From Rhodocytophaga rosea (lineage in GTDB: Bacteria; Bacteroidota; Bacteroidia; Cytophagales; 172606-1): a stretch of DNA of 64,000 nucleotides. Under the pieces are notes generated by a model that was not told the DNA's origin, made no database searches, and worked only from the letters and a program-made list of their open reading frames with translations. The stretch is from positions 7,478,501 through 7,542,500 of the forward strand of contig NZ_CP048222.1 in the NCBI RefSeq assembly GCF_010119975.1, read 5' to 3'. The position numbers were made by a program, and so were the translations under genes. Of this stretch, positions 1 to 64,000 are shown piece by piece. The first letter of the stretch is position 1; each line of letters opens with the position of its first letter.

Positions 1-490
1 CTCCTATAATTCTTGCAGGTATACCCCCAACTATTACCATGGGTGGAATGTCCTTGGTAACCACACTATTGGAAGCGACCACGGCACCTCTACCTATTCT
101 AACGCCAGGTAAAATGGTACACCTGGACGCAATCCAGACATAGTCTTCAATCACTACATCGGCTCCCTTGGAAGTATGGTAATCGTCATGAACATCGTGT
201 TCGAGAGTCCATATATTTGTTTCCTGGGCAATGTCAACATTGTTACCTATTAACAACTTACCTCCCCGGCCATCCAGCAGCACTTTCCTGTTAATAGAGA
301 CATTGTTCCCGATAAATATATTTCCAGGTTTGCGTACTTCTACCCCCATTAGTATCCCTGTTGATTTACCCAGACTTCCCAGCATAGTTTTGTAAAAAAA
401 TAGACGTATCAGGTGAAATGGGATAAAAGTGATAAATCGGTTGAACAGGTAAAAGTAAAGCTGATACAGGAAAATGTTGAGCCCCGACAT
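1..490 (-). CDS. Hexapeptide-repeat acyltransferase, partial (3' end beyond the window)
   Basis: I translated the minus strand from the ATG at 490; 163 codons are present and the gene runs off the window edge without a stop. The protein begins MSGLNIFLYQ, has a hydrophobic, aromatic N-terminus, then left-handed beta-helix hexapeptide repeats (IFIGNNVSI, LLIGNNVDI, VVIEDYVWI) and the coil typical of maltose/galactoside O-acetyltransferase relatives (VVTKDIPPMVIVGGIPARII). The family transfers acetyl or other acyl groups from CoA to sugars. The gene starts 28 bp after the stop of the transferase at 519, so the two are probably one operon for capsule or exopolysaccharide synthesis. The acceptor sugar cannot be told. 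The family is clear; only its extreme C-terminus is missing. Confidence 0.85.
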   Translation of the reverse strand, partial: MSGLNIFLYQLYFYLFNRFITFIPFHLIRLFFYKTMLGSLGKSTGILMGVEVRKPGNIFIGNNVSINRKVLLDGRGGKLLIGNNVDIAQETNIWTLEHDVHDDYHTSKGADVVIEDYVWIASRCTILPGVRIGRGAVVASNSVVTKDIPPMVIVGGIPARIIG

Positions 491-518
491 ATTCTATTTG
501 ACTGTTTGCATGATTAAA

Positions 519-1805
519 TCAATTGTATATTAATTGACTGGCAAATTGCTCAAATTTTTTTAGTGGTGTAGTATCCCGGACCGCTTTGTTATAGGCAAGA
601 TACCTTGTTTTATCAGGAAGTAATCCTTGAAACAACTCTTTTAACTCTTTTTCTGAATGAACAACATTGGGATATTCTTTCAATAAAAGATATTTATCAT
701 TCTGATACTGGTGTACAAAATTTTTGATACTGAGCAAAGACTTGTCTTGTTGAAAGTATTCAAAATCTATAATGATGGAAGGCGTTTCTGTAAAACAGGC
801 TTCAAAACCCAAGGTAGTACCCAGATGGATAAAAGCTTCAGCAAAATGGATTTTTATAAATTTTTCCATGATAAAATCCTCCTGAACCGACAGATCTTTG
901 GACCGGAATTTATCATCCAGTATCACATTCGGCAATTCTTTTAACGACTCATAAATACTCCAGTCTTTCATAACCGGATAGGGCCGTACGACCAGGCGAA
1001 CATCCGGTAAATGTTTCTGCATGGCTTGGCTCAGCAAACGGATTACCTTAATTTCATCTGTTGCAATTTCGGGTGCACCTATGGCACAACCAAAATAAAT
1101 ATAGGGAAAGGAAAATGGTTTGCTGAGACTTGCTTCAGGAATAGACAAAAATTGATCTACATAAGCAAATTGAGAAGCGCCGGTAATCTGGATACGTTCC
1201 GGATGGATATGCTGCAATTTGATCATGTCTTCCCGTATGCCTTCATTCCACACTAAATAATCTACCTGATTGGAATATTTTACCTGTTTACAAGGATGGT
1301 CCCAGCTATACACATATATCTTTACTTTTTTACGTTCCCTGATTAAACGGGCCAGTAGGTAACTGTCGCTAATGTCAGTGAAACAAATAAACTCATCAAT
1401 ATCATCAATCGGAGTAGCCCCTTTGTATTGCAGGTGGTTCAGGTAATAATCATACGTCATGATTCTGGGTAACTTCATAGATAAGTCTAACCAGAACCTG
1501 GCTTTTTTCTGAACAGGTGCAGGGTTTAAGGAAATTTTAAAAACTTCCATCAGATAATAGTTCTGGATGCTTTCCGGAAGCTTGCCCAGGAAACGGAAGA
1601 GGTTATTGAGGATTAGATTTTGTGAGGTAGGAAGATTTTCGTCTGCCATGCGAACCTCAATCCTATCATTTACAAAACTTTTAATCTGCTGCAGATCTTC
1701 CTTTCTGACAAAAAGTACAACCTGGTGTTGCTGGCTGATAATATCGATTACTTTTCTGACATCATTCCGGAAATCGAAAAAATGCACCACAAAGCCTATT
1801 TTCAT
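519..1805 (-). CDS. Putative GT-B type glycosyltransferase / surface carbohydrate biosynthesis protein
   Basis: The gene encodes 428 residues if it starts at the ATG at 1805. The frame stays open to an ATG at 1865, but the later start puts the first beta strand (MKIGFVVHFF) at the N-terminus, as is usual for GT-B folds. The C-terminal half carries a FIHLGTTLGFEACFTETP segment, like the donor-sugar loop of GT-B enzymes and UDP-GlcNAc 2-epimerase relatives, and a preceding VVRPYP strand. It lies just upstream of the hexapeptide acyltransferase with a 28-bp gap, which supports a role in building a surface polysaccharide. Donor and acceptor are unknown, and the family call rests on fold-like motifs, not on a diagnostic signature. 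Confidence 0.6.
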   Translation of the reverse strand: MKIGFVVHFFDFRNDVRKVIDIISQQHQVVLFVRKEDLQQIKSFVNDRIEVRMADENLPTSQNLILNNLFRFLGKLPESIQNYYLMEVFKISLNPAPVQKKARFWLDLSMKLPRIMTYDYYLNHLQYKGATPIDDIDEFICFTDISDSYLLARLIRERKKVKIYVYSWDHPCKQVKYSNQVDYLVWNEGIREDMIKLQHIHPERIQITGASQFAYVDQFLSIPEASLSKPFSFPYIYFGCAIGAPEIATDEIKVIRLLSQAMQKHLPDVRLVVRPYPVMKDWSIYESLKELPNVILDDKFRSKDLSVQEDFIMEKFIKIHFAEAFIHLGTTLGFEACFTETPSIIIDFEYFQQDKSLLSIKNFVHQYQNDKYLLLKEYPNVVHSEKELKELFQGLLPDKTRYLAYNKAVRDTTPLKKFEQFASQLIYN

Positions 1806-1963
1806 ATATAAATTCAGAATCTTGCCTGCATCGGGTAACGCAATATTTGTTACCTGTACAGGCAAAAGGTCTGTATTACGTTAAAGAGGATGGGACCAAT
1901 GTATAATGTATCAAATAAAAGAGTAGAAAATACGATGATCCTCTACTCTCTGCACGTGTTCAT

Positions 1964-2377
1964 TTAAAAAGGGAGGTCATTGTCGGAATCTTCGCCATTG
2001 GGAGCCCAGTCAGTATAGGGTTTAGCCGCTTGTGCCTGCGGAGCTTTGGCTTTTGCCTGTGCATTTCCAGCTACAGGAGCAGCAACAGCCTGCCCGGCGG
2101 TATTGATTTTCCAGGCTTGCAGGGTATTAAAGTATTTTACTTCACCTTTGGCATCTGTCCACTTGCGGCCTTTGAGGTTAAACACCACTTCTACTTGTTG
2201 TCCGGCAGCAAATTTATCGAGTAGGTCACATTTATCTTGTACAAACTCAAATTTAATGTACTCAGGATATTGTGGATTTTCAGCATGTTCCATTACGAAT
2301 TCTCTTTTCTGAAATTTTCCGGATACTTGTTGCGTGGGCATAATTTCCACAATTTTACCAGTCAATTCAAAGCTCAT
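1964..2377 (-). CDS. DUF3127 OB-fold protein with SSB-like acidic tail
   Basis: The 137-residue protein opens with MSFELTGKIVEI and contains the strand pattern of the Bacteroidota DUF3127 family (REFVMEHAENPQYPEYIKF, FNLKGRKWTDAKGE, YFNTLQAWKI), an OB-fold related to single-stranded DNA-binding protein. After about residue 95 it turns into an Ala/Gln/Lys-rich flexible linker and ends in an acidic tip, DSDNDLPF. That tip closely resembles the DDDIPF end by which SSB recruits replication and repair enzymes. I infer a nucleic-acid-binding role; the family has no agreed function that I know of. The gene stands alone, convergent with nothing close and divergent from moeA. Confidence 0.85.
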   Translation of the reverse strand: MSFELTGKIVEIMPTQQVSGKFQKREFVMEHAENPQYPEYIKFEFVQDKCDLLDKFAAGQQVEVVFNLKGRKWTDAKGEVKYFNTLQAWKINTAGQAVAAPVAGNAQAKAKAPQAQAAKPYTDWAPNGEDSDNDLPF

Positions 2378-2637
2378 AGTTATATAGGTAGAAAACAGGG
2401 GTTAGTATTTTTTTAAATCAGACAGGGGCAAGTTACGAATTTCTGCTGTAATATTGAAGAAATACCCCTATATAGCCATCATATTCTGGCCTTGTTTTAC
2501 CGGAGATTTTCTAAAGAAAATATTCACAAACGAGCCAGATATAAAGGCGGTTGCAAGGCAAAACGGTTAGCAAAATGCCATTTCTGTTTTTAAATAGGGA
2601 GGTAAAAAATAGGTTATACGCTTAAATATAAAATTGC

Positions 2638-3831
2638 ATGCTCAGTATACAAGAAGCTGTAAATCTTATTATTGCACAGGCAACATCATTTGGCATAGAA
2701 CAAGTGAGCCTTGATGATGCCCTCGGCCGGGTGCTGGCTGAAAATATTTATGCGGATAGGGATTATCCGCCATTTAACCGGGCTACCATGGATGGGTATG
2801 CGCTACAGTCAACCGCTTTTTCAGAATATAACCCGGATGGATTCTCTTTGATCGAACACCTGTTTGCGGGCAGTATAGCCCAAAAGGAAGTGGTAGCTGG
2901 TACCTGCATCAAAATTATGACCGGCGCTCCGGTTCCGGCAGGTGCTGATGCCGTAATCAGGGTAGAAGATTCCAGGAGGGAAGGGGATAAGGTATATTTC
3001 AATACAAACAACATGAAACCCTGGCTGAATATCGCCCGCCAGGGGGAGGATGCCCGGCAGGGAAACCTGATCATCCCCAAAGACCAGTTAATTACTACCC
3101 AGATTGTGAGTGGCCTGGCTGTAACAGGAAAAGCACAGGTGCAGGTAGCAAAAACACCCGATGTTGCGGTTCTTTCCACCGGAAATGAGGTCAGGCAGGT
3201 AGGAATGGAGGTATTACCCCATCAGATCCGGGATTCGAATACCTTTGCCATCCGGTATTTTCTAAAAAAATTTCATATCCATTCTCCAGCCTCACATCTG
3301 GTGGCTGATAACAAACAAGACCTGAAAACGACCTTGCAGCAACATTTGAATGCAGATATAATAATATTATCAGGTGGTGTTTCTAAAGGGGATGCTGATT
3401 ATGTGCCTGAAGTACTGGCTTCGCTGGGCGTACAACAGGTTTTTCACCGGGTAAAAATCAAGCCAGGTGCGCCTTTGTGGTTTGGGAAATTGCCTGCCGG
3501 AGGTGTTGTATTTGGGTTGCCGGGAAATCCGGTTTCCGTACAAGTGGGTTGTAAAGTATTTATTGAATCCTATTTGCGTACCTGTTTTAACTTACCCCAG
3601 CAACAGCCCCTGATTCTGCCTTTTCTGGTATCAAAAAATAAAAAAACACCCTTTGATGAATATTTCCCTGCTACAATCCTTACCAAAAATGCGATCTCTG
3701 GCATAGCACCTACCCCTTATAATAGCAGTGGAGATGTAGCAGCAACGCTGAATAGCGATGGTATAGCTTTGCATCCGGAATCTATTGATGCGCTTACCGA
3801 AAATACGCCGGTGCAATTCCTGTATTGGTAA
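2638..3831 (+). CDS. moeA: Molybdopterin molybdenumtransferase MoeA
   Basis: This 397-residue protein has normal MoeA length and its main signatures: MDGYAL at residue 51, the GAPVPAGADAVIRVEDS stretch near residue 97, LSGGVSKGDADYVPE around residues 244-255 (the MoaB/MogA-like molybdopterin-binding domain) and LPGNPVS near residue 294. MoeA inserts molybdenum into adenylylated molybdopterin in the cytoplasm, the last common step of Moco synthesis. No other moa/mob gene is next to it, but a molybdenum hydroxylase pair begins 2.3 kb downstream at 6092, a likely consumer of the cofactor. The ATG is preceded by an AT-rich region of about 250 bp that should hold the promoter. Confidence 0.95.
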   Translation: MLSIQEAVNLIIAQATSFGIEQVSLDDALGRVLAENIYADRDYPPFNRATMDGYALQSTAFSEYNPDGFSLIEHLFAGSIAQKEVVAGTCIKIMTGAPVPAGADAVIRVEDSRREGDKVYFNTNNMKPWLNIARQGEDARQGNLIIPKDQLITTQIVSGLAVTGKAQVQVAKTPDVAVLSTGNEVRQVGMEVLPHQIRDSNTFAIRYFLKKFHIHSPASHLVADNKQDLKTTLQQHLNADIIILSGGVSKGDADYVPEVLASLGVQQVFHRVKIKPGAPLWFGKLPAGGVVFGLPGNPVSVQVGCKVFIESYLRTCFNLPQQQPLILPFLVSKNKKTPFDEYFPATILTKNAISGIAPTPYNSSGDVAATLNSDGIALHPESIDALTENTPVQFLYW

Positions 3832-3906
3832 ATAGTCATTGATAAATTGCTTCTGTTTTGTTTCAAAGGCTTATATTAAACCATTACGAAGCTATATAAC
3901 GCAATT

Positions 3907-3936
3907 AACCATTGAAAAATGACCACTGATCAATCA
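3907..3936. repeat. Degenerate heptameric intergenic repeat
   Basis: The stretch reads as 7-base units related to GACCATT: AACCATT, GAAAAAT, GACCACT, GATCAAT. A 24-base match (21 identical) lies at 28994-29017, after miaE. Related units occur just after moeA's stop (AATAGTC ATTGATA). See the finding on heptameric repeats. Confidence 0.45.
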
Positions 3937-4044
3937 AAAACTTATTTTAAAATTAGCTTGATTCCTCTGTTGAAATTTACTAATATTGATTTACCCTTAT
4001 TTAATTGTAAATTTTTTATAAGCGTAACAATGAAACAATAGTTT

Positions 4045-4072
4045 CCGGCTTTGTGGCATCAGCTGAAGCCGG
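4045..4072. other. Hairpin in the leader of the 87-residue protein gene
   Basis: CCGGCTT at 4045-4051 pairs perfectly with AAGCCGG at 4066-4072, and the sequence continues into a second small stem (CGGTT/AACCG). It lies 27 bp before the ATG at 4100. There is no T-run, so it is not an obvious terminator. It could be a 5' leader structure, but a 7-bp stem can arise by chance. Confidence 0.3.
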
Positions 4073-4099
4073 TTTTGGGAACCGTAAAACTGAACGCCT

Positions 4100-4363
4100 A
4101 TGTTAGCCTCTGCTACGATCACAGATATTTTACAAACCTTGTTGCGCCATGAAAAGGTAAGTGCCTGGAAAACCAAATGCTGCTATTCTGATGGTGCCGG
4201 AAATTCGCTTCATGAGATCGATCTTTTTCTCAATACAGGCAGCAGGGAAAAAATTCTTTATCATATGGAGAGTGGAAATGTGATTAAATGCGGAAACAGG
4301 CCTTTTTCGACCCAGTCACCTGTAGATATTGTCGATTTCTTATTAGATCTGTACAACGAATAA
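4100..4363 (+). CDS. Small hypothetical protein (87 aa)
   Basis: An open frame of 87 residues starts at an ATG and reads MLASATITDILQTLLRHEKV. The protein is soluble, slightly acidic, has two cysteines in tandem (KTKCCY) and a C-terminal VDIVDFLLDLYNE helix. I do not recognise a family. It lies between moeA (+) and the convergent homocysteine methyltransferase gene. The composition (few rare-looking residues, alternating helix and strand predictions by eye) looks like a real protein, but only length and composition support it. Confidence 0.5.
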   Translation: MLASATITDILQTLLRHEKVSAWKTKCCYSDGAGNSLHEIDLFLNTGSREKILYHMESGNVIKCGNRPFSTQSPVDIVDFLLDLYNE

Positions 4364-4560
4364 GTACGCACATACAAGAGTGAGTTCCAGATCAAGTGCA
4401 CAAACCTTACCAGCAAGCAGTCACATCTTTTGATGGGTAATTAAAATGTACATACTTTAGAAAGCTTTAAGCCGACAACACTTGAAACTTTCCTTTTCTG
4501 GAAAACACTCACTTTGTTTTGACTTAAACAGGACTCTGCACCCGAGTTATCCAATTTTAG

Positions 4561-5523
4561 TTATCTAACTGAATTCAACTTTTTGTTAAACAAATGCTCA
4601 CAAATCGTCTCTAAATGAGTATGATCCGTGCCACAACAGCCACCAATGATAGTCAGATTGGGAATCAAAGTTTTTAGTTGCTGATAATTTCTGGCAAGCA
4701 ATTGCTTATCACCGCTATCGAGTTCGGTAGATTCATCGAGTTCTTTGTGGCTTTTGGTGGAAGCATTAGCCCGGATGCCTTTTATTCTATTTAACCAGTT
4801 CCCTTCTGTTTGTAATTCTTTCATAAAATGCGTGGGATGGGCGCAATTGATCATGTAATATGCCACATAACGATCAGTTGCCTGGTCGGTTTGAATAATA
4901 GCATCTTGTAGGGATTGTCCACTGGGAAGAATTCCATTTGTTTCAACAGTGAAAGATATTACTACTGGCATACCATATTGTTTGGCCGCCAGCGTAATTC
5001 CAATGGCTTCTTCTACATAATTCATAGTAAGGCCGGAAACCATATCTGCCTGAGTCTGACTGAATGTTTTAATTTGCTCAGAATGATACGTTTCTGCTTC
5101 CTGTGCAGTCATCTGATTGGAAGGAACATAGCCATCACCTCTTGGACCGATACATCCGTTCAGCAGAATGGGAAAACCCGGACGAGCATATTCATCTCTG
5201 AGTTTTGCTACTTCATCAATGGCTATTTTGTTGATTTGTTCTAATGCTTCGGTAGAATAGCCCATTTTTTCTGCCCAGTCTGGATTTGCCCGCCAGGTGG
5301 CCGAATCCAGAATAAATCCGGTCTGATATTTTTGGGCTATGTTCAGGTATGGTCTGAAGTAGTCTGCCAATGCTTTTTTGCCGGCTTCATCATTGAGCAG
5401 GCTAAATGAGGCAAAATAAGTGAGTTCTATGCCCTGGTGAAAAATAAGTGTGGTTTCCAGGCCACCATCAGTAAGAAAGGTATTGCTAGTAATCTGAGTC
5501 AGAATGTCTGAACGGCGTTCCAT
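4561..5523 (-). CDS. Homocysteine S-methyltransferase family protein
   Basis: This 320-residue protein is close in length to MmuM-type enzymes. It has the N-terminal DGGLET strand of the Hcy-binding TIM barrel, the first zinc-ligand cysteine in NGCIGPRGDGY, and the paired zinc cysteines in IGGCCGTDHTHL near the C-terminus. Enzymes of this fold transfer a methyl group from S-methylmethionine or S-adenosylmethionine to homocysteine, giving methionine. The gene is single, with 197 bp before the convergent 87-residue protein gene. The methyl donor cannot be decided here, so I give no gene symbol. The ATG at 5523 is followed by a short polar stretch and then the barrel, as expected. Confidence 0.88.
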   Translation of the reverse strand: MERRSDILTQITSNTFLTDGGLETTLIFHQGIELTYFASFSLLNDEAGKKALADYFRPYLNIAQKYQTGFILDSATWRANPDWAEKMGYSTEALEQINKIAIDEVAKLRDEYARPGFPILLNGCIGPRGDGYVPSNQMTAQEAETYHSEQIKTFSQTQADMVSGLTMNYVEEAIGITLAAKQYGMPVVISFTVETNGILPSGQSLQDAIIQTDQATDRYVAYYMINCAHPTHFMKELQTEGNWLNRIKGIRANASTKSHKELDESTELDSGDKQLLARNYQQLKTLIPNLTIIGGCCGTDHTHLETICEHLFNKKLNSVR

Positions 5524-6091
5524 AGGTTCTATTGATAAGGGTATGATGGATAGATTTTCTTGAATAAATATATAAAAATCAGCACTTTATATGCAATAAA
5601 AGATAGATTTAATAAACACGATTTTCGCTTCTTCCAATCCTGACAAACTTCGATTCTAACATACATTTTGCAGAGAGCTTATCATTGCATTTTAGTACAT
5701 TTAGGAACAGCCAGTGTCATATAAGGGAATAGAGAGTAAGCTGAATAGTGCTGAAAATAATCAGTGAATAATATTCGAACAAACAGGCTATTTCGATTAC
5801 TTCGCCACGATTTACGCTTCTCAACAGGAATATGAAAAAGCCCTGTAACAGCTTATAAAAACCGGGAATCTGAACTAAACTGGTTGCATCAGGAAACTGA
5901 ACTTGCCACTTTGCTTCAGCCGCCTGGTTACTTACAGCAGGTTACTAATACTGAGAGGATAATCCAAAAGAGCATTATTTTAACTACATATTGACTTTTA
6001 TTTAGTTATCAATTTGTTAAAAACCTGTCTGTTTCTTTACATTCTGCCAGAAAATTTAGTAATTTGACTCCAAATCTAACCTTATAATCAA
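5524..6091. other. Intergenic region, 568 bp, possibly with an eroded reading frame
   Basis: This gap separates the divergent methyltransferase and molybdenum-hydroxylase genes and should hold both promoters. On the plus strand around 5791-5840 there is a protein-like stretch (FDYFATIYASQQEYEKAL) that ends in a stop, and around 5860-5950 a second one in another frame (ESELNWLHQETELATLLQ). Together these could be the remains of a small gene, but I recognise no family and cannot exclude chance. Confidence 0.35.
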
Positions 6092-6553
6092 ATGGCCAAG
6101 TATAAGTTACAAATAAACAACCGCAGCTACCAGGCTGATGTAGAGCCAGATACCCCTTTACTGTGGGTTTTGCGCGATCATCTGGGACTGGTGGGTACCA
6201 AATATGGCTGTGGCATTGCCCAGTGTGGTGCCTGTACCATTCACTTAAATGGCGAAGCTACCAGGTCTTGTATGCTGCCGGTTTCAGCGGTAGGTTCTGC
6301 AAAAGTTACCACTATTGAAGGACTTTCTGCAAAAGGCGATCATCCGGTGCAAGTAGCCTGGAATGAAGTGGATGTAGCCCAGTGCGGCTATTGCCAGGCC
6401 GGTCAGATTATGACTGCTGCTGCTTTTCTGAAAAAGAACCCTAAGCCTGCGCCTGAAGAAGTAGATGCCGCCATGCAGGGAAATATCTGCCGGTGTGGAA
6501 CCTATCACCGCATCCGGGAAGCTGTACTTGTTGCCACCACCAAACGTAAATAA
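6092..6553 (+). CDS. (2Fe-2S)-binding subunit of a molybdenum hydroxylase (isoquinoline 1-oxidoreductase alpha-like)
   Basis: The 153-residue protein has the standard small-subunit layout. An N-terminal plant-type ferredoxin domain carries C40, C45, C48 and C60 ([11 protein letters not shown]...RSC), and a C-terminal helical domain carries C98, C101, C133 and C135 ([14 protein letters not shown]). The subunit passes electrons from the molybdenum centre through two iron-sulfur clusters. The large subunit starts 3 bp after its stop, so the two are certainly co-transcribed. No FAD subunit is present, as in the isoquinoline oxidoreductase and aldehyde oxidoreductase-like branch, whose members use an external acceptor such as a cytochrome. 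The substrate is unknown. Confidence 0.92.
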
Positions 6554-6556
6554 GCC

Positions 6557-8704
6557 ATGTCAACTATACCTAATTCAAGCAGACGAAACTTTCTGAAACT
6601 GGCTGCTACGGCCGGTGGCGGATTATTCATAGGATTTAACTGGAGCACAAGCAGTGCCGCCCAGCTAGAAGTGCTCAATGGCGCTGCAGTTGCTGCAGGA
6701 ACCATTGATTTTAACAGCTATTTGTCTATTGCTACCGATGGGGTAATTACCATTTATTCTCCAAATCCTGAAATAGGACAGAATATTAAAACCTCCTTTC
6801 CGATGGTGGTAGCTGAAGAGCTGGACGTAGATTTTTCCAAAGTAAAAATTGTACAAGCCGCTTTAGATGCTAAAAAATTTGAGCGTCAGCTTACCGGCGG
6901 GAGTGGGGCAGTTCCACATTCCTGGCAACGCTTACGGAAAGCTGGTGCTACTGCCAGGTATATGCTGATCGAAGCAGCTGCCAAACGCTGGAATGTACCT
7001 GCCGGTGAAATTACTACCGATAAAGGAGTGGTTTTGCACAAAGCTAGTGGAAAAAAACTGAGTTATGGTGAACTGGCCACCGAGGCATCTGCCATTCCGG
7101 TACCGGCAGAAGTAAAACTCAAAGACCGGAAAGATTTTAAAATTATCGGTACTTCTGTCAAAAATGTAGATAACCAGAATATTGCTACCGGCAAGCCTTT
7201 ATTTGGCCTTGATTATTACAAGGAAGGAATGCTGTTTGCTATGGTGCAACGCCCATCTGCCTTTGGCCTGAAACTTAAATCTGTGGATTCGGCAGCAGCC
7301 AAAGCCATGCCTGGAATTGTAGATGTGGTTACATTCAAGAATAATGTAGCGGTGGTAGGAAAATCTACCTGGCAGGTAAAAAAGGCGAGGGAAGCCCTTA
7401 AAATTGAATATGAAAAGGAGGGTAATCTTGAAAGTACCACCGATCATAACCGCTTGTTTACCGAATTACTGGATAGTGGAGAAGCAACCATTCGCCGGAA
7501 AGATGGAGATGTAGATACAGCCTTTAAAAATGCGGCTAAAGTGATTAAAGGCGAATATCAGTGCCCATTCCTGCCGCATAGCCCGCTGGAACCCATGAAT
7601 TTTTTTGCGCATGTGCGTCCGGATGGTGTTGAGTTAGTGGGGCCTACCCAGACACCGGAACTGGCCCGTACCGAAACAGCCAAACTGCTGGGTATAGCGC
7701 CTGAAAAAATCACCCTTGAACTGACCAGAATGGGAGGAGGCTTTGGCCGCCGCCTGAAAGCAGATTATGCGCTGGAAGCCGTAGAAGTATCCAGGCTGGT
7801 AAATGCACCTGTTAAGCTGATCTGGACCAGGGAAGATGATATGACCGGCGGAAGCTATCGTCCGGCCGTGCGGTATAGGTTTGAAGCGGCGCTGGATGCC
7901 CAGGGAAATATGGTTGGCTATAAACTCAGAGGGGTAGGTATTAATGCCGGAAACTGTACCAGGGAAAATAACTTCCCATCGGGTGCTGTGGACAACCTGC
8001 TGATTGATTCCGTAGAGCATAAATCTCCCATTACAACCGGAGCCTGGCGGGCACCTATTACCAACTTCCTGGCCTATGCCGAACAATCATTCATAGACGA
8101 AGTGGCGCAGGCAGCAGGAAAAGATCCGGTGCAGTTCCGTCTGGACCTGCTCGATAAGGCCAAAAAAGCACCTGTCGGAGAAATCAAATACGATATCGAC
8201 CGTATGAAAGGGGTTATTCAACTGGCCGCAGAAAAATCTGGCTGGGGTAAAAAACCAGGTGTTTCACAAGGATTTAGTGTTTATTTCTCACATGCTTCCT
8301 ATGTAGCCCAGGTAGGAGAGGTGGTGATGGAAAAAGGAAAACCTGTGTTGAAGAAAGTATATGCGGCTGCCGATTGTGGTATCGTGGTGAATATGAGCGG
8401 TGCCAAACAACAGGTAACCGGGGGAGTTATAGACGGACTAGGTCATGCGATGTATGGTAACATGAGCTTCAAAAATGGCGCTCCCGAGCAAACCAATTAT
8501 AACAACTACCGCCTGATCCGCATCAATGAAATTCCACAGGTAGAAGTGCATTTTGTAGACAATGGCATCGACCCTACAGGCTTAGGCGAACCAGCTTTAC
8601 CTCCTACTGGAGCCGCTGTTTCTAATGCTATTTTTAAAGCTACAGGTAAACGCCTGCGAAATCAGCCTTTTGCTGAACAGGAAGAGTTGAAAGGAATTTC
8701 CTAA
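6557..8704 (+). CDS. Molybdopterin-binding subunit of a xanthine dehydrogenase-family oxidoreductase, Tat-exported
   Basis: This 715-residue protein starts with a twin-arginine signal (SSRRNFLKLAATAGG), so the enzyme should be folded with its cofactor in the cytoplasm and exported to the periplasm, carrying the small subunit with it. It contains the aldehyde-oxidase/xanthine-dehydrogenase a/b hammerhead (around residues 210-290) and the molybdopterin-binding domains, with the GGGFGRR loop near residue 393 and a C-terminal GLGEPALPPTGAAVSNAI segment containing the catalytic-type Glu. It matches the IorB-like branch. A strong hairpin terminator follows at 8726-8763. The substrate (N-heterocycle or aldehyde) cannot be read from the sequence. 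MoeA at 2638 may supply its cofactor. Confidence 0.92.
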   Translation: MSTIPNSSRRNFLKLAATAGGGLFIGFNWSTSSAAQLEVLNGAAVAAGTIDFNSYLSIATDGVITIYSPNPEIGQNIKTSFPMVVAEELDVDFSKVKIVQAALDAKKFERQLTGGSGAVPHSWQRLRKAGATARYMLIEAAAKRWNVPAGEITTDKGVVLHKASGKKLSYGELATEASAIPVPAEVKLKDRKDFKIIGTSVKNVDNQNIATGKPLFGLDYYKEGMLFAMVQRPSAFGLKLKSVDSAAAKAMPGIVDVVTFKNNVAVVGKSTWQVKKAREALKIEYEKEGNLESTTDHNRLFTELLDSGEATIRRKDGDVDTAFKNAAKVIKGEYQCPFLPHSPLEPMNFFAHVRPDGVELVGPTQTPELARTETAKLLGIAPEKITLELTRMGGGFGRRLKADYALEAVEVSRLVNAPVKLIWTREDDMTGGSYRPAVRYRFEAALDAQGNMVGYKLRGVGINAGNCTRENNFPSGAVDNLLIDSVEHKSPITTGAWRAPITNFLAYAEQSFIDEVAQAAGKDPVQFRLDLLDKAKKAPVGEIKYDIDRMKGVIQLAAEKSGWGKKPGVSQGFSVYFSHASYVAQVGEVVMEKGKPVLKKVYAAADCGIVVNMSGAKQQVTGGVIDGLGHAMYGNMSFKNGAPEQTNYNNYRLIRINEIPQVEVHFVDNGIDPTGLGEPALPPTGAAVSNAIFKATGKRLRNQPFAEQEELKGIS

Positions 8705-8725
8705 TTAGTTTATTGCATACGTTTA

Positions 8726-8763
8726 AAAAAAAAGCTACGGAACTCAAACCGTAGCTTTTTTTT
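8726..8763 (+). terminator. Rho-independent terminator after the molybdenum hydroxylase operon
   Basis: AAAAAAGCTACGG pairs with CCGTAGCTTTTTT around a short loop and runs into T9 or more, 22 bp after the stop at 8704. The same GCTACGG/CCGTAGC stem recurs at 10335-10362, after the AraC gene. Confidence 0.85.
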
Positions 8764-8861
8764 TATTTCTTTTCAAAAATGACCAGTTTTTACCACCAGT
8801 CAACAGGCATGGAGTCTGATATTTACATAACAGATTTATTCTTTCACAAAACCTTACTGTT

Positions 8862-9413
8862 ATGCTACGCAGAAATTTTATTCAAACCAGCCTGGTGGCG
8901 GTTCCCCTGGTAAGCTTATCAACCCTGACAGAAGCCGGAATTAAACCAGCTATACAAAGTTTTATAGTTAAAGGTGGAGAAGACCGTTTTAATGAACCGA
9001 TTTTGTACCGGGGTATAAATCCGAATCTGGTGAAAATTTCAGGCAAAGATACAGGTGGCCAACTGGCTATTTTTGAATATATTGGCTTAGAAAAAATGGG
9101 TCCTCCCATGCATGTGCATTACAAGCAGGATGAAATATTTTATGTAGTGGAAGGTGAATATCTGTTTCAGGTAGGAGAGGAGCAGCACCGCTTGAAAGAA
9201 GGAGATACAATTTTTCTCCCCAGAAATATACCACATACCTGGCTTCAGCTCAGCGATAAAGGAAAATTGACCTATCAGGTACAACCGGCCGGAAAAATGG
9301 AGGAATTCTTTAAACAGATGAACGCCATCGAAGGAATACCCACTGAAGATCAAATCCGGAAAGTACATCTGGCGCATGACCTGAAAGTGCTCGGTCCACC
9401 TTTGTCTTTGTAA
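8862..9413 (+). CDS. Cupin-domain protein with twin-arginine-like signal
   Basis: The 183-residue protein starts MLRRNFIQTSLVAVPL, a short RR signal that suggests Tat export. A single cupin domain follows, with metal-ligand candidates H84 and H86 (MHVHY), E91 (KQDEIFY) and H125 (IPHTW), plus the GEYLFQVGEE and EGDTIFLPRNIPHTW strands of the two cupin motifs. Cupins of this type bind a metal and may act as dioxygenases, isomerases or small-molecule sensors; the substrate is not predictable. The AraC-type regulator gene starts 22 bp downstream, so the pair is probably one transcript, bracketed by the two look-alike terminators. Confidence 0.85.
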   Translation: MLRRNFIQTSLVAVPLVSLSTLTEAGIKPAIQSFIVKGGEDRFNEPILYRGINPNLVKISGKDTGGQLAIFEYIGLEKMGPPMHVHYKQDEIFYVVEGEYLFQVGEEQHRLKEGDTIFLPRNIPHTWLQLSDKGKLTYQVQPAGKMEEFFKQMNAIEGIPTEDQIRKVHLAHDLKVLGPPLSL

Positions 9414-9435
9414 ATAGTACCCCTTAACTAAACCG

Positions 9436-10272
9436 GTGATGATTGTTTTTGATTACAGATTGCCAAGTCCCGGCTTAAGAGAATACGTCAGGCAATTTCA
9501 GATTGTAGGCTTTGAGTTTAAGGAGTCGGAAACGGTTCCCTGGAAGCCCTACTGGCCAAGGCCTGAAACCTGCTTGTCTTTTTATCCAAGGAAAACGGAA
9601 ATTATAGAATCAGCGGATGGAAATAAAGAGGTACTCAGTTCCCGTGCCATCATCCGGGGGCAATACCATTCTATTACCAACCGGCAACCCAATAAGAATT
9701 TCGTGCTATTTCAGGTGGTTTTTCAGCCTGGGGCTTTGTTCCGCCTCACCGGTATTCCTGTTGATTTGTTTACGGATAAATATATAGATGCAGAATCGGT
9801 ATTTCAGCCCGAAATCGGCCGGGTAAACGAGCGTTTGAGCAGTACTGACAATCATATGGAAATGATTTGGATTGTAGAAACTTTTCTGTATGCACTAGTT
9901 AATCAAGTGAAATATGATGTAAAGCCAGTGGATAAGGTGAGCCATTACCTGCTACAAAACCCTAACAAACTCTCCTTTGACTGGCTGGCGGATGAAGCTT
10001 GTTTGAGCCGCAAACAGTTTTACCGCAAGTTTGTAGAACGGATGGGCGTAAGTCCAAAAGCATACACCCGTATTATCCGCTTTGATCAGGCCGTAAAAAT
10101 CAAAAATGCAAACCCGGAACTCGACTGGCTGAGTATAAGCTTACAAGCAGGCTATTATGATTATCAGCACATGGTAAAGGATTTTAAAGAATTTACCAGC
10201 CTTACTCCCACAGAGTTTTATTTAATGGACAGCCATGCCCCTGAACGGAAGTTTGGAAAGAAGGAGACCTGA
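9436..10272 (+). CDS. AraC-family transcriptional regulator
   Basis: The 278-residue protein has an N-terminal sensory domain of about 150 residues (YWPRPETCLSFYP, FQVVFQPGALFRLTGIP), of the kind often annotated as DUF6597 in Bacteroidota. The C-terminal double helix-turn-helix of about 100 residues includes FDWLADEACLSRKQFYRKF, SPKAYTRIIRFDQAV and LDWLSISLQAGYYDYQHMVKDFKEFTSLTP split over the second motif. A second ATG three bases later (9439) is an equally good start. It lies 22 bp after the cupin gene and likely regulates it or responds to a related ligand. A terminator follows at 10335. Confidence 0.9.
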   Translation: MMIVFDYRLPSPGLREYVRQFQIVGFEFKESETVPWKPYWPRPETCLSFYPRKTEIIESADGNKEVLSSRAIIRGQYHSITNRQPNKNFVLFQVVFQPGALFRLTGIPVDLFTDKYIDAESVFQPEIGRVNERLSSTDNHMEMIWIVETFLYALVNQVKYDVKPVDKVSHYLLQNPNKLSFDWLADEACLSRKQFYRKFVERMGVSPKAYTRIIRFDQAVKIKNANPELDWLSISLQAGYYDYQHMVKDFKEFTSLTPTEFYLMDSHAPERKFGKKET

Positions 10273-10334
10273 GTCCAGGATAAAATCCCTATCGCCAGAT
10301 ATATAGTGCAAAAAACATTCAAAATATACTCACA

Positions 10335-10362
10335 AAAGCTACGGAAACTACCCGTAGCTTTT
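10335..10362 (+). terminator. Rho-independent terminator after the AraC gene
   Basis: AAAAGCTACGG (10335-10345) pairs with CCGTAGCTTTT (10352-10362) and continues into a T-run. The stem core is the same as in the terminator at 8726. Confidence 0.85.
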
Positions 10363-10384
10363 TTACATTTATGCCCTCAACTCA

Positions 10385-11014
10385 ATGTTAATTCTTATGA
10401 TTAATAAATGGCTGGCGTATGCCCAGCGGATTCAATCCATTGCCCAGGCTGGCTTAACGTATGCCCAAAATGATTACGATGTAGAACGCTACCAGGAACT
10501 GCGGGATATGAGCGTATCCATGATGGCAGATCTTTCCGGCGCAGAAATAACTTTGATTCAAAACCTGTTTGCCAGCGAAACCGGTTATCAGACACCTAAA
10601 GTAGATATCCGGGGCGTAGTGTTCCAGGAAGGAAAAATTCTGATGGTGCACGAAAAAATAGACGGACACTGGTCCTTGCCCGGCGGCTGGGCAGATATCG
10701 GCTATTCTCCCGGTGAAGTGGTAGTAAAAGAGGTGCAGGAAGAAGCGGGGCTGATCGTAAAGCCTATTCGTTTGCTGGCTTTATTTGATAAAAAATGCCA
10801 TCCGCATCCACCTTCTCCATATTATACCTATAAGCTTTTTATTCTCTGCGAAGCAATCAGTGGCAGTATTCAGGCAGGTATGGAAACACATGGAGTTGGT
10901 TTTTTTGGCAGAGAGGAATTGCCTCCGCTTTCTGTGGAAAGAAATACGGCTTCACAGATTGCCACCATGTTTGAATTTCTGGATAATCCTCAAAAAACAG
11001 TCATGCTTGATTGA
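10385..11014 (+). CDS. Nudix hydrolase with N-terminal helical domain
   Basis: The 209-residue protein has a helical N-terminal domain (WLAYAQRIQSIAQAGLTYAQ, ERYQELRDMSVSMM) typical of the NUDIX_N hydrolases such as Bacillus YjhB. A Nudix domain follows from about residue 70. The Nudix helix is present as GGWADIGYSPGEVVVKEVQE then EAGL, with Lys in place of the usual Arg in the REUXEE core. Relatives hydrolyse nucleoside diphosphates linked to another group, often ADP-ribose; the substrate here is inferred only. The ATG at 10400 (MINKWLAYAQ) is an alternative start. The gene stands alone after the AraC terminator. Confidence 0.88.
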   Translation: MLILMINKWLAYAQRIQSIAQAGLTYAQNDYDVERYQELRDMSVSMMADLSGAEITLIQNLFASETGYQTPKVDIRGVVFQEGKILMVHEKIDGHWSLPGGWADIGYSPGEVVVKEVQEEAGLIVKPIRLLALFDKKCHPHPPSPYYTYKLFILCEAISGSIQAGMETHGVGFFGREELPPLSVERNTASQIATMFEFLDNPQKTVMLD

Positions 11015-11086
11015 AAATAAATATGGTTTAATGAGCAGAATGAAGTAATGCAATTACTATCTTTTGATAGAACCAAAAAGGTAGTC

Positions 11087-11109
11087 AAAAGGGTAAATTA
11101 TGCCCTTTT
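11087..11109 (+). terminator. Possible weak terminator after the Nudix gene
   Basis: AAAAGGG (11087-11093) pairs with CCCTTTT (11103-11109), 72 bp after the stop. The stem is only seven pairs with three G-C, so this is tentative. Confidence 0.4.
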
Positions 11110-11193
11110 CTGGTAAAATCACCCAGAATGCGCTTTTGTTAATTTCTGAAAATAATTATATTACAGAACACGAACCATCTAACAATTATTGCC

Positions 11194-12828
11194 TTGAATA
11201 GAAGAGACTTTTTGCAAGTTGCCGGCATGGGAACAGCCGCCATGTGGATACCACTTTCTGCGATGAGCCGGCCCATTTCTCCGGAGTTGCTGTTGCAGCC
11301 GATGGATATAGCCAAAAATAAACGATTAGCCGATGCTGCGCTGAATGCAGCCAAAAGTAAAGGCGCGACTTACGCCGATGTCCGCATCGGACGGTACCTG
11401 AACCAGTTTGTAATTACCAGGGAGGATAAGGTCCAAAATATAGTCAATACGGAATCCTACGGGGTAGGCATCCGGGTAATTGCCGATGGCTGCTGGGGAT
11501 TTGCCGCAGTGGTAGATGCCAATGATGAAAAAACAACGGCACAAGCGGCAGAGCAGGCAGTAGCCATTGCGAAGGCGAATGCCAGATTGCAGACCGAACC
11601 AGTGCAACTGGCACCGCAGAAAGGGGCAGGTGAGGTAAGCTGGAAATCACCGATCAAAAAAAATGCTTTCGAAATACCAATCAAGGAAAAAGCGGATTTG
11701 TTGCTTTCGGCTAATGCAGCAGCCATGAAAAATGGCGCTAATTATGTAAATTCCTTGTTGTTCCTGGTAAACGAACAAAAATATTTTGCTTCCACAGATG
11801 GTTCTTATATTGATCAGGATGTACATCGCATCTGGCCGGTATTTACGGTAACGGCGATTGACGAAGCCAGCGGAAAGTTTGAAACCCGCGATTCCCTCAG
11901 TGCTCCGATGGGTTTAGGCTACGAATACATGGCTACTAATCCCAAAGATAAAGTAAGCGGCATTACCACCAGGTATAACACTGGTTATGATATTCTGGAA
12001 GACATTACGGCTGCTGCCAAACAAGCCAAAGAAAAACTGAAAGCCAAATCAGTGGAAGCTGGAAAATACGACCTGGTACTTGATCCATCTCATCTCTGGC
12101 TTACCATTCACGAATCGGTTGGCCATCCGCTGGAGCTCGACCGGGTACTGGGCTACGAAGCCAATTTTGCCGGAACCAGTTTTGCCACCCTCGATAAATG
12201 GAAAACCAAATCGTTTAAATACGGCAGCAATCTGGTGAATTTATTTGCAGATAAGTTACAGCCAGGTTCGCTGGGTGCAGTTGCTTACGATGACGAAGGG
12301 GTAAAAACCAAACGCTGGGATCTGGTGAAAGAAGGCGTGCTGGTAAACTATCAGGCCATCCGCGATCAGGCACATATTATCGGTGAAAAAGAATCGCATG
12401 GCTGCTGCTATGCCGACAGCTGGAGTTCTGTGCAGTTTCAGCGGATGCCTAATGTTTCGCTAGCCGCCGGAAAAACACCGCTGAGTGTAGATGATATGAT
12501 CAAGGATGTAAAAAAAGGTATTTATATTATTGGAGATGGTTCGTTCTCAATCGACCAGCAACGGTATAATTTCCAGTTTGGTGGGCAGTTGTTTTATGAG
12601 ATTAAGGACGGAAAAATTGCTGGCATGCTCAAAGATGTGGCCTATCAGTCCAATACGCAGGAATTCTGGAATTCGTGTGCCAAGATCTGTGACGAAAGGG
12701 ATTACCGCCTGGGTGGTTCGTTCTTCGATGGTAAAGGACAGCCGCCGCAATCGAGTGCGGTTTCTCATGGCAGTGCCACAGCCCGTTTCAACGGGGTAAA
12801 TGTGATCAATACTGCCCGGAAGATTTAG
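11194..12828 (+). CDS. TldD/PmbA-family metallopeptidase, TldD-like, Tat signal, TTG start
   Basis: The 544-residue protein begins at a TTG codon (11194). This start is chosen because it places a twin-arginine motif at once (MNRRDFLQVAGMGTAAMW) and no ATG precedes it in frame. The metal-binding HExxxH motif of TldD proteases is present as HESVGH at residues 306-311, followed by PLELDR. TldD pairs with TldE/PmbA to form a metalloprotease that processes peptides or unfolded polypeptides; the partner-type gene follows at 12976. Most TldD proteins are cytoplasmic, so the RR leader suggests an exported branch, common in Bacteroidota. The two genes are 147 bp apart and read in the same direction. 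Confidence 0.9.
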   Translation: MNRRDFLQVAGMGTAAMWIPLSAMSRPISPELLLQPMDIAKNKRLADAALNAAKSKGATYADVRIGRYLNQFVITREDKVQNIVNTESYGVGIRVIADGCWGFAAVVDANDEKTTAQAAEQAVAIAKANARLQTEPVQLAPQKGAGEVSWKSPIKKNAFEIPIKEKADLLLSANAAAMKNGANYVNSLLFLVNEQKYFASTDGSYIDQDVHRIWPVFTVTAIDEASGKFETRDSLSAPMGLGYEYMATNPKDKVSGITTRYNTGYDILEDITAAAKQAKEKLKAKSVEAGKYDLVLDPSHLWLTIHESVGHPLELDRVLGYEANFAGTSFATLDKWKTKSFKYGSNLVNLFADKLQPGSLGAVAYDDEGVKTKRWDLVKEGVLVNYQAIRDQAHIIGEKESHGCCYADSWSSVQFQRMPNVSLAAGKTPLSVDDMIKDVKKGIYIIGDGSFSIDQQRYNFQFGGQLFYEIKDGKIAGMLKDVAYQSNTQEFWNSCAKICDERDYRLGGSFFDGKGQPPQSSAVSHGSATARFNGVNVINTARKI

Positions 12829-12975
12829 CCTTTGACTCACAGATACACAGTCATTGGATTTACTTCCCTGATCTGTAATCTGTCTTTTGCCCAATATTCC
12901 TCCTTATTATTTTCGAAATGAAAATAATTTTTCTTGCATAACGAATAACCCACAACCATCAACGAAAAACAATGT

Positions 12976-14313
12976 ATGTCAGTCATATTATCTAAAGAAG
13001 AAGCACAGACCCTGCTGAAAAAAATACTAAGTTATTCCAAAGCAGAAACATGCGAAGTAAATATATTAGGTGAAGAACGGGGAAATATCCGGTATGCCCG
13101 CAATACGGTTTCTACCAGCGGTTCGCTCATCAATAAAAACATCTCTGTTCAATCTTCGTTTGGGAAAAAGGTAGGTATTGCTACCATCGACGAGTTCGAT
13201 GATGCCTCTATCGAAAAAGTAGTGCGCCGTTCGGAAGAACTTGCCCAACTGGCTCCTGAAAATCCTGAATTTGTGCTGCCCTTAGGACCGCAACAATACC
13301 TCGAATCAAATGGATATGCTGAGGCAACAGCCAATGTTGTACCTGCTTCCAGAGCGGAAGCCGTGGGTAAAAGCCTTGAACTCACCAGGGCTCAAAACCT
13401 GACCGGGGCAGGTTTTCTGGAAAACCGTAAAGGGTATACAGCTATGATGAATTCTAAAGGCTTGTTTGCCTACTATCCCAGCACGAGTGTAGAGTTCTCA
13501 CTTACGGTTCGTACCCAGGAAGGCACAGGCTCAGGTTACGTTTCGCGGGGATATAATGATTTTAGCAAGCTGGATACAGCGGCTGCTTCCAATATTGCTA
13601 TTGGCAAGGCCAAAAATTCCGTAAATGCCAAAGCCATTGAACCGGGAAAGTATACGGTTATTCTTGAGCCGGCTGCTGGTGCTGTATTACTCGAAAATCT
13701 GTTTTTTGGACTGGATGCCAGAAGTGCTGATGAAGGACGCAGTTTTTTAAGTAAACCCGGCGGAAAAACCAAATTAGGTGAAAAGCTGGTAGATGAACGG
13801 ATAAATATCTACTCCGACCCACAATATGCCGAATTACCTACAGCTCCCTGGGCTGGTGATGGCAGAAAACTGGAAAAAACCAGCTGGATTGAAAAAGGAG
13901 TAGTAAAGAACTTAACTTATTCCAGATACTGGGCGGAGAAAAAGGGAGTTACAGCAACACCACCGCCCAATGGTATTATTATGGAAGGGGGCACTGCCAG
14001 CCTGGATGAACTGATTAAAAGTACTCCTAAAGGCATATTAGTCACCAGGTTGTGGTACATCCGTTCAGTAGACCCCCAGACTTTGTTGCTGACCGGCCTA
14101 ACCAGAGACGGGACGTTTTACATTGAAAATGGAAAAATTGCGTATCCGGTAAAGAATTTCCGCTTCAATGAAAGTCCGGTGATCATGCTCAATAACCTGG
14201 AAGCCCTGGGCAAATCAGAACGGACAGTGAGTGGAGAATCTTTCCAGAACTATATGATCCCACCCATGAAAATCCGTGACTTTACCTTTACCAGCTTATC
14301 CGATGCTGTGTAA
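12976..14313 (+). CDS. TldD/PmbA-family protein, PmbA (TldE)-like
   Basis: The 445-residue protein matches the PmbA/TldE half of the TldD/TldE protease. It has the N-terminal domain with the KAETCEVNILGEERGNIRYA pattern and the C-terminal domain with EPAAGAVLLENLFFGLDARS in place of the HExxxH helix, so it lacks the metal-binding histidines and should act as the partner of the TldD-like protein encoded just upstream. No signal peptide is visible, although its partner has an RR leader; how the two would meet is an open point. A hairpin follows at 14394-14430. Confidence 0.9.
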   Translation: MSVILSKEEAQTLLKKILSYSKAETCEVNILGEERGNIRYARNTVSTSGSLINKNISVQSSFGKKVGIATIDEFDDASIEKVVRRSEELAQLAPENPEFVLPLGPQQYLESNGYAEATANVVPASRAEAVGKSLELTRAQNLTGAGFLENRKGYTAMMNSKGLFAYYPSTSVEFSLTVRTQEGTGSGYVSRGYNDFSKLDTAAASNIAIGKAKNSVNAKAIEPGKYTVILEPAAGAVLLENLFFGLDARSADEGRSFLSKPGGKTKLGEKLVDERINIYSDPQYAELPTAPWAGDGRKLEKTSWIEKGVVKNLTYSRYWAEKKGVTATPPPNGIIMEGGTASLDELIKSTPKGILVTRLWYIRSVDPQTLLLTGLTRDGTFYIENGKIAYPVKNFRFNESPVIMLNNLEALGKSERTVSGESFQNYMIPPMKIRDFTFTSLSDAV

Positions 14314-14393
14314 TGTATGCTGTTTGAGTTGTATGTTTAGAAAGTATTCTAATACATAGACTATTATACAAGTTTTATTTAAGTTATGGTTGA

Positions 14394-14430
14394 ATAACCC
14401 ACAAGTATTTGAAAAAATCTTGTGGGTTAT
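14394..14430 (+). terminator. Hairpin terminator after the TldD/PmbA pair
   Basis: ATAACCCACAAG (14394-14405) pairs perfectly with CTTGTGGGTTAT (14419-14430), a 12-bp stem with a 13-base loop, followed by TTATG. The T-run is short, but position and stem support termination after 14313. Confidence 0.6.
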
Positions 14431-14507
14431 TTATGTGTACTGCCCTCTTAAGACAAAGAGATTAGGTGGTAGTTTATTCTTAAGTTAAAGTTATTTCTAA
14501 TCCTACG

Positions 14508-14873
14508 ATGGAAACAAATAACAAAACTCTGCCAGAAAATTATAATCAGATAAAACAAGATATGGTTCTGCATTTATTAAATACAGAAAGAAGTATAGAA
14601 GAAGGAGAATCAAATTCAATTTTCGGCTGGCTTAAATCATTTATGTACCACTTATCAAGTAATGGATGGACTAGATTTCATATTTATACCCTTATTTTAG
14701 ATACAATAGAAAACACTTCAAAACTCGATGAAGATATAATTACTGATCTAATTGAATATGAAACAGCTTTAACAGGATTTTGTGCCCCTGAATGTACTAT
14801 TCGATTGGCAAATGATCCTGATGATATTAATGATCTGAATAATTATGTTGGAAGCGGTATATGGAAAGAATAA
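14508..14873 (+). CDS. Hypothetical protein, GFCAP family copy 1 (121 aa)
   Basis: I do not recognise this family, but a diverged paralogue lies on the other strand at 26357-26725. Shared landmarks are LPENYNQIK/LPEDFQEIK near residue 8, GW-R-H-Y in the middle (GWTRFHIY against GWRRVHVY), GFCAP near residue 91, and a closing DPDDINDLNNYV/DPQDLNELTSYV followed by a Trp. It is acidic, soluble and mainly helical by eye, with no signal peptide. The gene is AT-rich compared with its neighbours, and both copies sit alone in AT-rich gaps. Conservation between the two copies is the strongest evidence that both are real genes. Confidence 0.75.
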   Translation: METNNKTLPENYNQIKQDMVLHLLNTERSIEEGESNSIFGWLKSFMYHLSSNGWTRFHIYTLILDTIENTSKLDEDIITDLIEYETALTGFCAPECTIRLANDPDDINDLNNYVGSGIWKE

Positions 14874-14963
14874 TCTTGTTAATTAAGACCGATAAATAAA
14901 TATTGAAATTGATTCTGAATTATAATCCGTTTTATCAATTGAGTAGTTATTGAATTTATACAG

Positions 14964-15917
14964 ATGAAAAATAGTATAGAAAAGAGCTTGTTTTCGAGCG
15001 ATAATCTTAGAAAAATATCTATAAGGTCAATGTACTTTGTAACGTGTATTACATTCCTTATAAGCTGTACCTCTCCTCAGCAGCAAAGCCAGGTCAAATC
15101 TGCTTCCATTTATTCCCGTGATAATCTGGTAGCCTGGTGTATTGTACCATTCGATGTGAAAGAAAGAGGACCTGTAGAACGGGCTCAGATGCTGAATAAC
15201 CTGGGCATCACTAAGCTAGCCTACGACTGGCGTGAGAAACATATTTCTACCTTTGATCAGGAGCTGGAAGCATTAAAAAAACACCGGATCAAACTGCAAT
15301 CTTTCTGGCTATATTCCGGGCCAAACCCCGAAAATGATCCCAATCTGAAAATTATAGTAGATCTGCTGAAACGCCATCAGGTAAAAACTGAAATATGGTG
15401 TTTGATAGGAGGTATCAAGGGACTTGATACAATGAGCCAGGAAGAAAAAGTGAAGGCGCATGCCAAACCTATCCAATACATTGCCCAACAAGCGGCTGAA
15501 ATTGGTTGTAGGGTAGGTTTATATAATCATGGTGGATGGTACGGCGAACCTGAAAACCAACTGGGCATTATTGAGTACCTAAAAATGCCAAACATCGGAA
15601 TTGTCTATAATTTTCACCATGCCGAGGAACATATTGACCGTTTTCCGGAGTTTTTTCCTAAAATACTTCCACACCTTATGGCCCTTAACCTTTCTGGCCT
15701 CAGAAAAGGGAGTCCGGTGAGAGTAGTTCCGATTGGGGAAGGAGACGGTGAGCAAAAAATGATGCAGGTTGTAAAAGAAAACAATTACCAGGGACCAATC
15801 GGTATTATCAATGAAGATACTGCTCCAGATGCAGAAATTGGTCTGAGGATGAATATCGAAGGATTAAAAAAAGTATTGGTTCAAATGGGTGATACGGTTG
15901 CGATAAAATCTTATTGA
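14964..15917 (+). CDS. Sugar phosphate isomerase/epimerase-like lipoprotein
   Basis: The 317-residue protein has a lipoprotein signal ending in a FLISC lipobox near residue 36. An ATG at 15030 (MYFVTCITFLISC) is a plausible shorter start that would give a more standard leader. The mature part resembles the xylose-isomerase-like TIM barrel of sugar phosphate isomerases/epimerases, with LAYDWREKH, GCRVGLYNHGGWYGEP, NIGIVYNFHHAEEH and GPIGIINED strands. Members isomerise or cleave sugars and inositols. A membrane-anchored copy outside the cytoplasm would act on polymer-derived sugars, but the substrate is unknown. It is single and convergent with the M16 protease gene. Confidence 0.8.
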   Translation: MKNSIEKSLFSSDNLRKISIRSMYFVTCITFLISCTSPQQQSQVKSASIYSRDNLVAWCIVPFDVKERGPVERAQMLNNLGITKLAYDWREKHISTFDQELEALKKHRIKLQSFWLYSGPNPENDPNLKIIVDLLKRHQVKTEIWCLIGGIKGLDTMSQEEKVKAHAKPIQYIAQQAAEIGCRVGLYNHGGWYGEPENQLGIIEYLKMPNIGIVYNFHHAEEHIDRFPEFFPKILPHLMALNLSGLRKGSPVRVVPIGEGDGEQKMMQVVKENNYQGPIGIINEDTAPDAEIGLRMNIEGLKKVLVQMGDTVAIKSY

Positions 15918-16089
15918 TCCCAGCATTAAGCACTATAATTAAGTAAATATCGTGGTTATTAGTTATAACCTTAACAAATCAGCATGATATTTATATATTG
16001 ATTCGTTTGTTAAAGTATTAGTTGAGTTATGTATTATATAAAGTATTTATATTCAAAGATTTATAATTAAACAACCAACTCCTTTAAAT

Positions 16090-16129
16090 AACAAAACCGG
16101 ATAGGAAGTAATCCCTATCCGGTTTTGTT
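16090..16129. terminator. Bidirectional terminator between convergent genes
   Basis: A 16-bp perfect stem, AACAAAACCGGATAGG (16090-16105) with CCTATCCGGTTTTGTT (16114-16129), lies between the isomerase-like gene (+) and the M16 protease gene (-, stop at 16140). It works on paper for either strand. Confidence 0.85.
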
Positions 16130-16139
16130 CATGACCATA

Positions 16140-18938
16140 TTAATTCTTATTAGCAGCTCCTTGTGGCTTTCCTTCTTTATCAATACTGCCTGCCATTACT
16201 ACAACCATTTTAGAGGGGTCAATGTATTTTTTCATAGCTGCATTTACTTCTGCTAACGTAAGGGCTTCAATCCGGGCAGGAAATTCATCGAGATAACTGA
16301 TAGGTAATCCGGCTTGTATGGTATTAAGTATCTCATTAGCAATTCCGCCAGTTGTAGATAATTCCACCTTAAATGAACCCACAATATTCATTTTTTTGTC
16401 TTGCAGGTCTTTTTCTGATATTCCTTCTTTTATCCACCGGTTAAATTCACGCATGGTAGAAGCATACCCTTTGTCAAGTAATTCTGGAGCAAATTGCCCT
16501 GTTACTCCAAAGTATCCATCTGAAAATACATCGCCGGTATGATAAGAATATATCCCATAGGTTAAACCTTCGTCATCACGGATGATTGACATAAGACGGC
16601 CGGTAAATCCACCGCCACCTAATACCTGGTTTCCAACAAAAAGCGGCAAATAGTCTTTATCAGTTTGTTTAAGACCAGTAGCCATTCCAATCGCCAGGGT
16701 AGCACTGGCTTTTTCTTTCATTTCTACCACTACCTTTTTTTCAGCTGGCGCATGTGTGGCTTTTGCAATCGCAGGATAAGTAATTCCTCCACTGAAACCC
16801 TGTAGTGCATTTGAAACTAATTTTTGAAATACAGGCACCTCTACATCACCAACGGCTACAATAATCATAGAAGCCGGTCCGTAGTATTTTTTATGGAAAG
16901 CTCTAATATCACTACCTGTGATCTTGTCAATATCCTTTAAGGATTGTTCTACTGACACCGGATAATTGGGATGGGTTTTAGGATATAACTGCGCCAGTAA
17001 GGCCTGGTTTGCCATAAAATTTGTTTTCTCGGTATTCTGCTGAATACTGGCCTTCAGTTGTTTTTTTAACTTATCAATTTCTTCGTCTTTGAAAGCAGGA
17101 AATTTTAATTGTTCCTCAATCAGGCCTATAACTATAGGAAGGTCTTTTTTCAGACATTTGGCATTAAAATTCAGGGTGTGCCTGGTGATATTAAAACTGA
17201 TACTCGCTCCTATATTTTCCAGCTGTTCTGCAATATCAAATTTGCTTTTTTTGATGGTGCCTTTATCCAGCATGCTCCCGACAAAATGCGCCAGTTTTGA
17301 ATTGTCAGCCGGACTAGTAGTTTCGCCAGCATATATACTTCCGGTAAGGGTAACCACATCCTTTACATCTGTTTTCATGGCATATACTTTGGCCCCATTT
17401 ATTTGTTTAAACTGCACCTGCGAAGCAAAAGTATTGCCTGGTAATACCTTACTATTCTTCTGACCGGGAACTTGCTGATCATGCTTATCTGCTGATTCCA
17501 AATAAGTTAACGCAGGGTTGCGATAATATAAGGGAGTTTGGACGGATTCACGGTTCTTTGCCGGTGAATTTATAATGGCAGTACTGCCTTCTTCAGCTTT
17601 AGGGATAAAATAACCAACCGTACTTTTATCTGTAAGCAGGTATTTTCTGGCAGCTGCCTGTACTTGTATTGGCTGAACTTTCTGAATGTTATCATTAAAA
17701 TTTACATAAAATGTCCAGTCGCCCATAGCTATGGCTTCATTGATCTGAGAGGCCAGAGAGTAAGACCCATCACTTTGATACGCTTTCTGCGTAATGATTT
17801 TGTTTATAGCCCGGCTTACTTCCTGTGCAGTTACTCCGGAAGCCTTTATCTTTTCGAATTCATCCAGAATTATTTTCTCTACATCTTCTTGTTTAATGCC
17901 AGGTGTCAGATATACATAGGGGATGAATAATCCTTCATCTTTAAATATATCATATGAAGGATTAATTGTGGTTGCTAAACCTTTATCGACTAGTGCCTTA
18001 TAGAGTCTGCTGGTTTTATCTTCTGCCAGAATGCTCACAAGAACTTTCATTGGATAGGTATCCTGTTCTAATCCCTTAGGGGTTTTATATGCTATACCTA
18101 CCATTCCCAATTGACCTGCCCGTTTTACAATCATCCGGCGCTGTCCCTGTTGCTCAGGTTCCTGGGTATATACCTGCGGGATAGGTTTAGGAGAAGCGGC
18201 GATAGCACCAAAGTGTTTTTTAATGTATTCCAATGCCTGACTCTCTGAAAAGTCGCCGATTAAAGTAATGGTGGCATTATTAGGCCAGTAATAAGTATCA
18301 TAAAAAGCTTTTAGTTTTTCAATAGGCACCTTTTCAATATCGCTGCGCCAGCCGATGGTTGAGTGGTGGTATGGGTGTGCCTGATAGGCAGTTGCCCATA
18401 TTTGTTTATCAAGCGCATACAGCGGATCATTTTCTCCCTGTTCAAATTCATTACGTACCACTGTCATCTCAGCTTGCCGGTCTTCCTCATTGATAAATGC
18501 ATTTCTCATGCGGTCAGCTTCAATTTTTATAGCCAGTTCCAGGTGGGTGTTGGGTAAGCTTTCAAAATAATTGGTTCTGTCCAGCCAGGTGGTGGCATTG
18601 ACCATAGCACCAGCTTTGCCAAATTCGATATCAATGGAAGTGCCGTCTTTTTTGTTAAAAGTAGGGGAGCCTTTGAACATCAGGTGTTCAAGCAGGTGGG
18701 TTGAACCTGTGTTTCCTGTTACTTCGTCCCGGGAACCTACCTTGTAGGTAACCATAAAAGTGAGAACCGGAGCAGTGTGGTCTTCTTTGAGCAGTATTAC
18801 CAAACCATTACTTTCCAGCTTAAACTCTTTGATTCCACCCAGTTCTTTCACCTGGGTATAACCGGCCGGAAGTTTTTGCCCTGAAAGAGAATACACCAGG
18901 CATAAAAATAGTAGAAAAAAGAGGGTATATTTTTTCAT
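16140..18938 (-). CDS. M16 family zinc metallopeptidase (insulinase-like), secreted
   Basis: The 932-residue protein has an N-terminal signal peptide (KKYTLFFLLFLCLVYSLSG) and the inverted zinc motif of M16 peptidases, HLLEH, near residue 85, with the downstream acidic ligand region RNEFEQGENDP. It holds two M16 repeats: the first about residues 40-480 is catalytic, and the second, about 500-920, has no HxxEH and matches the inactive C-terminal half (YGPASMIIVAVGDVE, LTYGIYSYH). This is the standard clamp of a one-chain M16 enzyme that degrades peptides in the periplasm. The gene is single, with a bidirectional terminator at 16090 after its stop. Confidence 0.93.
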   Translation of the reverse strand: MKKYTLFFLLFLCLVYSLSGQKLPAGYTQVKELGGIKEFKLESNGLVILLKEDHTAPVLTFMVTYKVGSRDEVTGNTGSTHLLEHLMFKGSPTFNKKDGTSIDIEFGKAGAMVNATTWLDRTNYFESLPNTHLELAIKIEADRMRNAFINEEDRQAEMTVVRNEFEQGENDPLYALDKQIWATAYQAHPYHHSTIGWRSDIEKVPIEKLKAFYDTYYWPNNATITLIGDFSESQALEYIKKHFGAIAASPKPIPQVYTQEPEQQGQRRMIVKRAGQLGMVGIAYKTPKGLEQDTYPMKVLVSILAEDKTSRLYKALVDKGLATTINPSYDIFKDEGLFIPYVYLTPGIKQEDVEKIILDEFEKIKASGVTAQEVSRAINKIITQKAYQSDGSYSLASQINEAIAMGDWTFYVNFNDNIQKVQPIQVQAAARKYLLTDKSTVGYFIPKAEEGSTAIINSPAKNRESVQTPLYYRNPALTYLESADKHDQQVPGQKNSKVLPGNTFASQVQFKQINGAKVYAMKTDVKDVVTLTGSIYAGETTSPADNSKLAHFVGSMLDKGTIKKSKFDIAEQLENIGASISFNITRHTLNFNAKCLKKDLPIVIGLIEEQLKFPAFKDEEIDKLKKQLKASIQQNTEKTNFMANQALLAQLYPKTHPNYPVSVEQSLKDIDKITGSDIRAFHKKYYGPASMIIVAVGDVEVPVFQKLVSNALQGFSGGITYPAIAKATHAPAEKKVVVEMKEKASATLAIGMATGLKQTDKDYLPLFVGNQVLGGGGFTGRLMSIIRDDEGLTYGIYSYHTGDVFSDGYFGVTGQFAPELLDKGYASTMREFNRWIKEGISEKDLQDKKMNIVGSFKVELSTTGGIANEILNTIQAGLPISYLDEFPARIEALTLAEVNAAMKKYIDPSKMVVVMAGSIDKEGKPQGAANKN

Positions 18939-19075
18939 GGGTTGGTTCTAGTTGTTCAACTAAAATTAATAAAATATCAGCCAGTTACAAGCTAAAAAAA
19001 CGATAATCAGCGGGTGATTTTCACCTGGAGCAAAGCTTATATTTAGAGAAGTAATTTCGTTCTACAGAATAAGAA

Positions 19076-19108
19076 TGACAAAAGCCTGCAATTCGCAGGC
19101 TTTTGTCA
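19076..19108 (-). terminator. Terminator after the T9SS cargo gene
   Basis: TGACAAAAGCCTGC (19076-19089) pairs with GCAGGCTTTTGTCA (19095-19108), 14 bp with a 5-base loop, 20 bp beyond the stop at 19128 of the minus-strand gene. Confidence 0.85.
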
Positions 19109-19127
19109 GTATAAGCATAAAGGTTTG

Positions 19128-21083
19128 TTAAGGTACTATTATTTTTTTGTTGATTACCTGATTTTCTTGCTGTAAACTCACTATATATAAGCCACTGGCA
19201 ATTACTGGCAGGGTTACTGTTTGAGTAGCACCTGTAGTATGTTCGGAAATAGAATTACTCCACACTAGTACACCTTTGCTATCATGCAAGGTTAATATAC
19301 CCTTTTGTGAACCTTCCTGGCCATAGGAAATATGGATCTGATTGCTTTCCGGGGAATATACAAACGTGTTGCTTATCGTGCTATTGGTATGAATGGCAAT
19401 TGTTTTGGAATACTCAAATTTGTTATCTAAATCAGTCTGTTTTAGGCGGTAATATGTTACTCCATTGTATGGACTAGCATCTATGGCTGAATATTTACGT
19501 ATTTCCTGGCTATTCCCTGCTCCATCTACTTCTATGAAAATATCAAAGTGAATTCCATCTGCTGATTTTTCAATGGTAAAATAATCGTTGTTCACTTCTT
19601 TGGCGGTTGCCCAGCTGAATTGTACTTCTTTACTAACAAGATTAGCTTTGAAATAAAGCAGTTCGATAGGGAGAGCATTGACAATTGATCCCAAAGTATA
19701 TATATAGGTTGTTTGACTATTGTTGGTAGCTTCAGTAGCAGTAACTCTTCTTTTATTTTCATTATGAAGTTTACCACCTTTATTTTCCCATAGATTATTT
19801 CTGTAATTGGCAACCACAAGGTTAGTATAGTAATCTAGGTATCCAGCTGGCCCACTGGCAGGAGTATCCCAACTCAATACAATTCTGGCATTAGAACCAT
19901 TACCAGTATTGCCTTTTGTAAGTGTCCAGTGTTCATAAACGTTAACAGTTCCATTGATTGGTTTACCTCCAGCATTAGATGCGGGATTCGTATTAATACT
20001 GGTAGGATTATAAGGATTTCCTAAAAAATACTCTCCAATAAAACTTACAATGCTATTTGAAAGTTCTGAAATACCTATTGGCCTATAAAATCCATTCTTA
20101 CCCGTTGGGAGTGTAAACGCATCATCGCCTGTCTTTTGAACAGATCCATTCACATAACTCGTATTTTTAGCTTCTCCCTGAGTAATAATGCCGGTAATGT
20201 TGTCTCTAGTCCGGAAGGTAGTATTATCATTAAATATCAATGGGTAGGCAGCAGAACTATTTATGATTCCATTATAAAATGAAACGCTTCCTGTAGATAC
20301 CGGGTTAGTTAAATTCTTTCCAATACTCACCTTGGAATCTAATCTTATATTACCTATTGGTTTATCTATTGTTAGGTTATAAAATTCATGTTTTCCGATA
20401 ATAGGATTGGCATATATTGATTGTGTTTCACCAATTCCATTAAATGTAACGCTGCCTCTTCCTGCGATAAAAGTACCTTTGCCATTCCAGTTTCCTTTAA
20501 CCTCTATTTTATAATTGTTAGTAGAGACATCAAGAATACTATTGTCTTCGATTATAATATTGTTTGCAAATAAGGGTGCGCCCAATGTACATTTTAATGA
20601 ATTATTAAATATGACCGTTCCTAGCAATGGTGTGCCAGCTGTAATTATCTGTTCATTAATTCCTTTAAATTCGATAGTTCCTGTAAACTGGTTTACTACA
20701 TTTTCTTCTAACAAAAGGGAACCATAGATGCTTAGATAACCATTGCCGTCTATTTTTGGGTCTTTCCCTCCTGATGTGGCTTGAGTCCAGTCCATGTTGC
20801 GGCAAGCTGCATTGTTTATATTGATTTCTAGAACCATGTCATTGGCTAGGTCAAATGAATTCTCATCAAAATAAACGTCATTATTTTGACCAGGTAATAT
20901 TGTTGCAGGATATGTGAATACACCTGAACTTCCTCTTGGCCTGGTTTTCCAGTTTTCTAAATTATCCCAGCTTTTATCAATTACTGCTCCTACCCAATGA
21001 TAATCTAGAACCTGTCCATACATTTGGCTTGCGGTTATACATAAGAAGCAGTTAAGAATTAAAACTTGTATTATCCTTTTCAT
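19128..21083 (-). CDS. Secreted protein with type IX secretion (T9SS type A) sorting domain
   Basis: The 651-residue protein has a signal peptide (KRIIQVLILNCFLCITASQ). The large central region is rich in Asn, Gly and Thr with repeated short strands, consistent with a beta-helix or beta-sandwich surface protein. It then has LPIELLYFKA and the YYRLKQTDLDNKFEYSK segment found before the sorting domain in Cytophagales cargo proteins. The last 80 or so residues form the sorting domain and end in the conserved KKIIVP. The protein should be exported by T9SS and anchored or released at the cell surface. Its function beyond that, perhaps adhesion, is unknown. Confidence 0.88.
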   Translation of the reverse strand: MKRIIQVLILNCFLCITASQMYGQVLDYHWVGAVIDKSWDNLENWKTRPRGSSGVFTYPATILPGQNNDVYFDENSFDLANDMVLEININNAACRNMDWTQATSGGKDPKIDGNGYLSIYGSLLLEENVVNQFTGTIEFKGINEQIITAGTPLLGTVIFNNSLKCTLGAPLFANNIIIEDNSILDVSTNNYKIEVKGNWNGKGTFIAGRGSVTFNGIGETQSIYANPIIGKHEFYNLTIDKPIGNIRLDSKVSIGKNLTNPVSTGSVSFYNGIINSSAAYPLIFNDNTTFRTRDNITGIITQGEAKNTSYVNGSVQKTGDDAFTLPTGKNGFYRPIGISELSNSIVSFIGEYFLGNPYNPTSINTNPASNAGGKPINGTVNVYEHWTLTKGNTGNGSNARIVLSWDTPASGPAGYLDYYTNLVVANYRNNLWENKGGKLHNENKRRVTATEATNNSQTTYIYTLGSIVNALPIELLYFKANLVSKEVQFSWATAKEVNNDYFTIEKSADGIHFDIFIEVDGAGNSQEIRKYSAIDASPYNGVTYYRLKQTDLDNKFEYSKTIAIHTNSTISNTFVYSPESNQIHISYGQEGSQKGILTLHDSKGVLVWSNSISEHTTGATQTVTLPVIASGLYIVSLQQENQVINKKIIVP

Positions 21084-21577
21084 ATATTTCGTCTTTATTA
21101 CAAAATCCGTCAGAACCTTACTTAAATGCTTTTTAAGTTTACCTCAGTAATTTTCACAATCTTTATTTTATGTAAATATAATTTATACTGTATTTTTAAT
21201 TAACAAATTCCTTTGATTTTCAATTGATTAACTAAATAGTTAATGATGTAATCTCAGATTATAGGTGTTATAACTGCACTCAATACATGAATCCTCTACC
21301 TTAGGCTAAAAGTAACTTTTAGAGTAGATTTAGTGGTTTGAAAAAATTTATATAAAAAAAAGCAAAAAAAAGCACATGGAAAAATGAGGAGGTGTAGTCA
21401 CCTTTTAAAACCTAATTTTCCGTAATAATTATACAGAAAAATATAATTGCTTTGAATTATTAAGATTAATTGAATAAAAAAGCCTGGCAATTTGCCAGGC
21501 TCGTTTCAATTAGTGCTATACAGATACCAAAAATTACCTAATTAGTAGATGAAAATGTATTTTAGTTATTATTTGAG
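21084..21577. other. AT-rich intergenic region, 494 bp
   Basis: The gap lies upstream of the T9SS cargo gene and downstream of the head-GIN gene, both on the minus strand. It is very AT-rich with A- and T-runs. The only structure I can support is the terminator at 21481-21501. The promoter for 21083 must lie here, but I found no clear TAnnTTTG match. Confidence 0.6.
21481..21501 (-). terminator. Terminator after the head-GIN gene
   Basis: AGCCTGGCA pairs with TGCCAGGCT around a 3-base loop, and on the minus strand the stem runs into TTTTTATTCA. It lies 77 bp after the stop at 21578. Confidence 0.75.
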
Positions 21578-22285
21578 TTAATCAGCAGATTTTACTGAAC
21601 CCAGGAAACCTGAGGAATTTTTAATCACATTCCGGGGATTGCCTTTGTAACGGATAGCCCCAACACCACTTGCACTTGCATTCAATTCCTCGGTAGTATA
21701 TACCCGAACATTACCTACACCACTTAATTCTACATTGGCTTTTTCACTTTTCAACTCAAAACCGTTGTAATTACCAGCACCGCTCATTTGAATCGTTTGC
21801 GTTCTGGCTTGTCCTTTCATTTCTACATTCCCCGCACCAGACATATCTACACTCAGCGTATTCACTTTTAAGTCCATATTAACATTTCCTGCTCCGCTGA
21901 TATCTAATTCAAATTTATCAGCTTCCAGCACCGATTCTGTTTTAATATTGCCGGCTCCATTCCACGACAGTCGTTTTAGCTGGGTATACGTTAGATAAAC
22001 TACCGATTTGCTGTCAAAATCTTTGTACTTAAACTTTTTATCAGCGAGTTCTACATGCAAGGTATTATTGCGGACTTCGGTAATAATATCTTCCGGGGCT
22101 AAATCTTCGGTTTCAATAGTTAAGGCAGATTGATCTCCTTTTTTGAGGTGTATTTCAAAGGGACCGCTTAGTTCTACTTTGTCAAAAGAGCCAATTTTTC
22201 GGGTAACTGTATTTTCCTGGGCAAAGCTGTTAAGGCTGTACAAACCAGATAATAGTAGGGATAAAAAAAGTGTACGGATTTTCAT
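21578..22285 (-). CDS. Head-GIN domain protein (DUF2807), secreted
   Basis: The start at 22285 gives 235 residues and a clean signal peptide (MKIRTLFLSLLLSGLYSLNSFAQ). An ATG at 22324 would add 13 polar residues ahead of the signal and is less likely. The mature protein is a right-handed beta-helix of the head-GIN type, seen as repeats of SGAGNV/SGVGNV (WNGAGNIKTES, ISGAGNVNMD, MSGAGNVEMKG, MSGAGNYNG, LSGVGNVRVY, ASGVGAIRYKG). These proteins are abundant in Bacteroidota envelopes; their function is not settled. The next gene on the strand, the Kazal lipoprotein, ends 84 bp upstream of this start. Confidence 0.88.
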   Translation of the reverse strand: MKIRTLFLSLLLSGLYSLNSFAQENTVTRKIGSFDKVELSGPFEIHLKKGDQSALTIETEDLAPEDIITEVRNNTLHVELADKKFKYKDFDSKSVVYLTYTQLKRLSWNGAGNIKTESVLEADKFELDISGAGNVNMDLKVNTLSVDMSGAGNVEMKGQARTQTIQMSGAGNYNGFELKSEKANVELSGVGNVRVYTTEELNASASGVGAIRYKGNPRNVIKNSSGFLGSVKSAD

Positions 22286-22369
22286 ATTTGAACAGTATAT
22301 AGGTAGATGATGGATTCGTTTCAATAAGATGAATACGAATCCGGGAAGGTTGCACCAGATGGAAAATAT

Positions 22370-22600
22370 TTATCTTCCGGTAGAGTCGGTTTTACATTCT
22401 CCTTCTGTAAAAGTAGTTACACCACTATTGGTAGCCATACAATCATTAGAATAGGTTTTGCCATCGCAGCCGCAAACTGGTTTGTAAACCTGTACACACA
22501 TCACATCTTCCTTTATCTTGCTCTGGTCGATACAATCTGCCTGATTGCGTGCAGTGGTACAGGCACTTAGCCATACTATACACAATACATATTTCATCAA
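22370..22600 (-). CDS. Kazal-type serine protease inhibitor domain lipoprotein
   Basis: This 76-residue protein has a lipoprotein signal (LCIVWLSAC, lipobox LSAC) and then one Kazal domain: C-V-YKPVCGCDGKTYSNDC, followed by MATNSGVT and a final GEC, giving the expected six cysteines. Kazal domains insert a reactive loop into serine proteases such as subtilisin or trypsin. The putative reactive-site region precedes the PVCGCDG core (MCVQVYKP). A lipid-anchored copy would protect the envelope from proteases, either its own or those of other organisms. It is too short to contain any other domain. It lies between the head-GIN and TerB-like genes on the same strand. Confidence 0.88.
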   Translation of the reverse strand: MMKYVLCIVWLSACTTARNQADCIDQSKIKEDVMCVQVYKPVCGCDGKTYSNDCMATNSGVTTFTEGECKTDSTGR

Positions 22601-22637
22601 ATTGAAAATTTAATTTTTTAATTATCTATTATTTAGA

Positions 22638-23042
22638 TTAGCCCATACTTTTGATGTTGATTACTTCCTGAATTTTAGCTGCCTGGTTTTCGTCTATCTC
22701 CAGAACTTTTTTCAGGTAGGAAGCCAGTTGCCGTTCATTGGCATGAAAGTTTTTATCTGCCAGGAAAATTTCCATGGCATGGGCATAGATTGTAAGCTTT
22801 AAATGAGGGCTGATATGCATGGCAGACATCTCAATTAACTTGAATGAATTATACCCGATAAACTGGTAGGTAGATTGTACTTTGGTATAAATTTCCAGAA
22901 TATTTATATCAGTATACAGTTTCTTTTTAGATAAGATATACGTCATTTCTTTCAATTCCAGATCAGATACGTGGTTGTCTGCTGACATACAGGCGTATAT
23001 AATAGCTAAAAATGCTTCTCTCTCATTCTCGATTTCTGGCAT
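22638..23042 (-). CDS. TerB-like helical protein
   Basis: The 134-residue protein is all-helical with no signal peptide. Its two halves have the TerB/DjlA pattern of a helix with an acidic loop (IYACMSADNHVSDLELKEM and MEIFLADKNFHANERQL), then ASYLKKVLEIDENQAAKIQEVI. TerB domains bind divalent metals through such acidic residues and occur in stress and signalling systems. The biochemical role here is unknown. The similarity is moderate and judged by eye, so the family call is less sure than the gene itself. It reads in the same direction as the Kazal gene, 37 bp from it. Confidence 0.7.
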   Translation of the reverse strand: MPEIENEREAFLAIIYACMSADNHVSDLELKEMTYILSKKKLYTDINILEIYTKVQSTYQFIGYNSFKLIEMSAMHISPHLKLTIYAHAMEIFLADKNFHANERQLASYLKKVLEIDENQAAKIQEVINIKSMG

Positions 23043-23207
23043 TTAAGTAGAATACAGGTTAGTAGATAGTGTCTTTTAAGTTAAAAGCAAAATTGCAAAG
23101 CTGTAGATATAAGTCAGATCGTTTCAGTTTACAAGTACAAAAGTAACTAAAACTAAAAGCTCGTACAGTGCTTCGGGAAGTATGTACGTTCATAATGAAA
23201 GCTAAGC

Positions 23208-23981
23208 CTACTTATTTCTTCTGGCAAACTGACTATGTGCCTGCTGGGGCATTTCGCTCCTTGCCATTTTTACTGGAGCTGGTTTTGTCTGGGCCAAACG
23301 TTTGAGGCAGAAATACTGAAGGTTGGATTTTCTGCCGGTAGAAGCCGTAAAGCCCCATATTACCTGGGTAGCGCCTTTGAATATATCGTTGATCAGGTCT
23401 TTTACGCCCTGATATACAATCTGGCCATCCAAGAGTACAGTTACTTTTTTGCTGGTTGGATTCCACCGGAATTTGAAATTATGCAGTAAATCATCTTCCA
23501 GATTGAAAGACATATTATTGTCGTTGAAAAATTTTGTATGAAAGCTGCTGCCATTTTCCAGATAGGCTACATGATCGGAAGTGGGATCGTTTTGGGTAGG
23601 GTTTTCATACGTGTCGAATTCCACAGCTACTGAGGGAGCAATATAGGTGCCGCCAGGTCGGGAACGGTTCCAGGTACCATACCCCATACATTCGCCCCAG
23701 GTACCAAATGCTTCATAGCCTCTGTCGTCATTATGAATCACAAAAGTAATACCATCAGCACCTTCATCTTTTTCGCCCAGATAGATGTCAAATTCAATTT
23801 CGAAGTTGTTGAGCAAGTTAAGTTTGGTCGTACTATAGGCAATCCCTTCTGAATATTGTTCGTCGGGCGTGAGCTGGATACATCCGTTTGCCATGTAATT
23901 GGCATCGCCGATCAGGTTAAACTGGGCAAAACCACTGACGCTGCACAAGAGGCAGAGGAGCAGAAAGGTAAAGCGGAACAT
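23208..23981 (-). CDS. L-type (legume-like) lectin domain protein, secreted
   Basis: The 257-residue protein has a signal peptide (RFTFLLLCLLCSVSGFAQ) and a legume-lectin-type beta-sandwich: IEFDIYLGEKDEGADGITFV, then PSVAVEFDTYENPTQNDP with the Asp/Asn residues that coordinate calcium in this fold, and HNFKFRWNPTSKKVTVLLDG. The C-terminal 35 residues are basic and low in structure (QPQ-rich, ending ARRNK), with no sorting domain. It likely binds glycans outside the cell or in the periplasm. It is the first gene of the minus-strand run down to 21578, separated by 165 bp from the TerB-like gene. Confidence 0.85.
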   Translation of the reverse strand: MFRFTFLLLCLLCSVSGFAQFNLIGDANYMANGCIQLTPDEQYSEGIAYSTTKLNLLNNFEIEFDIYLGEKDEGADGITFVIHNDDRGYEAFGTWGECMGYGTWNRSRPGGTYIAPSVAVEFDTYENPTQNDPTSDHVAYLENGSSFHTKFFNDNNMSFNLEDDLLHNFKFRWNPTSKKVTVLLDGQIVYQGVKDLINDIFKGATQVIWGFTASTGRKSNLQYFCLKRLAQTKPAPVKMARSEMPQQAHSQFARRNK

Positions 23982-24264
23982 AATGTTATCAGGTTGGTGG
24001 CAGCAGGATGTAAGATAATAAATGATCGTTCAAAAAACAATGCAAGGCTGCTGAATCACAGGCTATGAATTGATTTTGAAAGTTACTATAGCCAGACCTG
24101 TTTAAAAATTATCCTGACAGTTTCCGGAAAATGCTTAAAAAAAATTGTAACCTGAATGCAGACTGGTAATTATTTTGCATACCAACTTATGTAATGTTTA
24201 CTTTGGTTAGATATATACAAATGGGATAATAATTTTTATCCTTGTTTGTTTTACTTCAACTGCT

Positions 24265-24699
24265 ATGAAACTGATTTCTATCTACGAAAATGACCAGGCC
24301 ACTACTGCCCTTATGATTCCGGAAGACGATGATTTTGTCCTGGTTCAGTTATCCGGTGCTGTTGACCATGAGAGTTATAAGATGGTATTTGATAAATTGT
24401 ATCAGATTATTGCCGTATACAAGTACCGTAATGTGATTTACGACCTCAAATCGCTGACCAATACCGAGGAACACTCCAGGTCATGGTTTGTGACTAATTT
24501 TTTGCCCAAGGTGATCAAAAACCTGGGTACTAATTTCAGAACGGCTACCATCCGTCCGGAGAATACGTTTGAAGGCTCGTCTGTGGATTTTTTAACCGAG
24601 CTGAGCCAGAAATTAGGTTTTACCAATGCAGTCTGCTCTTTTGATAGCCGGGAACAAGCGATCAACTGGATACTGGATAAGAAGCGTTCAGTGATGTGA
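24265..24699 (+). CDS. STAS/SpoIIAA-like hypothetical protein (144 aa)
   Basis: The protein alternates strands and helices in the order seen in STAS/SpoIIAA-like domains: FVLVQLSGAVDHESYKMVFDKLYQII, NVIYDLKSLTN, FRTATIRPENTFEGSSVDFL and a final helix EQAINWILDKKR. Such domains act in signalling or bind small molecules. No serine typical of phosphorylated anti-sigma antagonists could be assigned with confidence. It is single, and convergent with the DUF4494 gene across a shared terminator. Confidence 0.7.
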   Translation: MKLISIYENDQATTALMIPEDDDFVLVQLSGAVDHESYKMVFDKLYQIIAVYKYRNVIYDLKSLTNTEEHSRSWFVTNFLPKVIKNLGTNFRTATIRPENTFEGSSVDFLTELSQKLGFTNAVCSFDSREQAINWILDKKRSVM

Positions 24700-24730
24700 T
24701 ATTGAAAAATAATTTTTAATTTACCGTTAT

Positions 24731-24770
24731 GAATAAAAAAACCGCTGATTGTTCAGCGGTTTTTTTATTC
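24731..24770. terminator. Bidirectional terminator
   Basis: GAATAAAAAAACCGCTGA (24731-24748) and TCAGCGGTTTTTTTATTC (24753-24770) form an 18-bp perfect stem with a TTGT loop. A-tract and T-tract arms serve both the STAS-like gene (+) and the DUF4494 gene (-, stop at 24798). Confidence 0.92.
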
Positions 24771-24797
24771 ATTTACTTAATGATCAATGCCAAAAGA

Positions 24798-25298
24798 TTA
24801 CTCAGCGTCGATCGCTTCCTGTTCTGCCTGAACTTCTTTCAAAGGACGGAAATTAGAAGGTATTTTGGGCTCATCTGGCGTATAGGGGAAGATTTCCATA
24901 ATATTGGTAATGTTTATATCAGAAATCTCAAAAGGAACCAGCATGGTGCTCAGGCTTTCTTCAATGCGTTCGTAGGCTTGTTTTACCGTGGCGGCACTTA
25001 CCAGCATGGTGTTTTGTACTTTTTTTTCCTTGCCGCTTTTTTCGTCCACCGAAATATAATTCACCTTACATTTATACCAGGTTTCTGCATCCTCATAATG
25101 AAATACATCTGTCAGGCGCATAGGTCTTACACCGGTAAGTGAGAAATCTTTAATAATACTGCTTAATTCCTGGTAAATGCGGGCTTCAGCATCCGTAAAG
25201 GAAACAGAATCGATCAGGTAAGATTCGTTGATGGTAAGTTGTTTGCCATTTTCGCTTTGTTTCCGGTAACGGATTTTGCAAAGGAACCATGTTGCCAT
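24798..25298 (-). CDS. DUF4494 domain protein
   Basis: The 166-residue protein has the Bacteroidota DUF4494 pattern: WFLCKIRYRKQSENGKQLTI near the start, YLIDSVSFTDAEARIYQEL, DAETWYKCKVNYISVDEKSG and TMLVSAATVKQAYERIEESL. The family is conserved across Bacteroidota and generally lacks a known function. The protein is soluble, with a charged C-terminal tail. The gene is single, and the upstream 320 bp are AT-rich. Confidence 0.88.
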   Translation of the reverse strand: MATWFLCKIRYRKQSENGKQLTINESYLIDSVSFTDAEARIYQELSSIIKDFSLTGVRPMRLTDVFHYEDAETWYKCKVNYISVDEKSGKEKKVQNTMLVSAATVKQAYERIEESLSTMLVPFEISDINITNIMEIFPYTPDEPKIPSNFRPLKEVQAEQEAIDAE

Positions 25299-25619
25299 AA
25301 TAAGAAAATTAAAGGTCTACAATTAGAAAAACATCAGATTCCTGTATTACCAGGGACTGATAAGCGAAAATTAGCGGATTAAAACCGGAGTGCAAACTTG
25401 ACTTTTTCGATTCTATAAATAATCCAGATACATTGATTTGCATGTCTCAATCTGTCAGTAGTTTATAAGCATTATCCGATACAGAATTTGTATATGTTTA
25501 TATTTCGTTTACTAAAGTAAGCTTCCCGCCTGATATTTTAGCAAATCCATACTAGTTCACTTGTAATTCATGAAATAAGATATTTGATTTACTATTCTCA
25601 TGCCAAGAAGAATCTTTTT
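25299..25619. other. Intergenic region, 321 bp
   Basis: This AT-rich gap lies between the divergent DUF4494 and DUF1349 genes. I see no hairpin, repeat or recognisable promoter motif; it presumably carries both promoters. Confidence 0.5.
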
Positions 25620-26234
25620 ATGCCTCTGCAAAACGAATATATTCAGCCGCATATCCTTGACCCCAGCTTGCAATGGTTTAATCCACCCAGGCAATATCAG
25701 GTAGACGAAAAAGCGCTTATTATCAAACCGGATGCCCAAACAGATTTCTGGCAGAAAACCCATTATGGTTTCACTCCGGATAATGGCCATTTTTTATTTG
25801 CAGAATTGGCAGGCGATTTTGTGCTCTCTACTACCGTAATATTCTATCCCAGACACCAGTATGATCAGGCTGGATTAATGATCCGATTCTCTCCTGATTG
25901 CTGGCTAAAAACCTCTGTTGAATATGAGCCAGACGGTGCTTCCAAACTCGGGGCTGTGGTAACTAATCATGGGTATTCTGACTGGTCTACGCAGGAGTTA
26001 CTTCCATTTCGTAACCAGATTTCTCTGCGCATCCGGCGGGAGAGCAGCGATTATATCGTGGAATATCTGAAAGAGATTAACCTATGGGTGCAATTGCGGA
26101 TGGCTCATTTATTCGAAGATGATGGAAGACAGAAAGTGAAAGCTGGTATATATGCCTGTTCACCAATAAATGTTGGCTATGAAGCACAGTTTACTTCGCT
26201 GCAAATTCTTTCTGGCCGGATTTCGCAGGCATAG
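25620..26234 (+). CDS. DUF1349 domain protein (YesU-like)
   Basis: With the ATG at 25620 the protein has 204 residues. The frame extends upstream to a TTG at 25584, but the ATG gives the expected N-terminus. It matches the DUF1349/regulation of Fos-type beta sandwich: LQWFNPPRQYQV, TDFWQKTHYGF, FVLSTTVIFYPRHQYDQAGLMIR, WLKTSVEYEPDGASKLGAVVTNHGYSDWST cut short here, and KVKAGIYACSP. Relatives such as Bacillus YesU occur in polysaccharide-use loci and are concanavalin-A-like folds, perhaps sugar-binding. No signal peptide is visible, so this copy is likely cytoplasmic. Confidence 0.85.
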   Translation: MPLQNEYIQPHILDPSLQWFNPPRQYQVDEKALIIKPDAQTDFWQKTHYGFTPDNGHFLFAELAGDFVLSTTVIFYPRHQYDQAGLMIRFSPDCWLKTSVEYEPDGASKLGAVVTNHGYSDWSTQELLPFRNQISLRIRRESSDYIVEYLKEINLWVQLRMAHLFEDDGRQKVKAGIYACSPINVGYEAQFTSLQILSGRISQA

Positions 26235-26356
26235 ATACAATAATTCTTTACTAATGTTCAGTTATAAGAAGTTGTTAGTTGTTTGTTAGTGCTATATAAA
26301 TTTGATAGTCAATAGTATATGCAAAACATAGTTTAAAAATTGTTTAATCGAACTAC

Positions 26357-26725
26357 TTATCTCCATTTATTCCCCCTCACATAACTAGTAAGTTCATTTA
26401 AATCTTGGGGATCTTCTGGAAATCGATCGATACTTTGAGGAGCACAAAATCCTATTAGACCTGTCACGTATTCTCCTAAAAGATCTACTGCATCATCACC
26501 AAGAGTTTCATGGCCAATAGAAAGGATTTCTGACACCAGGCTATATACATGTACCCTTCTCCAACCAAGTAATTTTAAATTTCGAATATAACTATAAAAC
26601 CAGTTATGAATCTCATCGTTAAATTTTTCGTCATTTGAGTTACTCATTAATAAGAGCTTTTCAACAACTAGTTTTTTTATTTCTTGAAAATCTTCTGGTA
26701 AGTTACTGTTTTCTATTTTTGCCAT
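26357..26725 (-). CDS. Hypothetical protein, GFCAP family copy 2 (122 aa)
   Basis: This is the diverged partner of the gene at 14508. It shares LPEDFQEIK, GWRRVHVYSL, LIGFCAP and DPQDLNELTSYV, with the same length and motif spacing. Like copy 1 it is soluble, acidic, without a signal peptide, and flanked by AT-rich non-coding sequence. Its function is not recognised. It is divergent from tyrS, with 192 bp between the two starts. Confidence 0.75.
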   Translation of the reverse strand: MAKIENSNLPEDFQEIKKLVVEKLLLMSNSNDEKFNDEIHNWFYSYIRNLKLLGWRRVHVYSLVSEILSIGHETLGDDAVDLLGEYVTGLIGFCAPQSIDRFPEDPQDLNELTSYVRGNKWR

Positions 26726-26889
26726 GGGATACTATTTAATAAAGCTGAAATTTTTTAAATCGTATAGGGATGGTTATTAACCCATACTCTAGTTTAAATC
26801 AGTTTTTATTTCATTTTATTTTATAAAATATTGTCGTACAATATACTATTAACAATTACCAACCATATAGTATAATTCCGATAACCTTA

Positions 26890-26897
26890 TAACTTTG
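26890..26897 (+). promoter_or_regulatory. Candidate Bacteroidota -7 element for tyrS
   Basis: TAACTTTG fits the TAnnTTTG -7 consensus of Bacteroidota and lies 20 bp before the tyrS ATG at 26918. I could not place a matching -33 TTTG element at the usual spacing. Confidence 0.45.
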
Positions 26898-26917
26898 CAG
26901 CCTTTAAAATTGAATGT

Positions 26918-28192
26918 ATGAAGAATTTTATTGCTGAACTCTCCTGGAGAGGTATGCTGCATGATGTAATGCCCGGAACAGAAGCTTATTTAAACAGTCA
27001 GATGACCCCAGGCTATATTGGTTTTGATCCTACAGCTGTTTCGCTGCACATCGGAAATCTGGCCACCATTATGCTGCTCAAACATTTTCAGTTGAGCGGC
27101 CATAAACCACTTGCACTCGTCGGTGGAGCTACCGGTATGATCGGTGATCCTTCCGGAAAAAGTGCCGAACGGGAATTTTTGTCGGAGGAAAACTTGCGGC
27201 GCAATCAGGCTGGTATTCAAAAGCAACTGGAAAAGTTTCTGGATTTTGATAGCGGCGATAACCGGGCTGAGATTGTAAATAATTACGACTGGTTTAAGAA
27301 TATTGGCTTTCTGGAGTTTTTACGGGAAGCAGGCAAGCATCTGACAGTGAATTACATGATGGCTAAAGATTCTGTAAAAAAACGCCTGGAAACCGGACTT
27401 TCGTTTACCGAATTTTCCTATCAGTTGCTTCAGGGATACGATTTTTATTACCTCTACAAACACAAAGGGGTAAAACTGCAGATGGGTGGCTCCGATCAGT
27501 GGGGAAATATTACGGCAGGCACAGAACTCATCCGCCGGAAGGAGGGAGGCGAAGCCTTTGCTCTTACAGCCCCTTTGATTACCAAATCCGATGGATCTAA
27601 GTTCGGTAAAAGCGAAGGCGGCAATATCTGGCTCGATCCGGCGATGACTTCACCCTATAAATTTTACCAGTTCTGGCGTAATGTGGACGATAAAGAAATT
27701 AGCCGCTTACTTAGGGTATATACCCTGTTTGACCAGGAGCAGATCACCACTTTGGAAAATGATCCTAATAAGAATAATGCTAAATCAGCCTTAGCAAAAG
27801 AGGTAACCATCCGGGTTCATTCACAGGAAGCATTTGAGAATGCCTTTAAAGCAAGCAATCTCTTATTTGGCAAGTCTACTATCGATGAGCTACAAACAAT
27901 AGATGAAGCTACTTTTCTGGAAGTCTGCCAGGATGTTCCCCAAATAACATTATCAAGAGATCAGTTGAGTGGAGCTAAAGATGTAGTGGAATTTTTGTCA
28001 ACCGTAACCGATTCAAAAATATTTCCCTCCAAGGGGGAAGCCCGTAAAATGATACAGGGAGGGGGAGTCGGCATCAATAAATTGAAAGTTGAAAAGCCTG
28101 AACAAGCAGTAGATTTCCGTTTATTACAAGATAAATACCTGCTGGTTAATAAAGGCAAAAAAGATTATTATCTGGTGGTGGTAAGTGAATAG
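26918..28192 (+). CDS. tyrS: Tyrosine--tRNA ligase
   Basis: The 424-residue protein has the usual length of bacterial TyrRS. It shows the class I signatures HIGN near residue 45 ([14 protein letters not shown]), the tyrosine-binding [11 protein letters not shown] and [11 protein letters not shown] segments, and KFGKS near residue 232. The C-terminal 80 residues form an S4-like RNA-binding domain ([20 protein letters not shown]). It charges tRNA-Tyr in the cytoplasm. The gene is single, with a candidate -7 promoter at 26890. Confidence 0.97.
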
Positions 28193-28360
28193 TCAGTCGT
28201 TAATGACAAAATAGCAGAAGCGATATCAAATCAGGTTAGTAGAGAATTGATTATTGGCTACCGACAATGGAACAAAGGCCCTAAACGTTATACTTAAAAA
28301 TATGCGTGCTTTTTGAAACATTCTTTCGTATCTTTCATTATAAGTTAAAAAAGTGTTGCA

Positions 28361-28897
28361 ATGGAAGTTTTTATCTTATTCGTTATCCTGCTCGCTTGTG
28401 TATTGCTGCAAGCTTTTCTATTCAAACATGAAGACCAGACCGCCAAAGACGCCAAACAATATGCAGAAGGTATCCGGCTGGTAAACAATAAAAAATTTAA
28501 AGAAGCGTATACCTATTTCGACCAGGTAATCAAAGCCCGTCCATCTTGTGCCCTGGCCCATATGTACCGGGGTAAATGTAACCTTGCCCTCGACGATCTG
28601 TATGCGGCTATCTTCGACTGTACGGAAGCAGCCAGTTTTGACGATTGTATCGCTGAATCTTATCTGGTAAAGGGCATTGCTCTATTCAAACTGGAAATGT
28701 ACAAGGATGCTTTTCTGGAATTTGACAAAGCAGTATGGCATTACCGTAACCACGGAGAGTCTTTCCGGTGGAGGGCATTATCCAGGCTCAAATTAGGGTT
28801 TGCTGAAAAAGCAGAAGAAGACCTGCTGCGGGCTATTGAATTGGGAGATGAACATGCCAATTATTTTCTTCAGCAAAAAGGCAAGATCGAAATTTAA
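28361..28897 (+). CDS. Tetratricopeptide-repeat protein with N-terminal membrane anchor
   Basis: The 178-residue protein begins with a hydrophobic segment (EVFILFVILLACVLLQAFLF), most likely an uncleaved anchor, and then holds three to four TPR units: EGIRLVNNKKFKEAYTYFDQ, ALAHMYRGKCNLALDDLYAA, AESYLVKGIALFKLEMYKDA and ESFRWRALSRLKLGFAEKA. TPR units bind partner proteins, so this is probably a membrane-tethered adaptor. No enzymatic domain is present. Confidence 0.8.
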   Translation: MEVFILFVILLACVLLQAFLFKHEDQTAKDAKQYAEGIRLVNNKKFKEAYTYFDQVIKARPSCALAHMYRGKCNLALDDLYAAIFDCTEAASFDDCIAESYLVKGIALFKLEMYKDAFLEFDKAVWHYRNHGESFRWRALSRLKLGFAEKAEEDLLRAIELGDEHANYFLQQKGKIEI

Positions 28898-28993
28898 TAG
28901 TCAGAATTCATTTGTCATGGGGAGGGTATTGATAACGAATGAGCTACATTGTTACATTAGTCCGGTGCTCAATTTGACAACATTCATATCACT

Positions 28994-29017
28994 AACCATT
29001 GATAACTGACTACTGAT
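28994..29017. repeat. Degenerate heptameric intergenic repeat
   Basis: AACCATT GATAACT GACTACT GAT matches the repeat at 3907-3930 in 21 of 24 positions. It lies just past the stop of miaE at 29020. Confidence 0.45.
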
Positions 29018-29019
29018 AT

Positions 29020-29601
29020 TTAATGCATCCGGTCGCCCCGGACTTCAAGGGATTTTATAATTTCTGCTTCTGCCTGTAATAATTCTTCCCACCGGGTTTT
29101 TACTGTTTCTTCCGGCATATACTCTTTGGCCAGTTCCAGAAAGGTAGTATAATGTCCGGCTTCAGAAATCATCAGTTCGTAATAAAATTTTTTCAGGCTA
29201 TCATCGGCAATCTGCTGAGAAAGAAGCTTAAAGCGTTCGCAGCTTCTGGCTTCAATTAAAGCACTGATCAGGAGTTTATCCATGAGTTGTCGTTCGATCG
29301 CACCGCCTTTTCTTTCCAGTTTATTAAGGGCAACGGCATATTCATCGGCTCTTTTTCGTCCCAAATGATAGCCTCTTTTTTTGAGTTCTTCCAGTACCCG
29401 TTCAAAATGGCTCCATTCTTCGGCTACAATATCTGTCAATACATCTACTAACTTTCGCCTTTCTGGAAACTGTACAATAAGTGATATGCCATTAGAAGCC
29501 GCTTTTTGCTCACAAAACGCATGGTCAATCAGAATTTCTTCTATATTTTTTTCGGCGATATTTACCCATCTGGGATCTGTAGGCAGTTTTAAACCAAGCA
29601 T
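29020..29601 (-). CDS. miaE: tRNA-(ms2io6A)-hydroxylase MiaE
   Basis: The 193-residue protein is a ferritin-like four-helix diiron enzyme. Candidate iron ligands are in IDHAFCEQKAAS, VAEEWSHFERVLEELKKRG, EARSCERFKLLSQQI and SEAGHYTTFLELA, giving the expected E-ExxH-E-ExxH layout. MiaE hydroxylates 2-methylthio-N6-isopentenyladenosine next to the anticodon in tRNA. It lies 34 bp after the GT2 gene and follows trpS on the same strand, a loose translation-related cluster. Confidence 0.92.
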   Translation of the reverse strand: MLGLKLPTDPRWVNIAEKNIEEILIDHAFCEQKAASNGISLIVQFPERRKLVDVLTDIVAEEWSHFERVLEELKKRGYHLGRKRADEYAVALNKLERKGGAIERQLMDKLLISALIEARSCERFKLLSQQIADDSLKKFYYELMISEAGHYTTFLELAKEYMPEETVKTRWEELLQAEAEIIKSLEVRGDRMH

Positions 29602-29635
29602 AATACCATTTTAATATGTAACCCTTACAATATTT

Positions 29636-30412
29636 TCAACCCTTACTAAATAAATTATATTTCAATACGCAGTAGATCGCCCGGAATCCATCTTTCCAGT
29701 TGATCTTTTTTCCTTCTGCATAGGTACGGCCATAATAGGAAATCCCTACTTCATAAATGCGGATATTGGGTACTCTGGCAATTTTTGCAGTAACCTCCGG
29801 TTCAAAACCAAACCGGTTTTCCCTGAACCTGATCTTCTGGATGGTATCTGTTTTGAAAAGCTTATAGCAGGTTTCCATATCTGTCAGATTCAGGTTAGTG
29901 AACATATTTGAGATAAAAGTCAGGAATTTGTTGCCGATTGTGTGCCAGAAAAATAAAATCCGGTGTGGATTACCTCCCATAAATCGGGAACCATACACCA
30001 CATCAGCAAATCCATCCAATACCGGCTGCAACAAAATACTGTACTCGTGCGGATTATACTCCAGATCTGCATCCTGAATGACCAGATATTCCCCGGTAGC
30101 CTTACTGATGCCTGTATGCAAAGCTGCTCCCTTGCCTTTATTTACTTCATGTTTGAAATAATATAGCGGTAGGTCAGCATTATTTTCCTTATACCGCAGA
30201 ATGGCAATCTCTGTGTCATCGGTAGAACAATCATTCACAATGATCACTTCCTTTTGAATAGCTTGAGGCAAACACACCTGCTTAATTTTATCCAGGATCA
30301 GATGCACCGTATTACCTTCATTGTAGGCCGGAATAATGATCGAAAGTTTAGAAAAAGTGTTGGATGTCACTATATGAATGGCTGAATAATAACGGCAACT
30401 AATAAAATTCAA
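29636..30412 (-). CDS. Glycosyltransferase family 2 (dolichol-phosphate mannosyltransferase-like)
   Basis: The catalytic domain starts at KLSIIIPAYNEGNTV and contains the acceptor/donor motifs IIVNDCSTDDT, GKGAALHTG, YLVIQDADLEYNP (DxD-like) and VVYGSRFMGG. This order is typical of GT2 enzymes that transfer a sugar to a polyprenyl phosphate. The annotated ATG (30412) adds 22 residues before the first strand; a GTG at 30370 would give a more usual start. It has no membrane segments. The gene lies between trpS and miaE. Confidence 0.88.
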   Translation of the reverse strand: MNFISCRYYSAIHIVTSNTFSKLSIIIPAYNEGNTVHLILDKIKQVCLPQAIQKEVIIVNDCSTDDTEIAILRYKENNADLPLYYFKHEVNKGKGAALHTGISKATGEYLVIQDADLEYNPHEYSILLQPVLDGFADVVYGSRFMGGNPHRILFFWHTIGNKFLTFISNMFTNLNLTDMETCYKLFKTDTIQKIRFRENRFGFEPEVTAKIARVPNIRIYEVGISYYGRTYAEGKKINWKDGFRAIYCVLKYNLFSKG

Positions 30413-30413
30413 T

Positions 30414-30448
30414 GGTCACTAGTCATTTGTTATGAGTCAATACTCATT
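30414..30448. repeat. Degenerate heptameric intergenic repeat
   Basis: Five consecutive 7-base units can be read: GGTCACT, AGTCATT, TGTTATG, AGTCAAT, ACTCATT. They are in the gap between the GT2 start and the trpS stop, and a second set (ATTGACT CATAAGT ATTGACT) runs over 30492-30512 into the trpS stop codon. Confidence 0.5.
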
Positions 30449-30510
30449 TCATAAAGATAATCGCACCTGTTTTATAAATGTTCTCTCTACAATTGACTCA
30501 TAAGTATTGA

Positions 30511-31482
30511 CTAAATATACCCCAGTTTTTCTCTTACCCGGTTCAGTACCTGATTGGCAATATTTCTGGCTTTTTCCTCTCCACTTTCCAGGCGTTTTTC
30601 CAGCTCAGGCAAATGTGTCATATAATAATCGAAAATCTCCCGTTCTTTGGCATAGGTGCGAAGGAGAAGTTCGAATAATTCCTGCTTGGCATGGCCATAC
30701 CCGTAATTTCCAGCCAGGTATTTTTCACGTAATGCTTGTGTTTCTTGCGGCGTTGCGATCAGTGAATATAATTTAAACACATTGTCAGTATCCGGATTTT
30801 TAGGTGCTTCCAGAGGAGTACTATCGGTAACGATAGACATCACAACTTTTCGAAGCTGTTTTTCTGGCAGGAATATATCAATATAATTATTATATGATTT
30901 ACTCATTTTCTGCCCGTCGGTGCCCGGAATAGTCATAACATTTTCGTCAATTCTTGCTTCTGGTACAACAAACACCTCTCCATACTGGCGGTTAAAAGCG
31001 GTGGCAATATCCCTGGAGATTTCAAGGTGCTGTTGCTGGTCTTTTCCGACCGGAACAAAATTCGCATCATAGAGCAATATATCTGCCGCCTGTAATACCG
31101 GATAGGTAAACAGTCCTACATTCACATCAGATAATTTATCGGCTTTTTCTTTGAACGAAGTGGCATTGGCCAGCATCGGAAAAGGCGTAAAACAGCTCAG
31201 GTGCCAGGCTAGTTCGGTATGAGCCAGTACCCTTGATTGCCTCCAGAAAGTGTTTTTCTCAGTATCAAAACCAAAGGCCAGCCAGGCAGATGCTACTGCA
31301 TTTGTGTATTCTTTGCGCTTTTCTCCATCTTTAATGGTGGTGAGAGAATGCAGGTCTGCAATGAAGAAAAAAGATTCATTATCAGGCTGCTGCGATAGTT
31401 CAATGGCAGGTTTAATAGCGCCCAGAATATTTCCCAGATGTGGCCTGCCTGAACTTTGAATGCCCGTTAAAATTCTTGACAT
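30511..31482 (-). CDS. trpS: Tryptophan--tRNA ligase
   Basis: The 323-residue protein has normal bacterial TrpRS length and the class I motifs GRPHLGNILGAI (HIGH-type) near residue 16 and GQKMSKSYNN (KMSKS) near residue 195, with QAADILLYDANFVPVGKDQQQH between them. It charges tRNA-Trp. The GT2 and miaE genes follow on the same strand with short gaps. Confidence 0.97.
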   Translation of the reverse strand: MSRILTGIQSSGRPHLGNILGAIKPAIELSQQPDNESFFFIADLHSLTTIKDGEKRKEYTNAVASAWLAFGFDTEKNTFWRQSRVLAHTELAWHLSCFTPFPMLANATSFKEKADKLSDVNVGLFTYPVLQAADILLYDANFVPVGKDQQQHLEISRDIATAFNRQYGEVFVVPEARIDENVMTIPGTDGQKMSKSYNNYIDIFLPEKQLRKVVMSIVTDSTPLEAPKNPDTDNVFKLYSLIATPQETQALREKYLAGNYGYGHAKQELFELLLRTYAKEREIFDYYMTHLPELEKRLESGEEKARNIANQVLNRVREKLGYI

Positions 31483-31615
31483 GAGATAAAAGGATAGCTA
31501 TGAAAATTTGAAAGCGCAAAAATGTAAATAATTTCCTAATTCTCATATGTATCATCAGTAAGAACGGGCATTAGTAGTGTAGGAAGCCTGTGTAGCTAAC
31601 CTATCTAAACAATAT

Positions 31616-31981
31616 CTATTCAAATCTTTTATATTTTGGCGCTTTCCAGACATATTGTTCACAACATTTGTCGTTCCAATAACTTGTAAAAGGAGGCTGG
31701 GAGATATCCACCCGTACACCTTCCCAGGAATATGGATTCCTGGATAATGAACTCAAAGGGTTGTCATATTCGAAATAGGTTTTTCCATTGAACTGGTAGC
31801 TCAGCCAGGCCCCATAATTAGGCATAAGGCTGGGATCGGAAGCGATTGTTTTTTCATCCTCTTTAATCTGGTCCTTTAGCCAATTGGGAATATTCTTTTT
31901 GGCAAGACCGTAATCGTCTTTTGAACAAGCCGTAATCAGCAGAAACAGAACGACAGTTGTGAGAATGTGTAAAGATTTCAT
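31616..31981 (-). CDS. Hypothetical lipoprotein (121 aa)
   Basis: The protein has a lipoprotein signal (LHILTTVVLFLLITAC, lipobox ITAC) and a short mature domain with a PNWLKDQIKEDEK helix, YFEYDNPLSS and a Cys pair (KCCEQYVW) near the C-terminus. The family is not recognised, though small DUF-type lipoproteins with this layout are common in Bacteroidota. Its start codon is only 41 bp from the target-site repeat of the transposon at 32022, so its native promoter may have been separated from it. Confidence 0.7.
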   Translation of the reverse strand: MKSLHILTTVVLFLLITACSKDDYGLAKKNIPNWLKDQIKEDEKTIASDPSLMPNYGAWLSYQFNGKTYFEYDNPLSSLSRNPYSWEGVRVDISQPPFTSYWNDKCCEQYVWKAPKYKRFE

Positions 31982-32021
31982 AGGGAATAAAGGTTAAAAG
32001 GCAGAACAAATAGTAATGACT

Positions 32022-32031
32022 TTATTAGATA
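32022..32031. repeat. Left target-site duplication of the composite transposon
   Basis: TTATTAGATA adjoins the left end of IS copy 1 and is identical to 46522-46531, which adjoins the right end of IS copy 2. The inner IS junctions do not carry it. Confidence 0.85.
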
Positions 32032-32051
32032 TAGGGTTTCCGCACTAAATA

Positions 32052-33149
32052 TTAAGTTTTAAGAATAGCTAACAGGAAATTAGTGTCTCTGTTAGCTTTT
32101 TTTCTTTTCCGTTTGACACTCACGCAAGAAGGCTCTTTTTTGAGCAGATGCAAAGACCACTTTCTAATCAGATGCAGATTGATGGGTCCTTTATCTTTCC
32201 TGACTTTAGCCTCATCTTCCCTAAAGGTAACATCTAGTTGCCAATGCAAGCCATTCTCTATCGCCCAATGGCCTCTTATGTAGCGGCTGTACAAGGCAGG
32301 GTCTGTATCTGTTAAACTGCTTATATAGAACAGGGTTTGTTCTTGCTTTTTGCCTGCTATAATGCGTTTTCTTTCTACCATGACTAAAGTATGTAAGTCC
32401 TGCCATTTTTCCTTTTCCTCTACCAAATCAATGCATTGAGCAATATATACCCTACGTTCTTCTCCTCTGCCATGGGCTTTATCTAGTTGCTGATTAAAAG
32501 CGAGAGCAGACTTATTGATTTGCATAAAATGGGCTACCTGCTCATAGAGTACACCTTGATTAGCCTTTAGGGCAATCACATAATGGGCTTGCTTATCCCT
32601 GATCTTTTCTACAATTGCCTGCTGACAAGCAATAGCATCTATAGTAATGATACTACCTTTGCAATCAAGGGTATCTAATAAAGCAGGAATAGTTGTAATC
32701 TCATTACTCTTGGCTTCTACGGCTACTTGTCCAAAGCTTAAGCTATGTTCCTCTACCCATACATTGACCATACGAACCAAAGCATGCTTTTTGCCTGCAG
32801 GTATAGTACCTCTCAATTCTTTGCCATCTATACATACCTGCTTGCCTGCTAAGGAGAAGCCAGCTACACACGCTTTGAAGCATTGCTCCAAACTATGGCT
32901 ATCCAGGTGTCTGATCACCCGATTTAAAGTGTCAGCAGAAGGTATACCATTAACAAAACTTAATCCTAGTTCTTGCTGCAGAAACGCTGTATTATCTTTG
33001 CCATAATCTGCTATCTCGTCAAAGTCATCACAATCGGCTATTACCCCACATAAAACTAAGCCTAAAATATCTGCTAATAGATGTAAGCAGCGGCCTTGCA
33101 CCCGAAAATCAGCTACTTTGTTTAGTATCTTTTTAAGTTCCATGCACAA
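32052..33149 (-). CDS. ISAs1-family DDE transposase (copy 1)
   Basis: The 365-residue protein has the N-terminal DDE-associated domain (LHLLADILGLVLCGVIADCDDFDEIADYG split at its middle) and the DDE catalytic residues in CIDGKELRGT (first Asp), IITIDAIACQ (second Asp) and AIENGLHWQLD (Glu). It cuts and joins at the element's inverted repeats. The last residues are Lys/Arg-rich and their coding sequence also forms the hairpin at 32067-32097. It is identical, residue for residue, to the transposase at 45377. There is no frameshift, so the element is probably active or recently was. Confidence 0.95.
   Translation of the reverse strand: MCMELKKILNKVADFRVQGRCLHLLADILGLVLCGVIADCDDFDEIADYGKDNTAFLQQELGLSFVNGIPSADTLNRVIRHLDSHSLEQCFKACVAGFSLAGKQVCIDGKELRGTIPAGKKHALVRMVNVWVEEHSLSFGQVAVEAKSNEITTIPALLDTLDCKGSIITIDAIACQQAIVEKIRDKQAHYVIALKANQGVLYEQVAHFMQINKSALAFNQQLDKAHGRGEERRVYIAQCIDLVEEKEKWQDLHTLVMVERKRIIAGKKQEQTLFYISSLTDTDPALYSRYIRGHWAIENGLHWQLDVTFREDEAKVRKDKGPINLHLIRKWSLHLLKKEPSCVSVKRKRKKANRDTNFLLAILKT
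32067..32097 (+). terminator. Plus-strand terminator inside IS copy 1
   Basis: AGCTAACAG (32067-32075) pairs with CTGTTAGCT (32089-32097) and is followed by a T-run. It lies within the 3' end of the transposase gene on the other strand, so it would stop transcription entering from the left and running antisense to the transposase. The identical hairpin is at 45392-45422 in copy 2. Confidence 0.6.
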
Positions 33150-33209
33150 AGTTAGCCCCTCTTTCCTTTTTCTCTATCTTTGGTGCGGAAACCTTAATAA
33201 TAAATGCCT

Positions 33210-34478
33210 TTACTTTTCCAGGAAATTTAAGTCTTTGCCAAAGGTTTCTTCCATTTTCCAGAGTCCCAGTAAAGCAATGCCTATGGTAATTAATCCCAAG
33301 AGTCCTGCGCCAGGTAATATTCCGAACTGGCTTCTGAACAGCAGAAAAAGCGGTGTCATGAGAATCATACTGCCACGTACAAAGTTAGGTACGGTCGTAG
33401 CAACAGTTGCCCGAAGGTTGGTACCGAATTGTTCGGCAGCGATGGTAACAAATAAAGCCCAGTAGCCGGATGCAATCCCCAATCCTACACATAAGGCATA
33501 AAATAATGCAGAGGATTGTAAGGGTACAAATAAGTATACGGCTGAGAACAGGGCTGCTAATAAAACATACAGCAGTACAACTTTTTTCCGGCTGTTAAAA
33601 TACTGGCTGAGAATCCCACTCGACAGATCACCTATGGTTAATCCGATGTATTCCCACATTACTGCTTTTCCAGCCACAATGGGCGTATCCAGATCCAGTG
33701 CCTGGCCAATTTCAGGAGAGAACGTCATGAGAATACCAGCCACAAACCAGACTGGTACGCCAATGAGAATACAGCGTATATATTTTATGAATTGCGGTCC
33801 GGAACTAAATAACTGAAAGAAATTTCCCCTGGACACTGATTTTTCTTTGGCTTTTGTAAAAATACCTGACTCGAATACACTTACCCGCATTAACAGTAAT
33901 AGTAAGCCTAGTCCACCTCCGATAAAATATGCGATCCGCCACTCAAAATTATCGGCAATAAAATAAGCCAGAACAGCCCCCAACATGCCTACGGAAGCGA
34001 CCAGTGAAGTGCCATAGCCCCGAATCTCTTTGGGTAATATTTCAGCCACTAGGGTAATGCCTACCCCCAGCTCTCCGGCCAAACCAATACCTGCAATAAA
34101 GCGGAGAACAGCATACTGATCTACGGAAGTGACGAATCCGTTGGCGGCATTGGCCAGTGAATAAATTAAAATCGAGCTGAACAGAACTGATATCCTTCCC
34201 CGTTTGTCGCCCATGATTCCCCAGAGAATGCCCCCTAACAATAGTCCTCCCATCTGCATATTAATCAGGTAAACCCCTTCATTCAATAAACTGGCTTCCG
34301 CAACGCCCAGTGACCGGAGGCTTTCTATGCGGACAATGCTGAATAAGAGCAGGTCATAAATATCTACAAAGTATCCGAGTGCTGCTACAATTACCGGCAC
34401 TTGCAGCAATTGCCGCATTACAGAAGGCTTAGCTTGCAGGGTAGAAGGCTGGGGCCGCAAGAGAGAAGGCTGAGTCAT
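33210..34478 (-). CDS. MFS transporter, probably an organic-acid carrier
   Basis: The 422-residue protein has about 12 hydrophobic segments and the MFS loop signature GDKRGRISVLFSS between helices 2 and 3, with GLAGELGVGITLVAEILPKE in helix 4 and RGYGTSLVASVG. This is the sugar/metabolite:H+ symporter type of layout. It is divergent from the tartrate dehydrogenase-like gene across a 248-bp gap with TGCCAGGCA repeats, so the pair may import and oxidise a hydroxy-dicarboxylate. The substrate is inferred from context. IS copy 1 ends 13 bp beyond its stop, so it is the leftmost cargo gene of the transposon. Confidence 0.88.
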   Translation of the reverse strand: MTQPSLLRPQPSTLQAKPSVMRQLLQVPVIVAALGYFVDIYDLLLFSIVRIESLRSLGVAEASLLNEGVYLINMQMGGLLLGGILWGIMGDKRGRISVLFSSILIYSLANAANGFVTSVDQYAVLRFIAGIGLAGELGVGITLVAEILPKEIRGYGTSLVASVGMLGAVLAYFIADNFEWRIAYFIGGGLGLLLLLMRVSVFESGIFTKAKEKSVSRGNFFQLFSSGPQFIKYIRCILIGVPVWFVAGILMTFSPEIGQALDLDTPIVAGKAVMWEYIGLTIGDLSSGILSQYFNSRKKVVLLYVLLAALFSAVYLFVPLQSSALFYALCVGLGIASGYWALFVTIAAEQFGTNLRATVATTVPNFVRGSMILMTPLFLLFRSQFGILPGAGLLGLITIGIALLGLWKMEETFGKDLNFLEK

Positions 34479-34624
34479 AGGTATTTGAGTTGAATTTCTT
34501 TTTCATCACAATCTGAGTTCCTGAAGCGCATACATAGGCAATTTTGAATGGTTCCAGGCATCCATGTTTCCTAATTACAATCAAGTATTGCCATTCACCA
34601 CTTCCGGTTTGATAATATTTTTTA

Positions 34625-34683
34625 TGCCAGCTGCCTGGCAGAAAATCAAAACAATTTAAGCATCAGCAGGTGGTGCCAGGCAG
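34625..34683. promoter_or_regulatory. Candidate operator between divergent MFS and dehydrogenase genes
   Basis: CTGCCTGGCA (34631-34640) and TGCCAGGCAG (34674-34683) are exact 10-bp inverted copies, and TGCCA (34625-34629) pairs with TGGCA (34636-34640) around the first one. Another CCAGGCA occurs at 34554. Repeated dyads in a divergent promoter region suggest a regulator site; no regulator gene is in the neighbourhood. Confidence 0.45.
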
Positions 34684-34726
34684 AGATTGATTGTAATCTG
34701 ACTATTCACTTATAAAGCTACAAGCC

Positions 34727-35830
34727 ATGAACAGCTATAAAATTGCCGTGATTGCCGGAGATGGAATTGGTCCGGAAGTACTGGCCGAAGGAATCAAAGT
34801 GTTAAAAGCCATAGAAGAACTCGATGGGAATATTCATTTTGAGTTTACACATTTTCCGTGGGGATGCCAATATTATCTCAAACATGGAAAAATGATGGAC
34901 GATGATGGACTGGAAAAGCTAAAAGCCTACGATGCCATTTATTTAGGTGCTGTCGGATTTCCTGGTGTACCGGACCATATTTCGTTGTGGGATTTATTGC
35001 TGAAAATCAGAAAAGGATTTGACCAGTATGTAAACCTTCGTCCTGTTCAGCTGCTGGAAGGAGCCCCTTGTCCCTTGAAAGATGTCAAACGGGAGGATAT
35101 CAACATGATTGTGATCCGGGAGAATAGTGAAGGAGAATATGCCGGGGCAGGGGATTGGCTGTTTAAAGGAAAGCCTGAGGAAGTCGTATTACAAACCGGG
35201 GTGTTCTCCAGAAAAGGAACCGAAAGAATCATTCGTTATGCTTTTGAACTTGCCAGAAAAGAAAAAAAGACACTCACCAGCATCAGCAAAGGAAATGCAC
35301 TTAATTACTCGATGGTATTCTGGGATGAGGTATTTGTAGAAGTAGGAAAACAGTATCCGGATGTACAAACCTATTCGTACCTGGTCGATGCGGCTGCTAT
35401 GTTTTTTGTAAAACAGCCCCAGCGCTTCCAGATTGTAGTTACGTCTAACTTATTTGGGGATATTCTCACCGATTTAGGAGCCGCTATTGCCGGAGGTATG
35501 GGACTGGCAGCTGGCGCAAATATCAACCCGGAACGGAAATATCCATCAATGTTTGAGCCGGTGCATGGGTCTGCACCTGATATTGCCGGAAAAGCAATTG
35601 CCAATCCCCTGGCGGCAATCTGGTCGGTAAGCCAGTTACTGGATTTTTTCGGACATTCTACCTGGGGAAAAGAGGTATTGAATGCAATAGAAAGCGTATT
35701 AGTGGAAGCCAAAAACCTTACACCGGATATGGGTGGGAAAGCAAAAACCTCAGCAGTAGGAGATGCGGTGGTTGCTGTTTTGTCAAAAAAGAGTAGGGTC
35801 AAAGAAATAAGTCCTGATATTGTACAATAG
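34727..35830 (+). CDS. Tartrate dehydrogenase-like isocitrate/isopropylmalate dehydrogenase-family protein
   Basis: The 367-residue protein belongs to the metal- and NAD-dependent beta-hydroxyacid decarboxylating dehydrogenases. It has GDGIGPEV near residue 11, LGAVGFPGVPDHISLWDLLL, the substrate-binding YVNLRPVQLLEG, VIRENSEGEYAG and the C-terminal EPVHGSAPDIAGKAIANP that binds NAD. The PGVPDHISLW variant matches tartrate dehydrogenase/decarboxylase (TtuC/YeaU type) better than LeuB. Likely substrates are tartrate, malate or related acids. It is divergent from the MFS carrier. Its NAD site and metal ligands look intact. Specificity within the family is inferred. Confidence 0.88.
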   Translation: MNSYKIAVIAGDGIGPEVLAEGIKVLKAIEELDGNIHFEFTHFPWGCQYYLKHGKMMDDDGLEKLKAYDAIYLGAVGFPGVPDHISLWDLLLKIRKGFDQYVNLRPVQLLEGAPCPLKDVKREDINMIVIRENSEGEYAGAGDWLFKGKPEEVVLQTGVFSRKGTERIIRYAFELARKEKKTLTSISKGNALNYSMVFWDEVFVEVGKQYPDVQTYSYLVDAAAMFFVKQPQRFQIVVTSNLFGDILTDLGAAIAGGMGLAAGANINPERKYPSMFEPVHGSAPDIAGKAIANPLAAIWSVSQLLDFFGHSTWGKEVLNAIESVLVEAKNLTPDMGGKAKTSAVGDAVVAVLSKKSRVKEISPDIVQ

Positions 35831-36132
35831 CTGGTAAGACATACACCGGTGAAGCATATTTTATCAGATTTCTTTTCATTATATACAAGAAGCAACTGTT
35901 ATAATCGGCTTTGCTTTGTCATCTCAGGTTCTGCTTTTCACAAGTAAGGATTGCCTTTGTATAGAAAACTTTTCTAATATCATTGACTTAATTTGAAACT
36001 GATTCTGGTTATAAAATTTATGTAAAGGCAGCATTGGTTTAATGAATATTTAAACTAAATGACTTTGTATATTTACATGAAAAATTTTCATTTTATATAT
36101 TTACCCCAATACTACCAAATCTGCTTCTGAGT

Positions 36133-39100
36133 ATGTCATTTTCAACACTACCTGCTAAATCTTCTCTGTTTATTCTCTTTTTATTGATCACAATTACAGG
36201 ATTAATTAGTTGCCTGAATTCCAAAAAACCTGTTGCACAAACGAGTGCTAATGCTTCATCTACTTCCCTTCGGGTACTGGTATTTTCCAAAACCAAAGGC
36301 TGGAAGCATACATCGATTCCATATGGAATTACTGCCATACAAAAGATGGGGAAAGAAAATAATTTTCAGGTGGATACCACGACCAATGCCGCTTATTTTA
36401 CAGAAGATAGTTTACGGCATTATCAGGCAGTTATTTTCAACTGTACCACCGGCAATGTATTAAATGCCCAACAACAGGCAGCTTTTGAAGGGTACATTCA
36501 AGCAGGAGGCGGATACGCTGGAATTCATTCGGCGGCTGATACCGAATATGAATGGCCCTGGTATAATAAGTTAATGGGAGCACATTTTGCCAATCATCCC
36601 TCCAACCCTGGAGAGCGCAAAGCAGCTGTTGATGTAACCAATAAAAACCATCCGTCTACCGCACATTTACCCGACCGCTGGGAGCGTACCGATGAATGGT
36701 ATAGCTACCGTTCTTTCTATTCCGGGTTAAATGTGCTGGCGTATCTGGATGAAAATACCTACGACAATGGCACCAATGGAGCCAATCACCCTATTGCCTG
36801 GTATCATGACTTTGATGGAGGCAGGGCTTTTTATACCGGATTGGGGCATACACCGGAAAGTTACAGTGAGCCCTTATTTTATCAGCATTTGTGGGGAGGA
36901 ATAAAATATGCCATGGGCAATGGCAAACCATTGGATTATAGTAAAGCCTATGCTGTAGTGGTTCCTGAAGAAAACCGCTTTGTAAAAACGGTTTTAATCA
37001 ATGACTTGAATACCCCTATGGAACTGGCTGTTGCTGGTGATGGACGGGTATTCTTTACAGAACTGTCAACCGGGAATCTTTTTCTCTATAACACGAATAC
37101 GAAAAAACAATCGCTTGTACATCAGTTTGCCTTATCTAAATTTCGGGGAACAGGCTTAATTGGGGTAACCCTTGATCCGGACTTTGCCACCAATCAGTAC
37201 ATATACCTGTATTATTCACCACCTGTAGAAAAAGAACCTATTATTTTCCATTTGTCCAGATTTACTGTAAAGAGCGATAATACACTGGATGTAAACTCCG
37301 AGAAGATATTGTTAAAAGTGCCGGTGCAGGAAAATAGTGGGGCACATCATGGCGGTTCCCTGGCCTTTGACAAAGATGGGAATCTTATACTGTCTACCGG
37401 CGATAGTTCCAGTCCGTTTCCTTCCAATGGATATGCCCCTCTGGACGAACGTCCAGGACAAGAATATTTCAGCCTGGATGCCCAGCGGTCTTCGGCAAAT
37501 TCCAATGATTTTAAAGGAAAAATCTTACGCATTCATCCAGAACCTGATGGCAGTTATACTATTCCGGCAGGCAACCTGTTCCCGAAAGGAATGGAAAAAA
37601 CTTTACCAGAAATTTATGCCATGGGCTGCCGGAATCCTTACCGGATTGCTGTAAATCCGAAAACTTCTACCGTATACTGGGGCGAAATTGGCCCGGATGC
37701 TGGTAAAGATAGTATTCAGGGCCCCAGAGGCTATGATGAGTTTAATCAGGCAAAAAAGGCTGGAAATTTCGGATGGCCTTACTTTGTAGGCGATAATCAG
37801 GCCTATGTAAAATGGGATTTTACAAGCAATACCGCTGGACCAAAGTTCGATCCGGCAGCGCCAGTCAATAAATCTCCTAATAATACCGGACTTGAAAAAT
37901 TGCCTCCGGCTCAGAAACCAATGATCTGGTATCCCTATGCGGCTTCTAAAGAGTTTCCGGAACTAGGGCAGGGGGACGTAGTGCGATGGCTGGTTCATTT
38001 TATACCTATAATAAGGCCACTGCCTCTCCCAATGCATTTCCCGAGTATTACGATGGCACCTTGTTTATTTTTGAATGGATGCGTAACTGGGTAATGGCCG
38101 TAAGGTTTGATGAGAATGAAAACTATGTACGCAGTGAACCCTTTATGACTGCCAATGGCGATTTCCGCCGGCCAATAGATCTGGCTTTCAGCAAAGATGG
38201 GGTGATGTATATGTTGGAATATGGTTCGGTATATGGTGCCGATAACGAGGATGCACGACTGGTAAAAATTGAATACAATACCGGAAACCGGGCACCTATT
38301 GCGAAGGCTACTATTACGGATTCTGTAGCAGCGGCACAACTAAGCAAGAGAGTTTTTATAACTTCTGAGAACAGAAATCTGCCTGAGATTAGGGACATCG
38401 CAGGACAAGCACCATTGCGGATACTTTTCAACAGCCGGGGCACCAGAGACTTAGATGATGACGATGAACTGATGTATGAGTGGTTGTTTGATGGCAAAAC
38501 GGTAGGGGCAACTAAACCGAATGCTTCATATACCTATACACATGAAGGAGAATACCAGGCTATTCTGAAAGTAACGGATAAAGCTGGTCTGGTGGGTACA
38601 GATACCCTTGTGGTGAAAGTTGGGAATGCGATGCCGGAAGTAAGCATTCAGTCTACCGGAAACAAATCTTTTTACTGGGAAAATAAGCCTTTTGAATATA
38701 CGGTGAAGGTAGCCGATAAAGAAGATGGAAAAGTTGATCCTAAAAATGTAAAAGTATATTTTGACTACAATCCGCAGCCCAGTGCCCTGTCGAATGAAGC
38801 ACAGCTTAAAAAACAAATCGTTACTACGGTTGAAACTAATACCGAAGGAAAACAATTGATCGCCCGCAGCGATTGCAAAGCCTGCCATACCATAGATAAA
38901 GTTTCTGTAGGGCCTGCATATGTTGCCGTGGCACAGCGGTACAAAAACCAGCCAGGCTCGGTTGATAAACTGGCTAAGAAAATTATTGCCGGAGGAGCAG
39001 GCAGCTGGGGAACCCAGTATGTAATGAGTGCCCATCCGCAGATTTCCGCCCAGGATGCTTCGGAAATGGTGAAATATATATTCTCTCTTACAGATGAAAA

Positions 39101-39632
39101 AAAGGAAAAAGCGCAGTTGCCAGTACAAGGTTCCATTGCTTTGAAAGAACATACAGAGGATCAGCCAAGAGGCCAATATACATTACTAGCCACCTACACG
39201 GATAAAGGCGGGAAAACAATTGGTCCCCTAACCAATTCAGATATGGTAACCTTGCGAAATGCCAAAGTAAGAACGGTATATGCCGATGCACATGTAGGTT
39301 TTCCCAGGTTTGGCAATTCCCTGAGCCAGGGAGACCATAAATCGTATATTCTTCTGAAAAATATAGACCTAAGTGGCATTAAAAAATTCGTCTATGAGTA
39401 TTCTTCTCTGGATAAAGAAGGGGAAATTGAAGTACGTATCGATTCCTATGCTGGTCCTGTGATCTGCCGGACACCTTATAAGGCAACCGGAGCCTGGAGT
39501 ACAAAACAGCAGATCACTGGAGAAATAACCAAACTTACGGAGGGTAAACATGATGTGTATTTTGTGGTCGTAAAACGGGACAAACCCAATGAGGATATTA
39601 TTAATGTAAGCACCATTCAGTTTGAACAATAA
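36133..39632 (+). pseudogene. ThuA / PQQ-type sugar dehydrogenase / PKD / cytochrome c fusion, broken by a frameshift
   Basis: A lipoprotein signal (LLITITGLISC) leads into a ThuA-like glutamine-amidotransferase-fold domain (about residues 40-270), then a glucose/sorbosone dehydrogenase beta-propeller (SGAHHGGSLAFDKDGNL, YAMGCRNPYRIA), up to about residue 615. There a run of five G at 37971-37975 shifts the frame. One extra G restores ...LGQGGRSAMAGSF, the expected propeller sequence, and the frame continues to 39632 through a PKD domain (RGTRDLDDDDELMYEWLFDG), a cytochrome c haem site (CKACH) and a beta-sandwich carbohydrate-binding-like end. The intact protein would be about 1166 residues, a size common in Bacteroidota. 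The break may be real, phase-variable, or a sequencing error. Confidence 0.85.
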
Positions 39633-39647
39633 GGCATCCATCTAACT

Positions 39648-39687
39648 AAAAATAAACCCAGGCAATATTATGCCTGGGTTTATTTTT
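39648..39687. terminator. Bidirectional terminator
   Basis: AAAAATAAACCCAGGCA (39648-39664) pairs perfectly over 17 bp with TGCCTGGGTTTATTTTT (39671-39687), between the broken dehydrogenase gene (+) and the small acidic protein gene (-, stop at 39718). Confidence 0.9.
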
Positions 39688-39717
39688 ACGCATCATCTTT
39701 TAGGTTGCCCTCTCTTT

Positions 39718-40095
39718 TTATTTGGTATTCCCTTTAGCATAATAATCTTCCTGATCTCCATAGGTTTCTCCGATGGTAAAACCGGCTACTGCTTCGGCAT
39801 CATAGGCAGCTGTTGTAGGAGGTAAAGGAGTTAGGGGCGCACTGAGTGCTTCTGGTTCATCATATATCTCTAGATGAGTTTCGGGTTGTTTTAACGAACT
39901 ACTCTCCGTTGAATCCTGGTTTTCTGCTGAAAATGATGCCTGGCTTTCCACTTCTACGGAAAGGGTTTCGCTAATACGGTTCTGATTAGCTTCGCTGATA
40001 TAAGTTTTTATACGTCGATGGTTATCTTTCATTCTGTCAATAATTAAATAATCTTTTGATGTTTTACGAGAAATTCTGGTGTTGAGTAGAAACAT
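39718..40095 (-). CDS. Small disordered acidic hypothetical protein (125 aa)
   Basis: The N-terminal 40 residues are basic and probably helical; the rest is rich in Ser, Glu, Pro and Thr (ESSSLKQPETHLEIYDEPEALS), with no cysteine or hydrophobic segment, so it is likely disordered. An ATG at 40032 (MKDNHRRIKTYI) is an alternative start. No family is recognised. It sits between the terminator at 39648 and the TPR histidine kinase gene, on the same strand as the latter. It may be a genuine small gene or a degraded one. Confidence 0.45.
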   Translation of the reverse strand: MFLLNTRISRKTSKDYLIIDRMKDNHRRIKTYISEANQNRISETLSVEVESQASFSAENQDSTESSSLKQPETHLEIYDEPEALSAPLTPLPPTTAAYDAEAVAGFTIGETYGDQEDYYAKGNTK

Positions 40096-40297
40096 TTAGG
40101 AACTTAAATTTCTTTGCATTCAAAATTCCTGCCTGCCGCCATTCTTTGGGGCGAAGCTATGGTATGGCTAAAGAAAGCTTTTGTCCTGGTGAAGCTAAAA
40201 AGAGGAGGGAGGCAGATAAAGGTTAGAATGAATGTTGATGTCAAAGCCCAGGCTGTTAATAAATTATACTATGCCGCCAGAGTGATTGGCACGGAAT

Positions 40298-42382
40298 CTA
40301 AGAAGGCAGGTATATATGAAACGCACATCCTTGATTGGGCGCACTTTCTACTTCAATTTTTCCGTTAAGCGCCTCTACCTGTTCTTTTACAATAAATAAG
40401 CCCATTCCCTTTCCTTCCACATGCGTATGCATTCTCTGGTAGAGTTTAAAAAGTTTATTACCATTACTCTTGGTAAGGTCTACGCCAATACCATTATCTT
40501 TTACCGTCAAACAAACAGCATCGTTTACTTTAGAAGTTTTTATGAGAATTTCGGGACTACGTTCAGGGGATTGATATTTGATAGCATTGGAAACAAGATT
40601 ATACAAAATACTGGTCATATAACTTTTAATGGTTAATAATTTATCCACTTGCGAATAATCCGTCTGAATGCTGGCAGCGGAAGTTCTAATCATCTCATGT
40701 AAACTTTCAATTGTAAGCCGGGTAACGTCCTCCAGAGATACTTCCTCTTTATATTGATCAGCCAGGGTTTGCATCAGCAGGATATCGTTCAGGTCACTGA
40801 CCACCATATCCAGATTAACGGCGGCTGTATTCAGGTGCTCCAGTATCGGTAGATTGCTTTTATCCTGAAGGTTATCTTTATTGAAAATAGAAACCAAACC
40901 CATAATTCTGGCAATCGGCGCCCGTAAATTGTGAGAGATTACATACGCAAAATCTTCCAGGTGCTGATTTTTTCTAACTACATTCTCCATGGCGATTTGT
41001 AACTGGTGCGTACGTTCTTCTACCTTTTGTTCCAGGGAATTATTGAATTGTTTGATTTCCTCATTTTTCTCAGAAAGTTCTTTCTGCTGTAGAGTAAGGG
41101 TATAGTTGGCTTTGTACTTCTGGCGGTTACTCCGGTAAAGAATAAAAGCCAGCATCATAATTAAAATCAATATACCGGTAATGGCAAACAATGTATTGTT
41201 TTTTTGTTGGGCTTCTGCCTGAATAATTTCATTGTCTTTCTTTAATAAGGCTATTTCTGCTTGTTTTTTATCCCACTCATACCCGGCCATCACCTTTTCC
41301 AGTTCAGCATTATATTTTCTCTTATCGAGCGAATCTTTCACCGTATACTGTAGTTTCTGGTACTGGTAGGCTTTATCCAGCTGATTGGTTTGCAGATAAT
41401 AACTGGATAAGGTCTGATACAAAACCTGAAGAAAATCATGTTCTCTCACAGAACTTTTCAGGTATATGGCACTATCAAGATATATTTTGGCTAAAGAATA
41501 ATTCCTTTTCTGAAGATGAACATTGGCAATGCTGATATAATTATTGGCTGCGCTGCCCCACATATTAAACTTCTTGCTTAAGTTAAGATCAAGTAGATAA
41601 TAGGGTAAAGCCTTTTCATTGTTACCTTGCGATTGATAAATAACACCCAGATTCCCGGCTGTTATAGCAATCCAGGCGCTATCTTTTGCCTGAATAGCCA
41701 TCTGGTAAGAAAGTTTCTGATAATGTATGGCATCGGAATATTCTTCTTTGGCGCGGTATGCCAGAGCAATAGTATTTATACAGCTGATTAATATACGCTT
41801 ATCTAAAGAATCACTTCCCAGTTGATAGGCCTTTAGCAGATATCGTTTGGAGGCATTGTATTTATGGGTATAGTAACACAAATTGCCTAGTTCATATAGT
41901 GTTTCTGCCTCAGATTTCTGATATCCTTGCTGATAGTAAATTTCCAGGGCTTTCAAATATTGTTGCAACGCTAATTCCTGCCTGCCTATTGAATGATAAA
42001 TACTGCCCATTAATTTTAAACTATGGGCTTCTTCCATGGGCAACTTATCCTTTTGAGCGAGCCGGTATGCTTGCTGGGTAGCCTGCAAAGCTTGCATTCC
42101 CTTATTATTCTGATTATATACAATAGCTTTACAACGGTATGCACTTGCACCAGGCCCTTTAAAAGGGAGCCGCTGACTGATGGATATTATTTTATCCGTT
42201 GCTTGCAAAGCAGCATTAAATTCCGTTTTTTGGAGGGTTTGTTCTATGTGAGAAAAAACAGAAGGATATGTAGCGGGGGTAGCGTTAGCCAGCGCTAAGA
42301 ACAGACTGTCTAAACTATGGGATTGAGCGGAGACAAATAAGGGAAAAAATACGCTTAAAACGAGCAGAAAAAAATGCCGCAT
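40298..42382 (-). CDS. TPR-containing sensor histidine kinase
   Basis: The 694-residue protein has a signal peptide (FFLLVLSVFFPLFVSAQ) and six or more periplasmic TPR units (residues about 60-340, for example AHSLKLMGSIYHSIGRQELA, SETLYELGNLCYYTHKY by pieces). One membrane helix follows near residue 400 (LFAITGILILIMMLAFILY), then a coiled coil. The kinase core has H484 in YVISHNLRAPIAR, the N box NLVSNAIKYQS, VKDNGIGVDL and the G2 box GKGMGLFIVKEQ. It is an orphan kinase: no response regulator is next to it. It lies inside the transposon and is intact. TPR-type sensors of this sort are frequent in Bacteroidota; the signal is unknown. Confidence 0.92.
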   Translation of the reverse strand: MRHFFLLVLSVFFPLFVSAQSHSLDSLFLALANATPATYPSVFSHIEQTLQKTEFNAALQATDKIISISQRLPFKGPGASAYRCKAIVYNQNNKGMQALQATQQAYRLAQKDKLPMEEAHSLKLMGSIYHSIGRQELALQQYLKALEIYYQQGYQKSEAETLYELGNLCYYTHKYNASKRYLLKAYQLGSDSLDKRILISCINTIALAYRAKEEYSDAIHYQKLSYQMAIQAKDSAWIAITAGNLGVIYQSQGNNEKALPYYLLDLNLSKKFNMWGSAANNYISIANVHLQKRNYSLAKIYLDSAIYLKSSVREHDFLQVLYQTLSSYYLQTNQLDKAYQYQKLQYTVKDSLDKRKYNAELEKVMAGYEWDKKQAEIALLKKDNEIIQAEAQQKNNTLFAITGILILIMMLAFILYRSNRQKYKANYTLTLQQKELSEKNEEIKQFNNSLEQKVEERTHQLQIAMENVVRKNQHLEDFAYVISHNLRAPIARIMGLVSIFNKDNLQDKSNLPILEHLNTAAVNLDMVVSDLNDILLMQTLADQYKEEVSLEDVTRLTIESLHEMIRTSAASIQTDYSQVDKLLTIKSYMTSILYNLVSNAIKYQSPERSPEILIKTSKVNDAVCLTVKDNGIGVDLTKSNGNKLFKLYQRMHTHVEGKGMGLFIVKEQVEALNGKIEVESAPNQGCAFHIYLPS

Positions 42383-43268
42383 TCCATATTTAATTTAAAA
42401 ATCAGAAAGAGGGGCAGTTAATATTATACTAAATTAATATTTTAGATATATGTTTTATGCGACTACTCCTAATTTATTTTTTGTCAGAAGATTTACACAA
42501 AGACATAGGCCAGCCAAATTTCACTTAGACAACCATCTGGTGCTAACACAAGCAAGTAGCTAAATTATGGAAATTAACGAAGGAGATAAGATCAGTCTGG
42601 TAGCTTGATTCTCAGATAATTTAAGTATTCTTACCAAAACCATCCCTCGAAAAACAGGCTATCTACCTTGCATGTGGAGGCATTACTAACGACATAATAA
42701 CTACGGCATACTCTGCTATTTGTTCAAAGACTTAAATTTACAAGAAGTTAGTTGATTATAGCCAAATTGCTTTTGAGAGCAGTTGCGTATACTACATCAA
42801 TTTTGATTGAATAAATGTATTTACAATTATTTTTTATGATTTGAACTTTTACGGCTTGTATGTCTCCTTATAAACTTGTCAACAAAGTGCTCATTTTGTC
42901 AATGCATATCTGACACAGCATATCATAGAAGAAGCGAGCCTGACAAAGTAAATTGTAATTGCCTCTATGGGGAAGGAAGGATCAGAAAAAATAAAAGATA
43001 TTGTTTAGATCAACGGGAGACTCTCTGATTTTCCAGACATATTTTAATTATATCTGTCCCTACCTGTAATAAATAACTTTGAAGTGTTGGAGGCACTCTA
43101 GCACATTATTAATCTGATCCTATACGCTCCATGATTATTCTAACTCACCAGTTCTTCTCATATTAAAATATAAAAGAATTAAAGCACCGGGATGCAAAAC
43201 TATCTGCTTAAACCATTAACAGAGCTAAACGGCTGCCCTTACTTAAACAATATCATTAATGGCCAGCT
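42383..43268. other. Non-coding stretch of 886 bp inside the transposon
   Basis: No gene is supported. Around 42568-42740 on the plus strand there are protein-like fragments (MEINEGDKISLVA, then RKTGYLP in another frame) split by stops, perhaps an eroded gene. TTGTCAA occurs twice 20 bp apart (42876-42882, 42896-42902), followed by TGACA, which could be a regulator site now without an evident target. Confidence 0.4.
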
Positions 43269-45077
43269 TCACTTTGTCATAGGAAGCTCTACATGGAAGG
43301 TAGTGCCTACCTTCTCCTGGCTTTCCAGGTAAATACTTCCTTCATTTAAATCAATTACCCGTTTCACTAAATACATCCCTACACCTCTGCCTGCTATCTC
43401 TGGATTAAACCGTTTAAAAATCATAAACACTTTTCCATGATCTTCTTTTCTGATGCCTATCCCATTATCTGAAAAGCTCACCAGGATGTTATCGCCCTTT
43501 ATCCTGGAAGAAATTTTTACATGAAGCTGCCTGTCGGTTGAGCGAAATTTCAAGGCATTTGAAAGCATATTATAGACTAAGCTTTTAGCATGCCTCTTTG
43601 GTATGTGTAAGAGAGGCACAGCTAAATCCACCTCTATAGAAGCTTTAGTCTCTTCTATTTGGTTATAATGGGCTACTTTCACTTCTTTAATCACGTCCGC
43701 TAAATTAACCAGCTCTTTTCCATCACCTGTATGAATCTCAGTGACCGTAGTTAAGTCCTGGAGTGTATTCTTTAAATCAACCACTGATTTCCTCATCAGT
43801 TCCATATATAAAGCGGTATTTTCCTTCTCATCAGTAATCTCTTCCTTTAGGAAGTTCAATAACGTTTCAATATTATTCAGTGGAGAGCGCAGGTCATGAG
43901 AAGCCGTATAAACAAAACTATCCAGATCCACATTGCGATGGGAAAGCTACGTATTTTTTTCTTCCAGTTCTTTGCGTTCGGTAATATCCATGGCTGTGCC
44001 TGTAAATTTGCCATGAACCATTTTCGCCCTTGACCAAATATACTTTAGCTTTCCATTGGGTAGGCAAAGCTTATATTCCACCGTATGAGATTCCCCACTA
44101 CTCAATACCTTATGTACATTCTCAAAGAATTTTTCTCTGTCTGCTGAATGAATCATATTATCTACAAGGGCAGGGGTTATTTTTACAGAAGGGTCAATCT
44201 CAAATATTTGATACATCTGAGCCGTCCAGTAGATATCTCCTTTTTCATCCATTTGGAAGGTGCCTATCTGGGCTATTTGCTGACTTTCCAGCAGGAGTTC
44301 TTCACTTTGTTTAAACTTCTCTTCTTGAAGTTTTCGCTCCGTAATATCCATCACTGTTCCTGTACGCCTGCCATTGATTATTTTTCCTCTGGTCCACAAA
44401 TGCTTCAAACGACCGTCAGCAGTGATTACTCTGTATTCTATGGAGTAGGTCTCCTGGGTATTTCTTATTTTACTCACCATCGCTACGAATTTCTCTTTAT
44501 CCTCCGGATGGACAAAAGAGGCAATTAACTGAGGAGTAATCTTTAGAGAATTGGGTTCTATGCCATACAGGTTAAACATTTGTGGGGTCCAATACACCTC
44601 ACTCATGTCTTCATTCCACTGGAAAGCTCCCAGTTGGGCTATATCCTGGCTTTCCAACAGCAAGGCTTCACTTCTATGTAAGATGTCTTCTTTTAATTTT
44701 TGCTCAGTAATATTATCAGAAGCAATGATGAGGCCATCTTCATACTTGATTCCCCTTTCCCTGATCCAGTGAGTCAAACCATCCTGATCATGGTAATACT
44801 CTGTTAAATAGGCTTCTCCTGTATGGGTGGTATGTATCCACCGCTTAAAATTTTCACTTCCAATGGCGCTTGGAAACAGCTCAGATACCCTTTTTCCCAC
44901 TTCAATTAGCCCTTTTGCAGAAGGATACAGTTGAAGGGCTCGTTTGTTGAACAGCACCCAGGTAAAATCCAGGATGTTATTGTGCTCATCACGGAGGGCT
45001 TTTAGTACAAAAACAGAACTGAGTGAGGAATCAAAAATTCCTTGGAGCAACTCATTTGAATGAGTAGTATCTGGCAT
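43269..45077 (-). pseudogene. PAS-domain sensor histidine kinase, split by an in-frame TAG
   Basis: The upstream part (45077 to 43947, 376 residues) holds three PAS domains, each closing with the (D)ITERK-type coil of PAC motifs, and ends ERKELEEKNT-stop. Beyond the TAG (43947-43949) the same frame goes on: LSHRNVDLDSFVYTASHDLRSP, the start of a dimerisation and phospho-acceptor domain, then the N box MLSNALKFRS, FSDNGIGIRK, GRGVGMYLVKR and a stop at 43269. One base change (for example CAG or GAG to TAG) therefore separates sensor from kinase. The intact protein would be about 602 residues. A GTG at 43931 could start translation of the kinase part alone. Confidence 0.88.
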
Positions 45078-45356
45078 GAATGTTTGTTAGTAACATATAA
45101 ACATAAGGTCTACAAGTATTTAGAGAAAATAATTCCGGATTTACTTATAAGATTTACATTCTCCATATCTTATTGGTTGTAGCACTTAGCAACTAGAAAG
45201 CGAAGGGTATTTTATACTGACACTCATGGAGAGGTAAAGTAGTATAAATGGCAACCTGTCCTGGTATATACGGTTTTGTAAATTGGAATATGCATAAGAA
45301 GTAAAAATAGCATTTAAATTATCTATAAGTAATTAAACACAATTAAGTATAATATT

Positions 45357-46521
45357 TAGGGTTTCCGCACTAAATATTAAGTTTTAAGAATAGCTAACAG
45401 GAAATTAGTGTCTCTGTTAGCTTTTTTTCTTTTCCGTTTGACACTCACGCAAGAAGGCTCTTTTTTGAGCAGATGCAAAGACCACTTTCTAATCAGATGC
45501 AGATTGATGGGTCCTTTATCTTTCCTGACTTTAGCCTCATCTTCCCTAAAGGTAACATCTAGTTGCCAATGCAAGCCATTCTCTATCGCCCAATGGCCTC
45601 TTATGTAGCGGCTGTACAAGGCAGGGTCTGTATCTGTTAAACTGCTTATATAGAACAGGGTTTGTTCTTGCTTTTTGCCTGCTATAATGCGTTTTCTTTC
45701 TACCATGACTAAAGTATGTAAGTCCTGCCATTTTTCCTTTTCCTCTACCAAATCAATGCATTGAGCAATATATACCCTACGTTCTTCTCCTCTGCCATGG
45801 GCTTTATCTAGTTGCTGATTAAAAGCGAGAGCAGACTTATTGATTTGCATAAAATGGGCTACCTGCTCATAGAGTACACCTTGATTAGCCTTTAGGGCAA
45901 TCACATAATGGGCTTGCTTATCCCTGATCTTTTCTACAATTGCCTGCTGACAAGCAATAGCATCTATAGTAATGATACTACCTTTGCAATCAAGGGTATC
46001 TAATAAAGCAGGAATAGTTGTAATCTCATTACTCTTGGCTTCTACGGCTACTTGTCCAAAGCTTAAGCTATGTTCCTCTACCCATACATTGACCATACGA
46101 ACCAAAGCATGCTTTTTGCCTGCAGGTATAGTACCTCTCAATTCTTTGCCATCTATACATACCTGCTTGCCTGCTAAGGAGAAGCCAGCTACACACGCTT
46201 TGAAGCATTGCTCCAAACTATGGCTATCCAGGTGTCTGATCACCCGATTTAAAGTGTCAGCAGAAGGTATACCATTAACAAAACTTAATCCTAGTTCTTG
46301 CTGCAGAAACGCTGTATTATCTTTGCCATAATCTGCTATCTCGTCAAAGTCATCACAATCGGCTATTACCCCACATAAAACTAAGCCTAAAATATCTGCT
46401 AATAGATGTAAGCAGCGGCCTTGCACCCGAAAATCAGCTACTTTGTTTAGTATCTTTTTAAGTTCCATGCACAAAGTTAGCCCCTCTTTCCTTTTTCTCT
46501 ATCTTTGGTGCGGAAACCCTA
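45357..46521 (-). mobile_element. ISAs1-family insertion sequence, copy 2
   Basis: This 1165-bp element appears identical to copy 1 apart from one base in the right inverted repeat (C at 46519). Here both terminal repeats are a perfect match, TAGGGTTTCCGCAC and GTGCGGAAACCCTA. It forms the right boundary of the composite transposon and is followed at once by the target repeat. Confidence 0.9.
45377..46474 (-). CDS. ISAs1-family DDE transposase (copy 2)
   Basis: The 365 residues are identical to the transposase at 32052, with the same DDE residues and the same internal plus-strand hairpin (45392-45422). Identical copies mean that duplication was recent or that gene conversion keeps them alike. 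The frame is intact. Confidence 0.95.
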   Translation of the reverse strand: MCMELKKILNKVADFRVQGRCLHLLADILGLVLCGVIADCDDFDEIADYGKDNTAFLQQELGLSFVNGIPSADTLNRVIRHLDSHSLEQCFKACVAGFSLAGKQVCIDGKELRGTIPAGKKHALVRMVNVWVEEHSLSFGQVAVEAKSNEITTIPALLDTLDCKGSIITIDAIACQQAIVEKIRDKQAHYVIALKANQGVLYEQVAHFMQINKSALAFNQQLDKAHGRGEERRVYIAQCIDLVEEKEKWQDLHTLVMVERKRIIAGKKQEQTLFYISSLTDTDPALYSRYIRGHWAIENGLHWQLDVTFREDEAKVRKDKGPINLHLIRKWSLHLLKKEPSCVSVKRKRKKANRDTNFLLAILKT

Positions 46522-46531
46522 TTATTAGATA
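46522..46531. repeat. Right target-site duplication of the composite transposon
   Basis: TTATTAGATA, identical to 32022-32031. It follows immediately after the perfect terminal repeat of IS copy 2. Confidence 0.85.
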
Positions 46532-46633
46532 CTTCAAAAAAATCTATGTAAAGCGTATATTAACGACCCTCATCAGTTGTAAAAAGTTGCAAGAAACTGC
46601 ACATAATTATGCTTGATTAATAGGAAGTTATCT

Positions 46634-47098
46634 TTATCTACTTAAATACGAAATCTGTTTATTGATATCAAGCCTCATTTGGTACAAGTCAAACCCCTTA
46701 GCCCAGTAATCCTTTTCTGATTTCTCCAGGATAAAGCCCATCTTCTGATAGAATGGATACACCAGTTGGGTAGTCCGGACTACAATTTTACGGATATCTG
46801 CATTTTTTCTGATCTGGTTGATTCTGTATTGAGTAAGCGTACGGCCAATGCCTTTTCCCTGGAAATCAGGATGAATTATATCCCAGGAAAGCCGGGCTAT
46901 CTTTTCTTCTAAAAAATAATTGATACCTCCACAGCCTATAATTTTTCCTGCTTCTTCCACCACAAAATAACTCTCCAAATATGTATCAAGATACTCACTA
47001 AAGTCTTGTTCTTCAGAAGGAGCAAAATACTGAGGTATATTCAGCCTAAGTAATGAAATAAGTGCTTGTCTATCTTCAGGTGTAAAGTATCTGATCAT
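46634..47098 (-). CDS. GNAT-family N-acetyltransferase
   Basis: The 154-residue protein has a complete GNAT fold: FVVEEAGKIIGCGGINYF, the acetyl-CoA-binding loop DFQGKGIGRTLTQYRI (Q/RxxGxG/A), and the late VYPFYQKMGFI strand-helix. It transfers an acetyl group from acetyl-CoA to an amine; the acceptor is unknown. It is on the same strand as the lipoprotein gene that now lies on the far side of the transposon at 31616, and before insertion the two would have been about 160 bp apart. Confidence 0.88.
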   Translation of the reverse strand: MIRYFTPEDRQALISLLRLNIPQYFAPSEEQDFSEYLDTYLESYFVVEEAGKIIGCGGINYFLEEKIARLSWDIIHPDFQGKGIGRTLTQYRINQIRKNADIRKIVVRTTQLVYPFYQKMGFILEKSEKDYWAKGFDLYQMRLDINKQISYLSR

Positions 47099-47417
47099 TC
47101 TACTTTATTTTTGTAGTCAAATTGTTAATTATTAATGAAATATATACATTTAATTCAAGTACAACTTGTACAGGCGGCAAAAGCTAAACCTGGTTTATAG
47201 TTAGTATACTCACCTTTAGACAACAGATCACAAAGCCCGATCAATTCTTAAAGTTATCACCAAGGCATATATGTTTGAATATTTTTTAGATTTTGGCAAA
47301 TGGCTACTTTGTGTCTATGAAATACCTTGAGCAGGGCAGGCTTTTTTAGCTGGGTGAAAATGATCGTTCTGGTCTACAATTTATATACTGCTTGTCTGAC
47401 TCATTCAAGAAAAGATA
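47099..47417. other. Intergenic region, 319 bp
   Basis: The stretch between the SGNH hydrolase gene's stop and the GNAT gene's start is on average AT-rich. I see no convincing hairpin, repeat or frame. It should contain the promoter of the GNAT gene. Confidence 0.5.
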
Positions 47418-48374
47418 TTATTTACGAGATAGCAAACCTTCAATCTCTTTCAGGAGTTCAATGGATTTTCGACTAGCTTCCTCCAATGGCAAGCCTGCCG
47501 GAAGACCAGGCCGCTTATGCTTGGTTTCTGTCAGCCAGGCATCGCGCAACATATTCTGCCGTTCTGCAATGAGTTTTATTAGCCGGGAAGCATCCGGAAC
47601 CTGCTTTATGCTCTCTACAACACCAGTCGCATTCGCTACTTTCGTATAGCCCAGATATAAGAGGATTTGCCGTGCGATGAGCCAATGTCCGGTTTCTCCG
47701 GGATGAACGCCATCTTCTGCCAGGGCAAATCCCTGCAAGTTGAATTTTGCATCTACCTGGCGGTGAGCTTGCAGATAGCTTTTCATGGGATAATGGATAT
47801 CAATTACTTCCCATTGAGCCGTTGCCTTTTTATCGAGTAACCAATCCGTATAATGGTCAAGCACAGCAGTATATCCTATACTTTTGCCTCGAAGTTCGTC
47901 ATAATCCGGGGGTGTAATATGAATAATTCTGGCACCAGTCTTCTCTATTTCAGTACGCAGCCATTGAATCCCTTCTTTAAAACGGGTAAAACGCTCCTTG
48001 TCCAAAGGTTTGTAAATGCCATCATTCATCCCATAACAAGCAAATACCAGATCAGGCTTTGTCTGTTGTAATACCCGATTCAGCCTCTCATGTAGATCAG
48101 GTCTGGGGAAACTTCCTCCTGCATGTCCTTCTTCAGAAAACCCGCTCACTGTCTCACTAGGTAATCCTACATTAATAAATTCCCATTGTCTGTCAGGATG
48201 TTGCGTTCTAAGATAGGTTTCTATATAATTCACATATTGGCCTGCCCAGGTAATGCTGTTTCCCAGAAATACAACCCGTTTAACGGATGGAGCTATAGCT
48301 TGTGCATAGCAACTCAGTTTTACATTGAACAATGTTAGAACGAGTAGCAGGATAACAGAAGAAAGTTTGTTCAT
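47418..48374 (-). CDS. SGNH/GDSL hydrolase, secreted
   Basis: The 318-residue protein has a signal peptide (LSSVILLLVLTLFNVKLSCYA) and the SGNH blocks: the nucleophile Ser in VVFLGNSITWAG, the oxyanion Gly/Asn in ACYGMNDGIY and the catalytic Asp and His in AEDGVHPGETGH. Such enzymes remove acyl or acetyl groups from sugars and lipids. Its place beside a GH13 glucosidase and another glycoside hydrolase suggests a polysaccharide esterase, but the substrate is unknown. Confidence 0.9.
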   Translation of the reverse strand: MNKLSSVILLLVLTLFNVKLSCYAQAIAPSVKRVVFLGNSITWAGQYVNYIETYLRTQHPDRQWEFINVGLPSETVSGFSEEGHAGGSFPRPDLHERLNRVLQQTKPDLVFACYGMNDGIYKPLDKERFTRFKEGIQWLRTEIEKTGARIIHITPPDYDELRGKSIGYTAVLDHYTDWLLDKKATAQWEVIDIHYPMKSYLQAHRQVDAKFNLQGFALAEDGVHPGETGHWLIARQILLYLGYTKVANATGVVESIKQVPDASRLIKLIAERQNMLRDAWLTETKHKRPGLPAGLPLEEASRKSIELLKEIEGLLSRK

Positions 48375-48434
48375 AAAAGTCGTATTCGAATGTATTTACG
48401 TCAGGTAGTGGTTTGCGACGATATATCAACTATA

Positions 48435-50165
48435 TTATAATGAAAATATTACCGCCTGATAAGGCTGGAGTGATACTTCTCCCTCTTCCATTTTTACACT
48501 TGAGTAATTATTGATCAGCGTTTCTTTTACAGAACCCATTTCCTGCAGTTGAATTCTGGTAGTTTTGCTGGTAAAGTTAAGCAGCACCAGCATTTTTTTG
48601 CCCTCCAGTGTTCTGGTATAGGCATAAATATCCGGATGGGCAGGCTCAAGCAACTGGTAATCGCCATATACTAATACCGGATTGTCTTTCCGGAGTTGCA
48701 CTATTTTCCTGAAATAATTGAGTACAGAATTCGGCTCATTTTCCTGTAGGGCTACATTAATCTGCGAATAATTTGAATTAACTGGCAGCCAGGGTGTGCC
48801 GGTTGTAAACCCGGCCTGGGTTGAATCATCCCACTGCATGGGTGTGCGGCCATTATCCCGGGAGCCAAACTTAAGGTCTGTCAGGTATGCTTCTATATTT
48901 CCGCCGGAATTCAGTACTTTTTTATAGCCATTAATGGCAGAAATATCCTTGTATTGCTCAATCGAAGTAAAGCCAATATTAGTCATGCCCAGCTCATCGC
49001 CATAATAACAATAGGGGGTACCTCGCATACTCAGAATAAAAGTATTCAGCATTTTTGCTGAAGCTTCTCTGAATTCCGGACTATCGTTTCCGAAACGGCT
49101 TACCAGTCTGGCCTGGTCATGATTGGCAAGAAAAATAGAAAGCCAGCCTTTTTGGGCAAACGCACTGTCCCACCTGGAAAATACTTCTTTAAAATGCCTG
49201 AGGCTATAGCCATCTGGTTTGGCAATATCTACCCCCTCAAAGGCATAGGCCATATTTAACTCCTTTCTATCTTCATCCACCAGATTGTGTGCATCCTGAA
49301 AGGAATTTCCGGCACCCTCGGCTACGCTCATCACCTTATACTTACTAAAAACCTGTTCATTCATTTCCTGCAAATACTGATGTAAATTACCCTGCATGGA
49401 GTAATATTTCGAAAATTCTTTTTCATAGCCTTCCGGGAATACCGGAAAAGTAGTGTCTTTGGCAGCAAACCCAAAAGCGTCCAGACGGAATCCATCTACG
49501 CCTTTATCTGCCCAGAACTTCATAATATCGTAGACTTCCTGCCTGAGTTTGGGATTTTCCCAGTTCAGGTCTGGTTGTTTTTGGGAAAAATAATGAAGAT
49601 AATATGCTTTGGTAAGTGGATCGTATTTCCAGGCATCGCCCTTTTCATCGAATAAACTGTAGCGGTAGGGAGGTTTTCCTTTCTCAGCCGACCACCAATG
49701 GTAATAATTCCGGTAAGGATTATTTCTGGAACTTCTGGATTGTTTGAACCATTCATGTTCATCGCTGCTGTGATTGACAACCACATCCATAATCAGTTTA
49801 AGGCCTCTGTCATGCATTCCTTCAAGCATCTGGTCAAAATCGTCCATGGTGCCAAAATCCTGCATAATGTTGCGGTAATCACTCACATCATATCCATTAT
49901 CGTCATTGGGGGAACTGTAAATGGGATTGAGCCAGACAGCCGTCACGCCCAGGCTTTTAATGTAATCAAGTTTTTCAATAATCCCTTTCAGATCGCCGAC
50001 TCCGTCTCCATTGGTATCTTTAAAACTTCTGGGATAGATCTGGTAGATAACCGACTCTTTCCACCACTGTTTGGAAGGCTGACGAGTGTTTTTCTTTTCT
50101 TCGGTGGATGAAGCGCAACTACTGAGCAATATAGTCATCAATACAATGACGGAGAACTTTTGCAT
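48435..50165 (-). CDS. GH13 alpha-glucosidase (oligo-1,6-glucosidase-like) lipoprotein
   Basis: The start at 50165 gives 576 residues with a standard lipoprotein signal (KFSVIVLMTILLSSC); the frame stays open to 50198. The GH13 conserved regions are present: DVVVNHSS, GFRLDAFGF with the nucleophile Asp, MSVAEGAG with the acid/base Glu, and LANHDQARLVSRFG with the third Asp. The QYKDISAINGYK and GRTPMQWDDS segments are typical of alpha-glucosidases and trehalulose-type enzymes (GH13 subfamily 17, 23 or 31 type). It should cleave alpha-1,4 or alpha-1,6 glucosides at the periplasmic face of a membrane. The SGNH gene follows 60 bp downstream. Confidence 0.92.
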   Translation of the reverse strand: MQKFSVIVLMTILLSSCASSTEEKKNTRQPSKQWWKESVIYQIYPRSFKDTNGDGVGDLKGIIEKLDYIKSLGVTAVWLNPIYSSPNDDNGYDVSDYRNIMQDFGTMDDFDQMLEGMHDRGLKLIMDVVVNHSSDEHEWFKQSRSSRNNPYRNYYHWWSAEKGKPPYRYSLFDEKGDAWKYDPLTKAYYLHYFSQKQPDLNWENPKLRQEVYDIMKFWADKGVDGFRLDAFGFAAKDTTFPVFPEGYEKEFSKYYSMQGNLHQYLQEMNEQVFSKYKVMSVAEGAGNSFQDAHNLVDEDRKELNMAYAFEGVDIAKPDGYSLRHFKEVFSRWDSAFAQKGWLSIFLANHDQARLVSRFGNDSPEFREASAKMLNTFILSMRGTPYCYYGDELGMTNIGFTSIEQYKDISAINGYKKVLNSGGNIEAYLTDLKFGSRDNGRTPMQWDDSTQAGFTTGTPWLPVNSNYSQINVALQENEPNSVLNYFRKIVQLRKDNPVLVYGDYQLLEPAHPDIYAYTRTLEGKKMLVLLNFTSKTTRIQLQEMGSVKETLINNYSSVKMEEGEVSLQPYQAVIFSL

Positions 50166-50470
50166 ATGATGGATTATGGAATAGGTGAGTACAAGCAAAC
50201 AAATATTTAAGGTATTGCTGGAAGCTGGATTACGCCAGATACGTTTTCTGATGCAAGAGAAATCAGTTAAGGGAATCTATTGCAGCGCTGATAGTCAGAA
50301 AAATTAATATAGATAAAAACAGATAGTGAGGCAATCTTTTTTAATTATAAACTTTTTTAGTTTAATTATCACTTATTATGTATCCTGAAAACAGGGATAT
50401 AGTTTTTATCTACATGAGCCATCCAACAAGCTGTTTGCCTCAGGTAAACCGACAAATTTATTAATCATCC

Positions 50471-52690
50471 ATGCACAGAAGAAATTTTATGAAGACGGCT
50501 TCATTCCTCGGAGGTCTATCCGCAGCTGGAGGAGCCAGCCTTTTAACAATAGCAAAAGTTCAGGCAAAGGATAAAGCTGCCAGGGAAAAACTATGGTTTG
50601 ACAGGTCAATGCGATGGGCGCAGCTTGCTTTTGTAGAAAATGATCCGGGTAGGTATGATCCCGATTTCTGGCTGGGTTATTTCAAACGAATTCATGCCGA
50701 TGGTGCTTTATTAAGTGCCGGGGGAGTGGTGGCTTTCTATCCTACTCAAATACCCCTGCATCACCGGAGTCCCTGGCTTGGTAATTCCGATCCCTTAGGC
50801 TACCTGGTGGAGGGATGCCGCAAGATGAATATGTCTGTTATTTTGCGCACAGATCCACATGCCACCAGACAAGATATGTATGAAGCTCATCCGGATTATA
50901 TTCATGTAACAGCCGATGGAAAAAAGCGCCGCCACTGGGCAAACCCAGAATTGTGGGTAACCTGTGCCTTAGGACCCTATAATTTTGATTTTATGACCCG
51001 GGTGAATCAGGAGATCATGGAACGCTATCAGCCGGATGCCATATTCTCCAACCGCTGGTCTGGGCATGGACTCTGTTACTGCGAACACTGCAAACAGAAT
51101 TTTAAATCCTTTTCCGGCTTTGAATTGCCTGCCACTACCTCTTCCGGACTAAGCACCGCTATGGCCAGCGGTGATAAGTCGGACCCTGCCTACCGCAAGT
51201 ATACCGAGTGGCGTACAGAACGGCTGAAAGAATTGTGGTTTTTGTGGGACAAAGAGATCCGGAAACAAAAACCTTCTGCCAGATATATTCCAAATGGTTT
51301 TCCGGATAAATTATTAACAGGCAAACATTCTGATTTCTTTTTTGCCGATCAGCAGGCCAGAAGCGGGGTGATTCCTCCCTGGTCGAATGGGAAACATGCC
51401 AAAGAATTACGGGCCACTATGGGAATGAAACCCCAGGTAGGAATTTTTAGTGTAGGTATTGAAGAGCAATACCGGTGGAAAGATTCTGTGCAAAGCAATG
51501 CAGAAATTAAGATATGGGTAGCCGAAGGTACCGCAAACGGCCTGCTTCCCTGTTTTGTAAAGTTCGGCGGATTTATGTATGATAAACGCTGGATGGACAC
51601 CATAGCAGATATTTACCAGTTGCATTACAAACACGAAAAGTATCTGCGAAATACAGACTCTCTAGCCAGGGTAGGAATGGTATATTCTGAACAAACCAGC
51701 CGCAACTATGGCGGGAAGTCCTGGCAGCAGAAAAGTGAGGATCATGCCCTGGGCATGTACCATGCCCTTATTGAAGCCCGTATTCCGTTTGAAATGGTGC
51801 ACGATCAGCTTCTGGATGCTCAGAGTATTAAACCATACAAGCTACTTATCTTGCCCAACATAGCTGCACTTTCAGATGCGCAGTGCAGCCAGTTGCGTGC
51901 TTTTGTGGAAAATGGAGGAAGCATTGTGGCTACATTTGAAACTTCTCTATATAACGAAGAAGGCAAACAACGTACAGATTTTGGCCTGAAAGACCTGTTT
52001 GGTGTTTCATATGACCAGCAGGTAGAAGGACCCATGCGAAACAGCTATCTTCGCCTGAAAAGTGAAGCAGGCTCTGCAAAATTCCATCCCGTTTTAACTG
52101 AACTGGAAGATGCCTACCGGATCATTAACACCATTCACCAGGTACAGGTTAAGCCTTTAGCTGACTTCCCCAGTCCGGTTACGCTGATTCCTACCTATCC
52201 CGATCTGCCGATGGAAGATGTGTACCTGCGGGAACCGGAAAGCACGACCAGAGAATTGTACTTAAGGGAGATTGGAAAAGGGCGTACTGCCTATATTCCC
52301 GGTGATATGGAACGTTCTTTCTGGCAACTCATGAGCGCCGATCATGGAAAATTGCTAGCTAATACCATCCGCTGGGCATTACAGGAAGCTCCAGTTGTGG
52401 AGGTGAAAGGGTCGGGTATTGTAGATGTTACCGTTTGGCAGCAGAAACAATCCATGACGGTTCATCTGGTAAACCTCACCAATCCGATGATGATGAAAGG
52501 TCCCTTTAGGGAACTGATCCCCATAGATAAACAACAGGTGAGTATCCAACTTCCGAAAGGAGTACAAGTGAAAGCCGTACAGCTATTAGTGAGCGGACAA
52601 AAGCCTGCCTTTAAAATAAATGAAGGGAAGCTTACTGTAATAGTTCCCAGGATCGAGGATTTAGAAATTGTTGCCCTGGATATAGCCTAG
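50471..52690 (+). CDS. Putative glycoside hydrolase with beta-galactosidase trimerisation-like domain, Tat signal
   Basis: The 739-residue protein has a twin-arginine leader (HRRNFMKTASFLGGLSAAGG). The first 400 residues look like a TIM barrel (FDRSMRWAQLAFVENDP, MNMSVILRTDPHATRQDMY, DAIFSNRWSGHGLCYCEHC), followed by a flavodoxin-like domain resembling the beta-galactosidase trimerisation domain (residues about 400-600: YKLLILPNIAALSDAQCSQL, FVENGGSIVATFETS). The end is a beta-sandwich. I think it belongs to the GHL-type hypothetical glycosyl hydrolases; the substrate is unknown. A CxxC motif (CEHC) is in the barrel. It is divergent from the GH13 gene across 272 bp. Confidence 0.7.
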   Translation: MHRRNFMKTASFLGGLSAAGGASLLTIAKVQAKDKAAREKLWFDRSMRWAQLAFVENDPGRYDPDFWLGYFKRIHADGALLSAGGVVAFYPTQIPLHHRSPWLGNSDPLGYLVEGCRKMNMSVILRTDPHATRQDMYEAHPDYIHVTADGKKRRHWANPELWVTCALGPYNFDFMTRVNQEIMERYQPDAIFSNRWSGHGLCYCEHCKQNFKSFSGFELPATTSSGLSTAMASGDKSDPAYRKYTEWRTERLKELWFLWDKEIRKQKPSARYIPNGFPDKLLTGKHSDFFFADQQARSGVIPPWSNGKHAKELRATMGMKPQVGIFSVGIEEQYRWKDSVQSNAEIKIWVAEGTANGLLPCFVKFGGFMYDKRWMDTIADIYQLHYKHEKYLRNTDSLARVGMVYSEQTSRNYGGKSWQQKSEDHALGMYHALIEARIPFEMVHDQLLDAQSIKPYKLLILPNIAALSDAQCSQLRAFVENGGSIVATFETSLYNEEGKQRTDFGLKDLFGVSYDQQVEGPMRNSYLRLKSEAGSAKFHPVLTELEDAYRIINTIHQVQVKPLADFPSPVTLIPTYPDLPMEDVYLREPESTTRELYLREIGKGRTAYIPGDMERSFWQLMSADHGKLLANTIRWALQEAPVVEVKGSGIVDVTVWQQKQSMTVHLVNLTNPMMMKGPFRELIPIDKQQVSIQLPKGVQVKAVQLLVSGQKPAFKINEGKLTVIVPRIEDLEIVALDIA

Positions 52691-52756
52691 CAGAGAATAC
52701 ATAAAGCCTTAATTGTGCCGGTTAAGAGAAAAGTTAAAAACAGACTCTATGCCTAT

Positions 52757-52799
52757 ATGAATCAAAATTGCTAGTAAATGAATTTTTTCTGGCAGTTTC
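52757..52799 (+). promoter_or_regulatory. 43-bp shared upstream element, copy 1
   Basis: Copy 2 is at 59089-59131. The two align without gaps at 35 of 43 positions, with blocks ATGAATCAA, TTGCTAGTA, TGAAT and GGCAGTTTC in the same order and spacing. Copy 1 ends 165 bp before the giant kinase start. It could be a regulator binding site or a promoter region. Confidence 0.7.
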
Positions 52800-52964
52800 C
52801 AGCATGGCATTAGAATACATTGAATTAAACATTTTTTACAATTGCTTTTGTAATACTAACTATGGGAGTGCTTACCTAAAAAGGTACCAAAGCCATGTAT
52901 TTTTCTGGCTTATTCCGGGACATACCCAAATGCAACTTTCACCTGTGTAATTTTTTACAACGCA

Positions 52965-55900
52965 ATGGACCAATCACCTTCATATGGTCAGTTAATATAT
53001 CAGGGAAAGGCATGTGCTATCTATATAGTTCACGTACCTGAAGAGGAAACAAAGAAAATACGAAAGGTTTTACATTCGGATAGTGAGGGAAGTCAGGAAG
53101 AAAATTACTTAAAAAATGAGCTTGACATAACCCGGCATCTGTCCATAGAAGGCGTTCGAAAAGCATTTGCCATCAAAAATCTGGAAGGTAAACTCATCTT
53201 AGAATTAGAATACGTTGAGGGAACCACATTGAAGGAGCGTTTACGAAACAGCCCATTCACCCAGGATCATTTTTTGACTATAAGTATCCAGATGGCAAGC
53301 ATTCTCGGAAATTTACATCAGCAGCATATACTTCATAACCAGCTTACAAGCGAAAATATATTAATCAATAACCGCGATGAAGTTAAATTCATTGATTTTG
53401 GCTTAGCAGGAAAACCCTCTGTTAAAGATGTGGATGTGGAAAGTCCTGCTTTTGTACAAGAATCACTGGCCTATATTTCTCCGGAACAAACCGGCAGGTT
53501 AAATCAGGTTGTAGATGAACGCTCAGATTTATATTCCTTAGGGGTTGTTTTTTATGAAATGCTCACCGGAAAATTACCTTTTGAAAGCAATACTCCGCTT
53601 GAGCTTATGTATGCCCACATCGCTCATACTCCCTTTACGCCCCATGTAGTGAATCCAACAATTCCTGCAGTAATTTCAAGCATCGTTACAAAGCTGCTTG
53701 AAAAAAAGGCAGACGACCGTTACCAGACTTGCCTGGGCTTGGTTGCTGATCTACAAAAATGCCACAATCAATTATTACAGCAAGGAAAAATTACTGAGTT
53801 CTCCCTGGGAGAAAACGACTTTACTGAAAAATTCCAGATCTCTCAAAAATTGTATGGCCGGGAAAAAGAAATGGCTCAACTGCTCCAGTTATGGGAAAAA
53901 AGTTGTGCCGGCTATTTTCAACTGCTTTTTATTAGCGGTTATTCTGGCGTAGGTAAAACTTCCCTGGTGCAAACCCTGCATAAACCGATCACCGAAAGAA
54001 GCGGGTATTTTGTCAGCGGAAAGTTTGACCAGTACTACCGCAACATTCCTTATTATGCCTGGATACAGGTGTTTGAATCCTTTATCAATCAGATTCTTTC
54101 CGAGAGCCATACAAGGGTAGAGTATTGGAAAAAAACCATTCTGGAGGCAGTAGGTACACAGGGAAAATTGTTAGTGGATGTAGTAGGCAACCTGGAAATA
54201 TTAATCGGGAAACAACCAGAGGTAGCGGAGGCGAGTCCGGTAGAAAATCAAAACCGCTTTAACCAGATCGTAATCAACTTTATAACTGCCATTAGCGGGC
54301 AAAAACATCCGCTTTTTATGTTTATTGATGACTGGCAATGGGCCGATTTCCCATCCCTGGAATTATTAAAAGTAGTAGCAACTAGTGAGCAGATCCGTTA
54401 TCTGACTTTAACTGGCTCCTACCGCGACAACGAAGTAGACCAGACGCATCCCTTGCTTGAAAAATGGCAGGAGATACAAAAGCAGCACAGAGAAATTTAC
54501 CAGATTCAGCTCAGTAACCTGAATGTAGATCATATCGGACAATTATTGAACGATACGCTGCATTGCCCGGTCAGTTATTGTTTACCTTTTACACAGCTCA
54601 TCTTCTCCAAAACGCAGGGAAATCCTTTTTTTGTCCGGCAATTGCTGCACAGCATTCATGAAGCTCACCTGTTGCAGTATAATGCCTCTCTTAAACGCTG
54701 GGACTGGAATGTAGAAAAAATCAGGCAGCTCAATATTACAGACAATGTAGTAGAGTTCATGGCAGGAAAAATCCTCCGGATGCCAGTGGCTTCGCAGCAA
54801 GTACTCAAACTGGCTTCCTGTATTGGTACCACGTTTCAAGTAGAAACGCTTGCGATCATCTATCAGAAAAACAGCAACCAGACCTCCAGAGAATTGCAAA
54901 AGCCTTTGCAGGAAGACATGATCATCTCCGATGGAGCAACCTATAAATTTGCTCACGACCGGATTCAGCAAGCTGTTTACTCACTCATCCCCGAAAATGA
55001 ACGGAGTAGGGTTCACTGGCAGATCGGGACTTTATTACTCCATAATGTAAAAGAGCAAGCGGATGCGGAAAATTTGCTCAATGAACAGCTATTTGAAATT
55101 GTAAACCAGTTGAATGCCGGAAAAGCACTTATTTCGGAGGAAGAAGAAAGCGTTCAACTGGCTACATTGAATTTGCAGGCCGGGCAGAAAGCTAAATCAG
55201 CATCGGCTTTTCAACCAGCCGCTCAATATTTTAGGAATGGTATTGACTTACTGCCTCCTGATGCCTGGCTGAAATATTATGAGCTTACCTTTCCATTGTA
55301 TGAACAGGGGGCTGAATGTGAATTTCTTATTGGGGAGCAAGAATCTTCTGAACAACATTACCAGACTTTGTTAACACATGCCAGAACAGCCTTGGAAAAA
55401 GCCAATATTCTCGCTTTTCAGGTCTGGCAATACATTAGTCTATTCAAACTAGAAGCTGCCAATCAGAAAGCTGTACTCGGATTGCATTTAACTGGAATTG
55501 ATGTACCTCAAACAGAAAGCGTACTAATAGAAGAAATTGCATCTCTGGAAGCCCAAATAGAAAGTGTCATCAAGCGACAGAATATTCACGACTTTATTGA
55601 TGTCCCGCCAGTAAGCGATCAGGAGTTGATTGTACAAATGAAAAATTTGTATGGACTAGCCTTTCAAACTTTCTATATCAACCAGTTAGCGCAAATGAAG
55701 TTCGCCGTTTTACAAGGTGTCATGCGTTCCTTTAAATATGGCCGGTTTGACCTTTCTGCGAATATGTTTGCTATGTATTGCCGGATTCTTGCCTCAGGAG
55801 ATAAATACCAGGAAGCCTACCGTTTCGCTCGTCTTGCCATTCAACTGGCAGATGCTAACCCAAAAGCCAGAGAAAAAACGCAAGTGTACAGCAGATCTGC

Positions 55901-58900
55901 TTTTTGGGGAATGCCCTATGGAGAACATTTAAGTAAAACGATACCCATATTTAACAGAGGCATTGAAGTGGGCTGGGATGCGGGAGATCTGGTGCAGTCA
56001 AGTGCTAATTACCTGGATGTGGCGATCCACATGTTCCATAAAGGAGATCATCTAAAAGAAGTGGAAGAATATGGAGCCAAAGGAGCAGAATTTGGCCGGA
56101 AAGTAAATTTTATATTATCCTATTATGCTTGCACGTTAGAAAAAAGAGTGGCTGCTTACCTGCAACGAAGAGAAAAAGCAGATAACCTTACAGATGAAAG
56201 TTTTTTGCCTGAGCAACTTCAACGAATCAACCAAGGCCTTGTAAAAGGCTTTCTCTGGTTTAACAAGATCCAGACTAAATTCTGGTTTGAGGAGTATAAA
56301 GAAGCCTATCAGATTGCTTCAGAACAATCTGCCTCTTCCCATGTAAGAATGGAATCTAATATTAAGTGGGCAGATTATCATTTTTATCAGGCAATCACCT
56401 GTAGCCAGTTATTGTTAGCAACGCACACACAAGCAGATATTCAACAACTCAGGCAGGAGATTGGCCGGTGTTATAGAAAAATCAAATTAAAGGCAGATGC
56501 TTGTCCGTCTAATTTTCTGCATAAACAACTATTAATAGAAGCAGAACTAGCCCGCCTGGATGGCCGGAAGTGGGAAGCTTCCGAATTGTATGACCGTGCC
56601 ATTGCCGAGGCAAAGAAACATAGCTTTACGCATATAGAAGCTTTAGGAAATCAACTGGCAGCCAAGCACTGGCACCAGGTTGGCAAAGCTGATTTTGCCG
56701 GTATTTATTTTCTGAATGCCCGACAATTATATCAGAAATGGGGAGCCATAGCCAAGGTACAAGATTTAGAAGCAAAATATCCACAGTATTTTATTCATGC
56801 ACTCAAACGTGACGAGGAAATTTCCCTGCATTCTTCCATTGAGAAAGGGCAATCTCTAAGCCGGACGCTGGATTTTGAAGGCATAATCAGATCTATCCAG
56901 GCTATTTCCGGAGAAATGGTGCTTTCGGGCCTGCTTGAAAAAATGATGCAATATGTACTGGAAATGGCCGGAGCTGTAAAAGGCATATTGATTGAAAAGC
57001 AAGGAGATCAATTAATTATTCAAGCCACCGGCTTAGCCAGGGGAAATATACAGGTACTGCAAGGGGTTTCCATAGAGAAATCAACGGAGTTACCACTATC
57101 TATCGTTCAGTTTGTAGCCAGAACGCAAAAATCCATCTTGTTAGACAATGCCTTGCAAAATAGCCGCTATGCCTATGATCCGTATATCCAATATTACCGT
57201 CCGCTCTCCCTCTTATGTTTTCCCATTCTGAGAAAGGAGAAACTGATGGCAATTTTTTACCTGGAGAACAATCTGCTGGCTGGTGTATTTTCATCCGATC
57301 GCTTACATGCCTTAAAAATCCTAACTACCCAGATGGCTATTTCTCTGGAAAATGCCCTGTTATATGAAAACCGTTTGGAATCGGAAAAAAAACACGAAAT
57401 AGAAAAAGCCAAATCCCGCTTTTTTGAAAATATTTCCCATGAACTTCGTACCCCACTTACTTTAATCCTGGGCCCTCTGGAGCGGAAAGTAACGAAGGCG
57501 AATAAAGAAATTAATCCCGAAGAATACCAGATGATGCACCGCAATGCCCATCGGCTGCTGCAACTGATCAACCAGTTGCTGGACCTTTCCAAACTGGAAA
57601 CTGGAAACATGCATCTGCAGGTAACGCCCATGGATATCCGGGGTTTTTTTGAAAACAGTATCCAGTCCTTTATTCCATTAGCCCGCCAAAAAAATATAGC
57701 CTTTTCGTATCAGTTGCCCGATGAGTTGATCGAGGGCTATGCAGATTCGGATAAGCTCAGTAAAATTATAACTAACCTGCTGGGAAATGCTTTTAAGTTC
57801 ACTCCCGAACAGGGGCAAGTTCAACTGGAGGTCAGTTGCCCTGATAAAGATGGGGAATGGCTGCAAATACGGGTAACAGATACCGGCCCGGGCATGAAGC
57901 CAAAGGAGCTAAGCCGGGTGTTTGACCGGTTTTATCAAACAGATACTTCTCAGCAGAAAGCAAGCGGAAGTGGCCTGGGATTGGCTTTGGTTAAAGAGTT
58001 GGTAGAATTGCATAAAGGAAAAATTTCTGTAAACAGCGAGTTTGGGAAAGGAACTGAATTTATTGTTGACCTGCCGGTAGGTGCTGCCCATTTTACAGCG
58101 GGTGAAAAGGCAGGAAAAGAAGGAGATGACCAGCCAGTTAACGTAATTGCACAGGAAGAACCCATACAATCGCAATCAGAAAAGGCAGTTAGTTTACCTG
58201 GCAAAAAAAGTAGAGGCAAAAAGCAACTATTAGTAGTTGAAGACCACCCGGATTTAAGCCGGTTTATGGTGGGAATACTAAGCAAAGACTACTTTGTATC
58301 TCAAGCCAGGGATGGGGTAGAAGGACTGGCGCAAGCCATTAAAGAAATTCCCGACCTGATCATCTCTGACATTATGATGCCCCACATGGATGGATATGCC
58401 TTATGCCAACAGCTGAAAAATGACGAGCGGACAAGCCACATCCCTATTATCCTGCTCACGGCCAAAGCCGATGTATACAGCAAAATAACAGGCTTAGAAA
58501 CCGGCGCCGATGATTACCTGGCGAAACCTTTTCATGAGCAGGAATTATTTGCCAGAATAAAAAACCTGATCAGGCAGCGTGAAAAACTACAGGAAAAATT
58601 TGCGCAGAATATTCATCTTGCCCCTCGTGAATTATCCATTCCCTCTCAGGATCAGCGGTTTTTGCAAAAGGTGATGGAAATCACTGAGACTGAGTTATCC
58701 AATCCGCAATTTGGGGTAGAAAAATTTAGCCAGGAAATAGGCATGAGCCGGGCTCAGTTATACCGGAAACTACATGCCCTGACCGGTTTTTCTCCCAATG
58801 AGTTTTTGCAGGAATACCGCCTGAAAAGAGCTGCTTCGCTCATTGAAAACCAGTTTGACAACATCACCCAGATCGCCTTCGAAACCGGTTTTACCAGTCC

Positions 58901-58991
58901 TTCCTATTTCGCAAAGTGTTTTCAGCAGCGTTTCGGTACAACACCCAAAGCCTATAGCAAATCCGTTACAGGCCATACAAAAAAAAATTAA
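52965..58991 (+). CDS. Giant hybrid: degenerate protein kinase, AAA ATPase, GAF, histidine kinase, receiver, AraC
   Basis: The 2008-residue protein starts with a serine/threonine-kinase fold (residues 1-280). The catalytic loop reads HNQLTSEN (H124-N125-Q126) where HRD or HKD is expected, although DFG (144-146) remains. An AAA/NACHT-like ATPase follows, with Walker A GYSGVGKTS near residue 324 and Walker B MFIDDWQWAD. A long helical TPR-like region comes next, then a GAF domain (about 1305-1465), a histidine kinase with H near 1491 (NISHELRTP) and HATPase, a receiver domain with phospho-Asp near 1802 (ISDIMMP), and an AraC DNA-binding domain (about 1908-1998). Sensing to DNA binding is thus in one chain. 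The family is known; the AraC end is unusual. Confidence 0.93.
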   Translation: MDQSPSYGQLIYQGKACAIYIVHVPEEETKKIRKVLHSDSEGSQEENYLKNELDITRHLSIEGVRKAFAIKNLEGKLILELEYVEGTTLKERLRNSPFTQDHFLTISIQMASILGNLHQQHILHNQLTSENILINNRDEVKFIDFGLAGKPSVKDVDVESPAFVQESLAYISPEQTGRLNQVVDERSDLYSLGVVFYEMLTGKLPFESNTPLELMYAHIAHTPFTPHVVNPTIPAVISSIVTKLLEKKADDRYQTCLGLVADLQKCHNQLLQQGKITEFSLGENDFTEKFQISQKLYGREKEMAQLLQLWEKSCAGYFQLLFISGYSGVGKTSLVQTLHKPITERSGYFVSGKFDQYYRNIPYYAWIQVFESFINQILSESHTRVEYWKKTILEAVGTQGKLLVDVVGNLEILIGKQPEVAEASPVENQNRFNQIVINFITAISGQKHPLFMFIDDWQWADFPSLELLKVVATSEQIRYLTLTGSYRDNEVDQTHPLLEKWQEIQKQHREIYQIQLSNLNVDHIGQLLNDTLHCPVSYCLPFTQLIFSKTQGNPFFVRQLLHSIHEAHLLQYNASLKRWDWNVEKIRQLNITDNVVEFMAGKILRMPVASQQVLKLASCIGTTFQVETLAIIYQKNSNQTSRELQKPLQEDMIISDGATYKFAHDRIQQAVYSLIPENERSRVHWQIGTLLLHNVKEQADAENLLNEQLFEIVNQLNAGKALISEEEESVQLATLNLQAGQKAKSASAFQPAAQYFRNGIDLLPPDAWLKYYELTFPLYEQGAECEFLIGEQESSEQHYQTLLTHARTALEKANILAFQVWQYISLFKLEAANQKAVLGLHLTGIDVPQTESVLIEEIASLEAQIESVIKRQNIHDFIDVPPVSDQELIVQMKNLYGLAFQTFYINQLAQMKFAVLQGVMRSFKYGRFDLSANMFAMYCRILASGDKYQEAYRFARLAIQLADANPKAREKTQVYSRSAFWGMPYGEHLSKTIPIFNRGIEVGWDAGDLVQSSANYLDVAIHMFHKGDHLKEVEEYGAKGAEFGRKVNFILSYYACTLEKRVAAYLQRREKADNLTDESFLPEQLQRINQGLVKGFLWFNKIQTKFWFEEYKEAYQIASEQSASSHVRMESNIKWADYHFYQAITCSQLLLATHTQADIQQLRQEIGRCYRKIKLKADACPSNFLHKQLLIEAELARLDGRKWEASELYDRAIAEAKKHSFTHIEALGNQLAAKHWHQVGKADFAGIYFLNARQLYQKWGAIAKVQDLEAKYPQYFIHALKRDEEISLHSSIEKGQSLSRTLDFEGIIRSIQAISGEMVLSGLLEKMMQYVLEMAGAVKGILIEKQGDQLIIQATGLARGNIQVLQGVSIEKSTELPLSIVQFVARTQKSILLDNALQNSRYAYDPYIQYYRPLSLLCFPILRKEKLMAIFYLENNLLAGVFSSDRLHALKILTTQMAISLENALLYENRLESEKKHEIEKAKSRFFENISHELRTPLTLILGPLERKVTKANKEINPEEYQMMHRNAHRLLQLINQLLDLSKLETGNMHLQVTPMDIRGFFENSIQSFIPLARQKNIAFSYQLPDELIEGYADSDKLSKIITNLLGNAFKFTPEQGQVQLEVSCPDKDGEWLQIRVTDTGPGMKPKELSRVFDRFYQTDTSQQKASGSGLGLALVKELVELHKGKISVNSEFGKGTEFIVDLPVGAAHFTAGEKAGKEGDDQPVNVIAQEEPIQSQSEKAVSLPGKKSRGKKQLLVVEDHPDLSRFMVGILSKDYFVSQARDGVEGLAQAIKEIPDLIISDIMMPHMDGYALCQQLKNDERTSHIPIILLTAKADVYSKITGLETGADDYLAKPFHEQELFARIKNLIRQREKLQEKFAQNIHLAPRELSIPSQDQRFLQKVMEITETELSNPQFGVEKFSQEIGMSRAQLYRKLHALTGFSPNEFLQEYRLKRAASLIENQFDNITQIAFETGFTSPSYFAKCFQQRFGTTPKAYSKSVTGHTKKN

Positions 58992-59088
58992 CCCTGCTAG
59001 GTTCACATCTAAGGGCCATTCTACCCATATAAGTTACCGATGCATTACGCTAATCAGTTCTGCCCTACAGTTCTATAACATATATCGG

Positions 59089-59131
59089 ATGAATCAATTT
59101 TGCTAGTATTTGAATCATTTGCGGCAGTTTC
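59089..59131 (+). promoter_or_regulatory. 43-bp shared upstream element, copy 2
   Basis: This is the partner of 52757-52799 (35/43 identical, no gaps). It lies 130 bp before the outer-membrane barrel start, in the 270-bp gap after the giant kinase gene. The distance to the start codon is similar in both places. Confidence 0.7.
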
Positions 59132-59261
59132 TCCTTCGCCAGGCGCTTACCTTTGACATAGTTGATTACAAACAAAAAGTGGCCATATCAGGCATGATAT
59201 CACTCACTCTACCTAGCAATGCCAGATAATCTGGTAAGGTATTACAGAAACCGCTACAATT

Positions 59262-61364
59262 ATGAAAAAGATTTTTACCCTTTACTTTTTATTCATAGTG
59301 GGCGTTCAATTCGCTTCCGGGCAAATAATTACTTCCGGGAAATCCTTCTTAAGCAGCAACTTTACCGGTAGTTTAGAAAAAGTGGCAGGTCAACCATCTA
59401 TTGGTGCGAAGCAAACAGAACGAAATACTATGGATACCCTTTCCTCCAGGAATCCTGTATTTTCTACTCTTGTAGCAACCAGACATAATCCTGCTGTTGA
59501 ACGTGTCTCTTTGGTGCCAGTGATCAGGCACATCACCATTACACCCATTCTACTATCCCAAGCATATAACCTTTCTGCCGGAATAAGAGCAGTAGACCAT
59601 ACAGGGTTAGACGTTCCACAAATGAATTATACAGCCTATGGTACTAGCGGTTCTGTTTCTTTTTCGGCAGGATATGGGGCACAAAAAAAGTCATCGGCAA
59701 ATCTGCAACTTACCCATCGTACCAGAAAAATCACGCTTTATGCGGATTACCTTTTTATGATCAATCACTTCAGGCAAACCTTTATTAACTACCGGAAAGT
59801 TGATTACCAAGGCTTAACCACACAAACCTGGGATAGCATCGTACGCAATCCATTGGTATACCATCATGCCCTCAATACAGGAATGGAATATAGGCTGAGC
59901 CAGAGAACCAGCCTGAATGCTTCACTTTCCGGATTCAGCAATGCCGTAACTGTAAATGATGAAAACATCCGGACGAATATGATGCAAGGAGATCAGGCCA
60001 CAACGCCAGTACTTCTCACACACCTGGAAAAAAATCAGTGGAGCCATTGGAGAGGTGTTGTGTCACTGCACCACCAGTTTGCGAAGGAACAGGAATTAAA
60101 TGCGGAACTGGGATATCTCTATTCACAAGCCAATGATCTGCACCACTTTGTCCAGAATAATTCAAATAGTAGTGACACTCCTTCCGGCACCAATCCTTTT
60201 GCTGTCGATAGAAAAATACCGATACAAGTAGCAATGAGCAGCGTGAACTATACAAAACACTTTAGCAAGCAAAGTAAGCTAGAGGCTGGTATAAAAGGTT
60301 CCGTGGCCAATCTGGAGAGTCAGGTAGTGTTGAACAGATTTAAACAAGACCAATGGCAAAGGGATAGTACCGCCAGCTATCAGATGAACAGGCTGGAATA
60401 TATTGGGGCTGCTTACCTTGCGATCAGTCATCAATTGAATGCTAAAACGAAGTTAAATACAAGTCTGCGCTGGGAGTATAGCCACACACAGATTCATAAT
60501 GCCCAGAATAAAGAATTGGTACAACGGCGCTCGGGTATTTTACTTCCCAGCCTGTCGTTTTCCAGGGAGTTTTCTCAAGCAAGCAGCCTACAGCTTTCGT
60601 ATGCCCGTAGCCTACACCGTCCGGCATATAACTTTCTAGCCGCCTATATTTTTCCTACGGATGCCTTTTCTGGCAATATGAATTTAAGGCCTTCTACGGT
60701 AGATGCTCTGGCCGCCACTTTCCAGGTAAAAGAAAAATATCAGGTAATGCTAGGCTATACTTATTCTAAAAATCCAATTCTTCCACTGCAATTCCATGTA
60801 AATTCCCAAACCAATCAGCAGTATGCACAAGCTGAGAATTTAAAAGATATTCAGCACTACTACCTTACCTTCTCCTTTCAGTCAAACATTGCTCCCTGGT
60901 GGCAGGTACAAAATAAGATAGTTGGAAACTGGCAACGGAACCGAACTGTATACGAAGGCACTCCGCTACAGGCACAGAAAACCTATGGGAATATCCAGAT
61001 AGCAAATATATTAAGGCTTCCTCACGACTATTCTGCTGAAATTACAGGGTTTTACCAGACAATGAGTTTGTATGGCGTTGGGTATATGAAAGCCTTTGGA
61101 GGACTAAATATAGGTGTGCAGAAAAAGTTAAGAAATAATCAGGGACTGTTAAAACTGACCGCAGATGATATACTCGGAACGATGGGTATTAGGGTAGTAA
61201 ATCATCAGCCTGCTGTACAGTTGAACCATGCGATACAAGCCAGATTTGTCGAACCACGGATTTTCCGGCTCACCTACTCCCGCACCTTTGGTAACCTGCA
61301 GGTAAAACGGGTATCTCATCTGTCGGGCACTTGTGAGGAAGAAGCAAACCGGGCCACGAAATGA
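59262..61364 (+). CDS. Outer-membrane beta-barrel protein without a plug domain
   Basis: The 700-residue protein has a signal peptide (KKIFTLYFLFIVGVQFASGQ), a short variable stretch and then a series of amphipathic beta strands with the alternating pattern of a large barrel. The C-terminus (FRLTYSRTFGNLQVKR then CEEEANRATK) matches the OMP_b-brl_3 family, whose members normally carry a carboxypeptidase-like domain and a TonB plug in front of the barrel. No plug or TonB box is visible here, so it looks shortened at the front or specialised. The shared 43-bp element links it with the giant kinase. Transport substrate unknown. Confidence 0.8.
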   Translation: MKKIFTLYFLFIVGVQFASGQIITSGKSFLSSNFTGSLEKVAGQPSIGAKQTERNTMDTLSSRNPVFSTLVATRHNPAVERVSLVPVIRHITITPILLSQAYNLSAGIRAVDHTGLDVPQMNYTAYGTSGSVSFSAGYGAQKKSSANLQLTHRTRKITLYADYLFMINHFRQTFINYRKVDYQGLTTQTWDSIVRNPLVYHHALNTGMEYRLSQRTSLNASLSGFSNAVTVNDENIRTNMMQGDQATTPVLLTHLEKNQWSHWRGVVSLHHQFAKEQELNAELGYLYSQANDLHHFVQNNSNSSDTPSGTNPFAVDRKIPIQVAMSSVNYTKHFSKQSKLEAGIKGSVANLESQVVLNRFKQDQWQRDSTASYQMNRLEYIGAAYLAISHQLNAKTKLNTSLRWEYSHTQIHNAQNKELVQRRSGILLPSLSFSREFSQASSLQLSYARSLHRPAYNFLAAYIFPTDAFSGNMNLRPSTVDALAATFQVKEKYQVMLGYTYSKNPILPLQFHVNSQTNQQYAQAENLKDIQHYYLTFSFQSNIAPWWQVQNKIVGNWQRNRTVYEGTPLQAQKTYGNIQIANILRLPHDYSAEITGFYQTMSLYGVGYMKAFGGLNIGVQKKLRNNQGLLKLTADDILGTMGIRVVNHQPAVQLNHAIQARFVEPRIFRLTYSRTFGNLQVKRVSHLSGTCEEEANRATK

Positions 61365-61630
61365 ACCATTGGCTATACATTCTTACGAGTTCTTTTGTAA
61401 ATAAAATACCAGTAACATATCCATATATCATTATTTGAATCAGGAATACTATGAGTCAAATACGTCAGGAATTGATGCGATTTTTGTTGGTTTTTACCTA
61501 CAGGATAATTATATTTGATTACCCTCAAACAGCTGGAAATCAATATAATATTTAGTATTACCTAGTGAGCATTGCTTGATTTTTAACTAGACAGATTTCT
61601 AACCTTTTATCCACTTCTATTTACACATTT

Positions 61631-62824
61631 ATGGCTGTTATTACCCAACCCCGTACTTTAGAAAATCTCCAGGAGATTTATGAAAAGTGTGCCCAACGTG
61701 CGCCCCAGTATGACCGTGAAAATAAGTTTTTTCACGAAGACTTTGAAGATCTTCGGGAAGCAGGATATTTACTGATGCCTGTTCCGGAAGAATTAGGAGG
61801 TTTCGGTATGTCGCTGGCAGAAGTTGCCCAGAAACAACGGGAACTAGCTTACTATGCTGCGCCCACTGCCCTTGGTGTCAATATGCATTTATACTGGATA
61901 GGCTCCGCTGCTGATAACTGGCGCAGGGGAGATACCTCTGTAGAATGGCTCTTACGGGAGGCAGCCGCCGGAAAAGTATTTGCCGCTGGTCATGCTGAAT
62001 CTGGAAATGATCTGCCGGTGGTATGGTCTACAACCAAAGCTGAAAAAGTAGAAGGAGGCTATAAGTTCACCGGAAGAAAATCTTTTGGAAGCCTTTCTCC
62101 GGTATGGTCCTACCTGGGAATTCATGCCCTGGATGACAGTGACCCGGAAAATCCGAAAATTGTACATGCCTTTATGCCCAGAGAATCATCTGGCTATGAA
62201 ATAAAACAGACCTGGGATAATGTACTGGGTATGCGTGCCACCCGAAGTGATGATACCATACTGAACGGTGTATTTGTTCCGGATCAGTATATTCTCCGGG
62301 TAGTACCGGCTGGCTTTAAAGGGATGGATGGGTATATTGCCGGCCTTTTCTTCTGGTTTCTGACCGGCATCAGCAACGTATATTACAGTTTGTCGCGCCG
62401 GGTGTTTGACCTCACGGTTGAAAAGATTAAAACCAAAAGTTCCATTGCATTGACTAAAAAGTCGATGGTGCATCATGCCGGGGTGCAGATGGATATAGGC
62501 GAATTATTTATGGAACTGGAAGGAGTGGAAGCTCAACTCAATTTCATTGCCAATCAATACAGTTCTGGTGTAGACTATGGACCAGCCTGGCCGCTGAAAT
62601 TCATTGCCATGAAAGGCCGGGTAATGGAAGCCAACTGGAAAATAGTAGACAAAGCCCTGGATATATCAGGTGGATTTGGAATTTTTCCATCCTCAGGTTT
62701 GGAGAGGCTCATCAGGGATGCCCGGTTAGGCCGGATTCATCCAACCAATAGTTACCTGTCAAAAGAATTGCTGGGGAAAGCCAATCTGGGCGTAGATTTC
62801 GATACCCAGCCAAGATGGGGATAA
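61631..62824 (+). CDS. Acyl-CoA dehydrogenase-family flavoprotein
   Basis: The 397-residue protein has acyl-CoA dehydrogenase length and layout. The N-terminal helical domain has PVPEELGGFGMSLAEVAQ, the middle beta domain has KFTGRKSFGSLSPVWSY and DNVLGMRATRSDDTILNGVFVP, and the C-terminal helical bundle has DISGGFGIFPSSGLERLIRDARLGRIHPTNS, which should bind FAD. The usual catalytic Glu could not be placed with certainty. It may act in fatty acid or branched acid oxidation, or be of the DszC/monooxygenase-like type in this family. It is single, with a strong terminator. Confidence 0.85.
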   Translation: MAVITQPRTLENLQEIYEKCAQRAPQYDRENKFFHEDFEDLREAGYLLMPVPEELGGFGMSLAEVAQKQRELAYYAAPTALGVNMHLYWIGSAADNWRRGDTSVEWLLREAAAGKVFAAGHAESGNDLPVVWSTTKAEKVEGGYKFTGRKSFGSLSPVWSYLGIHALDDSDPENPKIVHAFMPRESSGYEIKQTWDNVLGMRATRSDDTILNGVFVPDQYILRVVPAGFKGMDGYIAGLFFWFLTGISNVYYSLSRRVFDLTVEKIKTKSSIALTKKSMVHHAGVQMDIGELFMELEGVEAQLNFIANQYSSGVDYGPAWPLKFIAMKGRVMEANWKIVDKALDISGGFGIFPSSGLERLIRDARLGRIHPTNSYLSKELLGKANLGVDFDTQPRWG

Positions 62825-62892
62825 AAATTAGTTGAGTTGCAATAGTGTTATAAATTGATAAACAGGTAATTATATTAAGGCTCTCATCATAT

Positions 62893-62928
62893 AGGCCAAT
62901 GCATAAGATCACTGGTATGCATTGGCCT
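62893..62928 (+). terminator. Terminator after the acyl-CoA dehydrogenase gene
   Basis: AGGCCAATGCAT (62893-62904) pairs perfectly over 12 bp with ATGCATTGGCCT (62917-62928), followed by TTTG. It lies 69 bp after the stop and may also serve the convergent CDF gene (stop 62980). Confidence 0.7.
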
Positions 62929-62979
62929 TTGAGTATGTATAAGTATCAGGTATTTCCGGCAGAAACTATAAACGGCTGT

Positions 62980-63864
62980 CTAAAAAGGTTCGATATGTAT
63001 CAATACATCATATATTTGCCTGTTTTCCAGCAGAATGGCATCTTTCACCTGATGTGCAATCCGGTGGCCTTCTTTTACCGATAAGTGGCCATCTACCAGT
63101 ACATGCAGATCAACAAAGTACTCGAACCCCATTTTTCGCACCAACGCTTTATCCAATCCTCTTACCCCTTCTACCTGCATCGCTACTTGCCTGATTCCAT
63201 CAAGTATTTCTTCAGGAGGAGCCACATCCATTATTTCGCCCATAGCAGGAATGAAAATATGGTAGGCATTAAACACGATGATCACTGAAGCAATTAAGGC
63301 CGCCCAGTCATCCGCATTCTCGTAGCCTTCGCCTCCAATTAAAGCAATGGTAATTCCGAGAAATGCGGTAAAAGAGGTAATGGCATCACTGCGGTGGTGC
63401 CAGGCATCGGCCTTTACAGCCGTACTATTAATCTGCTTGCCTGTTTGATTGATCCGCCGGAATAAAAATTCTTTCAGTACAATTACGCCACCCAATACAA
63501 CAAGCGTAAAAGGGGCAGGTACTTTATGGGGTGTAAGTATATTCTTCACACTTTGAATCGCAATCAGAATAGCCGCTCCGATCAGCAACAAAGCTACCAC
63601 GATAGTAGCCAGGGGTTCTGCTTTGCCATGCCCATACGGATGATCAGAGTCAGGGCCTTTCGACGCAACCTTTAATCCTGCCCATACAATCAAGGAAGAG
63701 AATATATCTGAGGTAGATTCGATCGCATCTGCAATTAAGGCATACGAATTACCAAAAATACCAGCGATTCCTTTTACGATAGCAAGCAGCGCATTCGCCA
63801 GTATACTGATTAACGTTGTTTTCAAGCCCTGATCCGTTGCATGACTCACTTTGCTATTTGCCAT
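62980..63864 (-). CDS. Cation diffusion facilitator (CDF) family transporter
   Basis: The 294-residue protein has six membrane segments and the CDF metal-site motifs: ALIADAIESTSDIFSS in helix 2, DSDHPYGHGKAEPLA after helix 3, and DAWHHRSDAITS in helix 5. The cytoplasmic C-terminal domain (FEYFVDLHVLVDGHLSVKEGH) is present. It exports zinc, iron or another divalent metal in exchange for protons. The HxxxD/DxxxD composition does not settle which metal. It is single and convergent with the acyl-CoA dehydrogenase gene. Confidence 0.93.
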   Translation of the reverse strand: MANSKVSHATDQGLKTTLISILANALLAIVKGIAGIFGNSYALIADAIESTSDIFSSLIVWAGLKVASKGPDSDHPYGHGKAEPLATIVVALLLIGAAILIAIQSVKNILTPHKVPAPFTLVVLGGVIVLKEFLFRRINQTGKQINSTAVKADAWHHRSDAITSFTAFLGITIALIGGEGYENADDWAALIASVIIVFNAYHIFIPAMGEIMDVAPPEEILDGIRQVAMQVEGVRGLDKALVRKMGFEYFVDLHVLVDGHLSVKEGHRIAHQVKDAILLENRQIYDVLIHIEPF

Positions 63865-64000
63865 TGCCAGAGTAATCTTTAACCTTTTGAAGAAGTAAAC
63901 CGAAAGAGTTGTTTTATACTGATACTGAAGAATTTCGGTTTTTTGCTTATAACATTCCCTGTATTCGATTATTGTGCAGAACTATGCCAACAACTACTAA

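Follow-up and report, generated by a model that had tools for sequence, protein, structure and literature searches.

Cross-matching target duplications link a 12-kb block between two ISAs1-family elements of Rhodocytophaga rosea to a second site on the same chromosome

That missing target duplications can stem from recombination between identical insertion sequences (ISs) is established, and in one E. coli population five of nine large rearrangements are cited as the outcome of such recombination (PMC11708052). In the IS6 family, circles carrying a single IS, their insertion beside resident copies, and pseudo-compound transposons have all been described (PMC7986276). An island bounded by IS26, with an 8-bp duplication in common, has been described as well; some genomes keep a single IS26 there, a state ascribed to recombination within the directly oriented copies (PMC13228073). 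Among elements with two copies of one IS, Tn6097 from Paracoccus has two copies of ISPfe2, of the IS1634 family, and measures 17,759 bp in all (PMC3281130). Our literature search found no paper on ISAs1 in Cytophagales, which is not proof that there is none. Here, we describe two ISAs1-family elements and the genes between them in a 64-kb stretch (64,000 nucleotides; the window) of the Rhodocytophaga rosea chromosome, and compare their flanks with those of every other copy on that chromosome.

Two ISAs1-family elements and the genes between them

The two elements share one orientation, and their 365-aa transposase ORFs are identical (Table 1). The transposase of the left copy scored 329.1 bits against the NCBIfam ISAs1 model NF033564 (cut-off 70) and was also above cut-off for PF13808 and PF01609; by profile models, then, the window elements carry an ISAs1-type transposase, and no IS6 model was among the three NCBIfam families reported. 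Relatives of this transposase, at 31–43% identity, were found at at least 79 loci in a search of genome contigs with its own genome left out (138 of 173 stretches confirmed), and none of them was a close match.

At the outer edges, the IS ends are perfect 14-bp inverted repeats (TAGGGTTTCCGCAC / GTGCGGAAACCCTA) and TTATTAGATA lies on both sides, with no further forward occurrence in the 64-kb window; its reverse complement is found once within each window IS (at 32672 and 45997) and has no bearing on the flank argument. The inner flanks, ATAATAAATG at 33197 (with one further occurrence in the window, at 24015) and GTATAATATT at 45347, are unlike the outer repeat and unlike each other. The original prediction had described two same-orientation 1165-bp ISAs1-type copies with identical transposases, the outer direct and inverted repeats, and inner junctions matching neither the outer repeat nor each other, and all of this was borne out to the base. 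Its estimate of about 12 kb of metabolic and signalling cargo agrees with the 12,160 bp that lie between the IS copies. A feature that it did not contain is a single base change at 33194, where the inner inverted repeat of the left copy departs from the other intact copies.

The G+C content of the cargo was 40.6%, vs. 41.1% in the remainder of the window. A search of the chromosome for a second copy of the cargo found none (40 of 115 candidates scored; 12,151 of the 12,160 bp searched), and the next best match was a 69% stretch of less than 1 kb. Two cargo genes are interrupted: the ThuA gene has a frame change near 37.98 kb and is a single open frame in the same-genus genome G001 and in genome G006, and the PAS kinase gene has its in-frame stop at 43947 and is a single open frame in G001. 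From the reading frames, these interruptions could be either decay or sequencing error.

Table 1. Features of the locus in window coordinates (C1, chromosome)
Feature	Position	Strand	Remarks
Outer flank TTATTAGATA, left copy	32022..32031	+	Among the 16 genomic copies, equals the right flank of the right window IS only
Left ISAs1-family element	32032-33196	-	1165 bp; transposase ORF 32052-33149
Single base change, inner inverted repeat of left IS	33194..33194	+	T vs. C in 14/14 other intact copies
ATAATAAAT, cargo left end	33197..33205	+	9-bp duplication common to the left flank of the IS at C1:654051-655215
Cargo, very probably relocated	33197..45356	.	12,160 bp
MFS transporter	33210..34478	-	PF07690
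Tartrate dehydrogenase	34727..35830	+	TIGR02089, 507.2 bits (cut-off 470.4)
ThuA / GSDH / PKD / cytochrome c / CBM6 gene	36133..39632	+	Two frames
TPR sensor histidine kinase	40298..42382	-	
PAS sensor histidine kinase	43269..45077	-	One in-frame stop
29-bp IS630-type element end	45328..45356	+	Remaining 1082 bp (9 shared) at C1:652969-654050
TATAATATT, cargo right end	45348..45356	+	9-bp duplication common to the right flank of the IS at C1:654051-655215
Right ISAs1-family element	45357-46521	-	1165 bp; transposase ORF 45377-46474
Outer flank TTATTAGATA, right copy	46522..46531	+	

Flanks of the 16 chromosomal copies and the site at 654 kb

The chromosome is one contig of 8,983,451 bp (8.98 Mb) that carries 16 copies of the 1165-bp element. 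A DNA search returned 15 intact copies and one interrupted by an IS630-type element (40 of 55 candidates scored); a 111-bp ISAs1-like stretch at 73% was set aside and left out of the count. A recount by 32-base end patterns gave 16 left ends and 16 right ends with no stray, and the reversed-pattern controls gave 0. ISAs1-family elements produce target duplications of 8–10 bp, and we found duplications of this size around 13 of the 16 copies (9 bp at ten copies and 10 bp at three; the interrupted copy is among the 13), along with the 14-bp terminal inverted repeats, as is usual for the family. This count of the other copies and their flanks, which had been proposed as a check on the locus, left three copies without a duplication of their own: both window copies and the copy at C1:654051-655215.

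With all 16 copies turned to one orientation, we compared the left and right flanks of different copies (240 off-diagonal pairs). Just three pairs matched at one mismatch or fewer, and all three were exact (10, 9 and 9 bp). TTATTAGATA flanks the left window copy on its left and the right window copy on its right, TATAATATT flanks the right window copy on its left and the 654-kb copy on its right, and ATAATAAAT flanks the 654-kb copy on its left and the left window copy on its right. These matches close one 3-cycle, and its three members match nothing else among the 16. A shifted-register control of 3584 comparisons contained four identical 9-mers and no identical 10-mers, and at that rate chance alone would give about 0.3 9-mer matches in 240 pairs, so that one stray 9-mer match would be unremarkable; what lifts the matches above chance is that they close a cycle, and that the members of this cycle are precisely the three copies without a duplication of their own.

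Target duplications mark sequence that was contiguous before an IS inserted. It follows that the two outer arms of the window were once contiguous, and that the cargo once lay between the arms of the 654-kb copy. Duplications exchanged among the copies involved and intact elsewhere, here one 3-cycle with 13 of 16 copies intact, are the pattern left by recombination among ISs. Judging by these flanks, the donor site of the cargo is the C1:654051-655215 locus on the same chromosome, and we consider it very probable that the cargo once stood there and has since moved to the window site. The donor locus holds exactly one IS, flanked by ATAATAAAT and TATAATATT, as excision by recombination between two ISs leaves it.

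The right edge of the cargo carries a second, independent scar. The 654-kb arm starts with 1082 bp of an IS630-type element, whose transposase is of the DDE_3 type, and 9 of these bp are the shared duplication. When the cargo end and the donor arm are joined once via TATAATATT, they yield a full 1102-bp IS630-type element (1102 of 1102 bp, 99.8% identity) that has TA on both sides; IS630-type elements duplicate TA. The stretch around the split point is uninterrupted in all 30 IS630 loci read, the reference copy among them and three divergent copies outside this count, and the chromosome has at least 33 full or nearly full IS630-type copies in addition to the split one (40 of 68 candidates scored). 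Since joining the arms restores the element, the order of events is insertion of the IS630-type element, insertion of an ISAs1 copy into it, and then the move.

Two observations on the IS630-type elements stand apart from this argument: 29 copies are at 99–100% identity to the reference copy, and the reference copy itself interrupts an ISAs1 copy (C1:2544914-2547182).

The right edge thus restores a broken sequence, with a full IS630-type element and TA on both sides, as expected of recombination, and the left edge offers no more than the 9-bp match and a gene order that fits. Joined to the donor, the left edge places the MFS gene about 380 bp upstream of a zinc-type alcohol dehydrogenase gene in the same direction; in the donor left arm, this gene is followed by a succinate-semialdehyde-type dehydrogenase. 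Such an order is compatible with one former gene cluster. The MFS and donor genes were never together in the neighborhoods of relatives that we read, so that the left edge depends on the 9-bp match. None of the three joins is crossed by an ATG-started frame of at least 50 aa.

Adjoining the donor site (L020 6491-8259, C1 ~650.5-652.3 kb) are a PEP-synthase-like fragment and then a transposase in two ORFs, both named from their translations. Two putative glycosyl hydrolases resemble each other, one near the present site (50471-52690) and one beside the donor (L021 4463-6727); the donor-side one has matches to GHL6 and Glyco_hydro_42M, and the likeness of the window one was judged by eye.

Origin of the cargo and gene order in relatives

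The tartrate dehydrogenase shares 81% identity with a gene carried by two Peribacillus plasmids. It is rare in its own order (2 of 241 genomes at 1e-110), and across the phylum it was found in 4 of 395 genomes at 1e-100, its own genome included in both counts. These findings suggest transfer of the gene from Bacillota. Horizontal arrival of the whole block was considered and rejected, since three other cargo genes match G001 at 70–76% DNA identity and the tartrate dehydrogenase looks foreign; on these matches, the block looks to be of mixed origin. In G001, an assembly of 200 contigs, the matches to the ThuA, TPR-kinase and PAS-kinase genes (at 50% identity or more) fall on three different contigs, that of the TPR kinase close to a contig end.

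The MFS protein occurs in 27 of 59 genomes at 1e-60, its own included, and had no match in plasmids at the same threshold; the alcohol dehydrogenase of the donor had plasmid matches only below 60% (98 records). Neither a tartrate nor an alcohol or aldehyde dehydrogenase lay beside the MFS gene in the seven neighborhoods read (1e-8), and neither the MFS gene nor the donor genes lay near the tartrate dehydrogenase in the four neighborhoods read (1e-8). The donor-side aldehyde dehydrogenase was found in none of five family members at 1e-100, in a search run without a positive control. At the window site, the GNAT protein occurs in 12 of 59 genomes at 1e-20, its own included. The best GNAT match in G001, at 50%, is on a different contig from trpS, and trpS, the GDSL gene and this match are not neighbors there; none of the relatives examined keeps the window-site gene order. 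The relatives examined neither back nor contradict the move.

Routes of movement and comparison with described systems

On balance, we think it probable that the cargo moved by two crossovers among three identical IS copies, the number that a 3-cycle of flanks takes; our confidence in the relocation itself is much higher than in the preference for crossover over transposition. As the scars show, an IS630-type element had inserted at TA beside the cargo at the 654-kb locus, one ISAs1 copy had inserted into that element and produced the duplication TATAATATT, and another ISAs1 copy, in the same orientation, stood at the other end of the cargo with the duplication ATAATAAAT. The two flanking copies may then have recombined, releasing the cargo as a circle with one IS, and this circle may have been taken up by an ISAs1 copy that already stood at the window site and had TTATTAGATA as its own duplication. 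Two successive inversions between oppositely oriented copies of both sites would give the same product, as we worked out by hand for the 3-cycle. Neither route would change the number of ISs, and both would leave the donor with one hybrid IS, as is found there; the window structure would be a pseudo-compound arrangement around the resident IS.

Movement by crossover is supported by the balance of left and right ends, 16 of each with no stray, and many near-identical ISAs1 copies are resident as possible capture sites. We favor crossover over transposition because it accounts for both sites with a single class of event and because any of many resident copies could have captured the circle. The intermediate, a lone window-site IS with TTATTAGATA on both sides, was found in none of the strains or relatives examined.

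With regard to the inversion route, the ISs at the window and 654-kb sites are oppositely oriented. Across 20 samples, each of 20 kb, GC skew is negative at 0–2.25 Mb, positive at 2.7–6.3 Mb and of mixed sign at 6.75–8.55 Mb, with a cumulative maximum near 8.1 Mb, and the sampled skew switches near 2.5 and 8.3 Mb. The two sites seem to lie on opposite sides of the skew switch near 8.3 Mb, which would make an inversion possible. This replichore argument is weak because of the mixed sign at 6.75–8.55 Mb and because dnaA, at 883.9 kb (0.88 Mb), lies off both switches; we give it no weight and place neither the circle nor the inversion route above the other.

Composite transposition, followed by a loss at the donor, would yield the same end sequence. 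The outer ends of the 654-kb IS pair would have moved the whole IS-cargo-IS unit into a virgin TTATTAGATA, the donor copy being kept by sister-chromosome repair and its cargo later lost by recombination between the ISs. The window does have the form of a composite transposon, with two ISs around a cargo, perfect outer inverted repeats and one shared outer duplication, and the transposase matches DDE_Tnp_1. The related composites Tn5 and Tn10 move by cut and paste. Movement of this kind requires no prior IS at the window site and involves one event fewer (two insertions, a jump and a loss, vs. three insertions and two crossovers), but the single hybrid IS at 654 kb then needs a separate donor event of another kind. 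As weak evidence in the same direction, no ISAs1-bounded composite appears in the portions of the literature available to us. We therefore regard composite transposition with later donor loss as unlikely, while giving it serious weight, and the sequence alone does not decide between it and crossover.

What stands of the original prediction is that the block moved as one unit, which the flank cycle, the IS630 scar and the finding of the donor all support; the label of composite transposon is not established. The prediction had also held that the unequal inner flanks argue against a circle. This argument fails, since the flanks are the 9-bp duplications of two separate donor insertions, and an excised circle would be expected to have unequal flanks.

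A misassembly would mean that the cargo is really at 654 kb and that only a lone IS stands at the window site; this strikes us as very unlikely. A 3-cycle among identical repeats is also expected of misjoined repeats, and the two interrupted cargo genes could be sequencing errors, but the chromosome is one contig and the duplications at 13 of the 16 repeat copies show that the two arms belong together. Repeats of 1.2 kb are easily spanned by long reads. We give similarly little credence to the idea that ISAs1-family cargo moved as single-IS circles directed by the transposase to a resident copy, a behavior like that of IS26 outside the IS6 family. Hardly credible, finally, is replicative transposition of a single-IS circle into a virgin target, in which the resulting cointegrate would have two ISs and a fresh duplication, as in the copy-in cointegration of IS26. 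It reproduces the observed flanks exactly with one crossover and one transposition, but we saw no sign that an ISAs1-family transposase makes cointegrates, and the mechanism is described for the IS6 family (PMC7986276).

Whichever route was taken, this locus is a well-documented new case of ordinary IS-linked genome reshuffling, and its biology is otherwise ordinary. It shows that comparing target duplications across every copy in one genome can trace an apparent composite transposon, here one with a perfect shared duplication and unequal inner flanks, to its donor, and that transposition is not proved by a shared outer duplication alone. In other genomes rich in identical ISs, the flank-cycle test could likewise tell true composites apart from products of recombination.

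Compared with described systems, the locus resembles Tn6097 in that a pair of identical ISs encloses metabolic cargo and short direct repeats flank the whole. Transposition of Tn6097 was shown with a trap plasmid, whereas here the relocation is read from sequence and the donor keeps a hybrid IS (PMC3281130). Like the pseudo-compound transposons described for IS26, the window has directly repeated ISs around a cargo and one outer duplication, and a single-IS circle is a likely carrier, as in the IS26 translocatable units; unlike in those systems, the transposase is of the ISAs1 family and ordinary recombination suffices (PMC7986276; PMC13228073). There is also a likeness in pattern to the cases of PMC11708052, which likewise involve identical ISs, copies without their own duplication and a large rearrangement. 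The new cases of that paper itself are deletions and one duplication, whereas here a closed 3-cycle of flanks names the donor, the cargo and the target from a single genome.
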